Shown here: positions 1 through 64,000 of the stretch, piece after piece | Position numbering within the stretch: position 1 is the first letter of the stretch | How the letters are laid out: each line of letters opens with the position of its first letter | The notes under the pieces: model-generated | What the model was told of the DNA's origin: nothing | The model's database searches: none | What the model saw: only the letters and a program-made list of their open reading frames with translations | Made by a program: the position numbers and the translations under genes | Assembly (NCBI GenBank): GCA_947427285.1 | Contig: CANEHE010000003.1 | Span: 1-64,000 of the forward strand | Direction of reading: 5' to 3' | DNA length: 64,000 nt | Origin: an uncultured Porphyromonadaceae bacterium | GTDB taxonomy: Bacteria; Bacteroidota; Bacteroidia; Bacteroidales; Muribaculaceae

Positions 1-200
1 GATATATTAACTTAAGTTTCAACTACTTCGGTAATTTTTACCGAATCATTGTACTAATATCTCTTCAATAAACCAAAAAAATTTAATAAGACTTTTTAAC
101 CTTTTATTAAAAAATTAAAGGCTGATCGCAAAAAAAGAGACGTGAATCCACACATCCCTTCCAAAATTTATGATCTGAATATCTTTATCAGTTTCCTAAT

Positions 201-1241
201 TCAAAGCCAGATCGGAGCCAGATACTTCGACAATATATATCCACCTCCTATAAGCCATACGTAAAGAGCGAACGCAAGAACAAACGGTTTGGCTCCGGCC
301 TTCTTAAACTTGTCAATGCTGGTCTCAGCACCAAGAGCGGCCATGGCCATTGTGAGCAGAAATGTGTCGAAATAGTTTATGACGTCCACAAAAGCAGAAG
401 GCAGAAGTTGCAACGAATTAAATCCGATCACCACCAAGAAACCTACAGCAAACCAAGGAATACTTACTTTTCCCTTTTGGCCATCAGACGATTTCGATGA
501 CTTCACACGGCGTGCCGCCCAGATCCCAAGCACGATAAGTACCGGAACAAGCATCATCACACGTATCATCTTGACTATGACGGAAACATTGGCTACCTCG
601 GGTCCCATGGCATTGCCGGCACCCACCGCATGTGCCACTTCGTGAAGGGTAGAACCCGCATATATACCCATCTCCTGAGGAGACAGATCCAGAATCCCGG
701 CACGATAAGCCATCGGATAAAGAAACATGGATATTGTTCCGAAAATCACAACCGTAGCCACAGCCACAGCAGTCTTATAGGGCTGAGTGCGGATAGTGGA
801 TTCCGCACCCAACACGGCTGCCGCTCCGCAGATACCGGAGCCGACAGACGTAAGCAACGCCGTTTCCCGGTCCATCTTCAGGAGACGCCCTATCCATACA
901 CCTCCAAGAATTGTGACTGTAACCACAATCGCATCCACGATTATACCGGACAGACCCACTGCCATTATATCGGTAAACGTCAATCGGAAACCATAAAGGA
1001 TAATGCCGAGGCGCAGCAACTTTTTCGAACAGAACTGTATGCCGGGGACCCATGTAGCAGGGAGATGATTGCGCAATGAATTGGCATATATCATACCTAA
1101 AACGATACCGATTATCATCGGGCTGAAGGAAAGATCCTTCATAAACTGTGCCTCTCCTATATAGAAAGCCGCACATGAGAAAAGGGCGATAAGCAGAATT
1201 CCATGCACCATACTTGCCCGTTTGTCTGAAAGTCTTGACAT
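201..1241 (-). CDS. YeiH/UPF0324 family putative sulfate exporter-like membrane protein
   Basis: 346-aa multi-TM ORF; GSGICGAAAVLGAES and TLHEVAHAVGAG motifs typical of the YeiH family. Confidence 0.85.
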   Translation of the reverse strand: MSRLSDKRASMVHGILLIALFSCAAFYIGEAQFMKDLSFSPMIIGIVLGMIYANSLRNHLPATWVPGIQFCSKKLLRLGIILYGFRLTFTDIMAVGLSGIIVDAIVVTVTILGGVWIGRLLKMDRETALLTSVGSGICGAAAVLGAESTIRTQPYKTAVAVATVVIFGTISMFLYPMAYRAGILDLSPQEMGIYAGSTLHEVAHAVGAGNAMGPEVANVSVIVKMIRVMMLVPVLIVLGIWAARRVKSSKSSDGQKGKVSIPWFAVGFLVVIGFNSLQLLPSAFVDVINYFDTFLLTMAMAALGAETSIDKFKKAGAKPFVLAFALYVWLIGGGYILSKYLAPIWL

Positions 1242-1387
1242 TTGTCTAAGGGTTCAAAATTAGATGATAACAGAAGAAATAAGTCCTTCACCTGTATCTA
1301 ACGTATGAACTCTAAAAAAATGACAGAAAAATACACAAAAGATTTCGATGTTTTTATCCGAGGCCGGTCACGATAGGAAAAAAATAG

Positions 1388-1396
1388 CTAACTTTA
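1388..1396 (+). promoter_or_regulatory. Bacteroidetes-type -7 box candidate (TAACTTTA) upstream of aminotransferase
   Basis: ctaactttacac matches TAnnTTTG except for the last base, about 100 nt before the ATG. Confidence 0.35.
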
Positions 1397-1489
1397 CACC
1401 CGCAATCAGAGTATGGTAATAGAACATCCTCTTTTTCGATCGACCACAAAAACAATAATATCAACAAATACCTTAAAACGAAGACAGCA

Positions 1490-2689
1490 ATGCCATCGAT
1501 TTCTCTCAGAGGCCAGGACATGCCGGCCTCGCCAATCAGAAAACTCGCACCACTCGCGGCTCAGGCACGCGCGAAAGGCATCAAAGTGTTCGGACTGAAC
1601 ATCGGTCAGCCCGACCTCCCGACTCCGAAGGAGGGTCTTGAAGTGCTAAAACACATCGACCGGAAGGTGCTTGAATATTCACCCAGTGACGGCATACCCT
1701 CGCTGCGCGGCAAACTCGTAGAGTATTATTCACGGTTTGACATCAACGTCGAGGCCAACCAGATCATTGTCACAACCGGCGGATCGGAAGCTGTGCTCCT
1801 CGGATTCCTCTCCACACTCAATCCCGGTGACGAAATCATAATCCCCGAACCTGCATACGCCAACTATGTGGCTTTCGCAAAAATCGCCGGAGCAAAAATC
1901 GTAGGTGTACCCACAAAAATAGAAAACGGTTTCGCTCTTCCTCCGGTAGAGGAATTTGAGAAACGCATCACTCCGGCCACCAAAGCCATTCTCATCTGCA
2001 ATCCCAACAATCCGACTGGCACAGTTTATACTCCCGAAGAACTCAGCCAGATCCGCGACATAGTAAAGAAACATGATCTTTTCCTGTTCTCCGACGAGGT
2101 ATATCGTGAATTCTGCTATTCCGACTCTCCTGTAGTATCGGCTCTACAGCTTGAAGGAATCGAGGATAAAGTAGTAGTAATTGACTCTGTATCCAAACGA
2201 TACAACGAATGCGGCATACGTATCGGATGTCTGGTGACACGAAACGCTGACCTCTATGCAACCGTCATGAAATTCTGCCAGGCCCGTCTCTCTCCCCCGT
2301 TGATCGGACAGATCGTAGCCGAGGCTTCAATCGACGCTCCCGAGAGTTACATCACCGAATCAATCGGGGAATATCGTCGCCGTCGCGATTTCCTTGTGAA
2401 CGGACTCAACAAGATACCGGGAATATTCTCTCCGATGCCTATGGGTGCTTTCTATACTGTGGCAAGCCTGCCGGTGGAGAATGCCGAGGAATTCTGCAAA
2501 TGGTGTCTAAGCGAATTCAGCTACGAAGGCAAAACCGTATTCATGGCACCTGCTGCCGGATTCTACAGCAATCCCGGAATGGGTCTTGATCAGGTACGTA
2601 TGGCTTACGTGCTTAAGATAGAAGACCTTGCCGATGCCCTTGTGGTGCTTGAAAAGGCTCTTGAGGCTTATCCCGGCACAAAGAGATAA
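1490..2689 (+). CDS. Class I/II pyridoxal-phosphate aminotransferase (aspartate aminotransferase-like)
   Basis: 399 aa; NPNNPTGTVY and SVSKRYNECGIRIG (PLP Lys) motifs. Confidence 0.92.
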   Translation: MPSISLRGQDMPASPIRKLAPLAAQARAKGIKVFGLNIGQPDLPTPKEGLEVLKHIDRKVLEYSPSDGIPSLRGKLVEYYSRFDINVEANQIIVTTGGSEAVLLGFLSTLNPGDEIIIPEPAYANYVAFAKIAGAKIVGVPTKIENGFALPPVEEFEKRITPATKAILICNPNNPTGTVYTPEELSQIRDIVKKHDLFLFSDEVYREFCYSDSPVVSALQLEGIEDKVVVIDSVSKRYNECGIRIGCLVTRNADLYATVMKFCQARLSPPLIGQIVAEASIDAPESYITESIGEYRRRRDFLVNGLNKIPGIFSPMPMGAFYTVASLPVENAEEFCKWCLSEFSYEGKTVFMAPAAGFYSNPGMGLDQVRMAYVLKIEDLADALVVLEKALEAYPGTKR

Positions 2690-2711
2690 GAATACCCTCC
2701 ATTTATTACCG

Positions 2712-2743
2712 CCGGCCCTTCGAAATCTTTTCGCAAGGGTCGG
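2712..2743 (+). terminator. Rho-independent terminator candidate
   Basis: CCGGCCCTT...AAGGGTCGG inverted repeat followed by ttgttgttt. Confidence 0.6.
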
Positions 2744-2795
2744 TTGTTGTTTCTGATAGCTAAGTTACATTTATCATTTCTTAATCTGAAAAACT

Positions 2796-3092
2796 ATGAA
2801 AACATTCAATGATGTAATCAATTCCTCTCGTGTAGTGCTTGTGGAATTTTATGCCACCTGGTGTCCCCACTGCCGCGCGATGATGCCTGTAGTGGAGGAC
2901 GTAAAGGCTTTGCTTGACGGAAGAGCCGGTGTATTTCAGTTTGACATCGACGAGAACCGGGAACTGGCCGATAGTCTGGGCGTGGACGGCATTCCTTCAT
3001 TTATCCTGTATGACAACGGGAAACCCGTATGGACTGCTAGCGGAGAGATGGACGGAAACGTCATTGTCTCCAAGATTGAGGAATATCTCTGA
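2796..3092 (+). CDS. Thioredoxin-fold protein with WCPHC active site
   Basis: 98 aa; FYATWCPHC motif and cis-Pro GIPSF. Confidence 0.92.
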   Translation: MKTFNDVINSSRVVLVEFYATWCPHCRAMMPVVEDVKALLDGRAGVFQFDIDENRELADSLGVDGIPSFILYDNGKPVWTASGEMDGNVIVSKIEEYL

Positions 3093-3115
3093 CACAACCG
3101 TATCCCAACCGTAGA

Positions 3116-4111
3116 ATGGCAATCACAATATTCTCATTGTTTCTCGATGCACTCGGAGTGCCGCATACAAACAATTTCAGCGATGCGGCATTCCGCCAGA
3201 TGACTTTCCAGTCACTGTTCGGTTTCTCCCGTCTGATGAAAAGCTACGGCATAGACAATGAAGGCTACTCCTTCTCCGACAAGTCGCAGATTTCTTCTCT
3301 ACCCCTTCCGTGTCTGGTGCAACGTAACGGGAAATTCGTGGTGCTCAAAGAAGTAAGAGAGGGTAAGGCATATTTCTCGACACCTTCAGGCAACCGTTGT
3401 GAAGATGAAACAGATTTCATTGACTCATGGACCGGCATCGCCCTGGTGGCATATCCGGACCGCAACAGTCATGAACCTGATTTAGGGCAACATCGACTGA
3501 TGGAAACCGCAGTCTGGGCAAAACGGCTTGTGCTGTGGGCCGGCGCGCTGTTCCTCTTCCTTTTTGCCTACATCCATAGCGGATTATACACCAGGTGGTG
3601 GACAACAGCGGTAATTCTGTTTGACATATCCGGCATATACATCTCCTGGCAACTGGTGCTCAAAAGTATGGATATCCATACCAAGGCTGCATCAAGAATC
3701 TGCGGTGTGATCGATCAGGGAGGCTGCGACACTATCCTAAAGCAGAAAGCATCATCTTTCTTCGGCATTTTCGGATGGAGCGAGGTCGGGTTGGCCTATT
3801 TCAGTGTAAGTGCTCTGGCCTTACTTATATTTCCGGACACGTCCGGATGGCTTGCCGCCATCAATGTATGCTGTCTGCCTTTCTCATTCTGGAGTGTATG
3901 GTATCAGAAAACCCGTGCCAAAGCCTGGTGCACGATGTGTCTTACAGTCCAGGCACTTCTCTGGCTGATATTTTTCTGCAATCTCGCAGGGGACGCGTTC
4001 AGAGGTCTTGATTTTGACTCATGGACACCATGGGTGCTGATAGCGGCCTACGCCACGACACTGACCGGAATCAATGCCATCACTCAGGCTGTAAAACAGA
4101 TGAAAAGATGA
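3116..4111 (+). CDS. Vitamin K epoxide reductase (VKOR) family protein with N-terminal C39-peptidase-like domain
   Basis: 331 aa; CGVIDQGGCDTIL and WCTMC cysteine pairs in a multi-TM context; about 120-aa soluble N-terminal region resembling bacteriocin-processing peptidase-like domains. Confidence 0.8.
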   Translation: MAITIFSLFLDALGVPHTNNFSDAAFRQMTFQSLFGFSRLMKSYGIDNEGYSFSDKSQISSLPLPCLVQRNGKFVVLKEVREGKAYFSTPSGNRCEDETDFIDSWTGIALVAYPDRNSHEPDLGQHRLMETAVWAKRLVLWAGALFLFLFAYIHSGLYTRWWTTAVILFDISGIYISWQLVLKSMDIHTKAASRICGVIDQGGCDTILKQKASSFFGIFGWSEVGLAYFSVSALALLIFPDTSGWLAAINVCCLPFSFWSVWYQKTRAKAWCTMCLTVQALLWLIFFCNLAGDAFRGLDFDSWTPWVLIAAYATTLTGINAITQAVKQMKR

Positions 4112-4251
4112 TTCAGATAAAACATACCGAAATTCCAGGGGCTGTACGGCTATCACCGATGGATATGAACCATATCCATTTCGATACAGGTCGTCATACG
4201 CCAATAGCCGGAAATACCGACTCTGTCGTTCCCCCGAAATAAGAAACTGCC

Positions 4252-5505
4252 TTACAGAGCATATATCCTGTAGCGGCACCTCTTTTTCTGTCCAGTCTCT
4301 GAATCGGGCATGAGCATCTGGACTCCAGTCACACCAAAAGAGGAACCCATGTCAATGACTACGGTCTGAGGCATGGATTCCTTTTTCGCAGGCTTCCATC
4401 GGGTGGATTCATCCATATCGAAAATATCCTCCGCATAGCCGTCTTCCGGTGTCTCGCTGCTTGCGTGAGCCACTTTCCATCTTTCCTGAGAAACACGATT
4501 GATGCCGGGTCCTACAATTCTCACCTCCGCCAATGAAGTTACGCCATCAGCCCCATCAATTTCAAAAGCGATATAACGAGTGTTTACCGGAAACGCAAAC
4601 TCCACCTCTTTCCAGCCATCGGCGGTCAACTCCCCCTCAGCCACAATCATATCAGGCGTCAGTTCGCATGGAAGTCCGGCGCGGAGCCTGCCGACCGCTC
4701 CGGGCGATACCACACCCCGTACGTCAGGACGTTCCGGCCCGATCACGTCGAAAACTATTATCTCGTTGTCACCGGCACGCTGTGATGAAGCCGATAATGA
4801 CAAAGTCGGTTCTTTCTTAGAAAACGCTCCCACACGATAACCATTGACATATACTATCCCTTGCCCCCACGTGGAGAGATCAAGATATGTGTCTGCCGGT
4901 GTCGTCACGTTGAAATTACCCCGGTAATATGTCGGTCCTTCCACTGGAGCGTCCGTGGAATAGGTCAGCGAAGCCGCAAACGAATAATCATCGGGCACGG
5001 GAAAGTTTCTCCAGCCGCTCAGTTCCACAGCATCCCCTGCCGAGCCCGTCATCTCCACCTTTCCTATCTCTCCGGTCAAAGAATTTCCTCGGGCAACAAA
5101 TATCTCGACCGTGGTTCCGGCTTCCATTGCCGGAAGTGAAAACGTATGCTTCCCGGCCTCACCGTCAATCACAGCAGTCGGATTACCATCGATAAATACA
5201 AGAGCCAGTCCACCTGTATCGCCGATACACCACTGAGAGGAAGCCGGTATATCGTTACGCACCCTATGGCGATAGACCGCAGCTTCTGCACCAAGCGAAT
5301 CAAGCGGGAGTGGACGTTCCGATTCTATCGCTCCGGACAAAGCATCCCATACCGACGATGTCTCCGACAGCCGGAACTGTGGTATCTGGCCTGTCCGGGA
5401 ATCAGCATGGATATTACCATCTGAAACAAGCATGGCGATGCCCGTAAGGAGCATCACCATGGCATATTTTACAGTCGATCGTGTCATATTCTGTCTTGAA
5501 ATCAA
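4252..5505 (-). CDS. Exported protein resembling GH35 beta-galactosidase C-terminal region plus F5/8-type C (discoidin)-like domain
   Basis: N-terminal hydrophobic signal; YYRGNFNV...[22 protein letters not shown]...[12 protein letters not shown] resembles the GH35 C-terminal jelly-roll; C-terminal discoidin-like repeat. Confidence 0.65.
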
Positions 5506-8129
5506 CTTCTGATAGCCTTTATGGCAGCCTCGATAGCAGCGATCTTCTCCTTTGCATCGCTCTGCTTTTTGCGTTCAAGAGCGACAACCTTTTCAGGAGC
5601 ACCAGACACGAACCGCTCGTTGGCAAGTTTCTTTTCCACCGTGGCCAAGAATCCCTGCTGGTATTTCAGATCAGCCTCAAGTTTGCGCAACTCCTCCTCC
5701 ACGTTGACATTTCCTTCAAGAGGGATGCTGTATTCCACCGCACCCACAATGAATCCGGCCGAAGCTCCGTTCTTGCCTTCAATCTGATCGACGGCACTGA
5801 GATTACCCATCTTTATAAGAATGGCGTCGAGAGTGTCGTCATGCGGACCATTCACCTCCAGAAGCACTTGATTTTTGTTAGGAATCTGTTTCTTCAGTCT
5901 CACGGTGCGCACACCGGCGATAATCTCTTTGAGCACATCGAATCGTCCGATAATCGGATCGTCATACCGACAGCCTTCGGGAAGAATGGCAGTCATGATG
6001 CTCTCTCCTTCGGCGCGTTCAGACAGATGCTGCCACAGTTCTTCGGTTATGAACGGCATGAAGGGATGGAGCAATCGCAGAAGGGTATCGAAATATCCGA
6101 GAGTTGAGTCGTATGTAGCGCGATCAACAGGTGTGCCGTATGCCGGTTTCACCACCTCCAGATACCACGACGAAAATTCATCCCAGAAAAGTTTGTAGAC
6201 TGCCATCAAAGCCTCAGAGATACGGAATTTACCCATCAGGTCGGCCACCTCTGCGAGAGTATTGGAAAGGACGTTTCCGAACCATTCTATCCCAAGTCTG
6301 GAAGCCTCCGGCTGGGCGGCAGTCTCACTCACCTCCCATCCTTTCACAAGACGGAACGCGTTCCATATCTTGTTGCAGAAATTACGGCCCTGTTCACACA
6401 GACTGTCATCATACATGATGTCGTTGCCGGCCGGAGCCGCCAGCATCAGTCCCATACGTACACCATCAGCTCCGAATTTATCAATAAGATCAAGCGGGTC
6501 TGGCGAGTTCCCGAGACTCTTGCTCATCTTGCGTCCGATTTTATCACGGACAATACCTGTGAAATATACATTGCCGAACGGCTTCTCATGCCGGAACTCA
6601 TACCCGGCGATAATCATACGGGCCACCCAGAAGAAGATGATGTCGGGTGCCGTCACAAGATCTGCCGTCGGATAATAGTATTTTATCTCCTCGTTGTCAG
6701 GATCGAGTATACCGTTGAAAAGCGAAATTGGCCACAGCCACGATGAGAACCAGGTGTCAAGACAGTCAGGGTCACGACGCAGATCCGCAAGCGTCAGACT
6801 GGAATCTCCACTCTTCTCGATAGCCTTTATCAAGGCTTCCTCCTCATTCTCAGCCACTACAAATCCTCCGCCAGGCATGAACCAGGCCGGAATCTGATGT
6901 CCCCACCAGAGTTGGCGTGAGATGCACCAGTCCTTGATGTTGGTCATCCAATGGCGATAGATGTTCTTGAACTTTGCAGGGACAAACTTTATCGCATCTA
7001 TCTCCACAGCCTCGATGGCCGGACCGACAAGATCGTTCATTTTCACGAACCACTGCATCGACAGTTTCGGCTCTATAACGGCATCCGTGCGTTCGGAATG
7101 ACCCACCTTGTTGACATAATCCTCAATCTTCTCAACAAGGTCTTCGGCGGCAAGATCCTCCATTATCTTTTTGCGCACGTCGAAACGGTCCATTCCTACA
7201 TACATTCCACCGGCTTCGGAAACAGTGCCGTTGTCGTTGAAGATATCGATCGATTCCAAGCCATACTTGTCACCAAGCATATAGTCGTTCACATCATGGG
7301 CCGGAGTGACTTTCAGACACCCTGTGCCGAACTCCATCTCCACATATTCGTCCATTATGACGGGAACCGAACGGCCTACTTTAGGGACAATCACACGCTT
7401 ACCTTTCAGCCAGCCGTAACGCTCATCATTAGGATTCACACATACAGCAGTGTCGCCGAGAATAGTCTCCGGACGGGTAGTAGCCACTACAATATACCTG
7501 CCATCCTCTCCCTCCACGAAATAACGCAGATAGTAGAGTTTGGAATGCTCCTCCTTATATATCACCTCCTCGTCCGACAACGCGGTCAAGGCCTTCGGAT
7601 CCCAGTTCACCATGCGGACACCACGATATATAAGTCCTTTGTCATAAAGATGATTGAACACTTTTATGACGCTTCGGGAGCGTATATCATCTATGGTAAA
7701 GGCTGTTCTTTCCCAATCGCACGAAGCACCGAGACGTTTCAACTGTTCCAGAATGATACCGCCATATTTATGTGTCCAGTCCCATGCGTGCTCAAGAAAT
7801 TTCTCACGCGAAAGATCAGTCTTCTTTATTCCATCCGCTGCGAGTTTGGCGACAACCTTAGCCTCGGTCGAGATGGCCGCATGGTCTGTGCCAGGCACCC
7901 ATAACGCATTCTTGCCTTCCATGCGTGCGCGACGGATAAGAATATCCTGAATAGTATTATTGAGCATGTGCCCCATGTGAAGTACACCGGTCACGTTCGG
8001 AGGAGGAATTACAATACAATAGGGATCACGGTCGTCAGGTTCAGAATGAAACAGACGGTGTTCCATCCAGTAGGAATACCATTTACCTTCTACCTCTGAG
8101 GGGTTGTATTTAGTAGCTAACTCATTCAT
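5502..8129 (-). CDS. valS: Valyl-tRNA synthetase (start placed at [18 protein letters not shown], 22 codons inside the ORF)
   Basis: [18 protein letters not shown] (HIGH) and KMSKSLGNS motifs; C-terminal coiled coil. Confidence 0.97.
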
Positions 8130-8280
8130 GATATGAAGTTTAATAAAACGACAACAATCCGGCGGCATACATTGGCACCGATGCGGGCCATACACCTTCG
8201 GGTCCGAACTGCAAAAATAATAAAAATTTTTCTACTCCGCAACTCCTTGCCCTGCTGCATGCAATGACATCATCGCCGGA

Positions 8281-9246
8281 TCAACGCACAAAACTTTCAA
8301 GACATGTGAAGCCTCCAGCAACAGGGGTCAACGTGACTCCGGAAGTACTGGCCGGTATAAGGACACTCGTTCCGCACGCCAGACTTACACTCTCCCCTCC
8401 ACTACTGACGACAGCATTACCTTTCACGGCCGTCAGAATCACAAAACTGTCAAGTTCGGAATAATCCCGCATAAGATCATGGTCAAGATTGACGACATTG
8501 ACAGTAAAGTTAGGCGTATCAGCCAGACATACCGGAATGTCGTTCATCGGACGATAACCCACCGGAGCGCAATCGGTGAAATCAAGACATACGGCTTCCG
8601 TCCCCTTGTCTATGTGAAGTTCGCGTTCATTGCCTGCGGAGTCTTTACGGCGATAGTCATATAACCGATAAGTGATGTCGGAAGTCTGCTGTATCTCTAC
8701 AAGCATCACTCCCTTTCCTATGGCATGCACAGTACCGGGAGGAATAAGGAAGGCATCACACTCCCTAACCGGCAGAAAACGCAACGCCTGCTCTATGTCG
8801 CCGCTACGTGACATCTCCACAAACCGGTCACGGGTAAGACTGCAATTGAAGCCTAAGCCGAGTCTGGAACCGGAAGCCGCATCCACAACATACCACATCT
8901 CGGATTTCCCGTTGGGGAATCCGTAACGGCGTGCCATCTCATCGTCGGGATGCACCTGTACCGACAAGTCCAAGTCCGCATCTATAATCTTCACCAGCAG
9001 AGGGAACCGTTCGCCAAATCTGTTATGGTTGCGCCTGCCTGTCAGATCGGCTCCATAATGCTGTATCAGATCCCGGAGACTTCTTCCTTTGTCCGGTCCG
9101 GAAGCCACCACCGATACATTGCCGTCCAGATCGCTCACTTCCCAGCTCTCGCCAATGCCCGAGGCCTTGCAAGTCAATCCCTTGAAGCGGGCGATACGTG
9201 ATCCGCCCCACAACGTTGTCTTCAATATCGGCTCAAAAGTCCACAT
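8281..9246 (-). CDS. manA: Mannose-6-phosphate isomerase, class I
   Basis: 321 aa; LKTTLWGG, VQVHPDDEMA and VHAIGKGVMLVEIQQTSDITYRLYDY motifs. Confidence 0.92.
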   Translation of the reverse strand: MWTFEPILKTTLWGGSRIARFKGLTCKASGIGESWEVSDLDGNVSVVASGPDKGRSLRDLIQHYGADLTGRRNHNRFGERFPLLVKIIDADLDLSVQVHPDDEMARRYGFPNGKSEMWYVVDAASGSRLGLGFNCSLTRDRFVEMSRSGDIEQALRFLPVRECDAFLIPPGTVHAIGKGVMLVEIQQTSDITYRLYDYRRKDSAGNERELHIDKGTEAVCLDFTDCAPVGYRPMNDIPVCLADTPNFTVNVVNLDHDLMRDYSELDSFVILTAVKGNAVVSSGGESVSLACGTSVLIPASTSGVTLTPVAGGFTCLESFVR

Positions 9247-9335
9247 ACATTATTAACATCGTAAAGTAAGCGTTATTATATCTTTGCCGGTTTTTCAACA
9301 TTACCTTCCTTAGGTTTGTTTTCTATTAGAGTATT

Positions 9336-9593
9336 ATGAATACAACAACATCTATTATGAATGACATTCTAAACACTGAAGAGAGAAACGAGCTTCCCGA
9401 TGATATGTTCGGTCTGCCTGAACGTCGGGAATATCCCATGCCTGACGCGGCCCATGTACGTGCGGCCGAAGCATACTTCCGTTATTGTCCTGAGGATCTG
9501 AAGCCTGTTCTGGCAAAAGCCATAATCCGGTTTGCCCACCGCTATGGAGTCGATGTCAGAAGCAATACTATCCTCTCGTATGCCCATGAATAG
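9336..9593 (+). CDS. Small hypothetical protein with FGLPERREYPMPDAAHVRAAEAYF motif
   Basis: 85 aa; clean ORF between convergent/divergent neighbours. Confidence 0.65.
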   Translation: MNTTTSIMNDILNTEERNELPDDMFGLPERREYPMPDAAHVRAAEAYFRYCPEDLKPVLAKAIIRFAHRYGVDVRSNTILSYAHE

Positions 9594-9598
9594 ACCGC

Positions 9599-10819
9599 TC
9601 ACTCAAGACGGCGACGGACAAAGAATCCACGGGTGAACATGAGGAACATCATGGCCCCGGCTATCTGTGTGGCAGCGACGCTCCAGAACGCTGCAGCATA
9701 ATCCACATACTGCACCAGAAAACCTCCGGCAAGAATGCCCAGCCCCATGCCGAAATCCCACGATATCAATATCGAGGAATTGGCTGTGCCCCGCTGGTCA
9801 TGACGTGCCACACTGATGAACATGTTGAGAAAAGCCGGATACATCTGTCCGTTGCCAAGACCGATGAGCAACGCCGACAGATAGTAGCTCCAGTGCCCGA
9901 ACGAACAGGCGAAAAGTGTGTAACCGATACTGGATATCACTACTCCGCGGGCACAGTTTCGGGTAAGTTTTCCGGCCCTCAGTGACCGTGCTCCGAAGAG
10001 TCTCGACACAAAAAGACCGCCGGAAAGTATCATGAAAAAAATACCTGTCCCATCGGTGATACCGAGACGATCGCGCCCATAAAGAGCCACATAATTGCTC
10101 ATAACGCCCCAGCACAGACCGAACAGGAGTATGTTGATTGCCATCAGCCACGCACGCCCGAGAAAGAAATGGTCAAGCGACATCTTTGGTTTGGCTTTCA
10201 CTATATCCCTTTCGCGCAAACGTACGCTTGAGGCACTGAGAAAGCCCAGAAATGCAAGCCCCAGAGATATCCAGAACAGCAAAGGGAAATTGCCTGTGAT
10301 ATGATATACATATATCCCTGCGGACGGAGCTATCGCCATCGCCAGATTATTGCTCAGTCCATAGAAACCGATACCTTCATTGCGACGGGAGGAGGGCAGC
10401 ACATCTATCGCCACAGTGGAGTTGGCCACAGTGGCAGCACCGAACGGAATGCCATGCATCGTGCGGACGATGGCAAACATCAGCAATGTGCCGGCTCCGA
10501 TATATCCGGCAAAGAAGATAAAGAAAAACAGAAAACATAACGACAGCACACGCTTGCGGTCGAAACAATCAACCATAAATCCGCTGAAAGGACGCACAAG
10601 CAACGTGGCCACAACATATCCTGACAGCACTACTCCGATTATATGTTTGTCAGCGGCAAACTGCTCGTCAAGATACAGCGGCAACAGCGGTGTCAGCAGA
10701 TAGAAGGCGAAGAAGAGCAGAAAATTGCTCATCATCACCTTGATATAATTTATGTTCCATAGTCGGTTCTCATGTTTTTCCACAGAACCGGTTTTTCTGG
10801 CGGTTTCTTCAGCTTCCAT
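9599..10819 (-). CDS. MFS transporter (start probably at MEAEETARK inside the ORF)
   Basis: 12-TM pattern, DRKRVL loop between TM2 and TM3. Confidence 0.88.
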   Translation of the reverse strand: MEAEETARKTGSVEKHENRLWNINYIKVMMSNFLLFFAFYLLTPLLPLYLDEQFAADKHIIGVVLSGYVVATLLVRPFSGFMVDCFDRKRVLSLCFLFFFIFFAGYIGAGTLLMFAIVRTMHGIPFGAATVANSTVAIDVLPSSRRNEGIGFYGLSNNLAMAIAPSAGIYVYHITGNFPLLFWISLGLAFLGFLSASSVRLRERDIVKAKPKMSLDHFFLGRAWLMAINILLFGLCWGVMSNYVALYGRDRLGITDGTGIFFMILSGGLFVSRLFGARSLRAGKLTRNCARGVVISSIGYTLFACSFGHWSYYLSALLIGLGNGQMYPAFLNMFISVARHDQRGTANSSILISWDFGMGLGILAGGFLVQYVDYAAAFWSVAATQIAGAMMFLMFTRGFFVRRRLE

Positions 10820-10926
10820 AGTCAGAGGCAAGAAGTAAATACAGAGGGTGGAACGAACCGGCACCTCAATCCCTGTATGGCAATACATATCATTGGGAGA
10901 GGTGCCGGTAGAAGTCAGTGTTTCAA

Positions 10927-12171
10927 TCAGTCGAGTTTGTGGATCACCAGTCCGGAACGGAGCTTAGGCTCGAACCATGTGGTCTTGGGTGGCATGATAT
11001 TGCCAGTGTCAGCAATGTTGATCAGCTGATCCATGGTTACGGGATAAAGAGCAAGAGCCATCTTCATCTCACCGCTGTCAACGCGACGCTTAAGTTCGCC
11101 GAGACCGCGGATGCCGCCTACGAAGTCGATGCGCTTGTCAGAACGGAGATCGGTGATTCCGAGTATGTCGCGGAGGATGAGATCGGAGCTTACAGTCACG
11201 TCAAGCACGCCGATAGGATCCTGATCGTTGTAAGTACCTGCCTTTGCAGTGAGAGAGTACCAGCGGCCGTCGAGATAGAGAGAGAAATTGTGGAGGCCTG
11301 CGGGAGTATAGATTTCAGTGCCCATATCCTTCACGTCGAAGTTCTCGCGCACCTTGTCGAGGAACTGCTCCGGAGTGAGACCGTTGAGATCGCGTACCAC
11401 ACGGTTGTAGTCGATGATCTTAAGGTGGGAAGCAGGGAATGCCACAGCCATGAAATAGTTGTACTCCTCGTCACCGCGATGGTTGGGATTGTTCTTGGCT
11501 TTCTCCGCACCTACGAGAGCGGCGGCAGCACTGCGGTGATGTCCGTCTGCGATATAGAGGTTCGGAATCTTGGCAAATTCCTCAGTGATAGTTTCGATGG
11601 TCTTCGGATCCTCGATGAGCCAGAGCGTGTGACCGAAGTTGTCATCAGTAACGAAGTCGTATTCAGGCTTTCCGGCAGTAACGTCGCGAATGATCTTCTC
11701 AAGTACCTCATTGTCGGGGAAAGCGAAGAACACCGGTTCGATATTGGCGTTGTTGACGCGTACATGCTTCATGCGGTCTTCCTCCTTGTCGCGACGGGTC
11801 AGTTCATGCTTTTTGATGCGGCCTTCCATATAGTCGTCCACCCAGGCTGCAACCACAAAACCGTACTGTGTGCGGCCATCCATGGTCTGTGCATAGATGT
11901 AATACTTCTCCTTGTCATCCTGCACGAGCCAGCCGTTCTCCTGGAACTTGTGGAAATTCTCAACAGCCTTTTCGTAGACTTTGGGATCATGCTCATCAAA
12001 TCCGGGTTCAAAATCGATTTCCGGCTTGATGATATGATAGAGTGATTTGGGGTTGCCTTCAGCCTCTTTGCGGGCCTCTTCGGAATTGAGTACGTCGTAG
12101 GGACGCGATACTACTTCCTCCACCATCTCCTTGGGAGGGCGGACGCCTTTGAAAGGTTTTACTTTTGCCAT
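10927..12171 (-). CDS. DUF1015 family protein
   Basis: 414 aa; VKPFKGVRPPKE, IADGHHRSAAA motifs. Confidence 0.9.
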   Translation of the reverse strand: MAKVKPFKGVRPPKEMVEEVVSRPYDVLNSEEARKEAEGNPKSLYHIIKPEIDFEPGFDEHDPKVYEKAVENFHKFQENGWLVQDDKEKYYIYAQTMDGRTQYGFVVAAWVDDYMEGRIKKHELTRRDKEEDRMKHVRVNNANIEPVFFAFPDNEVLEKIIRDVTAGKPEYDFVTDDNFGHTLWLIEDPKTIETITEEFAKIPNLYIADGHHRSAAAALVGAEKAKNNPNHRGDEEYNYFMAVAFPASHLKIIDYNRVVRDLNGLTPEQFLDKVRENFDVKDMGTEIYTPAGLHNFSLYLDGRWYSLTAKAGTYNDQDPIGVLDVTVSSDLILRDILGITDLRSDKRIDFVGGIRGLGELKRRVDSGEMKMALALYPVTMDQLINIADTGNIMPPKTTWFEPKLRSGLVIHKLD

Positions 12172-12214
12172 GGTTTCTTTATGAAATTAAGATTGTTATT
12201 GTTATTATGTCTGT

Positions 12215-13486
12215 TTACAACTCTTTGCGGATTATGGTCTGTTGTCGGTCAGGGCCTACGGAGACTATATAGACCGGTGCGCCGAGTCTCTCCTCCACAA
12301 ATCTGATATAAGCCTTGAATTCCTCAGGAAAATCGGACGCCTCCCTGCATTGTGTAAGATCAGCCTTCCATCCGGGGAGTTCCACGTATACCGGTTCTAT
12401 ATCTTCCACTGCGGCATCAAACGGGAAACGGTCTGTCTCCTTGCCGTTGATCCTATAGGCCACACACGCCTTGATTGTATCGAAACCGTCGAGGACATCG
12501 GCCTTCATCATGATAAGGCGGTTGACACCGTTGATCATGACAGCATAACGCAATGCCACAAGGTCAATCCATCCGCAACGACGTTTCCGTCCCGTCACAG
12601 CCCCGAATTCATGACCCTTCTGCCCGAGTTCATCGCCAATGGCGTCGAAAAGCTCCGTAGGAAATGGCCCGCTGCCGACACGCGTGCAGTACGCCTTGAA
12701 TATTCCATATACATCCCCGATACGGTGCGGCGAAAGTCCGAGACCGGTACACGTCCCGGCGGCTACGGTATTGGAAGATGTGACAAACGGATATGATCCG
12801 AAGTCTACGTCAAGCATCGTGCCTTGTGCTCCCTCGCAAAGAATCTTCCTGTCAGCATCAAGCATCGCGTTCAGCTCATATTCGCTGTCTACAATGTCGA
12901 ATCTGCGCAGATAGTCGAGGGCGTCAAGCCATTCCTGTTCCGCTACGAGCGGATCAGGTTCATAACCTGCCGATTTGAGCATATTCAGGTGCCGTTTCTT
13001 CGCAGCAGCATATTTTGCATCGAAATCATTGAATATATCGCCTACACGCAGACCATTGCGCGAGATCTTGTCCGTATATGTAGGACCTATGCCTTTGCCG
13101 GTAGTACCTATCTTAGCGTTTCCCTTCGCCAGTTCATTGGCTGCGTCGAGATGCCGGTGTGTGGGGAGTATAAGATGGGCTTTTTTGGAGATTTTCAATA
13201 TTTTTGTCAGCTTCACCCCCTCTTTCTCAAGAGTCTCTGCTTCCTGACGGAAAAGCACCGGATCAAGCACGACACCGTTGCCGATATAATTCACATTGTT
13301 CCGAAATATTCCGGAAGGAATCGAACGGAGCACAACCTTTCTGCCGTCGAACTCCAGGGTATGTCCGGCGTTGGGACCTCCCTGAAAGCGCGCTACCGCA
13401 TCGTAGCGCGGAGTCAGCACGTCAACCACTTTCCCTTTACCTTCGTCTCCCCATTGGAGACCAAGTAGCACATCTGCCTTAACCAT
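12215..13486 (-). CDS. purA: Adenylosuccinate synthetase (start at MVKADVLLGLQWGDEGKGK)
   Basis: QWGDEGKGKVVD, GPNAGHT, GTTGKGIGPTY motifs; the ORF-track extension to 13699 is not homologous. Confidence 0.97.
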   Translation of the reverse strand: MVKADVLLGLQWGDEGKGKVVDVLTPRYDAVARFQGGPNAGHTLEFDGRKVVLRSIPSGIFRNNVNYIGNGVVLDPVLFRQEAETLEKEGVKLTKILKISKKAHLILPTHRHLDAANELAKGNAKIGTTGKGIGPTYTDKISRNGLRVGDIFNDFDAKYAAAKKRHLNMLKSAGYEPDPLVAEQEWLDALDYLRRFDIVDSEYELNAMLDADRKILCEGAQGTMLDVDFGSYPFVTSSNTVAAGTCTGLGLSPHRIGDVYGIFKAYCTRVGSGPFPTELFDAIGDELGQKGHEFGAVTGRKRRCGWIDLVALRYAVMINGVNRLIMMKADVLDGFDTIKACVAYRINGKETDRFPFDAAVEDIEPVYVELPGWKADLTQCREASDFPEEFKAYIRFVEERLGAPVYIVSVGPDRQQTIIRKEL

Positions 13487-13521
13487 AGTCTGTAGTAGTG
13501 TATGTATTCTCTTAATAGAGG

Positions 13522-13998
13522 TCAGTTTTTCTTCCCTGCGGCTTTCGACTTCCTTCTGGCTCTTCGCGCACAGACGGAACACACGCCGTAGACCGCCGTG
13601 GAAAAATATGCAGGCGTGAATGCCTCGAATTTCCGCCCTTTGAAATGGGCCGTCACCGTCGGATCTTTCTCTTCCCGGATCTTTCCGCACGAAGTGCACA
13701 CAAGATGAAGAAAACCAGGACGTGCCACAGCATACCGTGTCTCCGACGGTTCAAGCGGCAACAGACTCAGCAGTCCGCATCTGCACAGAAGTTCCAGAGT
13801 CTGATACACTGTCGAACGACTGACATGAAAACCTTCCTCCTCAAGACGTCGCATCAAATCGGAAGCAGCAAACTGCCGCTTCATCTTCCATACGGACTCA
13901 AGGATGGCAAATCGTTCCGAAGTCTGACGCATCTCATTGAGAGTCAGAAATTCCGACAACCTTTCATGTGCCTGTTGCAAGGATAATGACGATGCCAT
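13522..13998 (-). CDS. Fur family transcriptional regulator (start probably MASSLSLQQAHERL)
   Basis: HVSRSTVYQTLELL and CTSCGK / CSVCARR zinc cysteines. Confidence 0.87.
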   Translation of the reverse strand: MASSLSLQQAHERLSEFLTLNEMRQTSERFAILESVWKMKRQFAASDLMRRLEEEGFHVSRSTVYQTLELLCRCGLLSLLPLEPSETRYAVARPGFLHLVCTSCGKIREEKDPTVTAHFKGRKFEAFTPAYFSTAVYGVCSVCARRARRKSKAAGKKN

Positions 13999-14185
13999 TT
14001 CATGCAGCGGAGCGGCCTTGAGGCCAAATCCGTTGCAAAGGTACGCACACACGTCCGATTTTCCAAATATTTCCCCTATTTCCTTGCAGTCGACTTCCAT
14101 CAAGATGGGGGTACACCAACGAAAAAGAGCAGTGGAATTAGTCCACCGCTCTTTGATGTATGTTCCGAATACAGGTACCTGTATT

Positions 14186-15757
14186 TTACCGAACAATCAC
14201 CTTACGCACTTTGTCACCTTTGCGTTCGATGACCAACTGACCCCGGACCGGATCGAATATCTCAATACCCTGAAGATTGAAATAGCGGACCTCGTCATTG
14301 TCTACATCCTCGATTCCTTCTACACCGACAGCCGAACTAACCGTCACGTCGCATGTCGCGGAATATCCGCCACAGGAGGCGGTAATGACCGCAGTGCCCT
14401 CCGCAACAAGCGATACCACACCGTCAACCACCGTAGCCACGGAAGTATTGGAAGAAGTCCATGTCACGGTCTTATCCGTGGCATCATCTGGCTTGACCGT
14501 AGCGACGAGAGTGAAGGATGTTCCGGAGAAACCGGTAAATTCTGTCCGGTCAAGTGTGATTCCTGTGACATCTATTGTCGGAGGATCCATCTCCACATAG
14601 TTCTTGAAACCATTCCAGTTGGTGGTATTTCTATAGGTTTCTGCTGTGCCATAAGGGACATGAAGAGTCGTGTTGGCCTTCACTGCGGCAGGGAAGGTGG
14701 TAGCCGCAATCGTAGCCGGAACAGTTGCAAGCGAGTAAACATCTGTCAGATTCGAACATCCGACGAATGCGTCATACTCGATTGTCTGCAGACCGCTTCC
14801 GAGAGTTATGGTCTTCATACTGTTCTGATAGAATGTTCCATGCTCAATCAAACTGACAGAATTGGGTATCACGTAGTTATCGATGAGTTTCAATTGATAG
14901 TACGATTCCCAGCCTATTTTGGTGATGGTCTCTGGAAGATTGATGGCCGTTGCCTGGCATAGATAGAAGCATTCCGCCTCGATTTCCGTGACAGTATAGT
15001 CTACTCCCTCGGAAGATATCTTCTCCTTTATATTGAGATCTCCGGAATATTTATCCACACTCAGACGATAGGGAGACATGACCATCGCGGTCTTGTCCGT
15101 ATTATTGAGCTGATACCAGATCCCGTCGACATTCACCGGTCCTATGGGAACGTACGCCTTGAAACCACTCCAGTTAGTCGCCGTCTTATAGGCATTGATA
15201 GCCGAGGGGGGCATCCTGAGCGTGATATTAGACTTTATCGCCGCCGGGAACGTGTTGCCGGAGATCAAGGGCGGCGTCGTGTTCAGGCTCACAACCTCGA
15301 TCAGAGTCGTGCAATCCCTGAAAGCGTTGCCGTCGATATTGGTCAGACCTGAGCCAAGGGTTATCTTCCCTATTTTCGCTCCGTCGAAAGCGCAAGAACC
15401 TATGGTAGACACGGAATTGGGAATCACAAGCTCCGGGATGACGATTCCCTCAAAAGAATACTTCCCAAGCGATGTCAGAGTCTCCGGAAGCGTTAGAGAA
15501 GACATGTTTGCCCCAATAAACGCTCCGGAAGCTATAGATGTTACGGTATATCTGTTCGCTGGAAACTGCACGCTGTTCACATACGGAGGAATCACCATAT
15601 TTCCGCTGTACGAAACTTCGTTGATTTTCACTTCGGCGGTCATCGTAGTGTTGTTGTATCCGTATCGGATTCCGTCTACCGTTTCTTCTCCGTCATATGC
15701 AGCAAATGTCATCATCGAGACAGACACTGCAAAAGCTAATAAAATTTGTTTTTTCAT
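14186..15757 (-). CDS. BspA-type leucine-rich repeat protein with Ig-like (Big_2) domain
   Basis: repeated [42 protein letters not shown] units; [41 protein letters not shown] Big_2 domain; signal peptide. Confidence 0.9.
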
Positions 15758-15770
15758 TTTTTTTGAATCG

Positions 15771-18623
15771 TTACCTGATTATTATTTTCTCAGTTCTGGA
15801 TCCGGACTTCAATATGTAGAGTCCCGGACGCAATGATTTACATCCGCTACGGAGACCGGCAAATACCTTCACACCGTCAAATGTATAGATTTCAACCTCC
15901 GCGTCTCCATCCATGTCAGCACCGATCTCTTCAACGGAATCATACCGCGAGTCTACAGTCACAGTACATTCCGAGGAGATCAGTCCGCAATATGCGGTAA
16001 ACGTCGTAGTGCCGTCAGTCAGAAGAGTAACCACATTATCCTCTCCTATCGTTGCCACTTCAGGGTTGGAATTGGTGACAATCACTGTCTTGAAATCCGC
16101 ATCAGCAGGGAGGAGGGAAGGAGTGAGAGTAAATTTGTCTCCAGGTTTGCCGATATAACTGTCCGGAGTGAGTTTCACCTCCACAGGCATCTCATCGCCA
16201 TCGTGCCAGTATACCCAGCTTCTGAAATTCTTCCATCCGGCGCATTTCTTGTAGTTGCCGAACATCGAGGCTGGAATCACAAGTTCACACGCAGGCCATA
16301 TTTCAGGCGAGAATGCCTGTCCATAATCTGTCGGATCTCCCGAATAAGTGAAAAACACAGGTGGAGTCATATTGACACAGCGTATGTAGCGGATTTTAGG
16401 AGAATCGTAGAACGCCATCATTCCTATCTGTTCCAGATGGTCGGGAAGGGCCACTGAAATCAGATCAGGACATGACATGAAAGCCTGCGCATCAATTGTC
16501 TTCACACTCTGAGGGACATCAAATACTCGGAGGCCAGTACCCTGAAACATCCCCTGAGGAATACGCCCGATGCCTTCCGGCATAGAAACCTCACGAAGCA
16601 AGGAGCAATCTTTGAATACGGATATCCCAAGCGAATCCACGGAAGCCGGAACGGTAACACTCTCTATCGAAGTTCCTGAAAAAGCCTGTTGCCCTATAAT
16701 CTTCACTCCCGAAGCAATGGTAAGCTTGCGGAGGGCAGAGAGGCCCTGGAACACAAATGGACGTATTTCCTTCACTCTTTCCGAAATATTGACCTCAGTC
16801 ACAGGTTGACCGTTTAGATAAAGAGAACCGGTAATGGCGATTGGATTGGAATTGCGGTTTTTAAACTGGATGTCACACCAATCGTCGAGCGAGCTGATAT
16901 TGATTCTTTCCAGACCTTCACACTGGCGAAAAGCATCATATCCGATCGTATCTACCGATGCAGGGATCGTGACAGATTTCACATTCTTATAGAGTGCGAA
17001 AGCATTTGCCCCGATTCCCTTCACCGTATAGGTGATACCGCCGGGAGTGATTGTCTCTGGAATCACGATATCTCCTTTGTACTCCGCATCACCACGGATC
17101 AGAGTCGCAGTTTTCCTTTCTGTTCCAGTATCCTTTTCAAAGAACAGCTGATATTTCAGACCATCCACCGTAGGGTTCGGCTCTATAGAAATCACACGGC
17201 ACATCGCACTAACCGTAGTATTACCGTTGCAAATCGCCTCTATATTACCCACGCCTGCACCTACAAGTGTTACTGTACCGTCATCATCCACAGTGGCAAC
17301 ATCCGTATTGAGCGATTTCCATTCAACAGTCTTGTCCGTGCTGTCATCCGGCAATACCACGGCCGTAAGTTTATACACACTACCTTTGAAAGCTTTTATT
17401 TCAGAAGAAGACAAAGTTACCGACTCTGGACGCACGGGACTGTCAGCATACTCCTGAATTGTATTGAACTTACTCCATACCGTATTCTTCTTATAAGCCT
17501 CAACACATCCACGGGGAACGAAAAGCGCGCATTCGGTCACATCAAGACCAGCAAATGTGGTGCTTTCCACAGCAGGTGCCTTCGGATTAAGGGAAACAAG
17601 CTCTTTCAGACCCGCACAGTTACGGAAAGCATACATACCTATGGATTTTACTTTCTCCGGCAAAATGAGCTTTGAAACCGAAGTCTCACTAAAAGCATGA
17701 TTCGAAATAGTATTCAATGTCTCAGGAAGTATAATCGCGGTCACTTTTGACTGATAGCAGAATGCACCGTAATTTACCCCAGTGACAACGTATTGCTTAC
17801 CGTCACAAGTAAATTCCGACGGAATCGTGATTTCCCCGGAATACTCCATACCCGAGTTCGGCTCATTGACACCAGCCTCCATGCGATCGGTATCGTATGG
17901 GCGCGTGGTGAGCTTGTAACAGATACCATCGATGACACATATTCCATCGACCGACACCGTGCCGGTTTCGACCTCCTCGTATGCCTTGAAACCGGCCCAG
18001 TTGGCTGCATTCCGATACACTTCGACCGACCCGGCAGGCACTTTGAGCGTAACGTTTTTCTTTACAGTGGCCGGGAAAGTACCGCTCTGGATTTCAAACG
18101 GAGTTTTACCCAGACATTCCACTTCTGTCAACGACGTGCATTCTTTGAAAGCATTGTTGCCCACACTGACCACTCCAGATCCGAAGGTAATTCTTTTCAG
18201 TTTTGAATACTGAAACGCAGAGACACCGATAGTCTTCACTGAATTAGGAATTACCAGATCCGTAAGAAGAGTGGAATCAAACGAATATTCATCAAGAGTC
18301 AGAATCGTTGAGGGGAGAGTCACCGATGTCACCTCATCATAGTCATTGAACGCAAACTGGCCTACAGAAGTGACCGAGTACTCGACACCATTATACGTGA
18401 CCGTAGGAGGCACCACTATATCCCCCTTATAACAGTTCATGTCATTGCCATCGTAATAGGCATTCGCCACCGCCGCAGTCTTATCAGCACTGTTGAACTT
18501 GTAGTAGAGATCACCGGATTTTCCCACCATCTGCGCGTAGACTCCCATCGAAGCACACACCAAAAAAGATAATAGTAAACCTTTTTTCATTAGAATAAAT
18601 AATATAGTTACTTCTAAATTCAA
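15771..18623 (-). CDS. BspA-type leucine-rich repeat protein with two Ig-like (Big_2) segments
   Basis: 950 aa; multiple BspA LRR units, Big_2 segments ([36 protein letters not shown]), C-terminal [17 protein letters not shown]. Confidence 0.9.
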
Positions 18624-18660
18624 TTTCTCTGCATAAATACAGAGGAATATTAATTTTAGG

Positions 18661-18668
18661 CAAAATTA
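18661..18668 (-). promoter_or_regulatory. Candidate -7 promoter box TAATTTTG of the two-gene BspA operon
   Basis: Minus-strand TAATTTTG about 38 nt upstream of the start at 18623. Confidence 0.5.
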
Positions 18669-18684
18669 CATATTCCCGCCAACT

Positions 18685-18692
18685 CCCCCCCC
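18685..18692 (-). repeat. G8 homopolymer tract (C8 on + strand)
   Basis: aactCCCCCCCCaataaa, 16 nt upstream of the TAATTTTG box. Confidence 0.9.
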
Positions 18693-18820
18693 AATAAAAT
18701 TACTTAATTTATGTTAAATAGTCATAACCGTGACTGATTTTATATTATTATCTGTCAAACCAACAACGTATCACCAGCGTTCTGATAATGTAAATTGCAC
18801 CTTTCTTAAACATATACACT

Positions 18821-18982
18821 ATGAAAAAATACAGATGTGAAGTATGCGACTGGATCTACGACCCTGAAAAGGGTGATCCGGACAATGGAATCGCTCCCGG
18901 AACAGCTTTCGAAGACCTTCCTTCAGACTGGGTATGTCCCGTCTGTGGCGTAGGAAAAGAGGACTTCGTAGAGGAGCCATAA
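18821..18982 (+). CDS. Rubredoxin (53 aa; absent from the supplied ORF track)
   Basis: [53 protein letters not shown]; two CxxC knuckles. Confidence 0.97.
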
Positions 18983-19022
18983 TTCCAACGGAATTTTCCG
19001 CTTAAAATAATAACGACGATAA

Positions 19023-19053
19023 AAGGAGTGCTTTGAAATTCAAGGCACTCCTT
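19023..19053 (+). terminator. Rho-independent terminator downstream of rubredoxin
   Basis: AAGGAGTGCtttgaaattcaagGCACTCCTT hairpin followed by atcttatatt. Confidence 0.65.
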
Positions 19054-19107
19054 ATCTTATATTATTACAGACCTTTACTTATTGATGGTCATCCCATGTA
19101 AGGCATT

Positions 19108-21336
19108 TCAATTCAAAGGAACCATTATTTTTCTTACGGATCCGTCGCTCATACGTAGAATATTGATTGTGCCCGGAACCGGATCTGAAACACAATTACC
19201 ATTGATGTCATATATCTGCTTGACCGTAAGTTCTGCATTTCCCTCAATCGTGGAGATACCGGAAAGGTCTCCTTGAATTCTAACATATTTCCCCCATTCT
19301 TCGTGAGCCTTATATGCATCAAGAGAGGAGGAGGGTACATGCAGTGTCACACTTGAATAACCATCCCATGCATCTACATTATACATACGACCGTTTGTTG
19401 CCGGAGGATTGACCGGAAGCATATAGAGATCAGTCATCGATGTGTCGAAATTTACCGCCAGAGAGTCGATTGACATCACTGTAGACGGAATCGTCAGAGT
19501 CTTCAGTTTTTGATTTACAGATATTCCATTGGCACCAATTGTCTGGAGGCCTTCATTAAGGATGACATTCTCAAGAGATTCATTCATATGAAGAGCATGA
19601 TGCTCCAAATTTATAAGACCTGTGCCACAAGTGAACGAGGTCATTTTCGCATTCCAGGAAAAGGAAAAATTATCAATTGTCTTAACAGAGTTCGGCAATA
19701 CTACCGGGCCTGTCAGATCCGCGAGTTCAAAAGCCGCATCGCCAATAAATTCGATTCCTTCTTTTAAATCTGCTTTGGTCACAGATGTCTGATACATCGC
19801 TCCACTGTCTATTTTTTTCAATGATGCCGGATAGTTAACTGATATCAGAGCCTTACAATAGGCGAAACACATACTGGGAATCTCAGAGAGACCCTCGCCG
19901 AGAACAGCCTTAGTGAGAGATGTGCAATTATAAAAAATTGAATTGCCAAATGACCTCACCGTTCCTGGTATGGTTATTTCCGGAATAAGTGAACATCCAT
20001 AAAATGCAAGAGGGCCAATCTCCTCAAGACCATCATTCAGTACCACCTTGGTCAATCCCGAACAATAAGTAAACGACTGATAGTCGAGCACACGTACCGA
20101 CGCAGGAAGTGACAATTCCGCAAGCATCCGACAATTTTGGAATGCCTGACGCCCGATTGTTTCCAACCCATCGTTGAACACTGCCTTCCTGAGATTTGCG
20201 CAATTGTAAAATGAATTGTCTCCGATTTTTTTAATCGATGAGGAGAACGTCACACCAGTAAGACCGCTTTGCCCATAGAACGCATACGCGCCGATATTCT
20301 CTATTCCTGCCGGTACTGTGAATTCACCATTCATGACCGTAGTGGCGACAAGGGTCTTTCCATCTTTTGTCATCAGTACACCCCCGATAGCCTTGTAAAA
20401 AGGATTGTCGGACGAGACTGTCAACGACTCAAGATCGTTATTCATAAAAAAGGCTCCCGCGCCGATTGTCTTTACTCCAGAAGATATCTCTATGGATCTA
20501 AGACCACATACTCCCAGTGCCATGTCTCCTATCTCCTCAAGCGAAGACGGGAACGTAACCGATGTCATGACAGCGTTATTACGCATGGAAGCCGCACCGA
20601 TTATCTTGACGCCGGCAGGCACTGCATAAGACACCTTCCCGTTCCCAACCGGATAACTCACAAGAAGGGTCTTCTCCTTGTCAAACAATACTCCGTCAAC
20701 CGAAATATACGAAGGATTCCCATTTTCAACATTGATTGTTTTCAAAGCCGAACAAGATCGGAAAGGGTTAAGACCGATTTTTGTCACAGACTTCGGAACA
20801 GTAAACTCTGTAAGAGCTTTTGCGCCCTGAAAAGTATAATCACCCCATTCGGTAGTGTACTCCAAGCCAGTCACAGTATCAAGGGAAGTACAGTTTCCGA
20901 AAGCCAGCGAGGCGAGTTTACGCACAGCGTCGTTCATCTCAACCTTTACAAGCTTATTGCTTCCGTCAAATGCCGCAGAATCAACTTCTGTAATGTATTT
21001 CCCGAACTTTATCGACTGTAAAAGGCCATTATTGAGGCAGGCTTTCTTCCCGACTTTAGTCACTTTATATGACTTGCCTTCGTAGGTAATCTCATCTGGA
21101 AGCACCAGATCAGGATTTTCAGCAGCTGCCGGAACAAGAGCAGCCACCTCTGCCGTAGTGGCATTAGTGTCGATGTTGAAAATCATTTTGTCTGGCAGTT
21201 GCACCCGGATTATCTCTGAATGAACTGAGGAAAAAGAGCCAAACGCAAGAAGCACTGTGAGCATCCCACCCATTTCTTTGAATGATTTCTGCATATTGTG
21301 AGAAAATTTTTGTTTCCCGTCCGTATGAACAGACAA
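19108..21336 (-). CDS. BspA-type leucine-rich repeat surface protein
   Basis: 742 aa; more than a dozen LRR units (e.g. GLETIGRQAFQNCRMLAELSLPASVRVLDYQSF). Confidence 0.9.
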   Translation of the reverse strand: MSVHTDGKQKFSHNMQKSFKEMGGMLTVLLAFGSFSSVHSEIIRVQLPDKMIFNIDTNATTAEVAALVPAAAENPDLVLPDEITYEGKSYKVTKVGKKACLNNGLLQSIKFGKYITEVDSAAFDGSNKLVKVEMNDAVRKLASLAFGNCTSLDTVTGLEYTTEWGDYTFQGAKALTEFTVPKSVTKIGLNPFRSCSALKTINVENGNPSYISVDGVLFDKEKTLLVSYPVGNGKVSYAVPAGVKIIGAASMRNNAVMTSVTFPSSLEEIGDMALGVCGLRSIEISSGVKTIGAGAFFMNNDLESLTVSSDNPFYKAIGGVLMTKDGKTLVATTVMNGEFTVPAGIENIGAYAFYGQSGLTGVTFSSSIKKIGDNSFYNCANLRKAVFNDGLETIGRQAFQNCRMLAELSLPASVRVLDYQSFTYCSGLTKVVLNDGLEEIGPLAFYGCSLIPEITIPGTVRSFGNSIFYNCTSLTKAVLGEGLSEIPSMCFAYCKALISVNYPASLKKIDSGAMYQTSVTKADLKEGIEFIGDAAFELADLTGPVVLPNSVKTIDNFSFSWNAKMTSFTCGTGLINLEHHALHMNESLENVILNEGLQTIGANGISVNQKLKTLTIPSTVMSIDSLAVNFDTSMTDLYMLPVNPPATNGRMYNVDAWDGYSSVTLHVPSSSLDAYKAHEEWGKYVRIQGDLSGISTIEGNAELTVKQIYDINGNCVSDPVPGTINILRMSDGSVRKIMVPLN

Positions 21337-21398
21337 GATGAGTTAAACCAACCTCCCATTACCGGTCATGGGAATTCTATCAGCATGCCATTTGTTTG

Positions 21399-21406
21399 CA
21401 AAGATA
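21399..21406 (-). promoter_or_regulatory. -7 promoter box TATCTTTG for the BspA gene at 19108-21336
   Basis: Minus-strand TAnnTTTG match about 63 nt upstream of the start. Confidence 0.45.
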
Positions 21407-21743
21407 GTCATTAATCTATGCAAGATAAAAGAAATCACACGCTTTTAACTTATGTTAATTTAACATTTCAACCCATCTTAACTTCCACAATACACCAATA
21501 TTCATTTCACCTCCCTAATTTCAATTACTTACGATATTTTATAAATAAATATGCAGTACTATCGCTATTTCACACTTACAGCAGCATATTTACAGAAGCC
21601 ATGTCCTTTTGCAAACCGTTTCAGAATCCATCACATTTATTAACCAATCAAACTACCACAAATTTATAGAGCACAACAATCCACACTCCAACCTTTTCAG
21701 TACAAATTGCGACACACATTCACAATTTCTCCGTAATATTCGC

Positions 21744-21751
21744 TACCTTTG
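21744..21751 (+). promoter_or_regulatory. -7 promoter box TACCTTTG upstream of acyltransferase
   Basis: TAnnTTTG match 24 nt before the ATG. Confidence 0.5.
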
Positions 21752-21774
21752 CACCGATCAGGTATCCGATACTC

Positions 21775-22911
21775 ATGAACCAACCATCAGCCACCTACTC
21801 TCAGAAACGAAACACAGCCATCTCCATCTGCAAAGGGATTGCGATAATACTCATGGTGATAGGCCATGCAGAAGCCCCCGGCCTTCTGACATGCATCATC
21901 TATACGTTCCACATGCCTCTGTTCTTCATCACTGCCGGTTACTTTTTTTCGGCAAGGCATGCCGAGAATCCGTGGGATTTCTGCACACGTAGATTCAAGG
22001 GTTTGTATCTCCCCTTTCTGAAATGGAGTCTGTTTTTCTTTCTGATCCATAATCTATGCTTTAATGTAGGACTTCTCAGCGAGACATACGGAAACTGGTC
22101 AGGCGGCGTCACACATCCCTATTCCTGGCATGAAGCCGGGTCAAGACTGATGCAGATGATAACCGGAATGGCCGGCTACGACGAGTTTCATGCCGGTGCC
22201 TTCTGGTTCTTCCGGGGACTATTGGTAGCCTCGATACTATTTCTGATCCTCTACCGCGTGCTCACAGGCACCGGCCGCATCAGTCATACTCAGGCAGTAG
22301 CGTTGATATGTTTAGGAGCACTGGCATTCACAGCATTCCGGATAACAGGCAATTATAAGATACACGTGATTCCAAACGGAGGCATGCGCGAGATCTGGGG
22401 ACTGTTCTTTTTCGGAATAGGCGTCCTGTATCGGAAATTCGAACCGTCCATACGGGAAAACCTCTGGCTGTTTCTTCTCTATTTTATCTTTATATGCATT
22501 GCCGGAAAACTCCATTTCAGCGGGATGAACCATCGTGGCACTCTTCAAGACATCTGGACTCTGCCACTCACTGGTACTGCTGGATTTCTGGCCGTTCACT
22601 ACGTGGCGAAACTTCTCGACAGACATGAAGGCCGTCTGCGCGACATGATGATTTTCATCGGAGACAACACACTCTACATACTGGTGTTCCATATTCTGGC
22701 ATTCAAAGCCGTAAGTATACTGAAAGTATGGCACTACGGACTGGAATGGGGCAAAGTCGGATGCCACATGGTAGTACACGATTTTCAGGGCGACGGATAC
22801 TGGATCCTATATTCCATCGTCGGAACCGCTCTCCCTCTTTTAGGTCTTCTTGCTGTAAGATATGTACGTCGTTCCCGTTCAAGCCGGACAAGGATCGCCC
22901 CTCAGTCCTGA
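21775..22911 (+). CDS. Acyltransferase family 3 membrane protein
   Basis: 378 aa multi-TM; AISICKGIAIILMVIGHAEAPGLLTCIIYTFHMPLFFITAGYF. Confidence 0.9.
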   Translation: MNQPSATYSQKRNTAISICKGIAIILMVIGHAEAPGLLTCIIYTFHMPLFFITAGYFFSARHAENPWDFCTRRFKGLYLPFLKWSLFFFLIHNLCFNVGLLSETYGNWSGGVTHPYSWHEAGSRLMQMITGMAGYDEFHAGAFWFFRGLLVASILFLILYRVLTGTGRISHTQAVALICLGALAFTAFRITGNYKIHVIPNGGMREIWGLFFFGIGVLYRKFEPSIRENLWLFLLYFIFICIAGKLHFSGMNHRGTLQDIWTLPLTGTAGFLAVHYVAKLLDRHEGRLRDMMIFIGDNTLYILVFHILAFKAVSILKVWHYGLEWGKVGCHMVVHDFQGDGYWILYSIVGTALPLLGLLAVRYVRRSRSSRTRIAPQS

Positions 22912-23546
22912 CCGGGATTATACCGCACCTTAGCCGGATCCCATTTCTGTTTCGGTGTCACTTCCGCAGCCGGATATCCGAAAGAGACGATATTAAGTGG
23001 CACCAGATTCTCAGGCAGCCGCATCAGTCCTGACAGCTTGGAAATCCTTTCCGGATTGGGATATACTCCACACCATACCCCTCCGAGTCCGAGGGCATGA
23101 GCGGCAAGGAGCATATTCTCCGTCGCAGCCGAACAGTCGAGTACCCAGTTGCCGACCTCATGAGTGTCATTGTCTCCCCAAAGATCCCTGTTGCCACACA
23201 CCACAACATCAAAAGCCGACTTGCCTACCATCGTGGCATATTCAAAGGAGTCTGAAATGGAATCCTTGAGAGTCTGGTCTGTGATGACGATAAATTCCCA
23301 AGGCTGTCTGTTTCTTGCAGTAGGAGCGGCCATGCCTGCACGGAGGATCTTTTCAATAATAGTGTCTGGAACAGCTTTGTCGAGATAATCACGTACACTC
23401 GCGCGTGTCATGATACATTCAAGAGCAGCTTCCGAGTCAGTTCCATCTGAGGCATTCTCCTTCTCTGAAAGCACATACACAAGCCGGACCGACACTATGA
23501 TCAGAGCGACACTAAGCAAAAGGATCAACCAATGATAAGGTTTCAT
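22902..23546 (-). CDS. Membrane-anchored nitroreductase family protein
   Basis: N-terminal TM (HWLILLLSVALIIVSVRLVYVLS) then RASVRDYLDKAVPDTIIEKILRAGMAAPTARNRQPWEFIVI nitroreductase motif. Confidence 0.9.
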   Translation of the reverse strand: MKPYHWLILLLSVALIIVSVRLVYVLSEKENASDGTDSEAALECIMTRASVRDYLDKAVPDTIIEKILRAGMAAPTARNRQPWEFIVITDQTLKDSISDSFEYATMVGKSAFDVVVCGNRDLWGDNDTHEVGNWVLDCSAATENMLLAAHALGLGGVWCGVYPNPERISKLSGLMRLPENLVPLNIVSFGYPAAEVTPKQKWDPAKVRYNPGQD

Positions 23547-23558
23547 ATCTTTACGAAA

Positions 23559-24653
23559 TTATAATTGTTTAAGAAGAGTACCGGTAGGACACACAAAACG
23601 ACAGAAAGGGCGGTTGATAAAGAGTGAAAGAACAATGAACAGTCCACCGGCAGCCAGCACAATCCACGAAGCACTCTCCACGACAAATCCACTGAAAATC
23701 TCATAATCTATCCATCCGGCACCCCATCCGGCATAGAGCAGAAGCATCAGCACCACCCACAACGCCTGACGAAAACCGTCAAGAAACCGCATCCATTTGC
23801 GTCCTATTCGCATCTTACTGGGAGTCAGACGTCCGGCAAGTTCCTGCAACGATCCGAACGGACATATCCACGCACAGTACCAGTTGCTCTTTCCGAAAAG
23901 AGGGAAGATCAGTCCTACCACAAGGAGAGCCACAGTGATGACGGAAGCAAGAGTAAAAACAGGAGTACTGGAGAAGAATTTCAACATCATCGCGTAGTCG
24001 ATGAAACATCCGGCCCAGAAACCGAGAACACCTACATTCAGTATCTCCTGAACAATACGATATCTCTTGTTGTGCACAAACAGCGGCACGACAGCTCCGC
24101 AAAGAATCACAGTCAGTACAATTGCCAGTTTCCACGCTTTGCCGGGAGCAGTAGCGGTGTCCACACTGTCCGACACATCACTTTCCAAAGCAAGTGCCAC
24201 GCCCGCACGCACATTGCCTATAAACGCATCCGAGGAATATGTCGCTCCACTGACAGCATCCATACGCATCGATGCCGCCTCACGAAGTGTCTTGCCATCC
24301 CATGCCGACACAAGTCCCTCTTCCTCCAGACGGGCAAAAAATCCAGGAGTCTCACTGTTTGGCAGAGGCCGCACCGAATCAATGCGTCCGCCAGTCACAT
24401 ATATCTCCACCGGCACCGGACCGGCATATCCGGTGAAACCCTTTCCTGCATCGGAGGTATTGATGACATACGAATCCCCTTTCCTGACAATACCTGGCGT
24501 TTCTTTCTCAGCTGCGAAAGAATGGCCGAACAGACGGCCCTCGCGCAAGACCGCCAGAGAAGCCATTATGGCGAAAACCGCCACAAAAGCCACTACCTTC
24601 CAAGCAACACCTCTGCCTGCAGACTTTACTGACACTTTCGAATGTGGAATCAT
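23559..24653 (-). CDS. FMN-binding domain / 4Fe-4S NosR-like membrane protein
   Basis: DAVSGATYSS flavinylation-type motif; CAWICPFGSLQE and CRFVCPTGTL CxxxCP motifs; several TMs. Confidence 0.88.
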   Translation of the reverse strand: MIPHSKVSVKSAGRGVAWKVVAFVAVFAIMASLAVLREGRLFGHSFAAEKETPGIVRKGDSYVINTSDAGKGFTGYAGPVPVEIYVTGGRIDSVRPLPNSETPGFFARLEEEGLVSAWDGKTLREAASMRMDAVSGATYSSDAFIGNVRAGVALALESDVSDSVDTATAPGKAWKLAIVLTVILCGAVVPLFVHNKRYRIVQEILNVGVLGFWAGCFIDYAMMLKFFSSTPVFTLASVITVALLVVGLIFPLFGKSNWYCAWICPFGSLQELAGRLTPSKMRIGRKWMRFLDGFRQALWVVLMLLLYAGWGAGWIDYEIFSGFVVESASWIVLAAGGLFIVLSLFINRPFCRFVCPTGTLLKQL

Positions 24654-24805
24654 ATCAATTCAGGGTATATCTTTGTTCAACAAGTTAATCCGCCGGATGC
24701 AAACCCGGTCTAATTCTATAACTCAACGTAATCGGTTTTGTTGCCCTCCGGATTTCGGATAATCTTAAAAAGAGATCTCCGATTGGCAATTTCATACTTT
24801 TTTAT

Positions 24806-24813
24806 TACTTTTG
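24806..24813 (+). promoter_or_regulatory. -7 promoter box TACTTTTG upstream of EamA transporter
   Basis: TAnnTTTG match, 93 nt before the ATG. Confidence 0.45.
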
Positions 24814-24905
24814 CACCATCAAACATAAGAGGCTGTCTGAAAATCAACAGTCGTTTTTTAACAGCCTCCAAATCTTCCGACACGAAGAAAAGAGCTAACT
24901 TAACC

Positions 24906-25862
24906 ATGAACGCATCCAGAAGCCTGCGCAACTCAAAATACGTCAAAGCGATAGCCCACATCGGAGCACTTTTGGCCGCCACCGCATGGGGCACCTCCTT
25001 TTTATGCACAAAAGTACTGATGCTTCCTCCCGACCAGGGGGGCGGGGGATTCACACCCGTAGAAATGTTTGTCTACCGTTTTACCGCCGCATATATTATG
25101 CTTCTGCTGTTATCTTTCAAGAAAATATTCGCCAACAACTGGCGTGATGAACTGAATTTCATAATCTGCGGCATCTGTTCCGGTTCACTTTACTTCATCA
25201 CCGAGAACTTTGCCCTCAACTATACCACCGCAGGCAACGTATCGCTTCTGGCGTCTGTCTCTCCAATATTCACCACAATCCTTGTGGCGATAATCTTCCG
25301 GACAAAAATAAAGATCGGAGAGGCAATCGGCTCGTTAGTGGCTCTGGCAGGTGTATTCTGCATCATATTCAGCCATGGTGAGGGATTCGTGATCAAACCG
25401 AAAGGCGATCTGCTGGCATTGACAGCCTCATTGTCGTGGGCCATATATACTATTGTGGTCAAGAATCTCATCCCGCACTATTCCTCTGTATTCATCACAC
25501 GCAAACTTTTCTTCTACGGGGTGCTGACAGCGTTGCCGATACTCGCATTCCAGACCGAGCCATATCATCTCGGACTGCTTTTCGATCTTGCACAACCGAA
25601 ATTCATGCTCAACTTCCTCTTCCTCGTCTTGATATGCTCATGCGCCGCCTTTATGATCTGGAATCAGGTGATCAATGCGCTTGGACCTGTCACCGCCAAC
25701 AACTATCTTTATCTGCAGCCACTTGTCACCATGATCGCCGCCTTCCTTGTAATCGGAGAGGTAATCTACATGATGGGCTACATCGGTTGTGTGCTGATTA
25801 TCGGAGGTCTGGTGCTCAGCGACAAATGGAAACCCTCTTTCCGGCTTAAACGGAAAGAATAA
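24906..25862 (+). CDS. EamA/DMT family transporter (start at MNASRSLRNSKY)
   Basis: 10-TM EamA duplicate; LLAATAWGTSFLCTKVLM. Confidence 0.9.
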   Translation: MNASRSLRNSKYVKAIAHIGALLAATAWGTSFLCTKVLMLPPDQGGGGFTPVEMFVYRFTAAYIMLLLLSFKKIFANNWRDELNFIICGICSGSLYFITENFALNYTTAGNVSLLASVSPIFTTILVAIIFRTKIKIGEAIGSLVALAGVFCIIFSHGEGFVIKPKGDLLALTASLSWAIYTIVVKNLIPHYSSVFITRKLFFYGVLTALPILAFQTEPYHLGLLFDLAQPKFMLNFLFLVLICSCAAFMIWNQVINALGPVTANNYLYLQPLVTMIAAFLVIGEVIYMMGYIGCVLIIGGLVLSDKWKPSFRLKRKE

Positions 25863-25880
25863 CATCAAAAAAAGAACGAC

Positions 25881-26156
25881 ATGTTACGACTCAACTGCTT
25901 TATAAAGGTCAGCCCCGAAAACCGGGAGAAAGTGATTGAAGAGGCAAAAGCTCTTGTGGAGGCTTCCCGCAAGGAAGAGGGCTGCAAGGCCTACGACCTG
26001 TTTGAAAGTGCCACTATCCCCGAACACCTCATGATCTGCGAGACATGGCGCGATCAGGCCGCTCTTGACGCTCATACCGCATCAGACCATTTCTCCAAAC
26101 ATGTAGGTGCGATGAGATCACTCGCAGAGATGAGTCTCGACAAAATGACACTCTGA
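25881..26156 (+). CDS. Antibiotic biosynthesis monooxygenase (ABM)-fold protein
   Basis: 91 aa; SRKEEGCKAYDLFES...LMICETWRDQAALDAHTASDHF. Confidence 0.9.
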   Translation: MLRLNCFIKVSPENREKVIEEAKALVEASRKEEGCKAYDLFESATIPEHLMICETWRDQAALDAHTASDHFSKHVGAMRSLAEMSLDKMTL

Positions 26157-26191
26157 GCAGACGTCAGATCCACATAGAAAGTCCACTGAAA

Positions 26192-26986
26192 ATGAATTAT
26201 GTGAAACCGCAAGACATACATGCCATCCTTGAGGCGGCCATAGCCATAGCCCGCGGAGCCGGAGAGATACATCTCCGCCATTTTCGGCATGCCGGTCTGC
26301 GGATTGACAACAAATTGAACGACAGCGATGTTGTCACCACAGCCGATCGGGAAGCGGAAGCATTCATAATATCGGAAATCAACCGCCGCTTTCCGGACCA
26401 CTCAGTGCTTTCAGAAGAATCGGGTGCCTCAGGCAATCCCGACAGCGGACTCCGCTGGATTGTGGATCCACTCGACGGCACCACGAATTTCAGTCAGGGA
26501 CTTCCGCTGTTTTGCGTCTCCATCTGCGTGAATGATGGCACTGATGACCTTGTCGGTGTGGTATATAATCCTTATCTCAATGAATTATTCCACGCCGTAA
26601 GAGGCGGAGGGGCATGGCTCAACGGCAAGTCTATCCAATGCTCTGACAAAACCAGACTGCAGACTGCAGTAGTAGCCACAGGATTTCCTGTAGACAAAGG
26701 CACAAACCCCGACAATAACCTGGAAAATGTGGCACGGATCATGCCAGACGTGCGCGGCCTGCGCCGTCTGGGTTCGGCTGCAATGGATCTGGCGTATGTC
26801 GGAGCCGGATTTCTTGATGCATACTGGGAGATGGACCTGCACGAATGGGATGTGGCGGCCGGAAGGCTGATTGCAAAAGAGGCAGGGGCCCGATATACTA
26901 TCTGGCGTGACAATAACGACCGTGGTATATGTGGCCTGGCTGCTTCTCCCGGAATATACCATCTTCTCCTTCAGAGACTGGTATGA
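26192..26986 (+). CDS. Inositol monophosphatase family protein
   Basis: 264 aa; WIVDPLDGTTNF and WDVAAGRLIAKEAGA motifs. Confidence 0.93.
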   Translation: MNYVKPQDIHAILEAAIAIARGAGEIHLRHFRHAGLRIDNKLNDSDVVTTADREAEAFIISEINRRFPDHSVLSEESGASGNPDSGLRWIVDPLDGTTNFSQGLPLFCVSICVNDGTDDLVGVVYNPYLNELFHAVRGGGAWLNGKSIQCSDKTRLQTAVVATGFPVDKGTNPDNNLENVARIMPDVRGLRRLGSAAMDLAYVGAGFLDAYWEMDLHEWDVAAGRLIAKEAGARYTIWRDNNDRGICGLAASPGIYHLLLQRLV

Positions 26987-28629
26987 GCTTATCTACGCCA
27001 ATGACTACACATGGCCGACTACCCTCCTCCGGCTGGCTATCCGACCGTTGCCTTCTTATCCTCATAGCGGTCATAACGGCCTTTTCCATACACGCTGCCA
27101 CATCATCATCATTGCTTCCTCCTAATGGAGAAGCCATGGAGAACCTTCGACTCGCAAATACCGCCTACGAACGTGGTGACAATATCAGCGCGCTACACTA
27201 CTGCCATGAATTCATACGACTGACGGCTGATCTCAAACCCTCGGCACCACTCGATTCGGCCCAAAGCGCATGTTACCATATACTGGGCAACATCCACTTC
27301 CATTATTTCGACTACGGAAAAGCGATCCGACACTACAACACCGCCATACGGTTCTCCCGCAAACTCAACGACAAGGACCGTGAGGCCCGGATAGTGAACA
27401 ACCTTGCCTTATCGGCATGTTATCTGCACGATCATAAACTGGCCGACAAATATTTCGCACAGGCCGACAGCCTGACCATCGACAACAAGGATCTCGACTT
27501 GTTTGTCAAAACAGTCCGGCGTGCGCTGTATCAGAGAATTTTCGGAGACAAAAAGAAATCCATAACCCTCATGAGGGAGGCATATACGACTGCCACATCA
27601 GGAAAAGTCTCACCCCGCTTCCAGCTCACTCCTATTTCAGAACTGTTCCAGATGTATGAACAGGCGGGACAGACGGATTCGGCTCTGATCTGGCTGAAAA
27701 AATACTCCGAACTGTCAAAAGAGTACAATGTGGTCTCCATGATGGCCGATGTGGAACGTGGATATATGTGTATCTACGCACGCATGCCGGATATGAGGGA
27801 GAAAATGCTTGAACATCTCGACCGCTATTTCGCTTACAAAGATTCCCTGCTCGACAACGAGGCTTTCCTCCGGATTTCTGAACAATATGAAGAGAATCTG
27901 AGCAAACGGAACAACGATAAGATAAAGACCCTTCAGATCAAAGTCACTAAACTTGAAGCCATTCTTTTCGGTCTGATTATTTTTGTATGTATTGCAGTCG
28001 GCATATTTCTATGGGTCAGAAACTCCCGTCGACTCCGCAAAGCATACGGAGTGATTTTTGAGAGTAACAAAGAAATGGCACACGCCGCAAGGAGGTATGA
28101 CATGGATAGTATGCCGGCGGACTCAGGAACCATGACATCCATAAGTGCCGACACAGACACGGATGACAGCAATCTGACAGAAACATTCAAGTCTGAAGAA
28201 ACTGAAAACATCGATACGGACAACCTGACAGACGAACAGGATGAAACCGGACACCATGCCCGGAGAGGCCTTTCCGACCAGGCTTCGGAAGAACTTGCCG
28301 ACAAAATAGCAAAAGTAATGGAAACATCCGAAGAATGGCTTGATCCGGATTTCAGCATATCCTCATTGGCATCCCTTGTCGGAGCGAACGCAAAATATGT
28401 GTCAGCATGCATCAATGACCGATATGGTAAAAATTTCAGAACATTCATCAACGAATACCGCATACTGACGGCTCTACGCAGAATGTCTGACATTCCGGCT
28501 TACGGACAGTTCACAATAGGAGCCATTGCCGAAAGCGTGGGGTTCCGCTCCTCCACTAATTTCATCGCGGCATTCAGAAAAGTGACAGGTGTCACTCCCT
28601 CCAGATACCTCAAGTTGGCCCAGAAATAA
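26983..28629 (+). CDS. Membrane-spanning TPR-AraC-type transcriptional regulator
   Basis: Starts at ATG overlapping the previous stop (ATGA); signal/TM, TPR-like repeats, second TM (ILFGLIIFVCIAVGIFLWV), C-terminal AraC HTH (TIGAIAESVGFRSSTNFIAAFRKVTGVTPSRYLK). Confidence 0.88.
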   Translation: MSLSTPMTTHGRLPSSGWLSDRCLLILIAVITAFSIHAATSSSLLPPNGEAMENLRLANTAYERGDNISALHYCHEFIRLTADLKPSAPLDSAQSACYHILGNIHFHYFDYGKAIRHYNTAIRFSRKLNDKDREARIVNNLALSACYLHDHKLADKYFAQADSLTIDNKDLDLFVKTVRRALYQRIFGDKKKSITLMREAYTTATSGKVSPRFQLTPISELFQMYEQAGQTDSALIWLKKYSELSKEYNVVSMMADVERGYMCIYARMPDMREKMLEHLDRYFAYKDSLLDNEAFLRISEQYEENLSKRNNDKIKTLQIKVTKLEAILFGLIIFVCIAVGIFLWVRNSRRLRKAYGVIFESNKEMAHAARRYDMDSMPADSGTMTSISADTDTDDSNLTETFKSEETENIDTDNLTDEQDETGHHARRGLSDQASEELADKIAKVMETSEEWLDPDFSISSLASLVGANAKYVSACINDRYGKNFRTFINEYRILTALRRMSDIPAYGQFTIGAIAESVGFRSSTNFIAAFRKVTGVTPSRYLKLAQK

Positions 28630-28675
28630 TCAAAAGGTCACAAAACCGCTATTTCTCTTTCAAACAGTCTTATAA

Positions 28676-28707
28676 ATATTTTCCGAATTCACGAATTCGG
28701 AAAATAT
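28676..28707. repeat. 32-nt near-continuous palindrome (15-bp arms, 2-nt centre)
   Basis: ATATTTTCCGAATTC ac GAATTCGGAAAATAT. Confidence 0.9.
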
Positions 28708-28810
28708 ATTTACTGATTCCGTCCACAGTATACCGGAATCGGTAAACATTGGCAATACAGATTTCCAAAAGGAATTCCTAACTTTGCCAAGCATTAAGGC
28801 AAATGTGATG

Positions 28811-28848
28811 ACGCCGCCGCGTCCTATCCGTTAAGGCGGCGTGTTTTG
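28811..28848 (+). terminator. Rho-independent terminator candidate
   Basis: ACGCCGCC...GGCGGCGT stem followed by gttttggtta. Confidence 0.5.
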
Positions 28849-28964
28849 GTTATTTAGTTAGTGAATAAGAGTAAAGCGGTAATTGAGTGAGACCGCAAGA
28901 AATTGAGTTTGTGCAGCGATGTCTGCGGACATCGTAAAATCCATCCTTGGTGAAACTTTCACTA

Positions 28965-29000
28965 TTGCGGTCGGAATCTTTCGAAAGATGCCGGCCGCAA
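28965..29000. repeat. 36-nt extended hairpin / inverted repeat
   Basis: TTGCGGTCGGaATCTTTCGAAAGATgCCGGCCGCAA. Confidence 0.85.
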
Positions 29001-29334
29001 ACTGTATTATCAGTAAACGCACGTATGACGGATGATATAGAATACAATATTTTCAAAAGCCGATATTGGCGCAAGTTTTCCACAACATAGATTCCCATCG
29101 TGTAGATAAAATCTGTAATAATATACAGTACAAATATTTACCAGTATAAACAAAGAAAACATCATCATCCAATCACAGTAAAAAGTTTTCCAAAACAAAA
29201 TTTTTTACGATATTTGCAGAGCTTTTAAACGCATTGTAACAACTGAGCACATTCGTGACAATCTGCGCCCGTACAAAATAAAACGTGCCGGATCTCGCGA
29301 CAAGCCAGCATGACAAAATGATAGACTCTCTAAC

Positions 29335-31863
29335 ATGAAACCTGAAAAATTCACCTACGAGCAAGCCTACGATGCCTCTCTTAAATATTTCAAAGGGGAT
29401 GAACTGGCAGCCCGTGTATGGGCAAGCAAATACGCCCTCAAGGATTCCTACGGGAATATATACGAACTTACCCCGGACGACATGCACCACCGCATAGCCC
29501 GCGAGATTGCCCGTATCGAATCGAAATATCCCAACCCGATGAGTGAAGAGGAGGCTTTTTCCCTTCTCAAGGATTTCAGATATATAGTGCCTCAGGGCAG
29601 TCCGATGGCTGGAATCGGCAATGATTTCCAAGTAGGATCGCTCTCCAACTGCTTTGTAATCGGAATCGACGGAAAACCCGATTCCTACGGTGGCATAATC
29701 AAGATTGATGAGGAACAGGTGCAACTCATGAAGCGGCGCGGCGGTGTAGGCCACGATCTCTCACATATACGCCCCAAGGGAAGTCCGGTGAAGAATTCCG
29801 CACTCACCTCCACCGGCCTTGTGCCTTTCATGGAGCGTTACAGCAACTCAACAAGAGAAGTGGCACAGGACGGACGACGCGGAGCACTAATGTTGTCGGT
29901 GAGCATCAAACACCCCGATTCGGAAAAATTCATCGATGCTAAAATGACCGAAGGGAAAGTAACCGGAGCGAATGTATCGGTGCGTATCGACGATGAGTTC
30001 ATGCATGCGGCAGAGGCAGGAGAAAAATATATCCACACATATCCCATAGACTCCCCTACCCCCAGTTATACCCATGAGACCGATGCCAGGACACTCTGGG
30101 AAAAGATTGTGCACAACGCATGGAAAAGTGCGGAGCCGGGAGTGCTTTTCTGGGACACCATCATCCGCGAGTCGGTGCCCGACTGCTACGATGATCTCGG
30201 ATTCCAGACCATATCCACAAATCCATGCGGAGAGATACCGCTGTGTCCTTACGACAGCTGCCGTCTTGTGGCTGTCAACCTCTACAGTTATGTGGAGAAT
30301 CCCTTCACACCCGAAGCGCGGTTCAACTTCGATCTATATCGGGAACACGTAGGGAAAGCCCAGAGGTTCATGGATGACATCATCGACCTTGAAATGGAGA
30401 AAATCGACCGCATCATCGAGAAAATCCAAAAGGATCCGGAAACCGACGAGGTGAAGGAGACTGAGTTGAATCTATGGAAGAAAATACGTTCGAAAACTCT
30501 TCAGGGTCGGCGTACCGGCTGCGGCATCACAGGTGAAGGAGATATGCTGGCGGCACTCGGACTGCGCTATGGCACCAAAGAGGCAACAGATTTCTCCGCT
30601 GAAGTACATAAACAGACAGCTCTGGCCTACTACCGTGCCTCTGTGAATATGGCAAAAGAAAGAGGGGCATTTGAAATCTACGACTGGGAAAGGGAGAAGG
30701 ACAACCCCTTTATAAACCGTCTGCGTGAGGCTGACCCAGAACTTTATGAAGAGATGAAGAAGCATGGACGACGCAACATCGCCTGTCTCACCATAGCCCC
30801 CACCGGCACCACATCGCTGATGACTCAGACAACTTCCGGCATCGAACCGGTGTTCATGCCCGTATACAAGCGTCGCCGCAAAGTCAATCCCAACGATGCC
30901 AACGTTACCATTGATTTCATCGACGAGGTGGGCGACGCCTTTGAGGAATATATCGTATATCATCATAAATTCCTTGAGTGGATGCGGATCAACGGCATAG
31001 AGCCGAAAAAGAACATGAGCACCGAGGAGCTTGACGAACTGGTAAAAAAATCACCCTATTACAAGGCGACCTCAAACGATGTGGACTGGCTTGAGAAAGT
31101 CCGCATGCAGGGAGCCGTGCAGAAATGGGTGGACCATTCCATCAGCGTCACCATCAACCTTCCAAACAATGTCAGCGAAGAGCTTGTGGGAAGCCTATAC
31201 ATGGAGGCATGGAAAAACGGATGTAAGGGCTGTACAGTGTATCGCGACGGCTCGCGCAACAATGTGCTTGAAGCGATAAAGAAACCGGCTCCCAAACTGA
31301 TCGCTCAGACGGAACACCTTGTCAAGCGTCCGATCGAACTGGAGGCCGACGTGGTAAGATTCCAGAACAACAAGGAGAAATGGATAGCATTCGTTGGGCT
31401 GGCCGACGGTAAACCATACGAGATATTCACCGGTCTGGCCGATGATGACGACGGCATTTTCTGTCCCAAAAGCGTGAATCACGGAAAAATCATCAAGGCG
31501 GTAGACGAGACCGGTCGCAAACGCTACGATTTCCAGTTCATCAACAAACGTGGCTACAAAACCACTATCGAGGGACTGAGCGAAAAGTTCAATCCGGAAT
31601 TCTGGAACTATGCCAAACTGATTTCCGGAGTGTTACGCTACGGCATGCCTATAGATCAGGTTTTGAAACTCGTAGGAGGTCTTGAACTCGACTCCACAAG
31701 TATCAATACCTGGAAAAACGGCGTGGAACGTGCTCTGAAGAAATATATTCCCAACGGTACCGAAGCATCGGGACAGAAATGTCCACACTGCGGAAACGAG
31801 ACACTTATCTATCAGGAAGGGTGCCTGATATGTACTTCATGCGGCACATCAAAGTGCGGATGA
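29335..31863 (+). CDS. Adenosylcobalamin-dependent (class II) ribonucleoside-diphosphate reductase
   Basis: 842 aa; GSLSNCFVIG, NPCGEIPLCPYDSC, APTGTTSLMTQTTSGIEPVF; Cys-rich C-terminus CPHCGNE...CTSCGTSKCG. Confidence 0.93.
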   Translation: MKPEKFTYEQAYDASLKYFKGDELAARVWASKYALKDSYGNIYELTPDDMHHRIAREIARIESKYPNPMSEEEAFSLLKDFRYIVPQGSPMAGIGNDFQVGSLSNCFVIGIDGKPDSYGGIIKIDEEQVQLMKRRGGVGHDLSHIRPKGSPVKNSALTSTGLVPFMERYSNSTREVAQDGRRGALMLSVSIKHPDSEKFIDAKMTEGKVTGANVSVRIDDEFMHAAEAGEKYIHTYPIDSPTPSYTHETDARTLWEKIVHNAWKSAEPGVLFWDTIIRESVPDCYDDLGFQTISTNPCGEIPLCPYDSCRLVAVNLYSYVENPFTPEARFNFDLYREHVGKAQRFMDDIIDLEMEKIDRIIEKIQKDPETDEVKETELNLWKKIRSKTLQGRRTGCGITGEGDMLAALGLRYGTKEATDFSAEVHKQTALAYYRASVNMAKERGAFEIYDWEREKDNPFINRLREADPELYEEMKKHGRRNIACLTIAPTGTTSLMTQTTSGIEPVFMPVYKRRRKVNPNDANVTIDFIDEVGDAFEEYIVYHHKFLEWMRINGIEPKKNMSTEELDELVKKSPYYKATSNDVDWLEKVRMQGAVQKWVDHSISVTINLPNNVSEELVGSLYMEAWKNGCKGCTVYRDGSRNNVLEAIKKPAPKLIAQTEHLVKRPIELEADVVRFQNNKEKWIAFVGLADGKPYEIFTGLADDDDGIFCPKSVNHGKIIKAVDETGRKRYDFQFINKRGYKTTIEGLSEKFNPEFWNYAKLISGVLRYGMPIDQVLKLVGGLELDSTSINTWKNGVERALKKYIPNGTEASGQKCPHCGNETLIYQEGCLICTSCGTSKCG

Positions 31864-31908
31864 CCGACAACCCATAGCTCCTAAATAAATTCTACATTTT
31901 CCAGAACA

Positions 31909-34587
31909 ATGAAAATACGTTTCACCATCAATTACCGCACCCAGTGGGGAGAGTCACTCTTCATCTGCGGGGATATCCCGGCCCTTGGCGGAGGTGATCC
32001 CGACAAAGCGTTTCCCATGAGTCCGGCAAGCCCGGATTCATGGGAGGCCAGCATTGAAGTTCCATCGGTGCCAGCCTCTTTCTCATACCGATATATAATG
32101 AGGCACGACAACGGGCATTGCCGACACGAATGGGGGAAGCCACATTCTTTCAATAAAGGGAAAGGAATCGACCGGTATCAGATCTTCGATTCATGGCAGG
32201 AGATCCCTCCGGAACTTCCTTATCACTCCTCTGCCTTTGTCAACGGCATAATGATGCGTACCGTGCCAGACCAGCCCTTGAAACCGACTGCCGGTACTCT
32301 TAACATCATGGTGGATGCCCCGATGGTGAAACCGGACGAGATTCTTGCCATAACCGGTGGATGCGAGATTCTCGGCAACTGGGATCCGGCACAGGCACTG
32401 CGTCTCAATGATTCGGGATTTCCCATCTGGACAGCCAACATCCCTCTTGACACACTTTCTCTTCCTCTTGAATATAAATTCGTAATAGTCAGGAAAGATC
32501 ACAATGACACAACAGCCGTGTGGGAAGACTGTCCGAACAGGATATTCAACATACCGGCTTCTGTCGATGAGACTGTCATATTGTCGGGACTCCGTTTCGC
32601 CAATCCGCGACATGACTGGAGAGGAGCCGGCACAGCTGTCCCTGTGTTCTCACTCCGGTCCGATGACGATTTCGGATGTGGCGATTTCCTTGACCTTAAG
32701 AAAATGATTCTGTGGTGTGAGAAAACGGGGCAGAACATTCTCCAGACCCTTCCGATAAACGACACTACAAAGACAAAAACCTGGACGGACTCCTATCCTT
32801 ACAGTGCCAACTCATCGTTTGCCCTCCATCCGATGTTCGTGCGTCCTACAGCAGTCGGCACACTTAAAGACAGAAAAAAGCGTAAAGAATTCGAAGAACG
32901 CGGAGCCGCACTCAACCGTCTTCCTCAGATAGACTATGAGTCTGTCACAGCACTCAAAGAGGAATACATGCGTGCCCTCTACGCTCAGATAGGGAACTCT
33001 CAGATGGAATCCGCTGATTTCAAGTCATTTCTGGATAAAAATGCGGAATGGCTGCGCCCGTACGCCGCATGGCGGACTCTCCGCGATCGTTTCGGAACCC
33101 CAGACACGTCATGCTGGAACAGATATGCCGTTTATAGTACGGAAGCCGTTGACCGCCTTTTCAAAGAGAATCCTGACGAAACCGGATTTTTTCTCTTCGA
33201 ACAATACCATCTCGACCGACAACTCCGGGAAGTAAGGGATTTCGCCCATCTGCACGGAGTGGTGCTCAAAGGCGACATTCCGATAGGTGTAGGACGCGAA
33301 AGTGTCGACACATGGAAAAACCCTGAACTGTTCAACATGGATTCTCAGGCAGGTGCTCCACCGGATGATTTCTCTGCTCTAGGTCAGAACTGGGGATTTC
33401 CGACCTACAACTGGGAAGAGATGGGACGCGACGGTTTCAGATGGTGGAAACAGCGTTTCAGCAAAATGGCGGAATATTTCGACGCCTACCGCATCGACCA
33501 TATACTCGGATTTTTCAGAATATGGCAGATTCCTATTGATGCGCTACACGGCATACTCGGATATTTCAATCCTGCACTACCGTATCCTCCCGAGGAGATG
33601 CGCCACAACTATGATTTCTGGATCAATCCTGATGTACAGACCCGTCCGCTTATTCTGGACTGGATGCTCAGTGATTTCTTCGGCGAATACGCCGATGAAG
33701 CCAGAGATCGTTTCCTCATAAAGTGCGGAGAAGACCGGTACAGACTGCGAGAGGAAGTCGACAACCAGAGAAAAGTGTCCGATATATTTGCAGAAGCCGA
33801 AAACACTGACAAGAACATACGTATCGAACAAGGATTACTCGGTCTTCTCGACGATGTGCTCTTCATCGAGGACCCAACGCGCAAAGGGCATTATCATCCA
33901 CGTATCGCGGCACAGTTCACGTATCAATACCGGATTCTGAACGATTATGAACGGCAGTGTTTCGACCGTCTTTATAATGACTTCTTCTATCGGAGACACA
34001 ATGGCTTCTGGGCAGGCAAGGCAATGTGGAAACTTCCACCCATCATATTCTCCACAGGAATGCTTACATGCGCCGAGGACCTCGGTATGATCCCGGATTG
34101 TGTGCCCGGTGTAATGAGACATCTTCAGATCCTTTCTCTTGAGATACAACGTATGCCGAAAGATCCGCATCTCAGATTCGGCGACACCTGGAGATACCCT
34201 TACAATTCAGTATGCACATCCTCCACACACGACATGGCTGGAATACGCGGATGGTGGGAAAGCGACCGCAATACCACCCGGAATTACTACAACAATGTAC
34301 TCGGAGAACCGGGAGAAGCACCTTTCTTCGCCGAGCCATGGATCTGCGATAAAATTCTTGATCTTCTCCTCGCAAGCCCGTCGATGCTCTGTATCAATCC
34401 CATTCAAGACTGGTTGTCTGCCGACAGCAATCTCAGACGCAACGACCCGCGGGAGGAACAGATCAACGACCCCGCGAATCCAAGACACTACTGGCGTTAT
34501 CGGCTACATCTGTCTCTCGACCAACTTCTTGAAGCAGACTCATTCAACGAGGCCCTACGTAAACGAATCTCAAATTCCGGAAGATAA
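31909..34587 (+). CDS. malQ: 4-alpha-glucanotransferase (GH77) with two N-terminal starch-binding CBM20-like modules
   Basis: 892 aa; GVVLKGDIPIGVGRESVDTW, YRIDHILGFFRIWQIP, CAEDLGMIPDCV motifs. Confidence 0.92.
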   Translation: MKIRFTINYRTQWGESLFICGDIPALGGGDPDKAFPMSPASPDSWEASIEVPSVPASFSYRYIMRHDNGHCRHEWGKPHSFNKGKGIDRYQIFDSWQEIPPELPYHSSAFVNGIMMRTVPDQPLKPTAGTLNIMVDAPMVKPDEILAITGGCEILGNWDPAQALRLNDSGFPIWTANIPLDTLSLPLEYKFVIVRKDHNDTTAVWEDCPNRIFNIPASVDETVILSGLRFANPRHDWRGAGTAVPVFSLRSDDDFGCGDFLDLKKMILWCEKTGQNILQTLPINDTTKTKTWTDSYPYSANSSFALHPMFVRPTAVGTLKDRKKRKEFEERGAALNRLPQIDYESVTALKEEYMRALYAQIGNSQMESADFKSFLDKNAEWLRPYAAWRTLRDRFGTPDTSCWNRYAVYSTEAVDRLFKENPDETGFFLFEQYHLDRQLREVRDFAHLHGVVLKGDIPIGVGRESVDTWKNPELFNMDSQAGAPPDDFSALGQNWGFPTYNWEEMGRDGFRWWKQRFSKMAEYFDAYRIDHILGFFRIWQIPIDALHGILGYFNPALPYPPEEMRHNYDFWINPDVQTRPLILDWMLSDFFGEYADEARDRFLIKCGEDRYRLREEVDNQRKVSDIFAEAENTDKNIRIEQGLLGLLDDVLFIEDPTRKGHYHPRIAAQFTYQYRILNDYERQCFDRLYNDFFYRRHNGFWAGKAMWKLPPIIFSTGMLTCAEDLGMIPDCVPGVMRHLQILSLEIQRMPKDPHLRFGDTWRYPYNSVCTSSTHDMAGIRGWWESDRNTTRNYYNNVLGEPGEAPFFAEPWICDKILDLLLASPSMLCINPIQDWLSADSNLRRNDPREEQINDPANPRHYWRYRLHLSLDQLLEADSFNEALRKRISNSGR

Positions 34588-34639
34588 TCTAAACCATTTA
34601 ACCGTACAAATGTACGACCTCTAAGACCTCTTAAGCAAT

Positions 34640-35794
34640 ATGAGCGAACAAGCAGCATCAACGCAAAAAACACGCAGCATCGTCTCCATAGCCGATCTGT
34701 CGAAAGATGAAATCCTTGAACTCATCCGGCTTGCCGCATATTTTGAGGCCCACCCCAACAGCAAACTGCTTGACGGGAAGATCGTCGCCACACTTTTCTT
34801 TGAGCCCTCCACACGCACACGTCTGAGTTTCGAGACCGCTGTAAACCGCCTCGGGGGACGCATAATCGGATTTTCAGACCCGGCGGCGACATCCACCTCA
34901 AAAGGGGAAACCCTCAAGGACACCATAAAGATGGTTGCCAATTACGTGGATCTTATAGTCATGCGTCATTATCTGGAAGGAGCTCCACGGTACGCCTCTG
35001 AAGTTACCGAAATCCCCGTGATCAATGCCGGCGACGGCGCACATCAGCATCCGTCCCAGACGATGCTTGACCTATACTCCATCTACAAGACCCAGGGACG
35101 TCTTGACGACATCACGGTCACGATGGTGGGGGATCTCAAATATGGCCGCACTGTCCACTCTCTGCTTATGGCTCTGAGCCATTTCCGTGTGAAATTCAAC
35201 TTTGTGGCCTGCGAGGAACTGAGAATGCCTGAGGAATTCCGTTCCTTCTGCGAACGCAACGGAATACAATACCGGGAGTCATCGGAATTCTCGCCCGAAA
35301 TAATCGCGGATACCGATATACTCTACATGACACGTGTGCAGCGCGAACGTTTTTCCGACCTTATGGAATATGAGCGTGTAAAGGATCTCTATAATCTGGA
35401 GGCATCCATGCTCGACGTAGCCAAAGACAATCTGCGTGTGCTGCATCCGCTGCCCCGTGTAAATGAGATCGCACAAGATGTGGACGACAGTCCCAAGGCA
35501 TATTACTTCCAACAGGCAAAAAACGGTCTTTTTGCACGGCAAGCCATGATATGCACCGCCATGGGTATCGAGATACCCGACTATGTCCCCTTCCAAGGCA
35601 GCAAAGTGGTGGACAGGCAACCCGTGCGACAGCCTGACGAAATAATCGGACGTGTGACGTGTGACAATCCAAAATGCGTTACCTGCAACCAGCCCATACC
35701 CTCCCGGTTTGAGATTGCGGACCGCAACGATACCACTCTCCGCTGCCACTATTGCGAACATGAACTGCACGTAGACCCGACCGTACTGAAATGA
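34640..35794 (+). CDS. pyrB: Aspartate carbamoyltransferase catalytic chain fused to PyrI-type zinc domain
   Basis: [37 protein letters not shown]-terminal [31 protein letters not shown]...LRCHYC resembles the PyrI zinc domain. Confidence 0.93.
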
Positions 35795-36357
35795 AAGAAA
35801 GTTGGAAACCTGGGACAATGATCTATCCTCTGCCGGCAGTACTTGTCACATGTGGGGACACACCGGAGGAATGGAACATGCTGACCGTGGCATGGACCGG
35901 CACCATCTGCACCGACCCCGCAATGTGTTACATATCCGTACGTCCGGAAAGAGCATCATACCCGCTGATCGAACGGTGTATGGAGTTCACTCTCAACCTG
36001 ACCACAAAAGCAATGGCACGGGCCACCGACTGGGCCGGAGTACGGTCAGGACGCGACTTCGACAAATGGAAAGAGACCGGACTGACTCCGATCCCAGGTG
36101 AGAAAGTGAAATCTCCTACTATTGACGAATCTCCACTCTCGATCGAATGCAGGGTTAAACGCATCGAAAAACTCGGCAGCCACTCCATGTTCATCGCCGA
36201 GGTTCTGGGTATCCGGGCCGACAAACGATATCTTGATCCTGTCACGGGACGTCTGGATCTGGAAAAGGCTGAACTAATCGCCTACAACCATGGCAGCTAC
36301 ATGGAGCTCGGGCCTATCGTCGGCACATTCGGTTTCTCCGTAAGGAAAAAGCCTTGA
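35791..36357 (+). CDS. Flavin reductase-like (FMN-binding split barrel) protein
   Basis: 188 aa; [30 protein letters not shown]. Confidence 0.9.
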
Positions 36358-36460
36358 ATGCTGTTCTCACACCGACAAAGATATTAAATCACTACTAAAA
36401 GGTATATTTCACCTCTGATAATACCTACTTTTCGGGATTGCGGGTACTATAGACAAGTAG

Positions 36461-36468
36461 TAATTTTG
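36461..36468 (+). promoter_or_regulatory. -7 promoter box TAATTTTG for the hemerythrin/LuxR operon
   Basis: TAnnTTTG; directly preceded by inverted repeat CTACTT(36425-36430)...AAGTAG(36455-36460). Confidence 0.55.
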
Positions 36469-36681
36469 CAGTGAGAGAAGGGACACTGACCCAAAGTCCT
36501 GACTCACCCCCGGAAATCACCGGCACGCCATACATTGGCAGATTCCTCCGACAACGGGACAACATCAGCCAGCTGTGAAGCGCATAGTTATTAGAGTTAG
36601 ATTTAAGTTAGGCATTTATCCCGACAGGTATTAGCCCGGTCGGGAAAATGTCTATCGGAACTTATCTAAAACCTTTCAACC

Positions 36682-37389
36682 ATGGAATCCAAATACCACT
36701 ACTCCCCCGACAGAAAAATGGCATCACTTATTGCCGATGACTACCGTCTTATACAGGTAATGACCCGTTTCGGCATCCATGTCGGATTCGGCGACATGAC
36801 TGTCTCCGAAGTATGTCAGGCACAGGGAGTGGATTGCGGCACCTTCCTGACAGTAGTCAATTTTATAGTCGACGGTTACACACATGCCGATATGGCCGGC
36901 ACAATATCAATAGGTTCCCTTCTTCAATATCTCAAGCAAAGCCATACATATTTTCTTGACTATCTACTACCGTCAATACGCAGAAAGCTCCTTGACGGCA
37001 TAAAGACCGATACAGGAGAGGTATCATTCCTCATTCTGAAATTCTTCGACGAATACGTGACTAAGGTGCGCATACACATGGAATATGAAGACCGGACAGT
37101 ATTCAGATACATCGAGTCTCTTATGGAAAATATTGAATTGCCTAATTTCAATATCCACACGTATTCAGATTATCATGAAGAAGTGTCATCCAGCCTTCAT
37201 GAACTGAAAAGCATCATAATCAAATACGGACCGGTAGACGCCGACGTCAATCTGCTCAATGATGTACTTTATGACATATATCGCTGCGAAGAGGAATTGG
37301 AAAGTCATTGTCTTATAGAGGACGAACTTCTGGTTCCGGCCATAGTGTCCTTGGAGAGAGAAACAGCCGCGAAAGGGGGTGATCGATGA
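36682..37389 (+). CDS. Hemerythrin-like domain protein (RIC/YtfE-like)
   Basis: 235 aa; HTYFLDYLLPSIRRKL, HMEYEDRTVFRYIE, DYHEEV, HCLIEDELLVPAI metal-ligand-like His/Glu pattern. Confidence 0.8.
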   Translation: MESKYHYSPDRKMASLIADDYRLIQVMTRFGIHVGFGDMTVSEVCQAQGVDCGTFLTVVNFIVDGYTHADMAGTISIGSLLQYLKQSHTYFLDYLLPSIRRKLLDGIKTDTGEVSFLILKFFDEYVTKVRIHMEYEDRTVFRYIESLMENIELPNFNIHTYSDYHEEVSSSLHELKSIIIKYGPVDADVNLLNDVLYDIYRCEEELESHCLIEDELLVPAIVSLERETAAKGGDR

Positions 37390-37988
37390 GACACACCGAA
37401 AAGATTCATATTGTAGTTGCCGAGACATCGCCTGTCATATCCTCAGGATTCAGCTTCTGTCTGCGAAGATTGCCTGGACTGCAGGCACAGACTATCGAGA
37501 CCCATACATACCCGGACCTTATAAACTGCCTGCGAAACAATCCGGTCGACATAGTAGTGGTCAATCCTAATTTCGGAGGCGCATTTGCTCCCCAGCATCT
37601 TCGCGAGACTTTAGAAACCAGCGATCTAAAGATCGTAGCCATCGAGATCAGTCCAATCGACCGCCCTACACGGTCACTCTATGACGACGTGGTGTCTATC
37701 GTGGAGGACCTCCCATCTATGGCGGAAAAGATGAGAAAACTCGCAATCGGTACCACTGAAAGTGAACCGGATAAAGAACCTCTCAGCACACGTGAGAAAG
37801 AGATAATAACATTGGTTGTGAAAGGGATGACCAACAAGGAAATCGCTGATCGGTTGTTTCTATCAATCCATACTGTCATGACACACCGACGCAACATAGC
37901 CCGTAAACTTGAAATCCACAGTGCCACCGGTCTTACAATCTATGCCATAGTGAACCACCTTGTGGATCTCACCGAAATCAAACTCTGA
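37386..37988 (+). CDS. LuxR/NarL-type response regulator with degenerate receiver domain
   Basis: 200 aa; LSTREKEIITLVVKGMTNKEIADRLFLSIHTVMTHRRNIARKL HTH; start overlaps the previous stop (ATGA). Confidence 0.88.
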   Translation: MRHTEKIHIVVAETSPVISSGFSFCLRRLPGLQAQTIETHTYPDLINCLRNNPVDIVVVNPNFGGAFAPQHLRETLETSDLKIVAIEISPIDRPTRSLYDDVVSIVEDLPSMAEKMRKLAIGTTESEPDKEPLSTREKEIITLVVKGMTNKEIADRLFLSIHTVMTHRRNIARKLEIHSATGLTIYAIVNHLVDLTEIKL

Positions 37989-38092
37989 ACGCAGCTACAT
38001 AACAATATCGATCCTCTTCTGACCGTTAGGGATACAGATGCCCGTTCGTTTGAAGCACCCGACTTTCACGTATCAAGCTTTCCACACCTTTG

Positions 38093-38116
38093 GGAAATTG
38101 CAGCACTGCAATTTCC
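38093..38116. repeat. 24-nt palindrome (11-bp arms, 2-nt centre)
   Basis: GGAAATTGCAG ca CTGCAATTTCC. Confidence 0.9.
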
Positions 38117-38216
38117 TTGTGCATTTCGTACCATGCCAATTTTATCCGTTTATTTTTTATAAGTCCTCTTTTACATATTTTAACATAAAATTTAGCTAAT
38201 TTTATATAAAAATTAC

Positions 38217-38224
38217 TAATTTTG
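38217..38224 (+). promoter_or_regulatory. -7 promoter box TAATTTTG of ncRNA candidate 1
   Basis: TAnnTTTG match; no ATG-initiated ORF downstream that explains it. Confidence 0.5.
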
Positions 38225-38230
38225 CAACAA

Positions 38231-38558
38231 AATTTAATTTGGAGGTAAAAATACTCAGACATTCGTCTGATGACGATGTAAAGAAAAGCCTTACCAAATT
38301 GAAGTTATCCAAATTACTGAAGAATAACAGTGAAAAAGTAGTGAATAATATCAGTCGTCGGTAGTCCTAATTCTACCGTGAAAGTCGGTTGGTGTGTGGT
38401 CGGCAACCGAAGGCTGATAGAAGAATCTCTTGTAGTCTATGATGTGAATCATTATAAAGAGACATATTGGGACTACCCCATAAATTGATTAAGTGTTATC
38501 AGGATGGAAAACGAGACCGCACATCGTAACCGGACACCACGAGGGGTCCGGTTTTTTT
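38231..38558 (+). ncRNA. Candidate structured noncoding RNA 1 (class unknown)
   Basis: Promoter box and strong terminator bracket about 330 nt with no convincing ORF; helices 38386-38391/38404-38409, ATGAT-GTGA-ATCAT hairpin, long-range GGTAGTCC/GGACTACC. Confidence 0.5.
38529..38558 (+). terminator. Strong Rho-independent terminator
   Basis: ACCGGACaccacgagggGTCCGGT followed by TTTTTT. Confidence 0.88.
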
Positions 38559-38634
38559 CTATTATCAGACACACCGCATCCATTTACAGATCCGTATATG
38601 GAAACGATCACCCAAAATGTACTGATAAGGTGGT

Positions 38635-40518
38635 TTAAAAAAGATGTTCTATCTGGGATACATCAAGAATCTTGTAGACAGGGTTGCCTTCTGGCGTAAG
38701 AGCCGGAGAGGACAGGCTGAACAGTTCGCTGACTATATGCTCCATCTCCGCAACAGAAAGTCTTTGCCCACGACGGATTGCAGCCGAACGAGCCATGACA
38801 AGTGCCATTTTTTCCTGAATATCACGTATAGGTGATCCTTCTCGTCCGTAATCAGTCGAATCATCACATACAGAGCTAAGAATCCGTATAATAACCGAAC
38901 CAGGATCCGCATCATGAAGCGGAGCAGGCACACCGGTGATTTTCCATTTTCCCTCCGCAACCGGCTCCAGTCGGAATCCGAAAGTCTCCAATTCCTCTTT
39001 GACTTCCTCAAGTGCACTGCATTGCACCTCATCAAGGTTTACAACATCCGGAAACAACGACTGCTGTGACGGGGTCTCTCCACTACCACCCGAAGCCATA
39101 AGATGTTCAAAAAGAATCCTGACATGTGCTCTATGCTGGTCTATGATCAGAAGTCCCTCCCGGGAAGGAACAAGTATATATTTTGCAGCCAACTGCATAC
39201 ATACGGCATCTGGGGTCTCAGAAGCATCAACAACAGGTATCGGATCCTCCTTGGGCAATGACACATCATTACCCTCACTCTGATTCATAAACGACTGATA
39301 AAGCGTTTCCCAGTTCTGAGACTGACGTGTAGGACGCCATTGACTTCCGACACCATTCCTTCGACTTTCGTTCTGGGGCTTCTTTTCTCCGATGCCAACA
39401 TCAGAATTGAAATACCGTTCAAACGGATTATAACCTCCCGGCACCTCCATGCTTGGGGCTTTCGGAATCTCCCCGTCACGTAAAGGTTCGATTGGAATGA
39501 TTTCCTCGGTGAAATCAATCGAAGGCACAGCTGCATTCCGACCCAGAGATGCTCTTATCGCAGATGTCAGGATTCTCCATATCTCCTGTTCATTCTCAAA
39601 CTTTATCTCATTCTTGGTAGGATGCACATTGACATCGATTGAGGCAGGATCAACATCAAATTTCAAAAAATAACATGGTTGGGAATCAGATGGGATAAGA
39701 TTTTCAAAACAACTGATTATACCGCGGTGGAAATAAGGATGACGCATGTTCCTCCCATTGACAATAAGATACTGGAGAGCATTGCGTCTTCTCGAATGTT
39801 CGGGACGTGAGACAAATCCGCTTATTTTCACCATGGCAGTGTCTACCTCGACTGGCAGAAGCTGCATGTTGAGATTGTTCTTCCATAGATCACCTATCCT
39901 CTGCTTGAACGATCCGGGGCGCAAGTCAAGCGGACGTCCGCCACGGTCAATCGACATACGGATATTGTTGTTAACCAATGCAAGACGTTCGAACTCCCGC
40001 ATGATGTTGGCCGCCTCGACATTGTCGCTTTTGAGAAATTTACGCCGGGCAGGAATATTGAAAAAAAGATTCTTGACCATTATATTGGTCCCGCGCTCAC
40101 ATACGACCGGCTCCTGCATCTCCACGCGAGACGCATTGATGATCAGATGTGTACCGATGGAATCGGCATCCGTACGCGTTTTCATTTCTATCTGGGCAAC
40201 AGCACAGATGGAAGGCAGTGCCTCGCCTCTGAAACCCATAGTACGAAGAGAAGAAAGATCGGTAGCCTGACTGATCTTGGATGTGGCATGACGCTCAAAC
40301 GCCATACGGGCATCTGTGACAGACATTCCTTTACCATTGTCTATCACCTGAATAAGAGTTCTACCGGCATCCCGGACAAAAATACGTATCTCCGTGGCAC
40401 CGGCATCGACAGCATTTTCCACCAATTCCTTTATCACAGACGCAGGTCGCTGGATTACCTCCCCGGCCGCGATCTGGTTGGCCACTGAGTCCGGCAACAG
40501 TCGTATAATATCACTCAT
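38635..40518 (-). CDS. mutL: DNA mismatch repair protein MutL
   Basis: IRLLPDSVANQIAAGEVIQRPASVIKELVENAVDAGAT; TMGFRGEALPSI. Confidence 0.97.
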   Translation of the reverse strand: MSDIIRLLPDSVANQIAAGEVIQRPASVIKELVENAVDAGATEIRIFVRDAGRTLIQVIDNGKGMSVTDARMAFERHATSKISQATDLSSLRTMGFRGEALPSICAVAQIEMKTRTDADSIGTHLIINASRVEMQEPVVCERGTNIMVKNLFFNIPARRKFLKSDNVEAANIMREFERLALVNNNIRMSIDRGGRPLDLRPGSFKQRIGDLWKNNLNMQLLPVEVDTAMVKISGFVSRPEHSRRRNALQYLIVNGRNMRHPYFHRGIISCFENLIPSDSQPCYFLKFDVDPASIDVNVHPTKNEIKFENEQEIWRILTSAIRASLGRNAAVPSIDFTEEIIPIEPLRDGEIPKAPSMEVPGGYNPFERYFNSDVGIGEKKPQNESRRNGVGSQWRPTRQSQNWETLYQSFMNQSEGNDVSLPKEDPIPVVDASETPDAVCMQLAAKYILVPSREGLLIIDQHRAHVRILFEHLMASGGSGETPSQQSLFPDVVNLDEVQCSALEEVKEELETFGFRLEPVAEGKWKITGVPAPLHDADPGSVIIRILSSVCDDSTDYGREGSPIRDIQEKMALVMARSAAIRRGQRLSVAEMEHIVSELFSLSSPALTPEGNPVYKILDVSQIEHLF

Positions 40519-42536
40519 TCTGTTTCTTCTGTCTGACTGACAATCTCACCCTCCTCCGTAAAAACAGTTACGGATTCTTCCGACGGTTCTTCTGACGACG
40601 GTATCACTTCTGTCTCAGAAGAATTCTCCGGAACAGGCATAGAGCTGAAACGACGGCCTCCCGGAGTTTCCGACGGGGCAGCAAAATATCGTTCAAGATC
40701 TTCCGACACCTCTCCGAGATCGTCGGCCCAATGCCATCGGTCTCCATACCATTCGCGTTTTGGCCGTATGGACTCATACCATTGGAATCCCGGGAGAAAA
40801 TGCTGATTCTGCTTCACCATAAAGAGAGGCGTCGTAGAGCCTGTTACCTCCGGCCACATCTTTAGACGGTCAAGTTTACGATCCGACACATCCAGAGTCA
40901 AGAAACTGCTCTCCGCGTTTACCAGACGTGAATATGTGGAATCGTTGTCCTGAGGAAGGAATATGGTCTGCACATTTCCGCTGACATCAAGCCTACGAAG
41001 GTCCTTATCCTCAAACCAGGCTTTCATTTCACGTCCGGAAAGCTGATTGAAAAAGTCCTCTTCGACCAATTCCCCCATCATTCCGTAATCGGGCAACAAA
41101 GCCCAGTCGGCCGTGGAGTCATTGAAATGGACCTGAATCTCATTGCCATACACCTGCCGTTCCCCGCTCCATACAATCGGTTTGGTATACATGTAAAGAA
41201 TCGAGTCGTATTCAATCACCACCATCGAATCGGCAACTCCCTGAAGATCCTGATTGAAAAAACGAGCCCGATGAAAAGCTCTCGCCACATGAAATTCTTT
41301 TGGGATCATCGCAGAACTGTCGCGAGTCAATATGGGTCTGACCTCCGGGAGAGAATCAATGGCGACAGAATCTCCCGCTACCGTATCGGGTGGAAGCGGA
41401 GGGAACACCATCCGTGTCTCTATGAATGTCAGAATAGTATCGGCCCTCAGGAAGAGCGTGTCAGGCCTTGAATACTCCATAAGGATCGGATAAGATGATG
41501 CCAATGCCTCACGGGTGGAGTCGTTATACATGGCAAATCCACCTACAAGAGTCGTCTTGTGGGCCGTGTCGGTCAAAACCACCGGGGCCGGGATTTTTCC
41601 GGCATCGCGGTAGCTGTACGCCCGGCTTATCCGCGTGGCCTTGTCATAGATTATAGAATCCCCTTCAAGCGTAGTGACATTATTGTTGCTGTCCCGGTGA
41701 ATGATTGTGGAACGGGAGTTCATCACCGCAATGTCGGAAGCAGTATTATACCATCCTGTTTTTGTAAGTATGGTATCGTTCTCACCTACGATTTTCGTCG
41801 GACTTACAATATTGGCGATATGAGTGGCAGTATTATAGAGAAGCGTGTCGGTAAGCATACGAAAGCCGTCACGGTTATTTACCAATACCACATCATGATA
41901 GAACTCGGCCTCCTTTGTAGAGGGGGAATACTGCCCGTAGAGAGAAGTGAGAGTGTTGACCTTGTCATCGATACGTCCCCCGTAGGCATACCATCCCAAC
42001 TCCATGTTGAGGTCATAGTCGAGAGAATCCGTAGTCAACGTCACATCACGGTTAATCATTCTTACAGTACGCTCTGATGGCCCGCATCTAAGGCGCGCCC
42101 TGCGCTCGTCACCGTTGTAGAAAAGCTTGTCGGCATATACGAAAAGTGTGTCTCCCTGCTGCATCTTCACATGTCCGAAAGCATCAAGGGAATTCAACTG
42201 CGGATAGTAATAGGCAGAATCGCAGAACATCCACATACCACCCTGACGGAATCTCACGTCCCCCTTCACTATCTGGTGTTCCTCTATATCCCCCTCCCGG
42301 CGATACAGCGAATCCGCCTGCTCAAGAAACACCTTGTCCTGACGATACCGGTTTGCCGAAGGTATCTCGGGATGAATGGGACGCGTCGGTTTAGGACGGG
42401 TATATGTCTCCACCGGCGCAGTCTTTCTTTTTTTGGCATTCTGGGCAGTGACAATCGAAGTAAGCATGACTGAAGCCACGGCAACCGTCACAGCCACCGC
42501 CAGCCATCTCATCGGGGAAATCCTCAGACTCCGCAT
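40515..42536 (-). CDS. OstA-like (LptA/LptD N-terminal-like) protein
   Basis: 673 aa; OstA-like repeats (VKGDVRFRQGGMWMFCDSAYYYPQLNSLDAFGHVKMQQGDTLFVYADKLFYNGD); 4-nt overlap with mutL. Confidence 0.85.
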   Translation of the reverse strand: MRSLRISPMRWLAVAVTVAVASVMLTSIVTAQNAKKRKTAPVETYTRPKPTRPIHPEIPSANRYRQDKVFLEQADSLYRREGDIEEHQIVKGDVRFRQGGMWMFCDSAYYYPQLNSLDAFGHVKMQQGDTLFVYADKLFYNGDERRARLRCGPSERTVRMINRDVTLTTDSLDYDLNMELGWYAYGGRIDDKVNTLTSLYGQYSPSTKEAEFYHDVVLVNNRDGFRMLTDTLLYNTATHIANIVSPTKIVGENDTILTKTGWYNTASDIAVMNSRSTIIHRDSNNNVTTLEGDSIIYDKATRISRAYSYRDAGKIPAPVVLTDTAHKTTLVGGFAMYNDSTREALASSYPILMEYSRPDTLFLRADTILTFIETRMVFPPLPPDTVAGDSVAIDSLPEVRPILTRDSSAMIPKEFHVARAFHRARFFNQDLQGVADSMVVIEYDSILYMYTKPIVWSGERQVYGNEIQVHFNDSTADWALLPDYGMMGELVEEDFFNQLSGREMKAWFEDKDLRRLDVSGNVQTIFLPQDNDSTYSRLVNAESSFLTLDVSDRKLDRLKMWPEVTGSTTPLFMVKQNQHFLPGFQWYESIRPKREWYGDRWHWADDLGEVSEDLERYFAAPSETPGGRRFSSMPVPENSSETEVIPSSEEPSEESVTVFTEEGEIVSQTEETE

Positions 42537-42569
42537 ACCTTCATCTCCTGATCTGAAACGCGGACTACA

Positions 42570-43922
42570 TCACTTGGCAGTCCAACCCTTGTATCGGAAA
42601 TCGCAATTGTCCCAGCCGTCCTCGATCCTCACGTATGTCTCTTTTATTTTCTTCTCTACCCATTCATTGACGATCTCATCTTTCCGATATGTCTCATACA
42701 TCTGTTTGAGAAGATTATAGTCATCGCTCAGATTTGCCCTGTGGCCATCGGTGCGTCGGGCCAGACGCACAATTGCCACCACGTCCTTGTTGCGCTTGGG
42801 ATCCTTCATAATGAAAGCCTCGGAGATATCACCCTCCTTCATAGACTCGATGTGACGGGCTACTTCCTGTGGAAGATCCTGCATCTCAAATCTTGAACTT
42901 CCGGTTTTCTGATTTACCATCAGACCCTTGTTATTGCGCGTATCCTTATCCTGCGATATGTATCGCGCAGCCTCCTCAAAAGGTATTTTTCCGGCCACAA
43001 TCTCCTTGCGGAGTGAATCCAGACGGTTGACAGCGGAAGTCAGTTCCTGTGTGGACACTTTCGGAGTGAGGAGAATATGCCTTACATTCGCCTGATCACC
43101 ACGCTTCTCTATAAGCTGTATTATATGAAAGCCATACTCGGTCTCCACAATACGGCTTACTTTCTTCGGATCGGAAAGATTGAAAGCCACTGCAGAAAAC
43201 TCAGGCACGAAGTCAGCCCGGCTGTGAAATCCAAGTTCGCCACCCTGCATGTTCGAACCATCCTCACTATACATTATGGCAAGAGTGTGAAAATCCGATT
43301 CCCCACGGTTTATACGATCCGAATAGTCGCGTAAACGTGCCTTCACATCCTCTATCTCCTGTTGGGGTATGGTCGGATTGATCGTGATGATCTGGGCCTC
43401 CACCTGCATAGGAACAAACGGGATGCTGTCCGGAGGAAGTTTATCGAAATATTTCCTTACATCGGCCGGGATTGCCTTGACATTCTTTGTCAAGGAATTC
43501 TGAACCTGATCAATAATATACTGGGTTTTCATCACCTCCGTGAGCTGATCGCGCAACTGTGGAAGCGATTTGCGGAAATATTCCTCTACTTTTTCTCTTG
43601 AGCCGAGATTGGCGATAAAGAAATTTATACGCTTCTCCACCGCACTGTTCACCTGTGCCGCAGGTGCCTCGATGGTGTCAAGTTTCGCCTGATGGAGATA
43701 TAGTTTCTCCACTGCCATCTGTTCCGGAATGGCACAGAACGGATTCCCCGGAGGAAGAGCTCCCTCGCTGCGTAACTGTGAATATTGTTCTTCCACATCG
43801 GAGCGGAAAATCGCCTCGTCACCTACCACCCAGGCCACCTCGTCGATGATGTTGGTCTTGGTCTGCGCCACAGCAGCTATCGCAGCAGCCGCAAACACTA
43901 TGCCTATAGTCTTAAGTCTCAC
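42570..43922 (-). CDS. SurA-like periplasmic peptidyl-prolyl isomerase (parvulin)
   Basis: 450 aa; signal peptide; parvulin motifs SEDGSNMQGGELGFHSRADFVPEFSAVAF, VRHILLTPK. Confidence 0.9.
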   Translation of the reverse strand: MRLKTIGIVFAAAAIAAVAQTKTNIIDEVAWVVGDEAIFRSDVEEQYSQLRSEGALPPGNPFCAIPEQMAVEKLYLHQAKLDTIEAPAAQVNSAVEKRINFFIANLGSREKVEEYFRKSLPQLRDQLTEVMKTQYIIDQVQNSLTKNVKAIPADVRKYFDKLPPDSIPFVPMQVEAQIITINPTIPQQEIEDVKARLRDYSDRINRGESDFHTLAIMYSEDGSNMQGGELGFHSRADFVPEFSAVAFNLSDPKKVSRIVETEYGFHIIQLIEKRGDQANVRHILLTPKVSTQELTSAVNRLDSLRKEIVAGKIPFEEAARYISQDKDTRNNKGLMVNQKTGSSRFEMQDLPQEVARHIESMKEGDISEAFIMKDPKRNKDVVAIVRLARRTDGHRANLSDDYNLLKQMYETYRKDEIVNEWVEKKIKETYVRIEDGWDNCDFRYKGWTAK

Positions 43923-43961
43923 TTTATGTCGGGATTATTTATATTTTCTAAACTTTGTTTT

Positions 43962-44915
43962 TCAATTTCCTGTTTTTGCAACCACAGGGTCAGTGGCCGG
44001 AAGCAACGGACGGAGCATCTTATGTCTTACCGGATCGAAACTCTCTTGTTTCAGACGTCCTGACTTGACGGCATTGTCAAACAACGACTGCATCAGACGT
44101 CGGTCAGAGTCCCGTTTTCCCTGTTGCATAATCATCTCCCGGATCTGTTCCTCCGCAAAAGAATAGGGCATCACGTCTCCGCTTTTCAGATATTCCGATA
44201 TATGGAGAAAATATGTGGATCCGTTATATTCCGTTTCAAAATTGACTGTAGACTCCACAAAAGCATCTGCATCATAAAATCTGTATGGTATCTGGTCAGC
44301 CACCGTTTCCCAGTCCACCCACCGGTCTACGAACCAGTCATACTGCATAGCTCCTTTCAAGCCGTACTTTTCCAGTTTGTCCACACTTTCCCTGGTGGCG
44401 GCATACACCCATTGACGCACATTTTCAATGCGGTCGGCATTCGACGGCACTTTTATATAGATGCCTTTGATCACAGGATGCTCCAGACGCATGTCATCGG
44501 CATGAGCCTCATAATAGCTTTTTATATCGGCATCGCGCACCGCAAACTGCGCGTCATTTTTCATCCTTTTCCTGTACTCCATCATTATAAGCCGATTCCG
44601 GTAGTCCGCCACCATACGATCGATACGTTCCATATCGGGAAGATTTTCCGAGGCTACATCTATAAGAAGCATATCCTGAATCCAGGAATCCACAATCGAA
44701 TTGAACATGGCAACACTGTCTGTCTCTGCCAATCCCTCCGGGATCCGACGTACCACATCGGAAAGCATCAGCGAGGAGTCTCCCACGCTCAGCAACGCGA
44801 CATCTCCGGATACCGGAGTGGATTCACTCTTCTCGCATCCCCCCAGAACCATGGAAAACATCGCTACCGACAATATAACGTATATCTGAGAAAAGCATTT
44901 CATCTCAATCTGCAA
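43962..44915 (-). CDS. SurA-like lipoprotein, probably lacking a parvulin core
   Basis: 317 aa; MFSMVLGGCEKS lipobox; no clear GGELG motif. Confidence 0.7.
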   Translation of the reverse strand: MQIEMKCFSQIYVILSVAMFSMVLGGCEKSESTPVSGDVALLSVGDSSLMLSDVVRRIPEGLAETDSVAMFNSIVDSWIQDMLLIDVASENLPDMERIDRMVADYRNRLIMMEYRKRMKNDAQFAVRDADIKSYYEAHADDMRLEHPVIKGIYIKVPSNADRIENVRQWVYAATRESVDKLEKYGLKGAMQYDWFVDRWVDWETVADQIPYRFYDADAFVESTVNFETEYNGSTYFLHISEYLKSGDVMPYSFAEEQIREMIMQQGKRDSDRRLMQSLFDNAVKSGRLKQESFDPVRHKMLRPLLPATDPVVAKTGN

Positions 44916-45070
44916 AGGTAATCATTTTTTTTGAATCTGTCCTTATATCAATTCGCCCGCTCTCTGCCATACATATCGCAGGCGGCCAGACCATACAGGT
45001 CGGACCGCCAGGAATATGTTTCATTCAAACGCAAGATCTCGGAATCTGATTCCGGATCTGTAACCGGATA

Positions 45071-47008
45071 TCACTTCACCTTTTTCAAGACCTTCTGGTT
45101 TACCTTTACAGGATATTTCCGTTTCAGTTCCTCCGTCCATTGTTCGGAAAGAAGATTCTGATAGTCGGTGGTGACTTGTCCCCGTACGTCATCCACTTCC
45201 TCGGGCTGATCCACCACACGAGGCTCATACATGAACATTACCGTATATCTCGATGACTTAGGCTGCGCCTCCGGGCCATCGAACACGAGATAGTCCACCA
45301 TGGCATTGGCTCCCTTCGGCACCGACACACGGTCGATCTGTATCTTGCCGGGGAATGCTTTGCGTACCTTATATACCATCGAGTCTACAGGGAGCGTTGC
45401 CATAAGTTCTTTTGCAGCGGAAGCAATGCTGTCATCAGCAGCCTGTACCAACCAGCCTTTGGCATGTGGACGATCCCATTTATAGTCCGCACGGTGGGCA
45501 TTGAAATAAGCCTTGAGACCTTCTGTGTCGCGAGCAGCCTTGTCCCAGACTTTGCGGACACTTGCCTCATAGAGCAGACTGCCGTCGCGATATTCGTTGA
45601 GAAGGTTTCTATAGTCCGGCTCCTCTGCAGCCAGACGTTCCATCTCGGCATCAGCAGCCTTACGGTTTATTGTCCACATACGGAATCTGTCAAACTGACT
45701 AAGAGCAGCCTGCGGGTTCGGGATAACCATACGATTCATTCCGGAGAAGAAATCCCGGCGTGTGATTTTCCTCACGGGTTTCTTACCGAGAGTCATTAGG
45801 GTCACATCGGCCTCCGGGCCATCGGCAAACCGCACATAAAACAGCGAATCGAGTCCGTTCTTCTCAATGTAGGCGGTCATCTCGGCAAAGGGAGCCTCAA
45901 GTACCTGACCGTTATGTCGGGCAAGAAGATTATTTGTCTGCCTTTCCATCACCATATTGAAACGCGGATCCTGAGCATTGTGAATACGGTTGAACACCAA
46001 TGATTTTATCTCATCGCGATCTGGAGCCGGAGCACTTTGGTGCCGCATGATGATATGCCATCCGAACTGAGTCCTTACAGGTTCGGATATCTCACCGTCG
46101 GCAAGCGCGAAAGCGGCCTCATCAAATTCGGGTATCATTTCTCCGGCAGAAAACCATGACAGACGGCCATCCTGACGTGCCGAAGCCTTATCATCGGAAT
46201 TTTCACGAGCCACCATACCAAATTGACCCGGATTAGCCTTTACCACAGCATACAGACTGTCTATCTCCTGTTTTGCCTTGGCCTGCATTTCCGGAGAAGC
46301 ACTCTGGGGCACCATTTTCAGTATATGGGAAGCAAGAACCTTACCACATGCCGGGCGATGTTTGGCTCCCATTATTATATGCATTGTATTAGGGGTCTCC
46401 ACCACCTCGGATATTTTCCCTTCCGGCAGGGTAAACACCTCTTTTTCGAAAGCGTAAGGAAATTTGCCTACAGTAATGTAACTCATCAGACCACCTTTGT
46501 CGGCCGAACCCTTGTCATCGGAATATCTGGCGGCAAGCTCACTCCAGGAGGCACCGGCTGCCACAGCCTGACGTATAGAATCAAGCGAGGCACGGGAACC
46601 ATCATTCGAAGCCCCCATCTTCTTGAATTTCATTATATGTTTCGCCTGGGCCTCCTCCCGACTCCAATCGAAATATTCATCTACAAGCGAATATATATAT
46701 GTAGAATCAGCCATATACGGAGCAGCCAGCTCAGCTCTGTATTGTTCCATCTCCTTTCGGAAAGCCGGAAGGGTGTCCAGACGGTCAGCAAGCGCATCAG
46801 CCACTTTGAGCTTATAGAGCTTGAACATCTCGACATATTCGTCAAGAGGCTGGGCCTCCAGCTGCTGGCGACTGTTCTTGTGGAAAAGATATTCAAATTC
46901 AGATAGTGGCACATCGACGCCGTTGACTGTCATGATCACCGGGTCTTTTGCGGCCCACGCCAACGCTACTGCGGCGACAGCGGATACTGCCAGAAATGGC
47001 TTTTTCAT
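45071..47008 (-). CDS. SurA-like peptidyl-prolyl isomerase with parvulin domains
   Basis: 645 aa; YSDDKGSADKGGLMSYITVGKFPYAFEKEVF and NSDDKASARQDGRLSWFSAGEMIPEFDEAAF. Confidence 0.9.
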   Translation of the reverse strand: MKKPFLAVSAVAAVALAWAAKDPVIMTVNGVDVPLSEFEYLFHKNSRQQLEAQPLDEYVEMFKLYKLKVADALADRLDTLPAFRKEMEQYRAELAAPYMADSTYIYSLVDEYFDWSREEAQAKHIMKFKKMGASNDGSRASLDSIRQAVAAGASWSELAARYSDDKGSADKGGLMSYITVGKFPYAFEKEVFTLPEGKISEVVETPNTMHIIMGAKHRPACGKVLASHILKMVPQSASPEMQAKAKQEIDSLYAVVKANPGQFGMVARENSDDKASARQDGRLSWFSAGEMIPEFDEAAFALADGEISEPVRTQFGWHIIMRHQSAPAPDRDEIKSLVFNRIHNAQDPRFNMVMERQTNNLLARHNGQVLEAPFAEMTAYIEKNGLDSLFYVRFADGPEADVTLMTLGKKPVRKITRRDFFSGMNRMVIPNPQAALSQFDRFRMWTINRKAADAEMERLAAEEPDYRNLLNEYRDGSLLYEASVRKVWDKAARDTEGLKAYFNAHRADYKWDRPHAKGWLVQAADDSIASAAKELMATLPVDSMVYKVRKAFPGKIQIDRVSVPKGANAMVDYLVFDGPEAQPKSSRYTVMFMYEPRVVDQPEEVDDVRGQVTTDYQNLLSEQWTEELKRKYPVKVNQKVLKKVK

Positions 47009-47085
47009 ATTGTATCAGGTTGATTTATACTTTAATATAGGCATAGCAGAAAACCGACGCAGAAATAAATTACAAGCATTCTGAT

Positions 47086-47129
47086 AAAAAGCCGGAATTC
47101 CGTCCCTCTTTCAGTAACGGAATCCCGGC
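47086..47129 (-). terminator. Rho-independent terminator after the guaB/cytidylyltransferase operon
   Basis: Minus strand GCCGGGATTCCGT...ACGGAATTCCGGC followed by TTTTT. Confidence 0.8.
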
Positions 47130-47167
47130 CTATAAATTGTATATGTACTAATTTTTACCAGTATTAC

Positions 47168-47878
47168 TTATAGATTCACTTTCCCGGTATCTATCAGATA
47201 AGCCAGATAGTCATAATCCTCGGGTTCGTCAAGATCGAAACACAAATGCTCCATCACATAGACTAAGGCACGTTCCGAAACTGCCCGCGGATGCTCACAT
47301 TCAAGAGCCGAACGACGATAAACATATATAGATCCGTTGATGTCATAGACTTTCGGACAGGTCTGTCTGGAGTCAAAACATCCGTTGGCCACCTCCCGGA
47401 AATATCCGTTCTCCTTTTGCTCAACCATATTGAAATACGGATTCCTCCGGCATGGACTGACACTGAAAAGAGTCAAAGCATCCGGATTATCACGCATGAT
47501 CGTCAGACAGCGGTCTATGTCTTCCTGTGTGCGGAGAGGAGAAGTGACATCAAGGTCTATCACAAAATCATAACGTTCCCCCCTTTTGCGTTCCATATAT
47601 TCCACAGCGTCACGTATCGCCTCCACTTTCCCGACAGTATCGTTGGCAAGCCAATCTGGACGGATATAGTCATCTGGCAATCCCTCGGCCTTGCCTACTG
47701 CACGAATTGCATCGCTGTCAGTAGACAATATAAGATCCGCCCCACATTTTTCAGCAAATCTCTTCGCTGCATCGGCTGTGTAGGCCAGCAACGGCCTCCC
47801 TCCGACAGGTTTTATGTTTTTACCGGGAATACCTTTCGACCCTCCCCGGGCACAGACTGTGATCAGAATCTTTTCCAT
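47168..47878 (-). CDS. Acylneuraminate cytidylyltransferase-like protein
   Basis: CARGGSKGIPGKNIKPVGGRPLLAYTADAAK; DVTSPLRTQEDIDRCL. Confidence 0.9.
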   Translation of the reverse strand: MEKILITVCARGGSKGIPGKNIKPVGGRPLLAYTADAAKRFAEKCGADLILSTDSDAIRAVGKAEGLPDDYIRPDWLANDTVGKVEAIRDAVEYMERKRGERYDFVIDLDVTSPLRTQEDIDRCLTIMRDNPDALTLFSVSPCRRNPYFNMVEQKENGYFREVANGCFDSRQTCPKVYDINGSIYVYRRSALECEHPRAVSERALVYVMEHLCFDLDEPEDYDYLAYLIDTGKVNL

Positions 47879-47895
47879 ATCGTCTGAACCCAATA

Positions 47896-49434
<1,539 letters not shown>

Positions 49435-49487
49435 TCAAAAACATTCCGGAAACATCGAAGGCGTAGATTTGACCATAAAACCGCAGT

Positions 49488-49503
49488 TATAATCCGGATT
49501 ATA
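49488..49503. repeat. 16-bp perfect palindrome upstream of guaB promoter
   Basis: TATAATCCGGATTATA, flanked by AAACCG...CGGTTT. Confidence 0.85.
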
Positions 49504-49531
49504 CCATTATCCGGTTTGAAAACATTATTAG

Positions 49532-49569
49532 AAAAAATGCCGGGAAACACGTTTACGTCTTCCCGACAT
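49532..49569 (-). terminator. Strong Rho-independent terminator of ncRNA candidate 2
   Basis: Minus strand ATGTCGGGAAgacgtaaacgtgTTTCCCGGCAT then TTTTT. Confidence 0.85.
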
Positions 49570-49809
49570 TCTGTGACACTTCTCGCTTCTTCCGGTAATT
49601 GACATTCCAGCACCCCCTATATGCCGGTCACTGCTCCTCGTTCGGTTCGCACCGTGTGATGAAAGAATTCCACGGACTCCGTTGCCGGGAGTCGGGAAAA
49701 CCTAAAGAGTTCTCGCATTGCCCCGGAAAAGCGGTGTCTGGACGTTTCACAAGTCAGAATTAGGACTTTACAGACAATACGGTCAATTCACTATATTTTC
49801 ACTATTTTT
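49532..49809 (-). ncRNA. Candidate structured noncoding RNA 2 (class unknown)
   Basis: Minus-strand TAATTTTG at 49816-49823 and terminator at 49532-49569; no supported ORF; internal hairpins AAGTC/GACTT and GACTCC/GGAGTC. Confidence 0.5.
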
Positions 49810-49815
49810 CAAGCG

Positions 49816-49823
49816 CAAAATTA
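49816..49823 (-). promoter_or_regulatory. -7 promoter box TAATTTTG of ncRNA candidate 2
   Basis: CAAAATTA on + strand. Confidence 0.5.
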
Positions 49824-49925
49824 CTGCTTTTTCCACCATTATCCCCCTGAAACCGTTAATTACAGTTAACTCATAGTTAAATATATATATAGAAGACACC
49901 GATATAATATATCGGCATCCACAAT

Positions 49926-49947
49926 AACAGTAAGCCGTCTTACTGTT
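49926..49947 (-). terminator. Hairpin spanning the stop codon of the DUF6048-like gene
   Basis: AACAGTAAG-ccgt-CTTACTGTT, 9-bp perfect stem; a second palindrome CCGATATAATATATCGG follows at 49899-49915. Confidence 0.5.
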
Positions 49948-50764
49948 CCTCGGGAAGGGTTGTCGGTGAATCAGCCTCCTTTTTTGAAAGAGGTATTGTA
50001 TATATCGCAGAAAAGGTAAATGATAACGGTGAACCCGCACCATATCCCGGAATGAACCAGGGCTGGGAATTGCTTCCAGGACTGGTGTGAAACTTTACAT
50101 GATATCGGCCAGTCCATCCCAATGAGAAGCCCTTCACAATCTTAACCTTAACACCGGCAAGAATCTCACCATAGAAGGCCGACGCCTTCTGACCGGTAAT
50201 CGAGAAGTGATCTGTCTGATCCCAGTAGCCGGATGAAACCGTGATGTCGTTGATGTCGTAGGAAAACGATGAAAACCCGGCTCGCAGACCAAGAAAAACC
50301 TGATAATCCGGTGACGATTTGTAAAGAAAATTATAATTGATCCCCAACTTGGCATAGAAAGCAGGCTTGGCTACGTATGTGAAGTTACCTGTTTCCGGGG
50401 TAGTCTTTCCAAACCCGACACCGGCTTCAATCACAGGAACAAACCAGTTATGAAGAGAAAGTTCTGCAAACGCGTCAAAACTGGCATGCTTCTGGCCTGC
50501 AGCCAGCATCACTGCGTCAAAGAAATTTACACCTACGCTCAACGAAGTGAGCAACGGATATTTCGGACCCGATGAGGGCTTCGCCACTGTGTCAAGATCC
50601 GTAAGGAACTCCACCGGTTCCTTCAGTGGATTGCCATGTTTGTCATAATAATATAGTTTGGGCTTCTCAGGCTTTTTGTCGTCAGTCTCCACAGGTGTCA
50701 CCTTCCTCTGGGCAAAAACAGTCAGTGGAAGTATGGCCATAAGAAGAAGCAGTATCCGTCGCAT
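49940..50764 (-). CDS. DUF6048-like outer-membrane beta-barrel-type protein (start probably MRRILLLLMAI)
   Basis: Signal peptide; repeated aromatic/beta pattern. Confidence 0.65.
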   Translation of the reverse strand: MRRILLLLMAILPLTVFAQRKVTPVETDDKKPEKPKLYYYDKHGNPLKEPVEFLTDLDTVAKPSSGPKYPLLTSLSVGVNFFDAVMLAAGQKHASFDAFAELSLHNWFVPVIEAGVGFGKTTPETGNFTYVAKPAFYAKLGINYNFLYKSSPDYQVFLGLRAGFSSFSYDINDITVSSGYWDQTDHFSITGQKASAFYGEILAGVKVKIVKGFSLGWTGRYHVKFHTSPGSNSQPWFIPGYGAGSPLSFTFSAIYTIPLSKKEADSPTTLPEEQ

Positions 50765-50768
50765 CGGT

Positions 50769-51284
50769 TCAAGGTGCTGTAGTGTCATCGACACGGAAAT
50801 ATATGAATATATTGGTGATATTGGCATTGGTGATCCGACCGTCGGGACAGCTCACGGAATCTATGAAATGAGTGGTATGCGACACACGGACATTATCGTA
50901 GATATAGACAGCTCCACAAGCCGAGCTGACAAACTGCGGCACAATGTCGTATGTAAATGTGAGCGTATCTCTCATATCCTGACTGGCAAGCAACTTCTGA
51001 AGATATTGTATCACGTAGGTAGTAGAACCCTCATCTATACGAAAAGGGAGAAAGGTCTGGGATACATTGACCGCCGAATCAAGAAGTATACTGTCGCCCG
51101 GAGCACCGATACCATAAATTGACAACGAATCAATGCTCACGGACTGCGGCTCCAATGCTGACGACATAAAGGCCGCCAACGGAAGTGAATTCTTATTTCC
51201 CTCGCATTCGTCGGACGCACATCCCTGAATCACCGCAAAAAGCAATGGAAAAGCGAACACAAGATATAGATGCGGTTTTCCCAT
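50769..51284 (-). CDS. DUF6452-like lipoprotein
   Basis: 171 aa; AVIQGCASDECEGNKNSLPLAAF lipobox. Confidence 0.65.
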   Translation of the reverse strand: MGKPHLYLVFAFPLLFAVIQGCASDECEGNKNSLPLAAFMSSALEPQSVSIDSLSIYGIGAPGDSILLDSAVNVSQTFLPFRIDEGSTTYVIQYLQKLLASQDMRDTLTFTYDIVPQFVSSACGAVYIYDNVRVSHTTHFIDSVSCPDGRITNANITNIFIYFRVDDTTAP

Positions 51285-52234
51285 CAGAATTCCTCCGCAA
51301 TAAGATAATTGTTACGTTCCGGGCTGTTTCGTGTGATCAGTTCTCCGATAAAACCGGTAAGAAAAAACTGAAGTCCCATCACCATGCAGGCCAGCGAGAG
51401 ATAGAAATACACCGACTTCGTGGCATAGAAATGATACGTGTCGGAAGCCATGCTGACGCATTTCAACACAAGCACTATAAATATGGCGATAAATCCTATC
51501 ATGAACATCAATGATCCAAGAAGGCCGAAAAGATGCATCGGTTTTATACCGAATTTTGTCTGGAACCACAGTGTCCCGAGGTCGAGATAACCATTTACAA
51601 ACCTGTCAAGTCCAAATTTAGTGACACCGTATTTACGCGCCTGATGATGGACTGCCTTCTCTCCGATGCAGGTATAACCGGCGTTCTTTGCCAGATAGGG
51701 AATATATCGGTGCATATCGCCGTATACCTCTATATGCTTCACGACCTCCCTTCTATATGCCTTGAGTCCGCAGTTGAAATCATGAAGGTTACGGATTCCG
51801 CTCACCCGTCTTGCCGTGGCATTGAACAGTTTTGTAGGAATCGTTTTCGACAGCGGGTCGTAACGTTTTTTCTTCCAGCCCGACACAAGGTCATAACCCT
51901 CCTCCTTAACCATACGGTAAAGTTCGGGAATCTCGTCGGGAGAGTCCTGGAGGTCTGCGTCCATTGTGATAACCACATCTCCCTGAGCACGACGGAAACC
52001 GGTGTTGAGTGCCGGCGACTTGCCATAATTGCGGGAAAAAGCCACCCCATGCACATTGGGATCCGAAGCCGAAAGTTGACGGATCACTTCCCAGGAAGCA
52101 TCTGTAGATCCATCATTGATGAACAGAATCTCGTATGTGAAATCATTCTCTTTCATCACACGTTGTATCCAGGACGTGAGTTCAGGGAGTGATTCAGCCT
52201 CGTTAAAAAGAGGGACAACGATTGATATATCCAT
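51284..52234 (-). CDS. Glycosyltransferase family 2 (DPM1/GtrB-like) with C-terminal TMs
   Basis: SIVVPLFNEAESLPEL; DADLQDSPDEIPELY. Confidence 0.93.
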   Translation of the reverse strand: MDISIVVPLFNEAESLPELTSWIQRVMKENDFTYEILFINDGSTDASWEVIRQLSASDPNVHGVAFSRNYGKSPALNTGFRRAQGDVVITMDADLQDSPDEIPELYRMVKEEGYDLVSGWKKKRYDPLSKTIPTKLFNATARRVSGIRNLHDFNCGLKAYRREVVKHIEVYGDMHRYIPYLAKNAGYTCIGEKAVHHQARKYGVTKFGLDRFVNGYLDLGTLWFQTKFGIKPMHLFGLLGSLMFMIGFIAIFIVLVLKCVSMASDTYHFYATKSVYFYLSLACMVMGLQFFLTGFIGELITRNSPERNNYLIAEEF

Positions 52235-52262
52235 TTGATTTAAAGAGAGATGTAATTATTAT

Positions 52263-52832
52263 TCATTGGACTTGAGAAGCATATCCTTTATGACGCAACC
52301 TGACAGTCACATAAAGTCGGGCCAATGCCGCCGACAAAACAGCTCCGCCAAAAGCGCAGAGCCAACTCATAGAGGCGACCAGTTCCATCGAAGAGGGAAG
52401 CATGCGCCGGTCTATCGCTGACCTGATAACCTCGGCCTGTGCGGAAAAATCAGGAGAAGCCGATTCTGCCGACAGGGATTCAAGAGCGTCGAGAGCATTG
52501 TGGAAATATGTGGATATGAACGCAGGTTCGACAAAAACAAGATAAACAGCGGCAAGCAACGCACATATAAGTGTAGCGAAAATAAAGCTGTATATGCCGA
52601 AAAGCCAAAGCGGCCAATAGGAACTATATTGCGGATATAGGGAAGACAGCCGCCCCATAAGTCGATACAGAAGAAACGGCACAACAATCAAAGCGGGAAG
52701 CGCGAGAAACGACATACCGGGAAGTTTGTTGACTAAAAGAATCGAAACCGCTACTACAACAAGCGGAAGAGCCAAGACAGGCCCGGCTTCAGCAGCATTA
52801 CGATAGACTGATTTCAGTTGGCTGTTTTCCAT
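52263..52832 (-). CDS. DUF4199-like membrane protein
   Basis: 189 aa; four predicted TMs, C-terminal region typical of DUF4199. Confidence 0.65.
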   Translation of the reverse strand: MENSQLKSVYRNAAEAGPVLALPLVVVAVSILLVNKLPGMSFLALPALIVVPFLLYRLMGRLSSLYPQYSSYWPLWLFGIYSFIFATLICALLAAVYLVFVEPAFISTYFHNALDALESLSAESASPDFSAQAEVIRSAIDRRMLPSSMELVASMSWLCAFGGAVLSAALARLYVTVRLRHKGYASQVQ

Positions 52833-52929
52833 ATCGGTGCAAAGATAATACTTTTTGACGTCACATTGATAATACTACTCTGTAAAAGCATCTGAAATGA
52901 AATCTGCAAGCACTCCGATGCTCATACAG

Positions 52930-53949
52930 TCAGTAATCCAGTCCGGCCTCGGCGAATAGTTGCCGGTCATCCTGGATCTGATTGCTGACAGTAGTAAGCA
53001 TGTCGCCCATAAGCACACCATTGACTCCCCCACGAAGCATACGCAACATAGAGGCGTGTGACAGTCGCAGACGTCCACCAGCAAACCGTATGGTTTTGGA
53101 AGGGAGCACGAATCTGAATACAGCACCGGTGCGGACTATCTCATCCTCAGATATAAGCGGTGTGTCGGCCAGAGGCGTTCCAGGGATAGGAATGAGTATG
53201 TTAAGTGGCACTGAATCCACGTCAAGCTCAGCAAGTTCAAAGGCAAACTCCACTCTCTGCTCCATTGTCTCCCCCATACCGATGATACCTCCGGAACACA
53301 CATCGAGACCCGCCTCACGTGCGGCACGTATGGTGGCCCGCTTCTCATCCTGTGTGTGTGTGGAACATAGTGACGGAAAATACGACGATGCAGTCTCCAT
53401 ATTGCAATGATAACGCTTCACACCGGCTTCTGCCAACATCCGCATCTCCTCAGGCCCCACAAGTCCCATCGAGGCACACAGATATAGATCCGTTTCCTCG
53501 CTGAGACGACGAAACATCTCGCAAAACCGGGATATGTCTCTCTTTCCTACAGACTTGCCGGACGTAACAAGTGACAACCTACGTATTCCGGCATTCTCAT
53601 TGCGACGTGCGGCCGCCATCATCTCCTCTTCTGACACAAAATCATATATCTCACATCCAGTATGATGACGCGATGCCTGCGCACACCATTTGCAGTCCTC
53701 CGAACAAAGACCGCTACGGGCATTGATGATGGAACACGAATCCACCGTATATCCGGCGAATTTGACACGAATCTCGTCGGCAGCTTCACAAAGAACATCG
53801 ACATCAGGAAAAGACACCAGAAAAAGAGCCTCTTCCCTGCTGACGGATTTACCATGGACCACATCCTCCTTAATAGTGTTCAGACGGCGATAGTCAGCCT
53901 CAGAGCACTCCATCCTCGTTGTAGTTGAGGCATTCATATTATATTGCAT
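52930..53949 (-). CDS. bioB: Biotin synthase
   Basis: SGLCSEDCKWCAQASRH radical-SAM motif; YHCNMETASSYF. Confidence 0.95.
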   Translation of the reverse strand: MQYNMNASTTTRMECSEADYRRLNTIKEDVVHGKSVSREEALFLVSFPDVDVLCEAADEIRVKFAGYTVDSCSIINARSGLCSEDCKWCAQASRHHTGCEIYDFVSEEEMMAAARRNENAGIRRLSLVTSGKSVGKRDISRFCEMFRRLSEETDLYLCASMGLVGPEEMRMLAEAGVKRYHCNMETASSYFPSLCSTHTQDEKRATIRAAREAGLDVCSGGIIGMGETMEQRVEFAFELAELDVDSVPLNILIPIPGTPLADTPLISEDEIVRTGAVFRFVLPSKTIRFAGGRLRLSHASMLRMLRGGVNGVLMGDMLTTVSNQIQDDRQLFAEAGLDY

Positions 53950-53960
53950 GTGAAAAAAAC

Positions 53961-53987
53961 AAAAAGAGCCCCGGCATCAGCCAAGGC
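53961..53987 (-). terminator. Rho-independent terminator after tRNA-His
   Basis: Minus strand GCCTTGGC-TGAT-GCCGGGGC then TCTTTTTG. Confidence 0.65.
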
Positions 53988-54010
53988 CCATGAATATTCT
54001 AAAAAAGGAG

Positions 54011-54085
54011 GGTGAAAGATGGGTCTCGAACCCACGACCTACGGAACCACAATCCGTCGCTCTAACCAACTGAGCTACATTCACC
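54011..54085 (-). tRNA. tRNA-His (anticodon GTG)
   Basis: Minus strand GGTGAATGTAGCTCAGTTGGTTAGAGCGACGGATTGTGGTTCCGTAGGTCGTGGGTTCGAGACCCATCTTTCACC; cloverleaf with G-1:C73 typical of tRNA-His; CCA not encoded. Confidence 0.96.
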
Positions 54086-54270
54086 ATTTCGCACTCTTCA
54101 GACAGACAACAGGCCTCAGGGCGGCATCTATCCGGAAATGCGATGCAAAGTTAGACAGAATTTCTCAATCCTCCAAATTTCCCGACAAAAAAACTTTTAT
54201 AAAAATTTGGACATCGAAAAATTCGGAGAAAGATTTAGGAGTACAAGACAGAGGTTATGAAAAAAAGTAT

Positions 54271-54278
54271 TAATTTTG
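54271..54278 (+). promoter_or_regulatory. -7 promoter box TAATTTTG upstream of the CvpA/suf gene set
   Basis: TAnnTTTG, 57 nt before the ATG at 54335. Confidence 0.5.
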
Positions 54279-54334
54279 TTGCCGTAAGCGAAGCGGTATT
54301 CCCGCGACGTCACTGGACTTCCATACCATAGATC

Positions 54335-55030
54335 ATGCAGACGGCTGTCTTCCATATCGTAGTGATTGCTGCGGGAACTTTCGCGGCTGTCCGCGGATGG
54401 CATCGTGGCCTCTCCTCTCAAACCTCTTCTATACTTGGAATGGCGTTTGGTCTGACCATGGCACATATAACGGGAGAATGGTCGGAGCAGATTGTGGCCG
54501 GATGGGACATAGTTGCTCCGGAGGATTGCAGAGAAGAGTTTGTCACAGGTAATATCGGACGTAGTGCTGTATTCGCTACCGTATATATCGGTGTGGATTT
54601 CCTCACCGGTATACTCAACCGACTGTTACGTCCACTGGGAGTCGGGTTACTGAACTCTCTGGCCGGAAGCGTATATCGTCTTTTTGTCTGTATGATGTGG
54701 ATGTCTATCGCTTTCAACGTTCTTCTCTGTCTGCGCCCCGGATGCGGACTTGACAACTGCGGCGATCAGGGAGACGGTAATCTTGTGGCGGAAGTAATGC
54801 TTATCGCACCTAATCTGTTGGGAACGGAAGACGTGTGCGATCTATGGCATATTTGCCGTCTTCACGACGCGCGGTTGATATCTTTCTCCTCTTTCGACCC
54901 CAGATGGTCCAGAATTGTTATTATACCGGAAGCGGTTCTGCCGTTATCCGGAAAACATATAGAAAAACCAGACAACCAAATCGCTGTCCGGAAATTATCC
55001 CGACAGCCTCTTGAAAGACCTCATACATAG
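54335..55030 (+). CDS. CvpA-like membrane protein
   Basis: 231 aa; four TMs; GWHRGLSSQTSSILGMAFGL. Confidence 0.6.
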   Translation: MQTAVFHIVVIAAGTFAAVRGWHRGLSSQTSSILGMAFGLTMAHITGEWSEQIVAGWDIVAPEDCREEFVTGNIGRSAVFATVYIGVDFLTGILNRLLRPLGVGLLNSLAGSVYRLFVCMMWMSIAFNVLLCLRPGCGLDNCGDQGDGNLVAEVMLIAPNLLGTEDVCDLWHICRLHDARLISFSSFDPRWSRIVIIPEAVLPLSGKHIEKPDNQIAVRKLSRQPLERPHT

Positions 55031-55033
55031 ACC

Positions 55034-55795
55034 ATGCTGAAAGTAAAGGATCTGCACGCTGAAATAGGCGGCAAGGAGATATTGAAGGGTATAAATCTGG
55101 AAATCAATCCAGGGGAAGTCCATGCCATAATGGGACCCAATGGAAGCGGCAAATCGACTCTCTCGATGGTGCTTGCCGGCAATCCGGCATATACAGTGAC
55201 CGGTGGAGAAGCGGAATTCTGCGGTAAAAATCTGCTTGATATGGAGCCGGAAGTAAGAAGCCATGAAGGGTTGTTTCTCGGCTTTCAGTATCCGGTGGAG
55301 ATTCCCGGAGTATCAATGATGAACTTCATGCGTGCAGCCGTAAATGCCAAACGTGAATATTTCGGAGAGACACCGATGTCGGCCGCAGCTTTTCTGAAAC
55401 TTATGCGCGAAAAACGCGAGATAGTCGAACTGGACAACAAACTTGCCTCACGTTCCGTCAACGAAGGGTTTTCCGGAGGTGAGAAAAAACGCAACGAGAT
55501 TTTCCAGATGGCCGTCCTGGAGCCGAAACTTTCCATCCTCGACGAGACCGATTCAGGGCTCGACATAGATGCGCTGCGGATAGTGGCCGAGGGCGTCAAC
55601 AAACTGAAGACAGACAACAATGCAACCATAGTCATCACACACTATCAGAGACTGCTCGACTATATCAAACCGGATTTCGTACACATACTCTACAAAGGAC
55701 GTATAGTGATGACCGGAGGCCCCGGACTCGCATTGGAGCTTGAGGAGAGAGGTTACGACTGGATAAAGGAACAGGCCGACAACGGCGCGATATAA
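55034..55795 (+). CDS. sufC: Fe-S cluster assembly ATPase SufC
   Basis: [51 protein letters not shown]. Confidence 0.97.
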
Positions 55796-55810
55796 CAGAC
55801 TCCGGAGAAA

Positions 55811-57175
55811 ATGAACGCACTCAAGCAATATACCGATCTTTACAGTGAGCACGGTCAACTGTTGCGCGACAACAGTTGCGCAGTGCTTGACGCTCACCGG
55901 CAGAAAGCCTACGAATCTCTTCTCGGCACGACACTCCCGGAAAAAGGTAGTGAGAATTACGAACACACCGACCTTCAGGAATTGCTGTCCCCCAACTACG
56001 CGCTGAACATCGCACGCATACCTCTTGACGTAAACCCACATGCATCTTTCCGGTGTGATGTCCCCAACATGTCGACCGCACTCTTCATGCTTCTCAATGA
56101 CAGCTGGGCCGAAACCGACATCTCCAGAAGACAACTTCCAGAAGGCGTCATAGTGGAAAGTCTGGCCAAAGCCGCGGCAACACGACCTGAACTCGTAGGG
56201 AAATACTACAATACAATCGCCGACCCGGCAAATCCGCTTACCGCCCTCAACACAATGCTCGTTCAAGACGGTCTGTTTCTGTATGTCGGGAAAGGTGTGA
56301 AACTGGAGAAACCACTACAGCTCGTAGACATTCTGCAATATAACGAACCGTTGTTGACTGTCCGCAGAATGCTGATTGTGATCGAGGAGGAGGCCGAAGC
56401 CAAACTTCTGGTATGCGACCACACACAGAATCCGGACACGAATCTGATGAATCTGCAGACAATCGAGATTTTCGCCGGTCGTGGTTCACACTTCGATTTC
56501 TACGACATGGAGGAATCAACAGAACAGACCACACGACTGTCAACACTATACTTGCGTCAGGCCTCAGGCAGCAACGTACTCATCGACGGGATAACCCTTT
56601 TCAACGGCACGACACGCAACGAATACTACTGCGTCATGCCGGAGCCTGATGCCGAGTTACGACTGTTTGGTATGGGAATTGAAGACCTTTCCCGACGACT
56701 TGACACATACTCCCGTATAAGCCATGAGGCCATCGGATGCCACACTACAGAACTATTCAAATATGTGGTGGACGACTCCGCGACCGGGGCCTTTTCGGGA
56801 CGGATACACGTGGCTTCCGGTGCCCAGAAGACAGAAGCCTATCAGTCAAACCGCAACATAGTAGGCTCATCTTCGGCCAGAATGTTCTCAAAACCTCAAC
56901 TTGAGATATACGCCGACGACGTCAAATGCTCTCACGGCACTGCAATAGGCCAGCTCGACCAGACACAACTGTTTTACATGCGCACACGCGGTCTGACAGA
57001 GGCCACCGCCCGGATGCTGCTCAAACAGGCGTTCATGTCTGACGTCATCGACGGCGTACGTCTCCCCGCTCTACGCGACCGTCTGCGTCAACTGGTAGAA
57101 ATGAGATTCTCCGGCACTCTGGGAGCATGTTCAAGCTGTCATTCCGACTGCTCACTCTCGCCAGAAACGGACTGA
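55811..57175 (+). CDS. sufD: Fe-S cluster assembly protein SufD
   Basis: 454 aa; DDVKCSHGTAIGQLDQTQLFYMRTRGL. Confidence 0.95.
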   Translation: MNALKQYTDLYSEHGQLLRDNSCAVLDAHRQKAYESLLGTTLPEKGSENYEHTDLQELLSPNYALNIARIPLDVNPHASFRCDVPNMSTALFMLLNDSWAETDISRRQLPEGVIVESLAKAAATRPELVGKYYNTIADPANPLTALNTMLVQDGLFLYVGKGVKLEKPLQLVDILQYNEPLLTVRRMLIVIEEEAEAKLLVCDHTQNPDTNLMNLQTIEIFAGRGSHFDFYDMEESTEQTTRLSTLYLRQASGSNVLIDGITLFNGTTRNEYYCVMPEPDAELRLFGMGIEDLSRRLDTYSRISHEAIGCHTTELFKYVVDDSATGAFSGRIHVASGAQKTEAYQSNRNIVGSSSARMFSKPQLEIYADDVKCSHGTAIGQLDQTQLFYMRTRGLTEATARMLLKQAFMSDVIDGVRLPALRDRLRQLVEMRFSGTLGACSSCHSDCSLSPETD

Positions 57176-57221
57176 AAAATCCTGAACCATCAATGTCATC
57201 AAGAGATTGTATAATAAAACC

Positions 57222-58439
57222 ATGTCGCAAGATATCGAAAAAATACGTTCGAAGTTTCCGATACTTGATTCAAAAATCGGAAACCGCCCGCTTGTCTATC
57301 TCGACAATACCGCCACCTCTCAGACTCCGGACTCCGTAGTGAGCAGTATAACACATCTCTACGAACACACCAAAGCAAATGTGCATCGTGGAGTACATAC
57401 ACTCTCACAGGAGGCCACCGACCTTCAGGAGGCCACCCGGCGACAAGTACGAGACTATCTCAACGCCGCATCCGAAGAAGAGATAATCTTCACCCGAGGA
57501 ACCACAGAAGCCATCAATCTTGTGGCAGCCTCATATGGGGGAGCCTTTTTCCGCGATGGCGATGAAGTGATCCTGACCGTGATGGAGCATCATGCCAACA
57601 TTGTTCCCTGGCAATTGCTCCAGAGCAGACACGACATCAGGCTGCGGATAGTGGACATAGACGACAGCGGCAGACTCGACATGGATCAGTACCGAAGCCT
57701 TTTCAATGATCACACCGCATTCGCCTCCTTCTGCCATGTGAGCAATGTACTCGGCACTGTCAATCCGGTCAAGGAAATGGTGGAAATCGCCCATAGCCAC
57801 GGGGTGCCGGTGCTCATCGACGGCGCACAGGCGTCTCCGCATATCAATATCGATGTACGCGACATAGGAGCTGATTTCTATGCTTTTTCCTCTCACAAGA
57901 TGTATGGTCCGACAGGTGTCGGTATACTTTACGGGCGGAAGGAACTTCTGGAAAGGATGCCTCCCTATCAAGGAGGCGGAGAGATGATCAAACATGTCAG
58001 TTTTGAGCGCACAACTTTTGCCGATCTGCCTTTCAAATTTGAGGCCGGAACTCCAGACTTCATCGACATCGCCGCCTTCGCCAAAGCACTTGAATTTATC
58101 CGAGAGACGGGTATTGACTTCATACACCGCCATGAGACGGAACTACTGCAGGTATGCACATCCGAGATGATGAAAATACCTGGAATGAGAATTTTCGGCA
58201 CGGCTCCTGACAAATCGGCTGTCATCTCGTTTCTCGTAGGCGATATACATCCTTACGACCTCGGGCTTCTGCTCGATAAAATGGGAGTGGCGGTACGCAC
58301 CGGTCATCACTGCGCGCAACCTCTTATGGAACGGTTGGGAATACCCGGCACAATACGCGCATCCTTTGCTGTCTACAACACACTTGAAGAGGTAGAACTC
58401 TTTATCTCCGCTCTGAAACGGGTACTTCAGATGTTCTGA
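57222..58439 (+). CDS. sufS: Cysteine desulfurase SufS (start at MSQDIEKIRSKFPIL)
   Basis: YLDNTATSQTP, SSHKMYGPTGVGILYG, RTGHHCAQPLM. Confidence 0.96.
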   Translation: MSQDIEKIRSKFPILDSKIGNRPLVYLDNTATSQTPDSVVSSITHLYEHTKANVHRGVHTLSQEATDLQEATRRQVRDYLNAASEEEIIFTRGTTEAINLVAASYGGAFFRDGDEVILTVMEHHANIVPWQLLQSRHDIRLRIVDIDDSGRLDMDQYRSLFNDHTAFASFCHVSNVLGTVNPVKEMVEIAHSHGVPVLIDGAQASPHINIDVRDIGADFYAFSSHKMYGPTGVGILYGRKELLERMPPYQGGGEMIKHVSFERTTFADLPFKFEAGTPDFIDIAAFAKALEFIRETGIDFIHRHETELLQVCTSEMMKIPGMRIFGTAPDKSAVISFLVGDIHPYDLGLLLDKMGVAVRTGHHCAQPLMERLGIPGTIRASFAVYNTLEEVELFISALKRVLQMF

Positions 58440-58444
58440 ACGCA

Positions 58445-59254
58445 ATGAAAACCGACATAAAGGGCAGCGACATATCACTCATAGTCTCGACATACAACCG
58501 TCCTGACGCACTTGAAGCCTGCCTGGAAAGCATCCGCCGCCAAAAAGTGCTGCCACTGGAGGTGATAGTGGCTGATGACGGTTCGGGGCCTGAGACGAAA
58601 AAAGTGTTGTCCCGGCTGGAATCCACCTTCCCCATTTCACTCATACATGTGTGGCATGAGGACAAAGGCTTTCGTCTGGCCAAGATACGCAATCGTGCCA
58701 TGGCAAAAGCGAGAGGGACCTACATCGTGCAGACAGACGGAGACATGCTCTTGAATCCATACTTCATCGCAGACCATCTGCGTTTTGCACGAGAGAACCA
58801 TTATGTGAAAGGGGTTAGAGTGCGTATGGATGAAAAGTCAAGCCAATACAGATGCCGTTTCCCCCGCCAGTCCACACCCGGAATCTTCTCTGCCGGACTT
58901 GCAGACAGACTAAAGGCATTCAGATTTCTCCCAGCAGCCGTCTGGTTCGCGTCACATTTCAAAAAGGGGAAAGCATACGGACTGGGATGCAACATGGCAT
59001 TCTTCAAAAAAGATATAATGACCGTAAACGGTTATGACGAATCCTTTGAAGGCTGGGGACGGGAAGACGATGACATCGCACACCGCCTTCACAGAGCTGG
59101 AATCAAGATGCGCGACCTCCGTTTCGCAGCAGTATGTTTCCATCTCTGGCATCCGGAAAACTCCAGAGATGACATGGAGGAAAACATACGGTTATGCCGT
59201 CTGCGGGATGAAGCGGGTACAATCCGTGCTGAAAAGGGAATCGACCGATATTGA
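58445..59254 (+). CDS. Glycosyltransferase family 2 with galactosyltransferase-like (GT7-type) C-terminal segment
   Basis: SLIVSTYNRPDALEACLES; GYDESFEGWGREDDDIAHRL. Confidence 0.92.
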   Translation: MKTDIKGSDISLIVSTYNRPDALEACLESIRRQKVLPLEVIVADDGSGPETKKVLSRLESTFPISLIHVWHEDKGFRLAKIRNRAMAKARGTYIVQTDGDMLLNPYFIADHLRFARENHYVKGVRVRMDEKSSQYRCRFPRQSTPGIFSAGLADRLKAFRFLPAAVWFASHFKKGKAYGLGCNMAFFKKDIMTVNGYDESFEGWGREDDDIAHRLHRAGIKMRDLRFAAVCFHLWHPENSRDDMEENIRLCRLRDEAGTIRAEKGIDRY

Positions 59255-59259
59255 TCTCT

Positions 59260-60141
59260 TTAACGGGAATTCCGGAACTCCTTCGGCGACATCCCTGTGG
59301 CTTTCTTGAAATATTTTCCGAAAAAAGACTGCGACTTGAAATTCAACTCGTCCGAAATCTGCTGTATGTTCAGATTAGAGGACTTGAGCATCACCTGAGC
59401 CTCAAGTATCACATGCCGCTCTATCCAGCTGACTGCCGACACACCGGTCTGCGCCTTTATGGTGCGTGACAGATGTTTCGGGGTGATTCCAAGTTCTGAG
59501 GCATAAAAGTCAAGGAAACGCTCTGTGCGGAAATTTTCCTGTACCAGACGCAGAAAACGATCCGCTATCCGACCCTGTGCGGAAGGAGTCTCCCCTTGAA
59601 GAATCTGGAACGGCAGATAGCCATATCGGAAGAAAAACGAAAGTATGGTGTGGACCACACACTCGTACGCATACGGATGACGGGGAGCATTGACTATGTT
59701 GCGCAGATGAATATGAAGGGCATTGAAATGAATTGCAAGATTCGGATCCACAGCCACTACCGGATGACGGTTGATCACACTGTATATCTCTGAGGTATTG
59801 ATATATCTGAACAAGGTGTCTGTCAGTTTGCGCGACAGCACCACAAAAGAGGCGTCGAAGTCGGGACTGACCTCCACAGGCGACATGATCTGTCCTTGAC
59901 GGATTATAACTATCGCCGGAGCAGTCACCTCATACTCTATAAGATTGATATTGACTCTCCCCTTGCCTCTCTTTACAAAAATAGCCGCGGAAGCAGTAAA
60001 CTTCACCGGATTGATTATCGCGTTAAGCATTCCTATAGAAAATTCATCGCTTACCCATATATCATGCATCAGGATATCCGACACACTTTCGGAAAGATGA
60101 ATATCATCATAGTTTATGACGGCAGATGCTTTTCTGTTCAT
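59260..60141 (-). CDS. AraC family transcriptional regulator
   Basis: C-terminal HTH (NIQQISDELNFKSQSFFGKYFKKATGMSPKEFR). Confidence 0.92.
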   Translation of the reverse strand: MNRKASAVINYDDIHLSESVSDILMHDIWVSDEFSIGMLNAIINPVKFTASAAIFVKRGKGRVNINLIEYEVTAPAIVIIRQGQIMSPVEVSPDFDASFVVLSRKLTDTLFRYINTSEIYSVINRHPVVAVDPNLAIHFNALHIHLRNIVNAPRHPYAYECVVHTILSFFFRYGYLPFQILQGETPSAQGRIADRFLRLVQENFRTERFLDFYASELGITPKHLSRTIKAQTGVSAVSWIERHVILEAQVMLKSSNLNIQQISDELNFKSQSFFGKYFKKATGMSPKEFRNSR

Positions 60142-60256
60142 AATAGATCACCCTTTAGAGGCTGTTTAATTTCCGACAAAAATAGTCAAAATATCCCATT
60201 TACCAAAACCGAGAACATTTTTCAGCATATTATTCTGGCAAAAAATCCGCTTATTC

Positions 60257-61852
60257 CTAACCCAATGTTGGATCAGGAGCACTATATGGATGACGAATCC
60301 ATCGTGCAGCAGCACTCATTTTGGGAACAAGACGATTCACGGGAGGAGTAAATCGGGCCAACAGTATCATCAACATCATTAAAATTCCAAACAACGCGAG
60401 ATAACCGAAACATTCCTTGACGGCAAGCATGATATTCTGCTGTGTGAAATATTCTCCAAACCATGATTCTCCGATTCCATTAAAATTATCCATTTCTGAA
60501 GATGTAAGCATCACGTTCTTATTTATAGTCCAGACAAACAATCTTTCTATCAACGCACCAGCAGCAGCCGTTCCTACTCCACACCGGGCAAATCCGATAA
60601 TGGCGATGTTCATGAACATGTGTTGAAAAGGAATTTTACAACATATCATATATGTCACTCCTGACTCCATCATTACTTCTCCGGCTCCGAAAGCGAACAG
60701 CGGTATATAAAACAGCCATGCTTCCGTCGAAAGATCGATAAGAAAATACGATGCTATAATATAGAATGTTGTCAGAAGAAAGCAGATGAAGAAAAATATT
60801 TTCATTCGCCATTTCCATCTGACAAGGGCAATATATGTCAGCACCGCCCCAATAATTATGCCGTAAATCTCAGGATAGTTGAAATTTACTATTGTAAAAT
60901 AGTCGTATCCTGCAACCGCGTTCATAAATACGGGCTGCAATACATGGGCCGAAGCCTGAAGTACAGCAATTCCCAATAGCACGAATGTGACTCGCCATGT
61001 CGTAGAATAACAAAATGCCTTCAGGGAGATATAGGGATCCTTTTTATAATACGATTCAACCAATGTCAGCGCAAACACCACAATGAAGAGCCATGTCGCA
61101 TACCAGATCTTACGGCTGTCCCACCAATCGTAGTGCTCTCCGAAATTGAATATCCATGCGGCTATGCAACAGGTTGCGACCCAAAGGATATGACCGGTCC
61201 AATCAACACCCTTGAGCGGTATGAACGGTGCGCCTCTATGGTCATGGTTCATCATAAAATAGACTATTCCGTCGATCACCAGCATAAGCCCGACAATTAC
61301 GAGATAAACATATTTCCAATTGAAACTATAGGATATATAGGCCGTCATCAATCCCGAGATCTGGATTGACCCGCAGACGAGGATATACACCACAGGAAAA
61401 AAGACACCATAATTGCGTGTCGGGGTTATGTTCAATTGCACTGTACTCATGCAGCCAAACATTCCCATCATTTTGAAATATCCGGCAAAAAGGCATACAA
61501 TCCATAACACCCACGGAATGGTGGAATATGGAGCGGCAACAGCGCAGACAATAGAACCTACACTTGAAACAAACCACATCTGGCGACTGTAAAAATAGAA
61601 TTTCCACCTGAACAGTACCGGAAATATCATATTCAGACCTATAAGCGAGCAATAACTCGCCATGGTCACATCCTCGTTTAGAAACGAAAGTTCACCTACC
61701 ATCTGACTTAAAGCAGCGAGATATACACCACCCGACAATTGGTAGAAGAACGCAAACATTAAAATCAGCCAGAAACGCAACCGGCGTGGCACCCACGGCT
61801 TGTATACCAGAAGACGATTGTTTGAGAAAGGGCTTGGTCCGTGTCCCATCAC
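60257..61852 (-). CDS. MFS transporter (EmrB/DHA2-like)
   Basis: 531 aa, about 14 TMs; immediately follows HlyD-type gene. Confidence 0.8.
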   Translation of the reverse strand: MMGHGPSPFSNNRLLVYKPWVPRRLRFWLILMFAFFYQLSGGVYLAALSQMVGELSFLNEDVTMASYCSLIGLNMIFPVLFRWKFYFYSRQMWFVSSVGSIVCAVAAPYSTIPWVLWIVCLFAGYFKMMGMFGCMSTVQLNITPTRNYGVFFPVVYILVCGSIQISGLMTAYISYSFNWKYVYLVIVGLMLVIDGIVYFMMNHDHRGAPFIPLKGVDWTGHILWVATCCIAAWIFNFGEHYDWWDSRKIWYATWLFIVVFALTLVESYYKKDPYISLKAFCYSTTWRVTFVLLGIAVLQASAHVLQPVFMNAVAGYDYFTIVNFNYPEIYGIIIGAVLTYIALVRWKWRMKIFFFICFLLTTFYIIASYFLIDLSTEAWLFYIPLFAFGAGEVMMESGVTYMICCKIPFQHMFMNIAIIGFARCGVGTAAAGALIERLFVWTINKNVMLTSSEMDNFNGIGESWFGEYFTQQNIMLAVKECFGYLALFGILMMLMILLARFTPPVNRLVPKMSAAARWIRHPYSAPDPTLG

Positions 61853-62883
61853 TTGATAACCTTACATTCCACATTCATACCTGACCGTAACCGGGCCATA
61901 TCCTTTTCCGGAATATCGAAAGCGAATCGGATCTTTACCGGTATGCGCTGCTCCACCTTTACAAAATTTCCCGTAGAATTATCCTGCGGAATATGCGCGT
62001 ATTTTGCTCCTGTGGCGTTTGATATTGCTTCTATCACACCCACGTATTTCACATCCGGAACAGCATCGACATCTATCTTCACACTGTCGCCAACTGCCAT
62101 TCTGGCAGTTTGTGTTTCCTTATAGTTAGCAATCACCCACGTATCTCCGGTATCGACCACCGACACTATCGTCTGTCCCGGCTGGATAAGTTGTCCCGGC
62201 TGGATATTGCGCCTAGAGGTAAATCCATCGCATGGAGCGAGAATAACGGTGTATGACAGATTCAACTCGGCAAGGCTCACCGCTGCCTCTGCCAGTTCTA
62301 TGCCTGCGTCATTCTGGCCAAGACGATGACGCTGCTGTTGAGCCACCAATCCGGTAGAGTTCTTCTGCCTCGCCAATGTGTTTCGCTTGGCTTCAAGAGC
62401 AAGATAATTTGTCTCTACCGCATCATATTGCTGTTGGGTGACAGCATCCTGTCGTAAAAGTACGGAATAACGGTCAAGATCACGTTTTGCGTTGCACAAC
62501 AATGTCTCGACTTCGGTAAGCGCAGATTCAGTGACGGTTATGTCATTCGCTGAAGTGGAAACCACCGAAACAGCAGCATCTTTTCCCGAAAGAGCATTTT
62601 GCAGATTGGCTTTTGCCTGTGCCAATTGCAGACGGAAATCGACATCCTCTATTATCGCAAGAATGTCACCCTTTTTTACAGGAGTGTAATCATCAAACCG
62701 GATTTCCTTTACAAAACCCTGTATCCGGCTGTTGACCGGCACAATGCGTTGATACACTTGAGCGTTGTCAGTGAAGGTTGATGAAGAGAACGATACGAAT
62801 TTGTAGACTATCCATGCGAAACCTGCGAGTATAATAATTATTACCCCGATATTTTGGAGTTTACGACGATTTTTTTGCTTCAT
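61849..62883 (-). CDS. HlyD/EmrA-type membrane fusion protein
   Basis: 344 aa; N-terminal TM, GFVKEIRFDDYTPVKKGDILAIIEDVDFR lipoyl half-motif; 4-nt overlaps with both neighbours. Confidence 0.93.
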   Translation of the reverse strand: MKQKNRRKLQNIGVIIIILAGFAWIVYKFVSFSSSTFTDNAQVYQRIVPVNSRIQGFVKEIRFDDYTPVKKGDILAIIEDVDFRLQLAQAKANLQNALSGKDAAVSVVSTSANDITVTESALTEVETLLCNAKRDLDRYSVLLRQDAVTQQQYDAVETNYLALEAKRNTLARQKNSTGLVAQQQRHRLGQNDAGIELAEAAVSLAELNLSYTVILAPCDGFTSRRNIQPGQLIQPGQTIVSVVDTGDTWVIANYKETQTARMAVGDSVKIDVDAVPDVKYVGVIEAISNATGAKYAHIPQDNSTGNFVKVEQRIPVKIRFAFDIPEKDMARLRSGMNVECKVIK

Positions 62884-64000
62884 AATGTTGAGAGTGTTCC
62901 TGCTATATAGTGAAGTTGATAATAATAGAATCTTGTTGAAATCTCAGCATTTACAAGCCTTACACCTGCATCAAGGCGAGCGTTGGATGCATCAAGCATG
63001 TCAGTCAGCAATGCAAGTTGATTGTCGAAACGATTTGACACGACAGCATAATTCTCATCTGCAAGCTGTACATTTTTATGTTCTATCACGAGACGTTCAA
63101 ACGATTGTCGGTATAATGTAATGGCCTCATTGAGACTCCTTTCAATTCCGGCTGTCATCGCATCTCTTTCATTCCGTATTCTTGCCAGCTCAAAATCATG
63201 CTGACGGATGGACTTAGGAGTCGTGAAAAGGGATGAGATATTCCACTTTATATTCACTCCTACAAACCAGGCATTATAGTTCTTATTCAATACGGGAACT
63301 TCAAAAGTAACCGGACCGAGAAAATTATCACCTGCCACAATTCCTATTTTAGGGATGTACTCCGAATGTGCGATTTTACGTCTCAACCGTTCCATCTCGT
63401 TAGAAATACCCAGAGTTTTCAGCGAAGGAGAATGCTCCGAAGCTCTTCCAAGCCATAATCGTATATCTGGATCTGTAGTCAATATTCCATCTGCATCAAT
63501 ATCAGGAATAATATCCACATCTGCATCAAGTCCGAGCAAAGAAACGAGATTGTTGTTGAAGATCCGTATGGCGTTTTCTGTCGCCAGCCTGTCATACGAC
63601 AATAATGAAAGCCTTAACTCGTACCGCGTTATGTCGTTCTTCAAGACTATCCCTTGTGAACGTTTTGCTTTCATCTCGCCTAAAAGTTTCTCGGTAAGGC
63701 GTATGTTTTCATCATACACTTTCAGAAGATTTCGATGTTTGGCAAGTTCAAGATAGTTTGTGGCAATAGACATTCTGACCGAATTAACCGACATTATACG
63801 ATTAGTTTCAGCCATCTCGGTCCCTTTCTCCGCAAGACGCACACCGGAAGATATTGCACCTCCTGTATATACCGGCTGATACAACTCTACTCCGAGAGTG
63901 TTGCTGAAATGTGGGAGTTTATCACGCATGGCGTTGCCGAAATTTCGGTCCAGTATAGTTCCGTCACCAAGATAGTTAAATGCAAGTGATGCATTGATTT
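62880..64000 (-). CDS. TolC family outer-membrane efflux protein (5' end beyond window)
   Basis: Open frame continues past the ORF-track Met to the window edge (...NASLAFNYLGDGTILDRNFGNAMRDKLPHFSNTLGVELYQPVYTGG). Confidence 0.92.
   Translation of the reverse strand, partial: INASLAFNYLGDGTILDRNFGNAMRDKLPHFSNTLGVELYQPVYTGGAISSGVRLAEKGTEMAETNRIMSVNSVRMSIATNYLELAKHRNLLKVYDENIRLTEKLLGEMKAKRSQGIVLKNDITRYELRLSLLSYDRLATENAIRIFNNNLVSLLGLDADVDIIPDIDADGILTTDPDIRLWLGRASEHSPSLKTLGISNEMERLRRKIAHSEYIPKIGIVAGDNFLGPVTFEVPVLNKNYNAWFVGVNIKWNISSLFTTPKSIRQHDFELARIRNERDAMTAGIERSLNEAITLYRQSFERLVIEHKNVQLADENYAVVSNRFDNQLALLTDMLDASNARLDAGVRLVNAEISTRFYYYQLHYIAGTLSTL

Follow-up and report, generated by a model that had tools for sequence, protein, structure and literature searches.

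A probable small RNA gene with a conserved long-range helix downstream of a LuxR-type regulator gene in an uncultured Muribaculaceae bacterium

Introduction

The window analysed here, a stretch of 64,000 nucleotides, contains at positions 38217-38558 an intergenic interval between a LuxR-type gene and mutL. A preliminary description made from the sequence had taken it for an unannotated noncoding RNA with two competing base-pairings, and had named a decayed gene as the alternative. This raises the question if the interval is a gene at all and, if so, what kind of RNA it may specify. The consensus of the Bacteroidota sigma-ABfr -7 box is TAnnTTTG, and the high-confidence intergenic small RNAs (sRNAs) of B. 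thetaiotaomicron have the anatomy of such a box combined with a terminator; 9 of 11 tested candidates were confirmed by Northern analysis, and 27 of the 49 high-confidence Bacteroides sRNAs are strain-specific (PMC7366714).

Results

Boundaries and neighbours of the putative RNA gene

The box reported between the LuxR-type gene and mutL is present, as is the strong terminator, the T run of which comprises seven residues. From these two elements we infer the ends of a transcript which would start at about 38227. The locus has the following features.

36682-37389, forward strand: hemerythrin-domain protein (PF01814), the conserved upstream neighbour
37386-37988, forward strand: LuxR/GerE-type regulator (PF00196), which immediately precedes the RNA in each of the two species described below
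38217-38224, forward strand: promoter box TAATTTTG, which matches the Bacteroidota sigma-ABfr -7 box TAnnTTTG
38227-38558, forward strand: putative noncoding transcript of about 332 nt, its ends placed by box and terminator
38529-38558, forward strand: intrinsic terminator ACCGGAC...GTCCGGT followed by T7, read from the sequence
38635-40518, reverse strand: mutL, convergent with the RNA and, in the second species, not adjacent to it

An automated terminator scan did not list this terminator, probably on account of the loop limit of 8 used in that scan. As mutL is encoded on the minus strand, the RNA faces its 3' end, and the earlier suggestion to collect "mutL-upstream" regions was thus a slip.

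Between LuxR and the promoter box of the RNA lies a perfect inverted repeat (GGAAATTGCAG-CA-CTGCAATTTCC, 38093-38116); it is possibly the terminator of the LuxR gene, though it lacks a clean T run. Elsewhere in the window (14186-21336), three long adjacent genes carry leucine-rich BspA-like repeats, with Ig-like segments in two of them, and by eye these probably code for surface proteins.

A diverged homologue at the same locus

When the 111 genomes of the genus were searched by BLASTN with the window RNA, one weak, meaningful match was obtained (G004:C3:117832-117857). It lies on contig CAMCDS010000003.1 of an uncultured Porphyromonadaceae MAG (G004, homologue locus L043), and the same contig emerged independently when GTDB representatives were scanned for patterns. 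The match belongs to a full, diverged homologue of about 347 nt with its own TAATTTTG box, situated about 45 nt past the stop codon of the orthologous LuxR gene, and with its own terminator, which is unrelated in sequence to that of the window and equal to it in strength. Across both species the RNA has a length of 332-347 nt, and in both of them the marks of Bacteroidota intergenic sRNAs are found, namely a TAnnTTTG box, a 3' intrinsic terminator and no conserved reading frame.

The hemerythrin gene, the LuxR gene and the RNA occur in identical order and orientation in the two species. Of the placement between LuxR and mutL only the first half is therefore conserved: LuxR is the constant neighbour, but mutL lies elsewhere in G004. 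The 3' neighbour is convergent mutL in the window versus an EamA-type transporter gene in G004, which is on the same strand as the RNA and is preceded by its own TAnnTTTG box. The orthologue of this EamA gene, identified by eye, is at 24738-25862 in the window, which indicates a rearrangement on the 3' side that left the linkage of LuxR and the RNA intact. The window region 24738-28629 codes for an EamA transporter, an inositol-monophosphatase-like protein and a TPR/AraC-type protein, and in G004 all three genes directly follow the RNA; it is thus the block separating them from LuxR that has been rearranged.

The MutL proteins of the window species and G004 are 66% identical. The cores of the two RNAs (190 nt) were aligned by MAFFT without structure information; identity of the core is 63% over 196 columns of a hand-adjusted alignment. 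Two blocks are nearly identical, CTCTTGTrGTCTrTGATGTGAATCAT and AGTGTTATyAGGATGGAAA. The 5' third of the RNA is not conserved between the two sequences.

The window transcript (38227-38558) folds with -93.4 kcal/mol compared to -71.8 +/- 4.75 for dinucleotide shuffles (z -4.55), and none of 100 such shuffles is as stable. When the terminator is removed, z is -3.5 and 1 of 200 shuffles reaches the same stability. The G004 RNA on its own is not more stable than its shuffles (z -0.35, terminator removed). The 5' arm has z -2.7 in the window and -0.55 in G004.

Helices of the conserved core

Comparison of the two species leads to the following structural features, all on the forward strand.

38233-38303: 5' arm, a long AT-rich hairpin (AUUUAAUUUGGAGGU.../...CCUUACCAAAUUGAAGU), the sequence of which is not conserved in the homologue
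38338-38350: conserved purine-rich segment GTAGTGAATAATA, which precedes the structured core in the alignment
38349-38356 with 38412-38419: P1, 8 bp, about 80% in the window ensemble
38359-38378: P2, local hairpin CGGTA/TACCG, which G004 retains with a single compensatory change
38375-38389: alternative hairpin ACCG-UGAAAGU-CGGU with a T-loop-like loop of 7 nt, seen by eye, which excludes P2
38391-38401: 5' strand of P3, GGUGUGUGGUC, pairs with 38515-38525
38515-38525: 3' strand of P3, GACCGCACAUC, pairs with 38391-38401 (11 bp)
38428-38432 with 38500-38504: P4, UCUUG with CAGGA, from the consensus fold
38439-38452: P5, hairpin AUGAU-GUGA-AUCAU with a GNRA loop, kept in G004
38492-38514: highly conserved AGTGTTATCAGGATGGAAAACGA, of which 38500-38504 is the 3' strand of P4 while the rest is unpaired in the model

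P3 is a long-range helix which had been absent from the preliminary description and which emerges when both species are compared. It is the longest helix possible in both sequences, and all 11 pairs form in the window as well as in G004, with two compensatory changes (G-C to A-U) and two one-sided ones. None of 2000 column shuffles reached 11 bp, and pairing drops from 100% to 21-55% once the 3' partners are slid by 1 to 3 columns. A shuffle control of the pair counter (127 of 500) was uninformative and, as only two sequences are compared, the covariation is statistically shallow. In G004, P3 dominates over other pairings, with a probability of up to 0.89; it is absent from the minimum-energy fold of the window RNA, where its ensemble probability is about 0.1 and forcing it costs 2.8 kcal/mol.

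P1 is probably the second helix of the core. At the homologous place in G004, 7 of 8 pairs are found, with one mismatch and five both-sided changes; this support depends on the alignment, since it requires sliding, and is matched by 4.6% of shuffles. In the full-length G004 ensemble, where P3 dominates, the probability of P1 is about 1%. P1 and P3 interleave and would form a pseudoknot if both are present together. A consensus fold restricted to nested pairs hides P1, and the pseudoknot was therefore read separately.

The nested consensus fold of the two sequences contains P2, P3, P4 and P5 and has z -5.5 (0 of 300 shuffles), a result somewhat favoured by hand adjustment of the alignment around P2 and P3; the unadjusted MAFFT alignment likewise yields P3, P4 and P5. 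P4 is nearly invariant (UCUUG/yAGGA) and hence provides weak evidence. Among the pairings named previously, the GNRA-type hairpin ATGAT-GTGA-ATCAT and the local hairpin at 38359-38378 are present and retained in G004, the latter as CGGTA/TACCG. CGGTTG/CAACCG is present in the window (38386-38391/38404-38409) but is not kept in the homologue.

Competing pairings and the question of a switch

The interval had been likened to a switch on the grounds that GGTAGTCC (38360-38367) can pair either in the local hairpin or with GGACTACC (38470-38477). The two strands exist, but as a conserved competing helix the pairing falls away: at best 5 of 8 pairs form in G004, and the helix has a probability of about 0.025 in the ensemble. 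Of the shuffles of the 301-nt region, 41% contain one or more perfect 8-bp helices, so that GGTAGTCC/GGACTACC is no more than expected by chance, and the switch based on it is unsupported.

A different competition is found in both species. TACCG (38374-38378) can pair upstream in P2, or ACCG (38375-38378) can form the downstream hairpin. The G004 version of the latter, GCCGG-UGCGAAU-CCGGU, has one base pair inserted on both strands, as read by eye from the alignment. Its 7-nt loop retains the U and A of the T-loop motif, and GGUGCGAAUCC in G004 resembles loops of tRNA and cobalamin riboswitches.

The RNA might be a structural switch or sensor. In such an RNA, 38375-38378 would belong either to P2 or to the T-loop-like hairpin, P3 would face competition from P1 and its neighbours, and a ligand or partner would select the state. 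This is consistent with the presence of both alternatives in both species, one supported by a compensatory change and the other by the two-strand insertion, with the T-loop-like loop, and with a window minimum-energy fold that lacks P3, although P3 can be forced at a cost of only 2.8 kcal/mol. However, P1 and P3 need not exclude each other and may both be present in a pseudoknot, the helix on which a switch had originally been based is not conserved, and no sense gene follows in the window, so that the output would have to be in trans or on RNA stability. We regard a switch as unlikely.

Comparison with known RNAs

A scan of the whole window with Rfam at gathering score gave a tRNA-His only. 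Chance matches alone were obtained at E up to 10 for 38000-38700 and at E up to 5 for the G004 locus. The proposed comparison with Rfam thus reveals no known family at the RNA locus.

With the cobalamin riboswitch (RF00174) the RNA shares, by eye and as a resemblance only, the T-loop-like hairpin GGUGCGAAUCC of G004 and a long-range loop pairing. It differs in having its own terminator and, in the window, no sense gene downstream. No match to RF00174 was obtained up to E 10 in the window or E 5 at the G004 locus, and a role as leader of a B12 gene was rejected, the downstream gene being convergent mutL in the window and an EamA-type gene with its own TAnnTTTG box in G004. RNase P RNA, tmRNA and 6S RNA are, like the present RNA, stand-alone structured RNAs of roughly the same size range. 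RNase P RNA (RF00010) has no match here and sits at another locus in the window genome (G000:C2:58980-59356), in G004 and in a further congener, G030; ARAGORN finds no tmRNA in the window; and for 6S RNA there is no Rfam match and the predicted fold is not a single rod. Unlike the present RNA, 6S RNA is expected genus-wide.

There is a likeness, too, to GibS-type intergenic sRNAs of Bacteroides, which are also independent intergenic genes with a TAnnTTTG-type box, an intrinsic terminator and a narrow distribution (PMC7366714). The RNA described here is longer (about 330 nt versus 145 nt for GibS) and has a compact, predicted pseudoknotted core, whereas GibS is relatively unfolded; a sequence relation is not claimed.

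A compact core with invariant segments, and the close linkage to a LuxR regulator gene seen in the two species, would also suit a lineage-specific RNA which does not pair with mRNAs but binds and titrates a protein such as a regulator or polymerase, the pseudoknot serving as the binding surface. Against this, no known protein-binding motif or RNA family is matched, in most species that have an orthologous LuxR gene a protein-coding gene comes directly after it, and the distribution is not 6S-like. We consider titration rather improbable.

Distribution among related genomes

Of about 110 congeners, two were found to carry the RNA, and the searches of all other genomes were negative. When the window RNA was used as BLASTN query against 60 relatives and the 111 genomes of the genus, a real match was obtained in G004 only, and none in phages or plasmids; BLASTN with the G004 RNA revealed no further homologue in 397 genomes of the family. 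Covariance model R1 found the RNA only in the window genome (G000) and G004 when applied to the 111 genus and 397 family genomes, and no further copy in 36 chosen relatives with laxer filters. DNA patterns scanned over the genus, genome contigs and viral contigs likewise occur only in these two. Those marginal matches that were read in context are inside genes or without the helices; those at L148 and L149 are, by eye, within genes for methionyl-tRNA formyltransferase and a membrane protein, respectively. The regions downstream of LuxR contain no counterpart in other congeners, among those listed, or in ten distant genomes of the order. As the first pass of the search tools is word-based, diverged copies may be missed.

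The congener G030 is about equally close to the window species and to G004 as these are to each other (MutL identity 66-71%). There, LuxR is immediately followed by an acyltransferase-like gene, and two stretches examined with filters off contained no copy of the RNA. The gene has thus been lost or moved there, or has diverged past recognition. G030 also has separate genes for pyrB and full pyrI (L157 1426-2397 and 2451-2912), while in the window pyrB (34640-35794) is apparently fused to the C-terminal zinc-binding part of PyrI only (...CHYCEHEL), without the allosteric N-terminal domain.

Absence from almost all relatives would suit functionless intergenic sequence, that is, a LuxR 3' untranslated region with a fortuitous promoter-like box, the terminator being that of a read-through transcript; a motif as short as TAnnTTTG does occur by chance. 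But nearly identical blocks of 12-26 nt and a compensating 11-bp helix are not expected of neutral sequence in species with 66% MutL identity, and we consider this very improbable.

Coding potential

The statement that about 330 nt lack a convincing ORF holds, as judged from the two sequences: no conserved coding frame was found. The two short open frames of the window (45-47 codons) have no match in Pfam or NCBIfam. The first has no counterpart in G004, and the second is interrupted there by a TGA four codons past the GTG. A decayed or short protein gene, for which only these open frames and the same-frame correspondence of SLVVYDVNH in the window with ALVVCDVNH in G004 would speak, is hardly credible because of this in-frame stop, and it is further contradicted by starts that are GTG or TTG and never ATG, by alignment gaps that are not multiples of three, and by P3 base-pair compensations that alter codons.

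Discussion

A homologue at the same place with compensating changes makes it most likely that the interval is a real small RNA gene and not a decayed gene, and the original proposal of an unannotated noncoding RNA is supported by the box, terminator and compensatory changes of that homologue. Box, intergenic position, terminator and narrow distribution are features of Bacteroides sRNAs, and an sRNA is hence the most likely class. Since no gene in sense orientation follows directly in the window, control in cis is unlikely and action in trans is the default. We think it reasonably probable that the interval is a stand-alone, noncoding gene for a lineage-specific, trans-acting regulatory sRNA with a pseudoknotted core.

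Such an RNA would have its own TAnnTTTG-type promoter, located downstream of the hemerythrin-LuxR pair, and its transcription would stop at the intrinsic terminator. In the folded RNA, a variable 5' arm would be followed by the conserved core (about 190 nt), which the 11-bp P3 would hold together and in which P3 would be pseudoknotted with P1. Enclosed by P3 would be the GNRA hairpin and well-conserved segments that are largely unpaired in the model. Of these, CTCTTGTAGTCT and AGTGTTATCAGGATGGAAA may contact mRNAs or a protein in trans, and the segment at 38492-38514 is, according to the folding model, a candidate interaction site.

Duplex prediction with the start regions of neighbouring genes gave a single outlier, the LuxR start region of the window (37326-37425, -67.3 kcal/mol, 0 of 100 shuffles). 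The signal is not reproduced in G004 (72 of 100 shuffles), and LuxR was therefore dropped as a target; among the neighbouring genes no target is conserved between the two species by this prediction. That the two cores, with their pseudoknot and competing T-loop-like hairpin, represent the first two members of a new class of structured RNAs acting as stand-alone sensor or trans-acting switch seems doubtful to us.

Structured RNAs are hardly catalogued in uncultured gut Bacteroidales, with the exception of Bacteroides. In this setting, an unlisted RNA gene, the long-range helix of which is testable, could be defined from no more than a promoter box, a terminator and a single diverged homologue. 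If the RNA were indeed a switch, it would be unusual in standing alone, with two alternative states that are both conserved and without a gene downstream for it to control.
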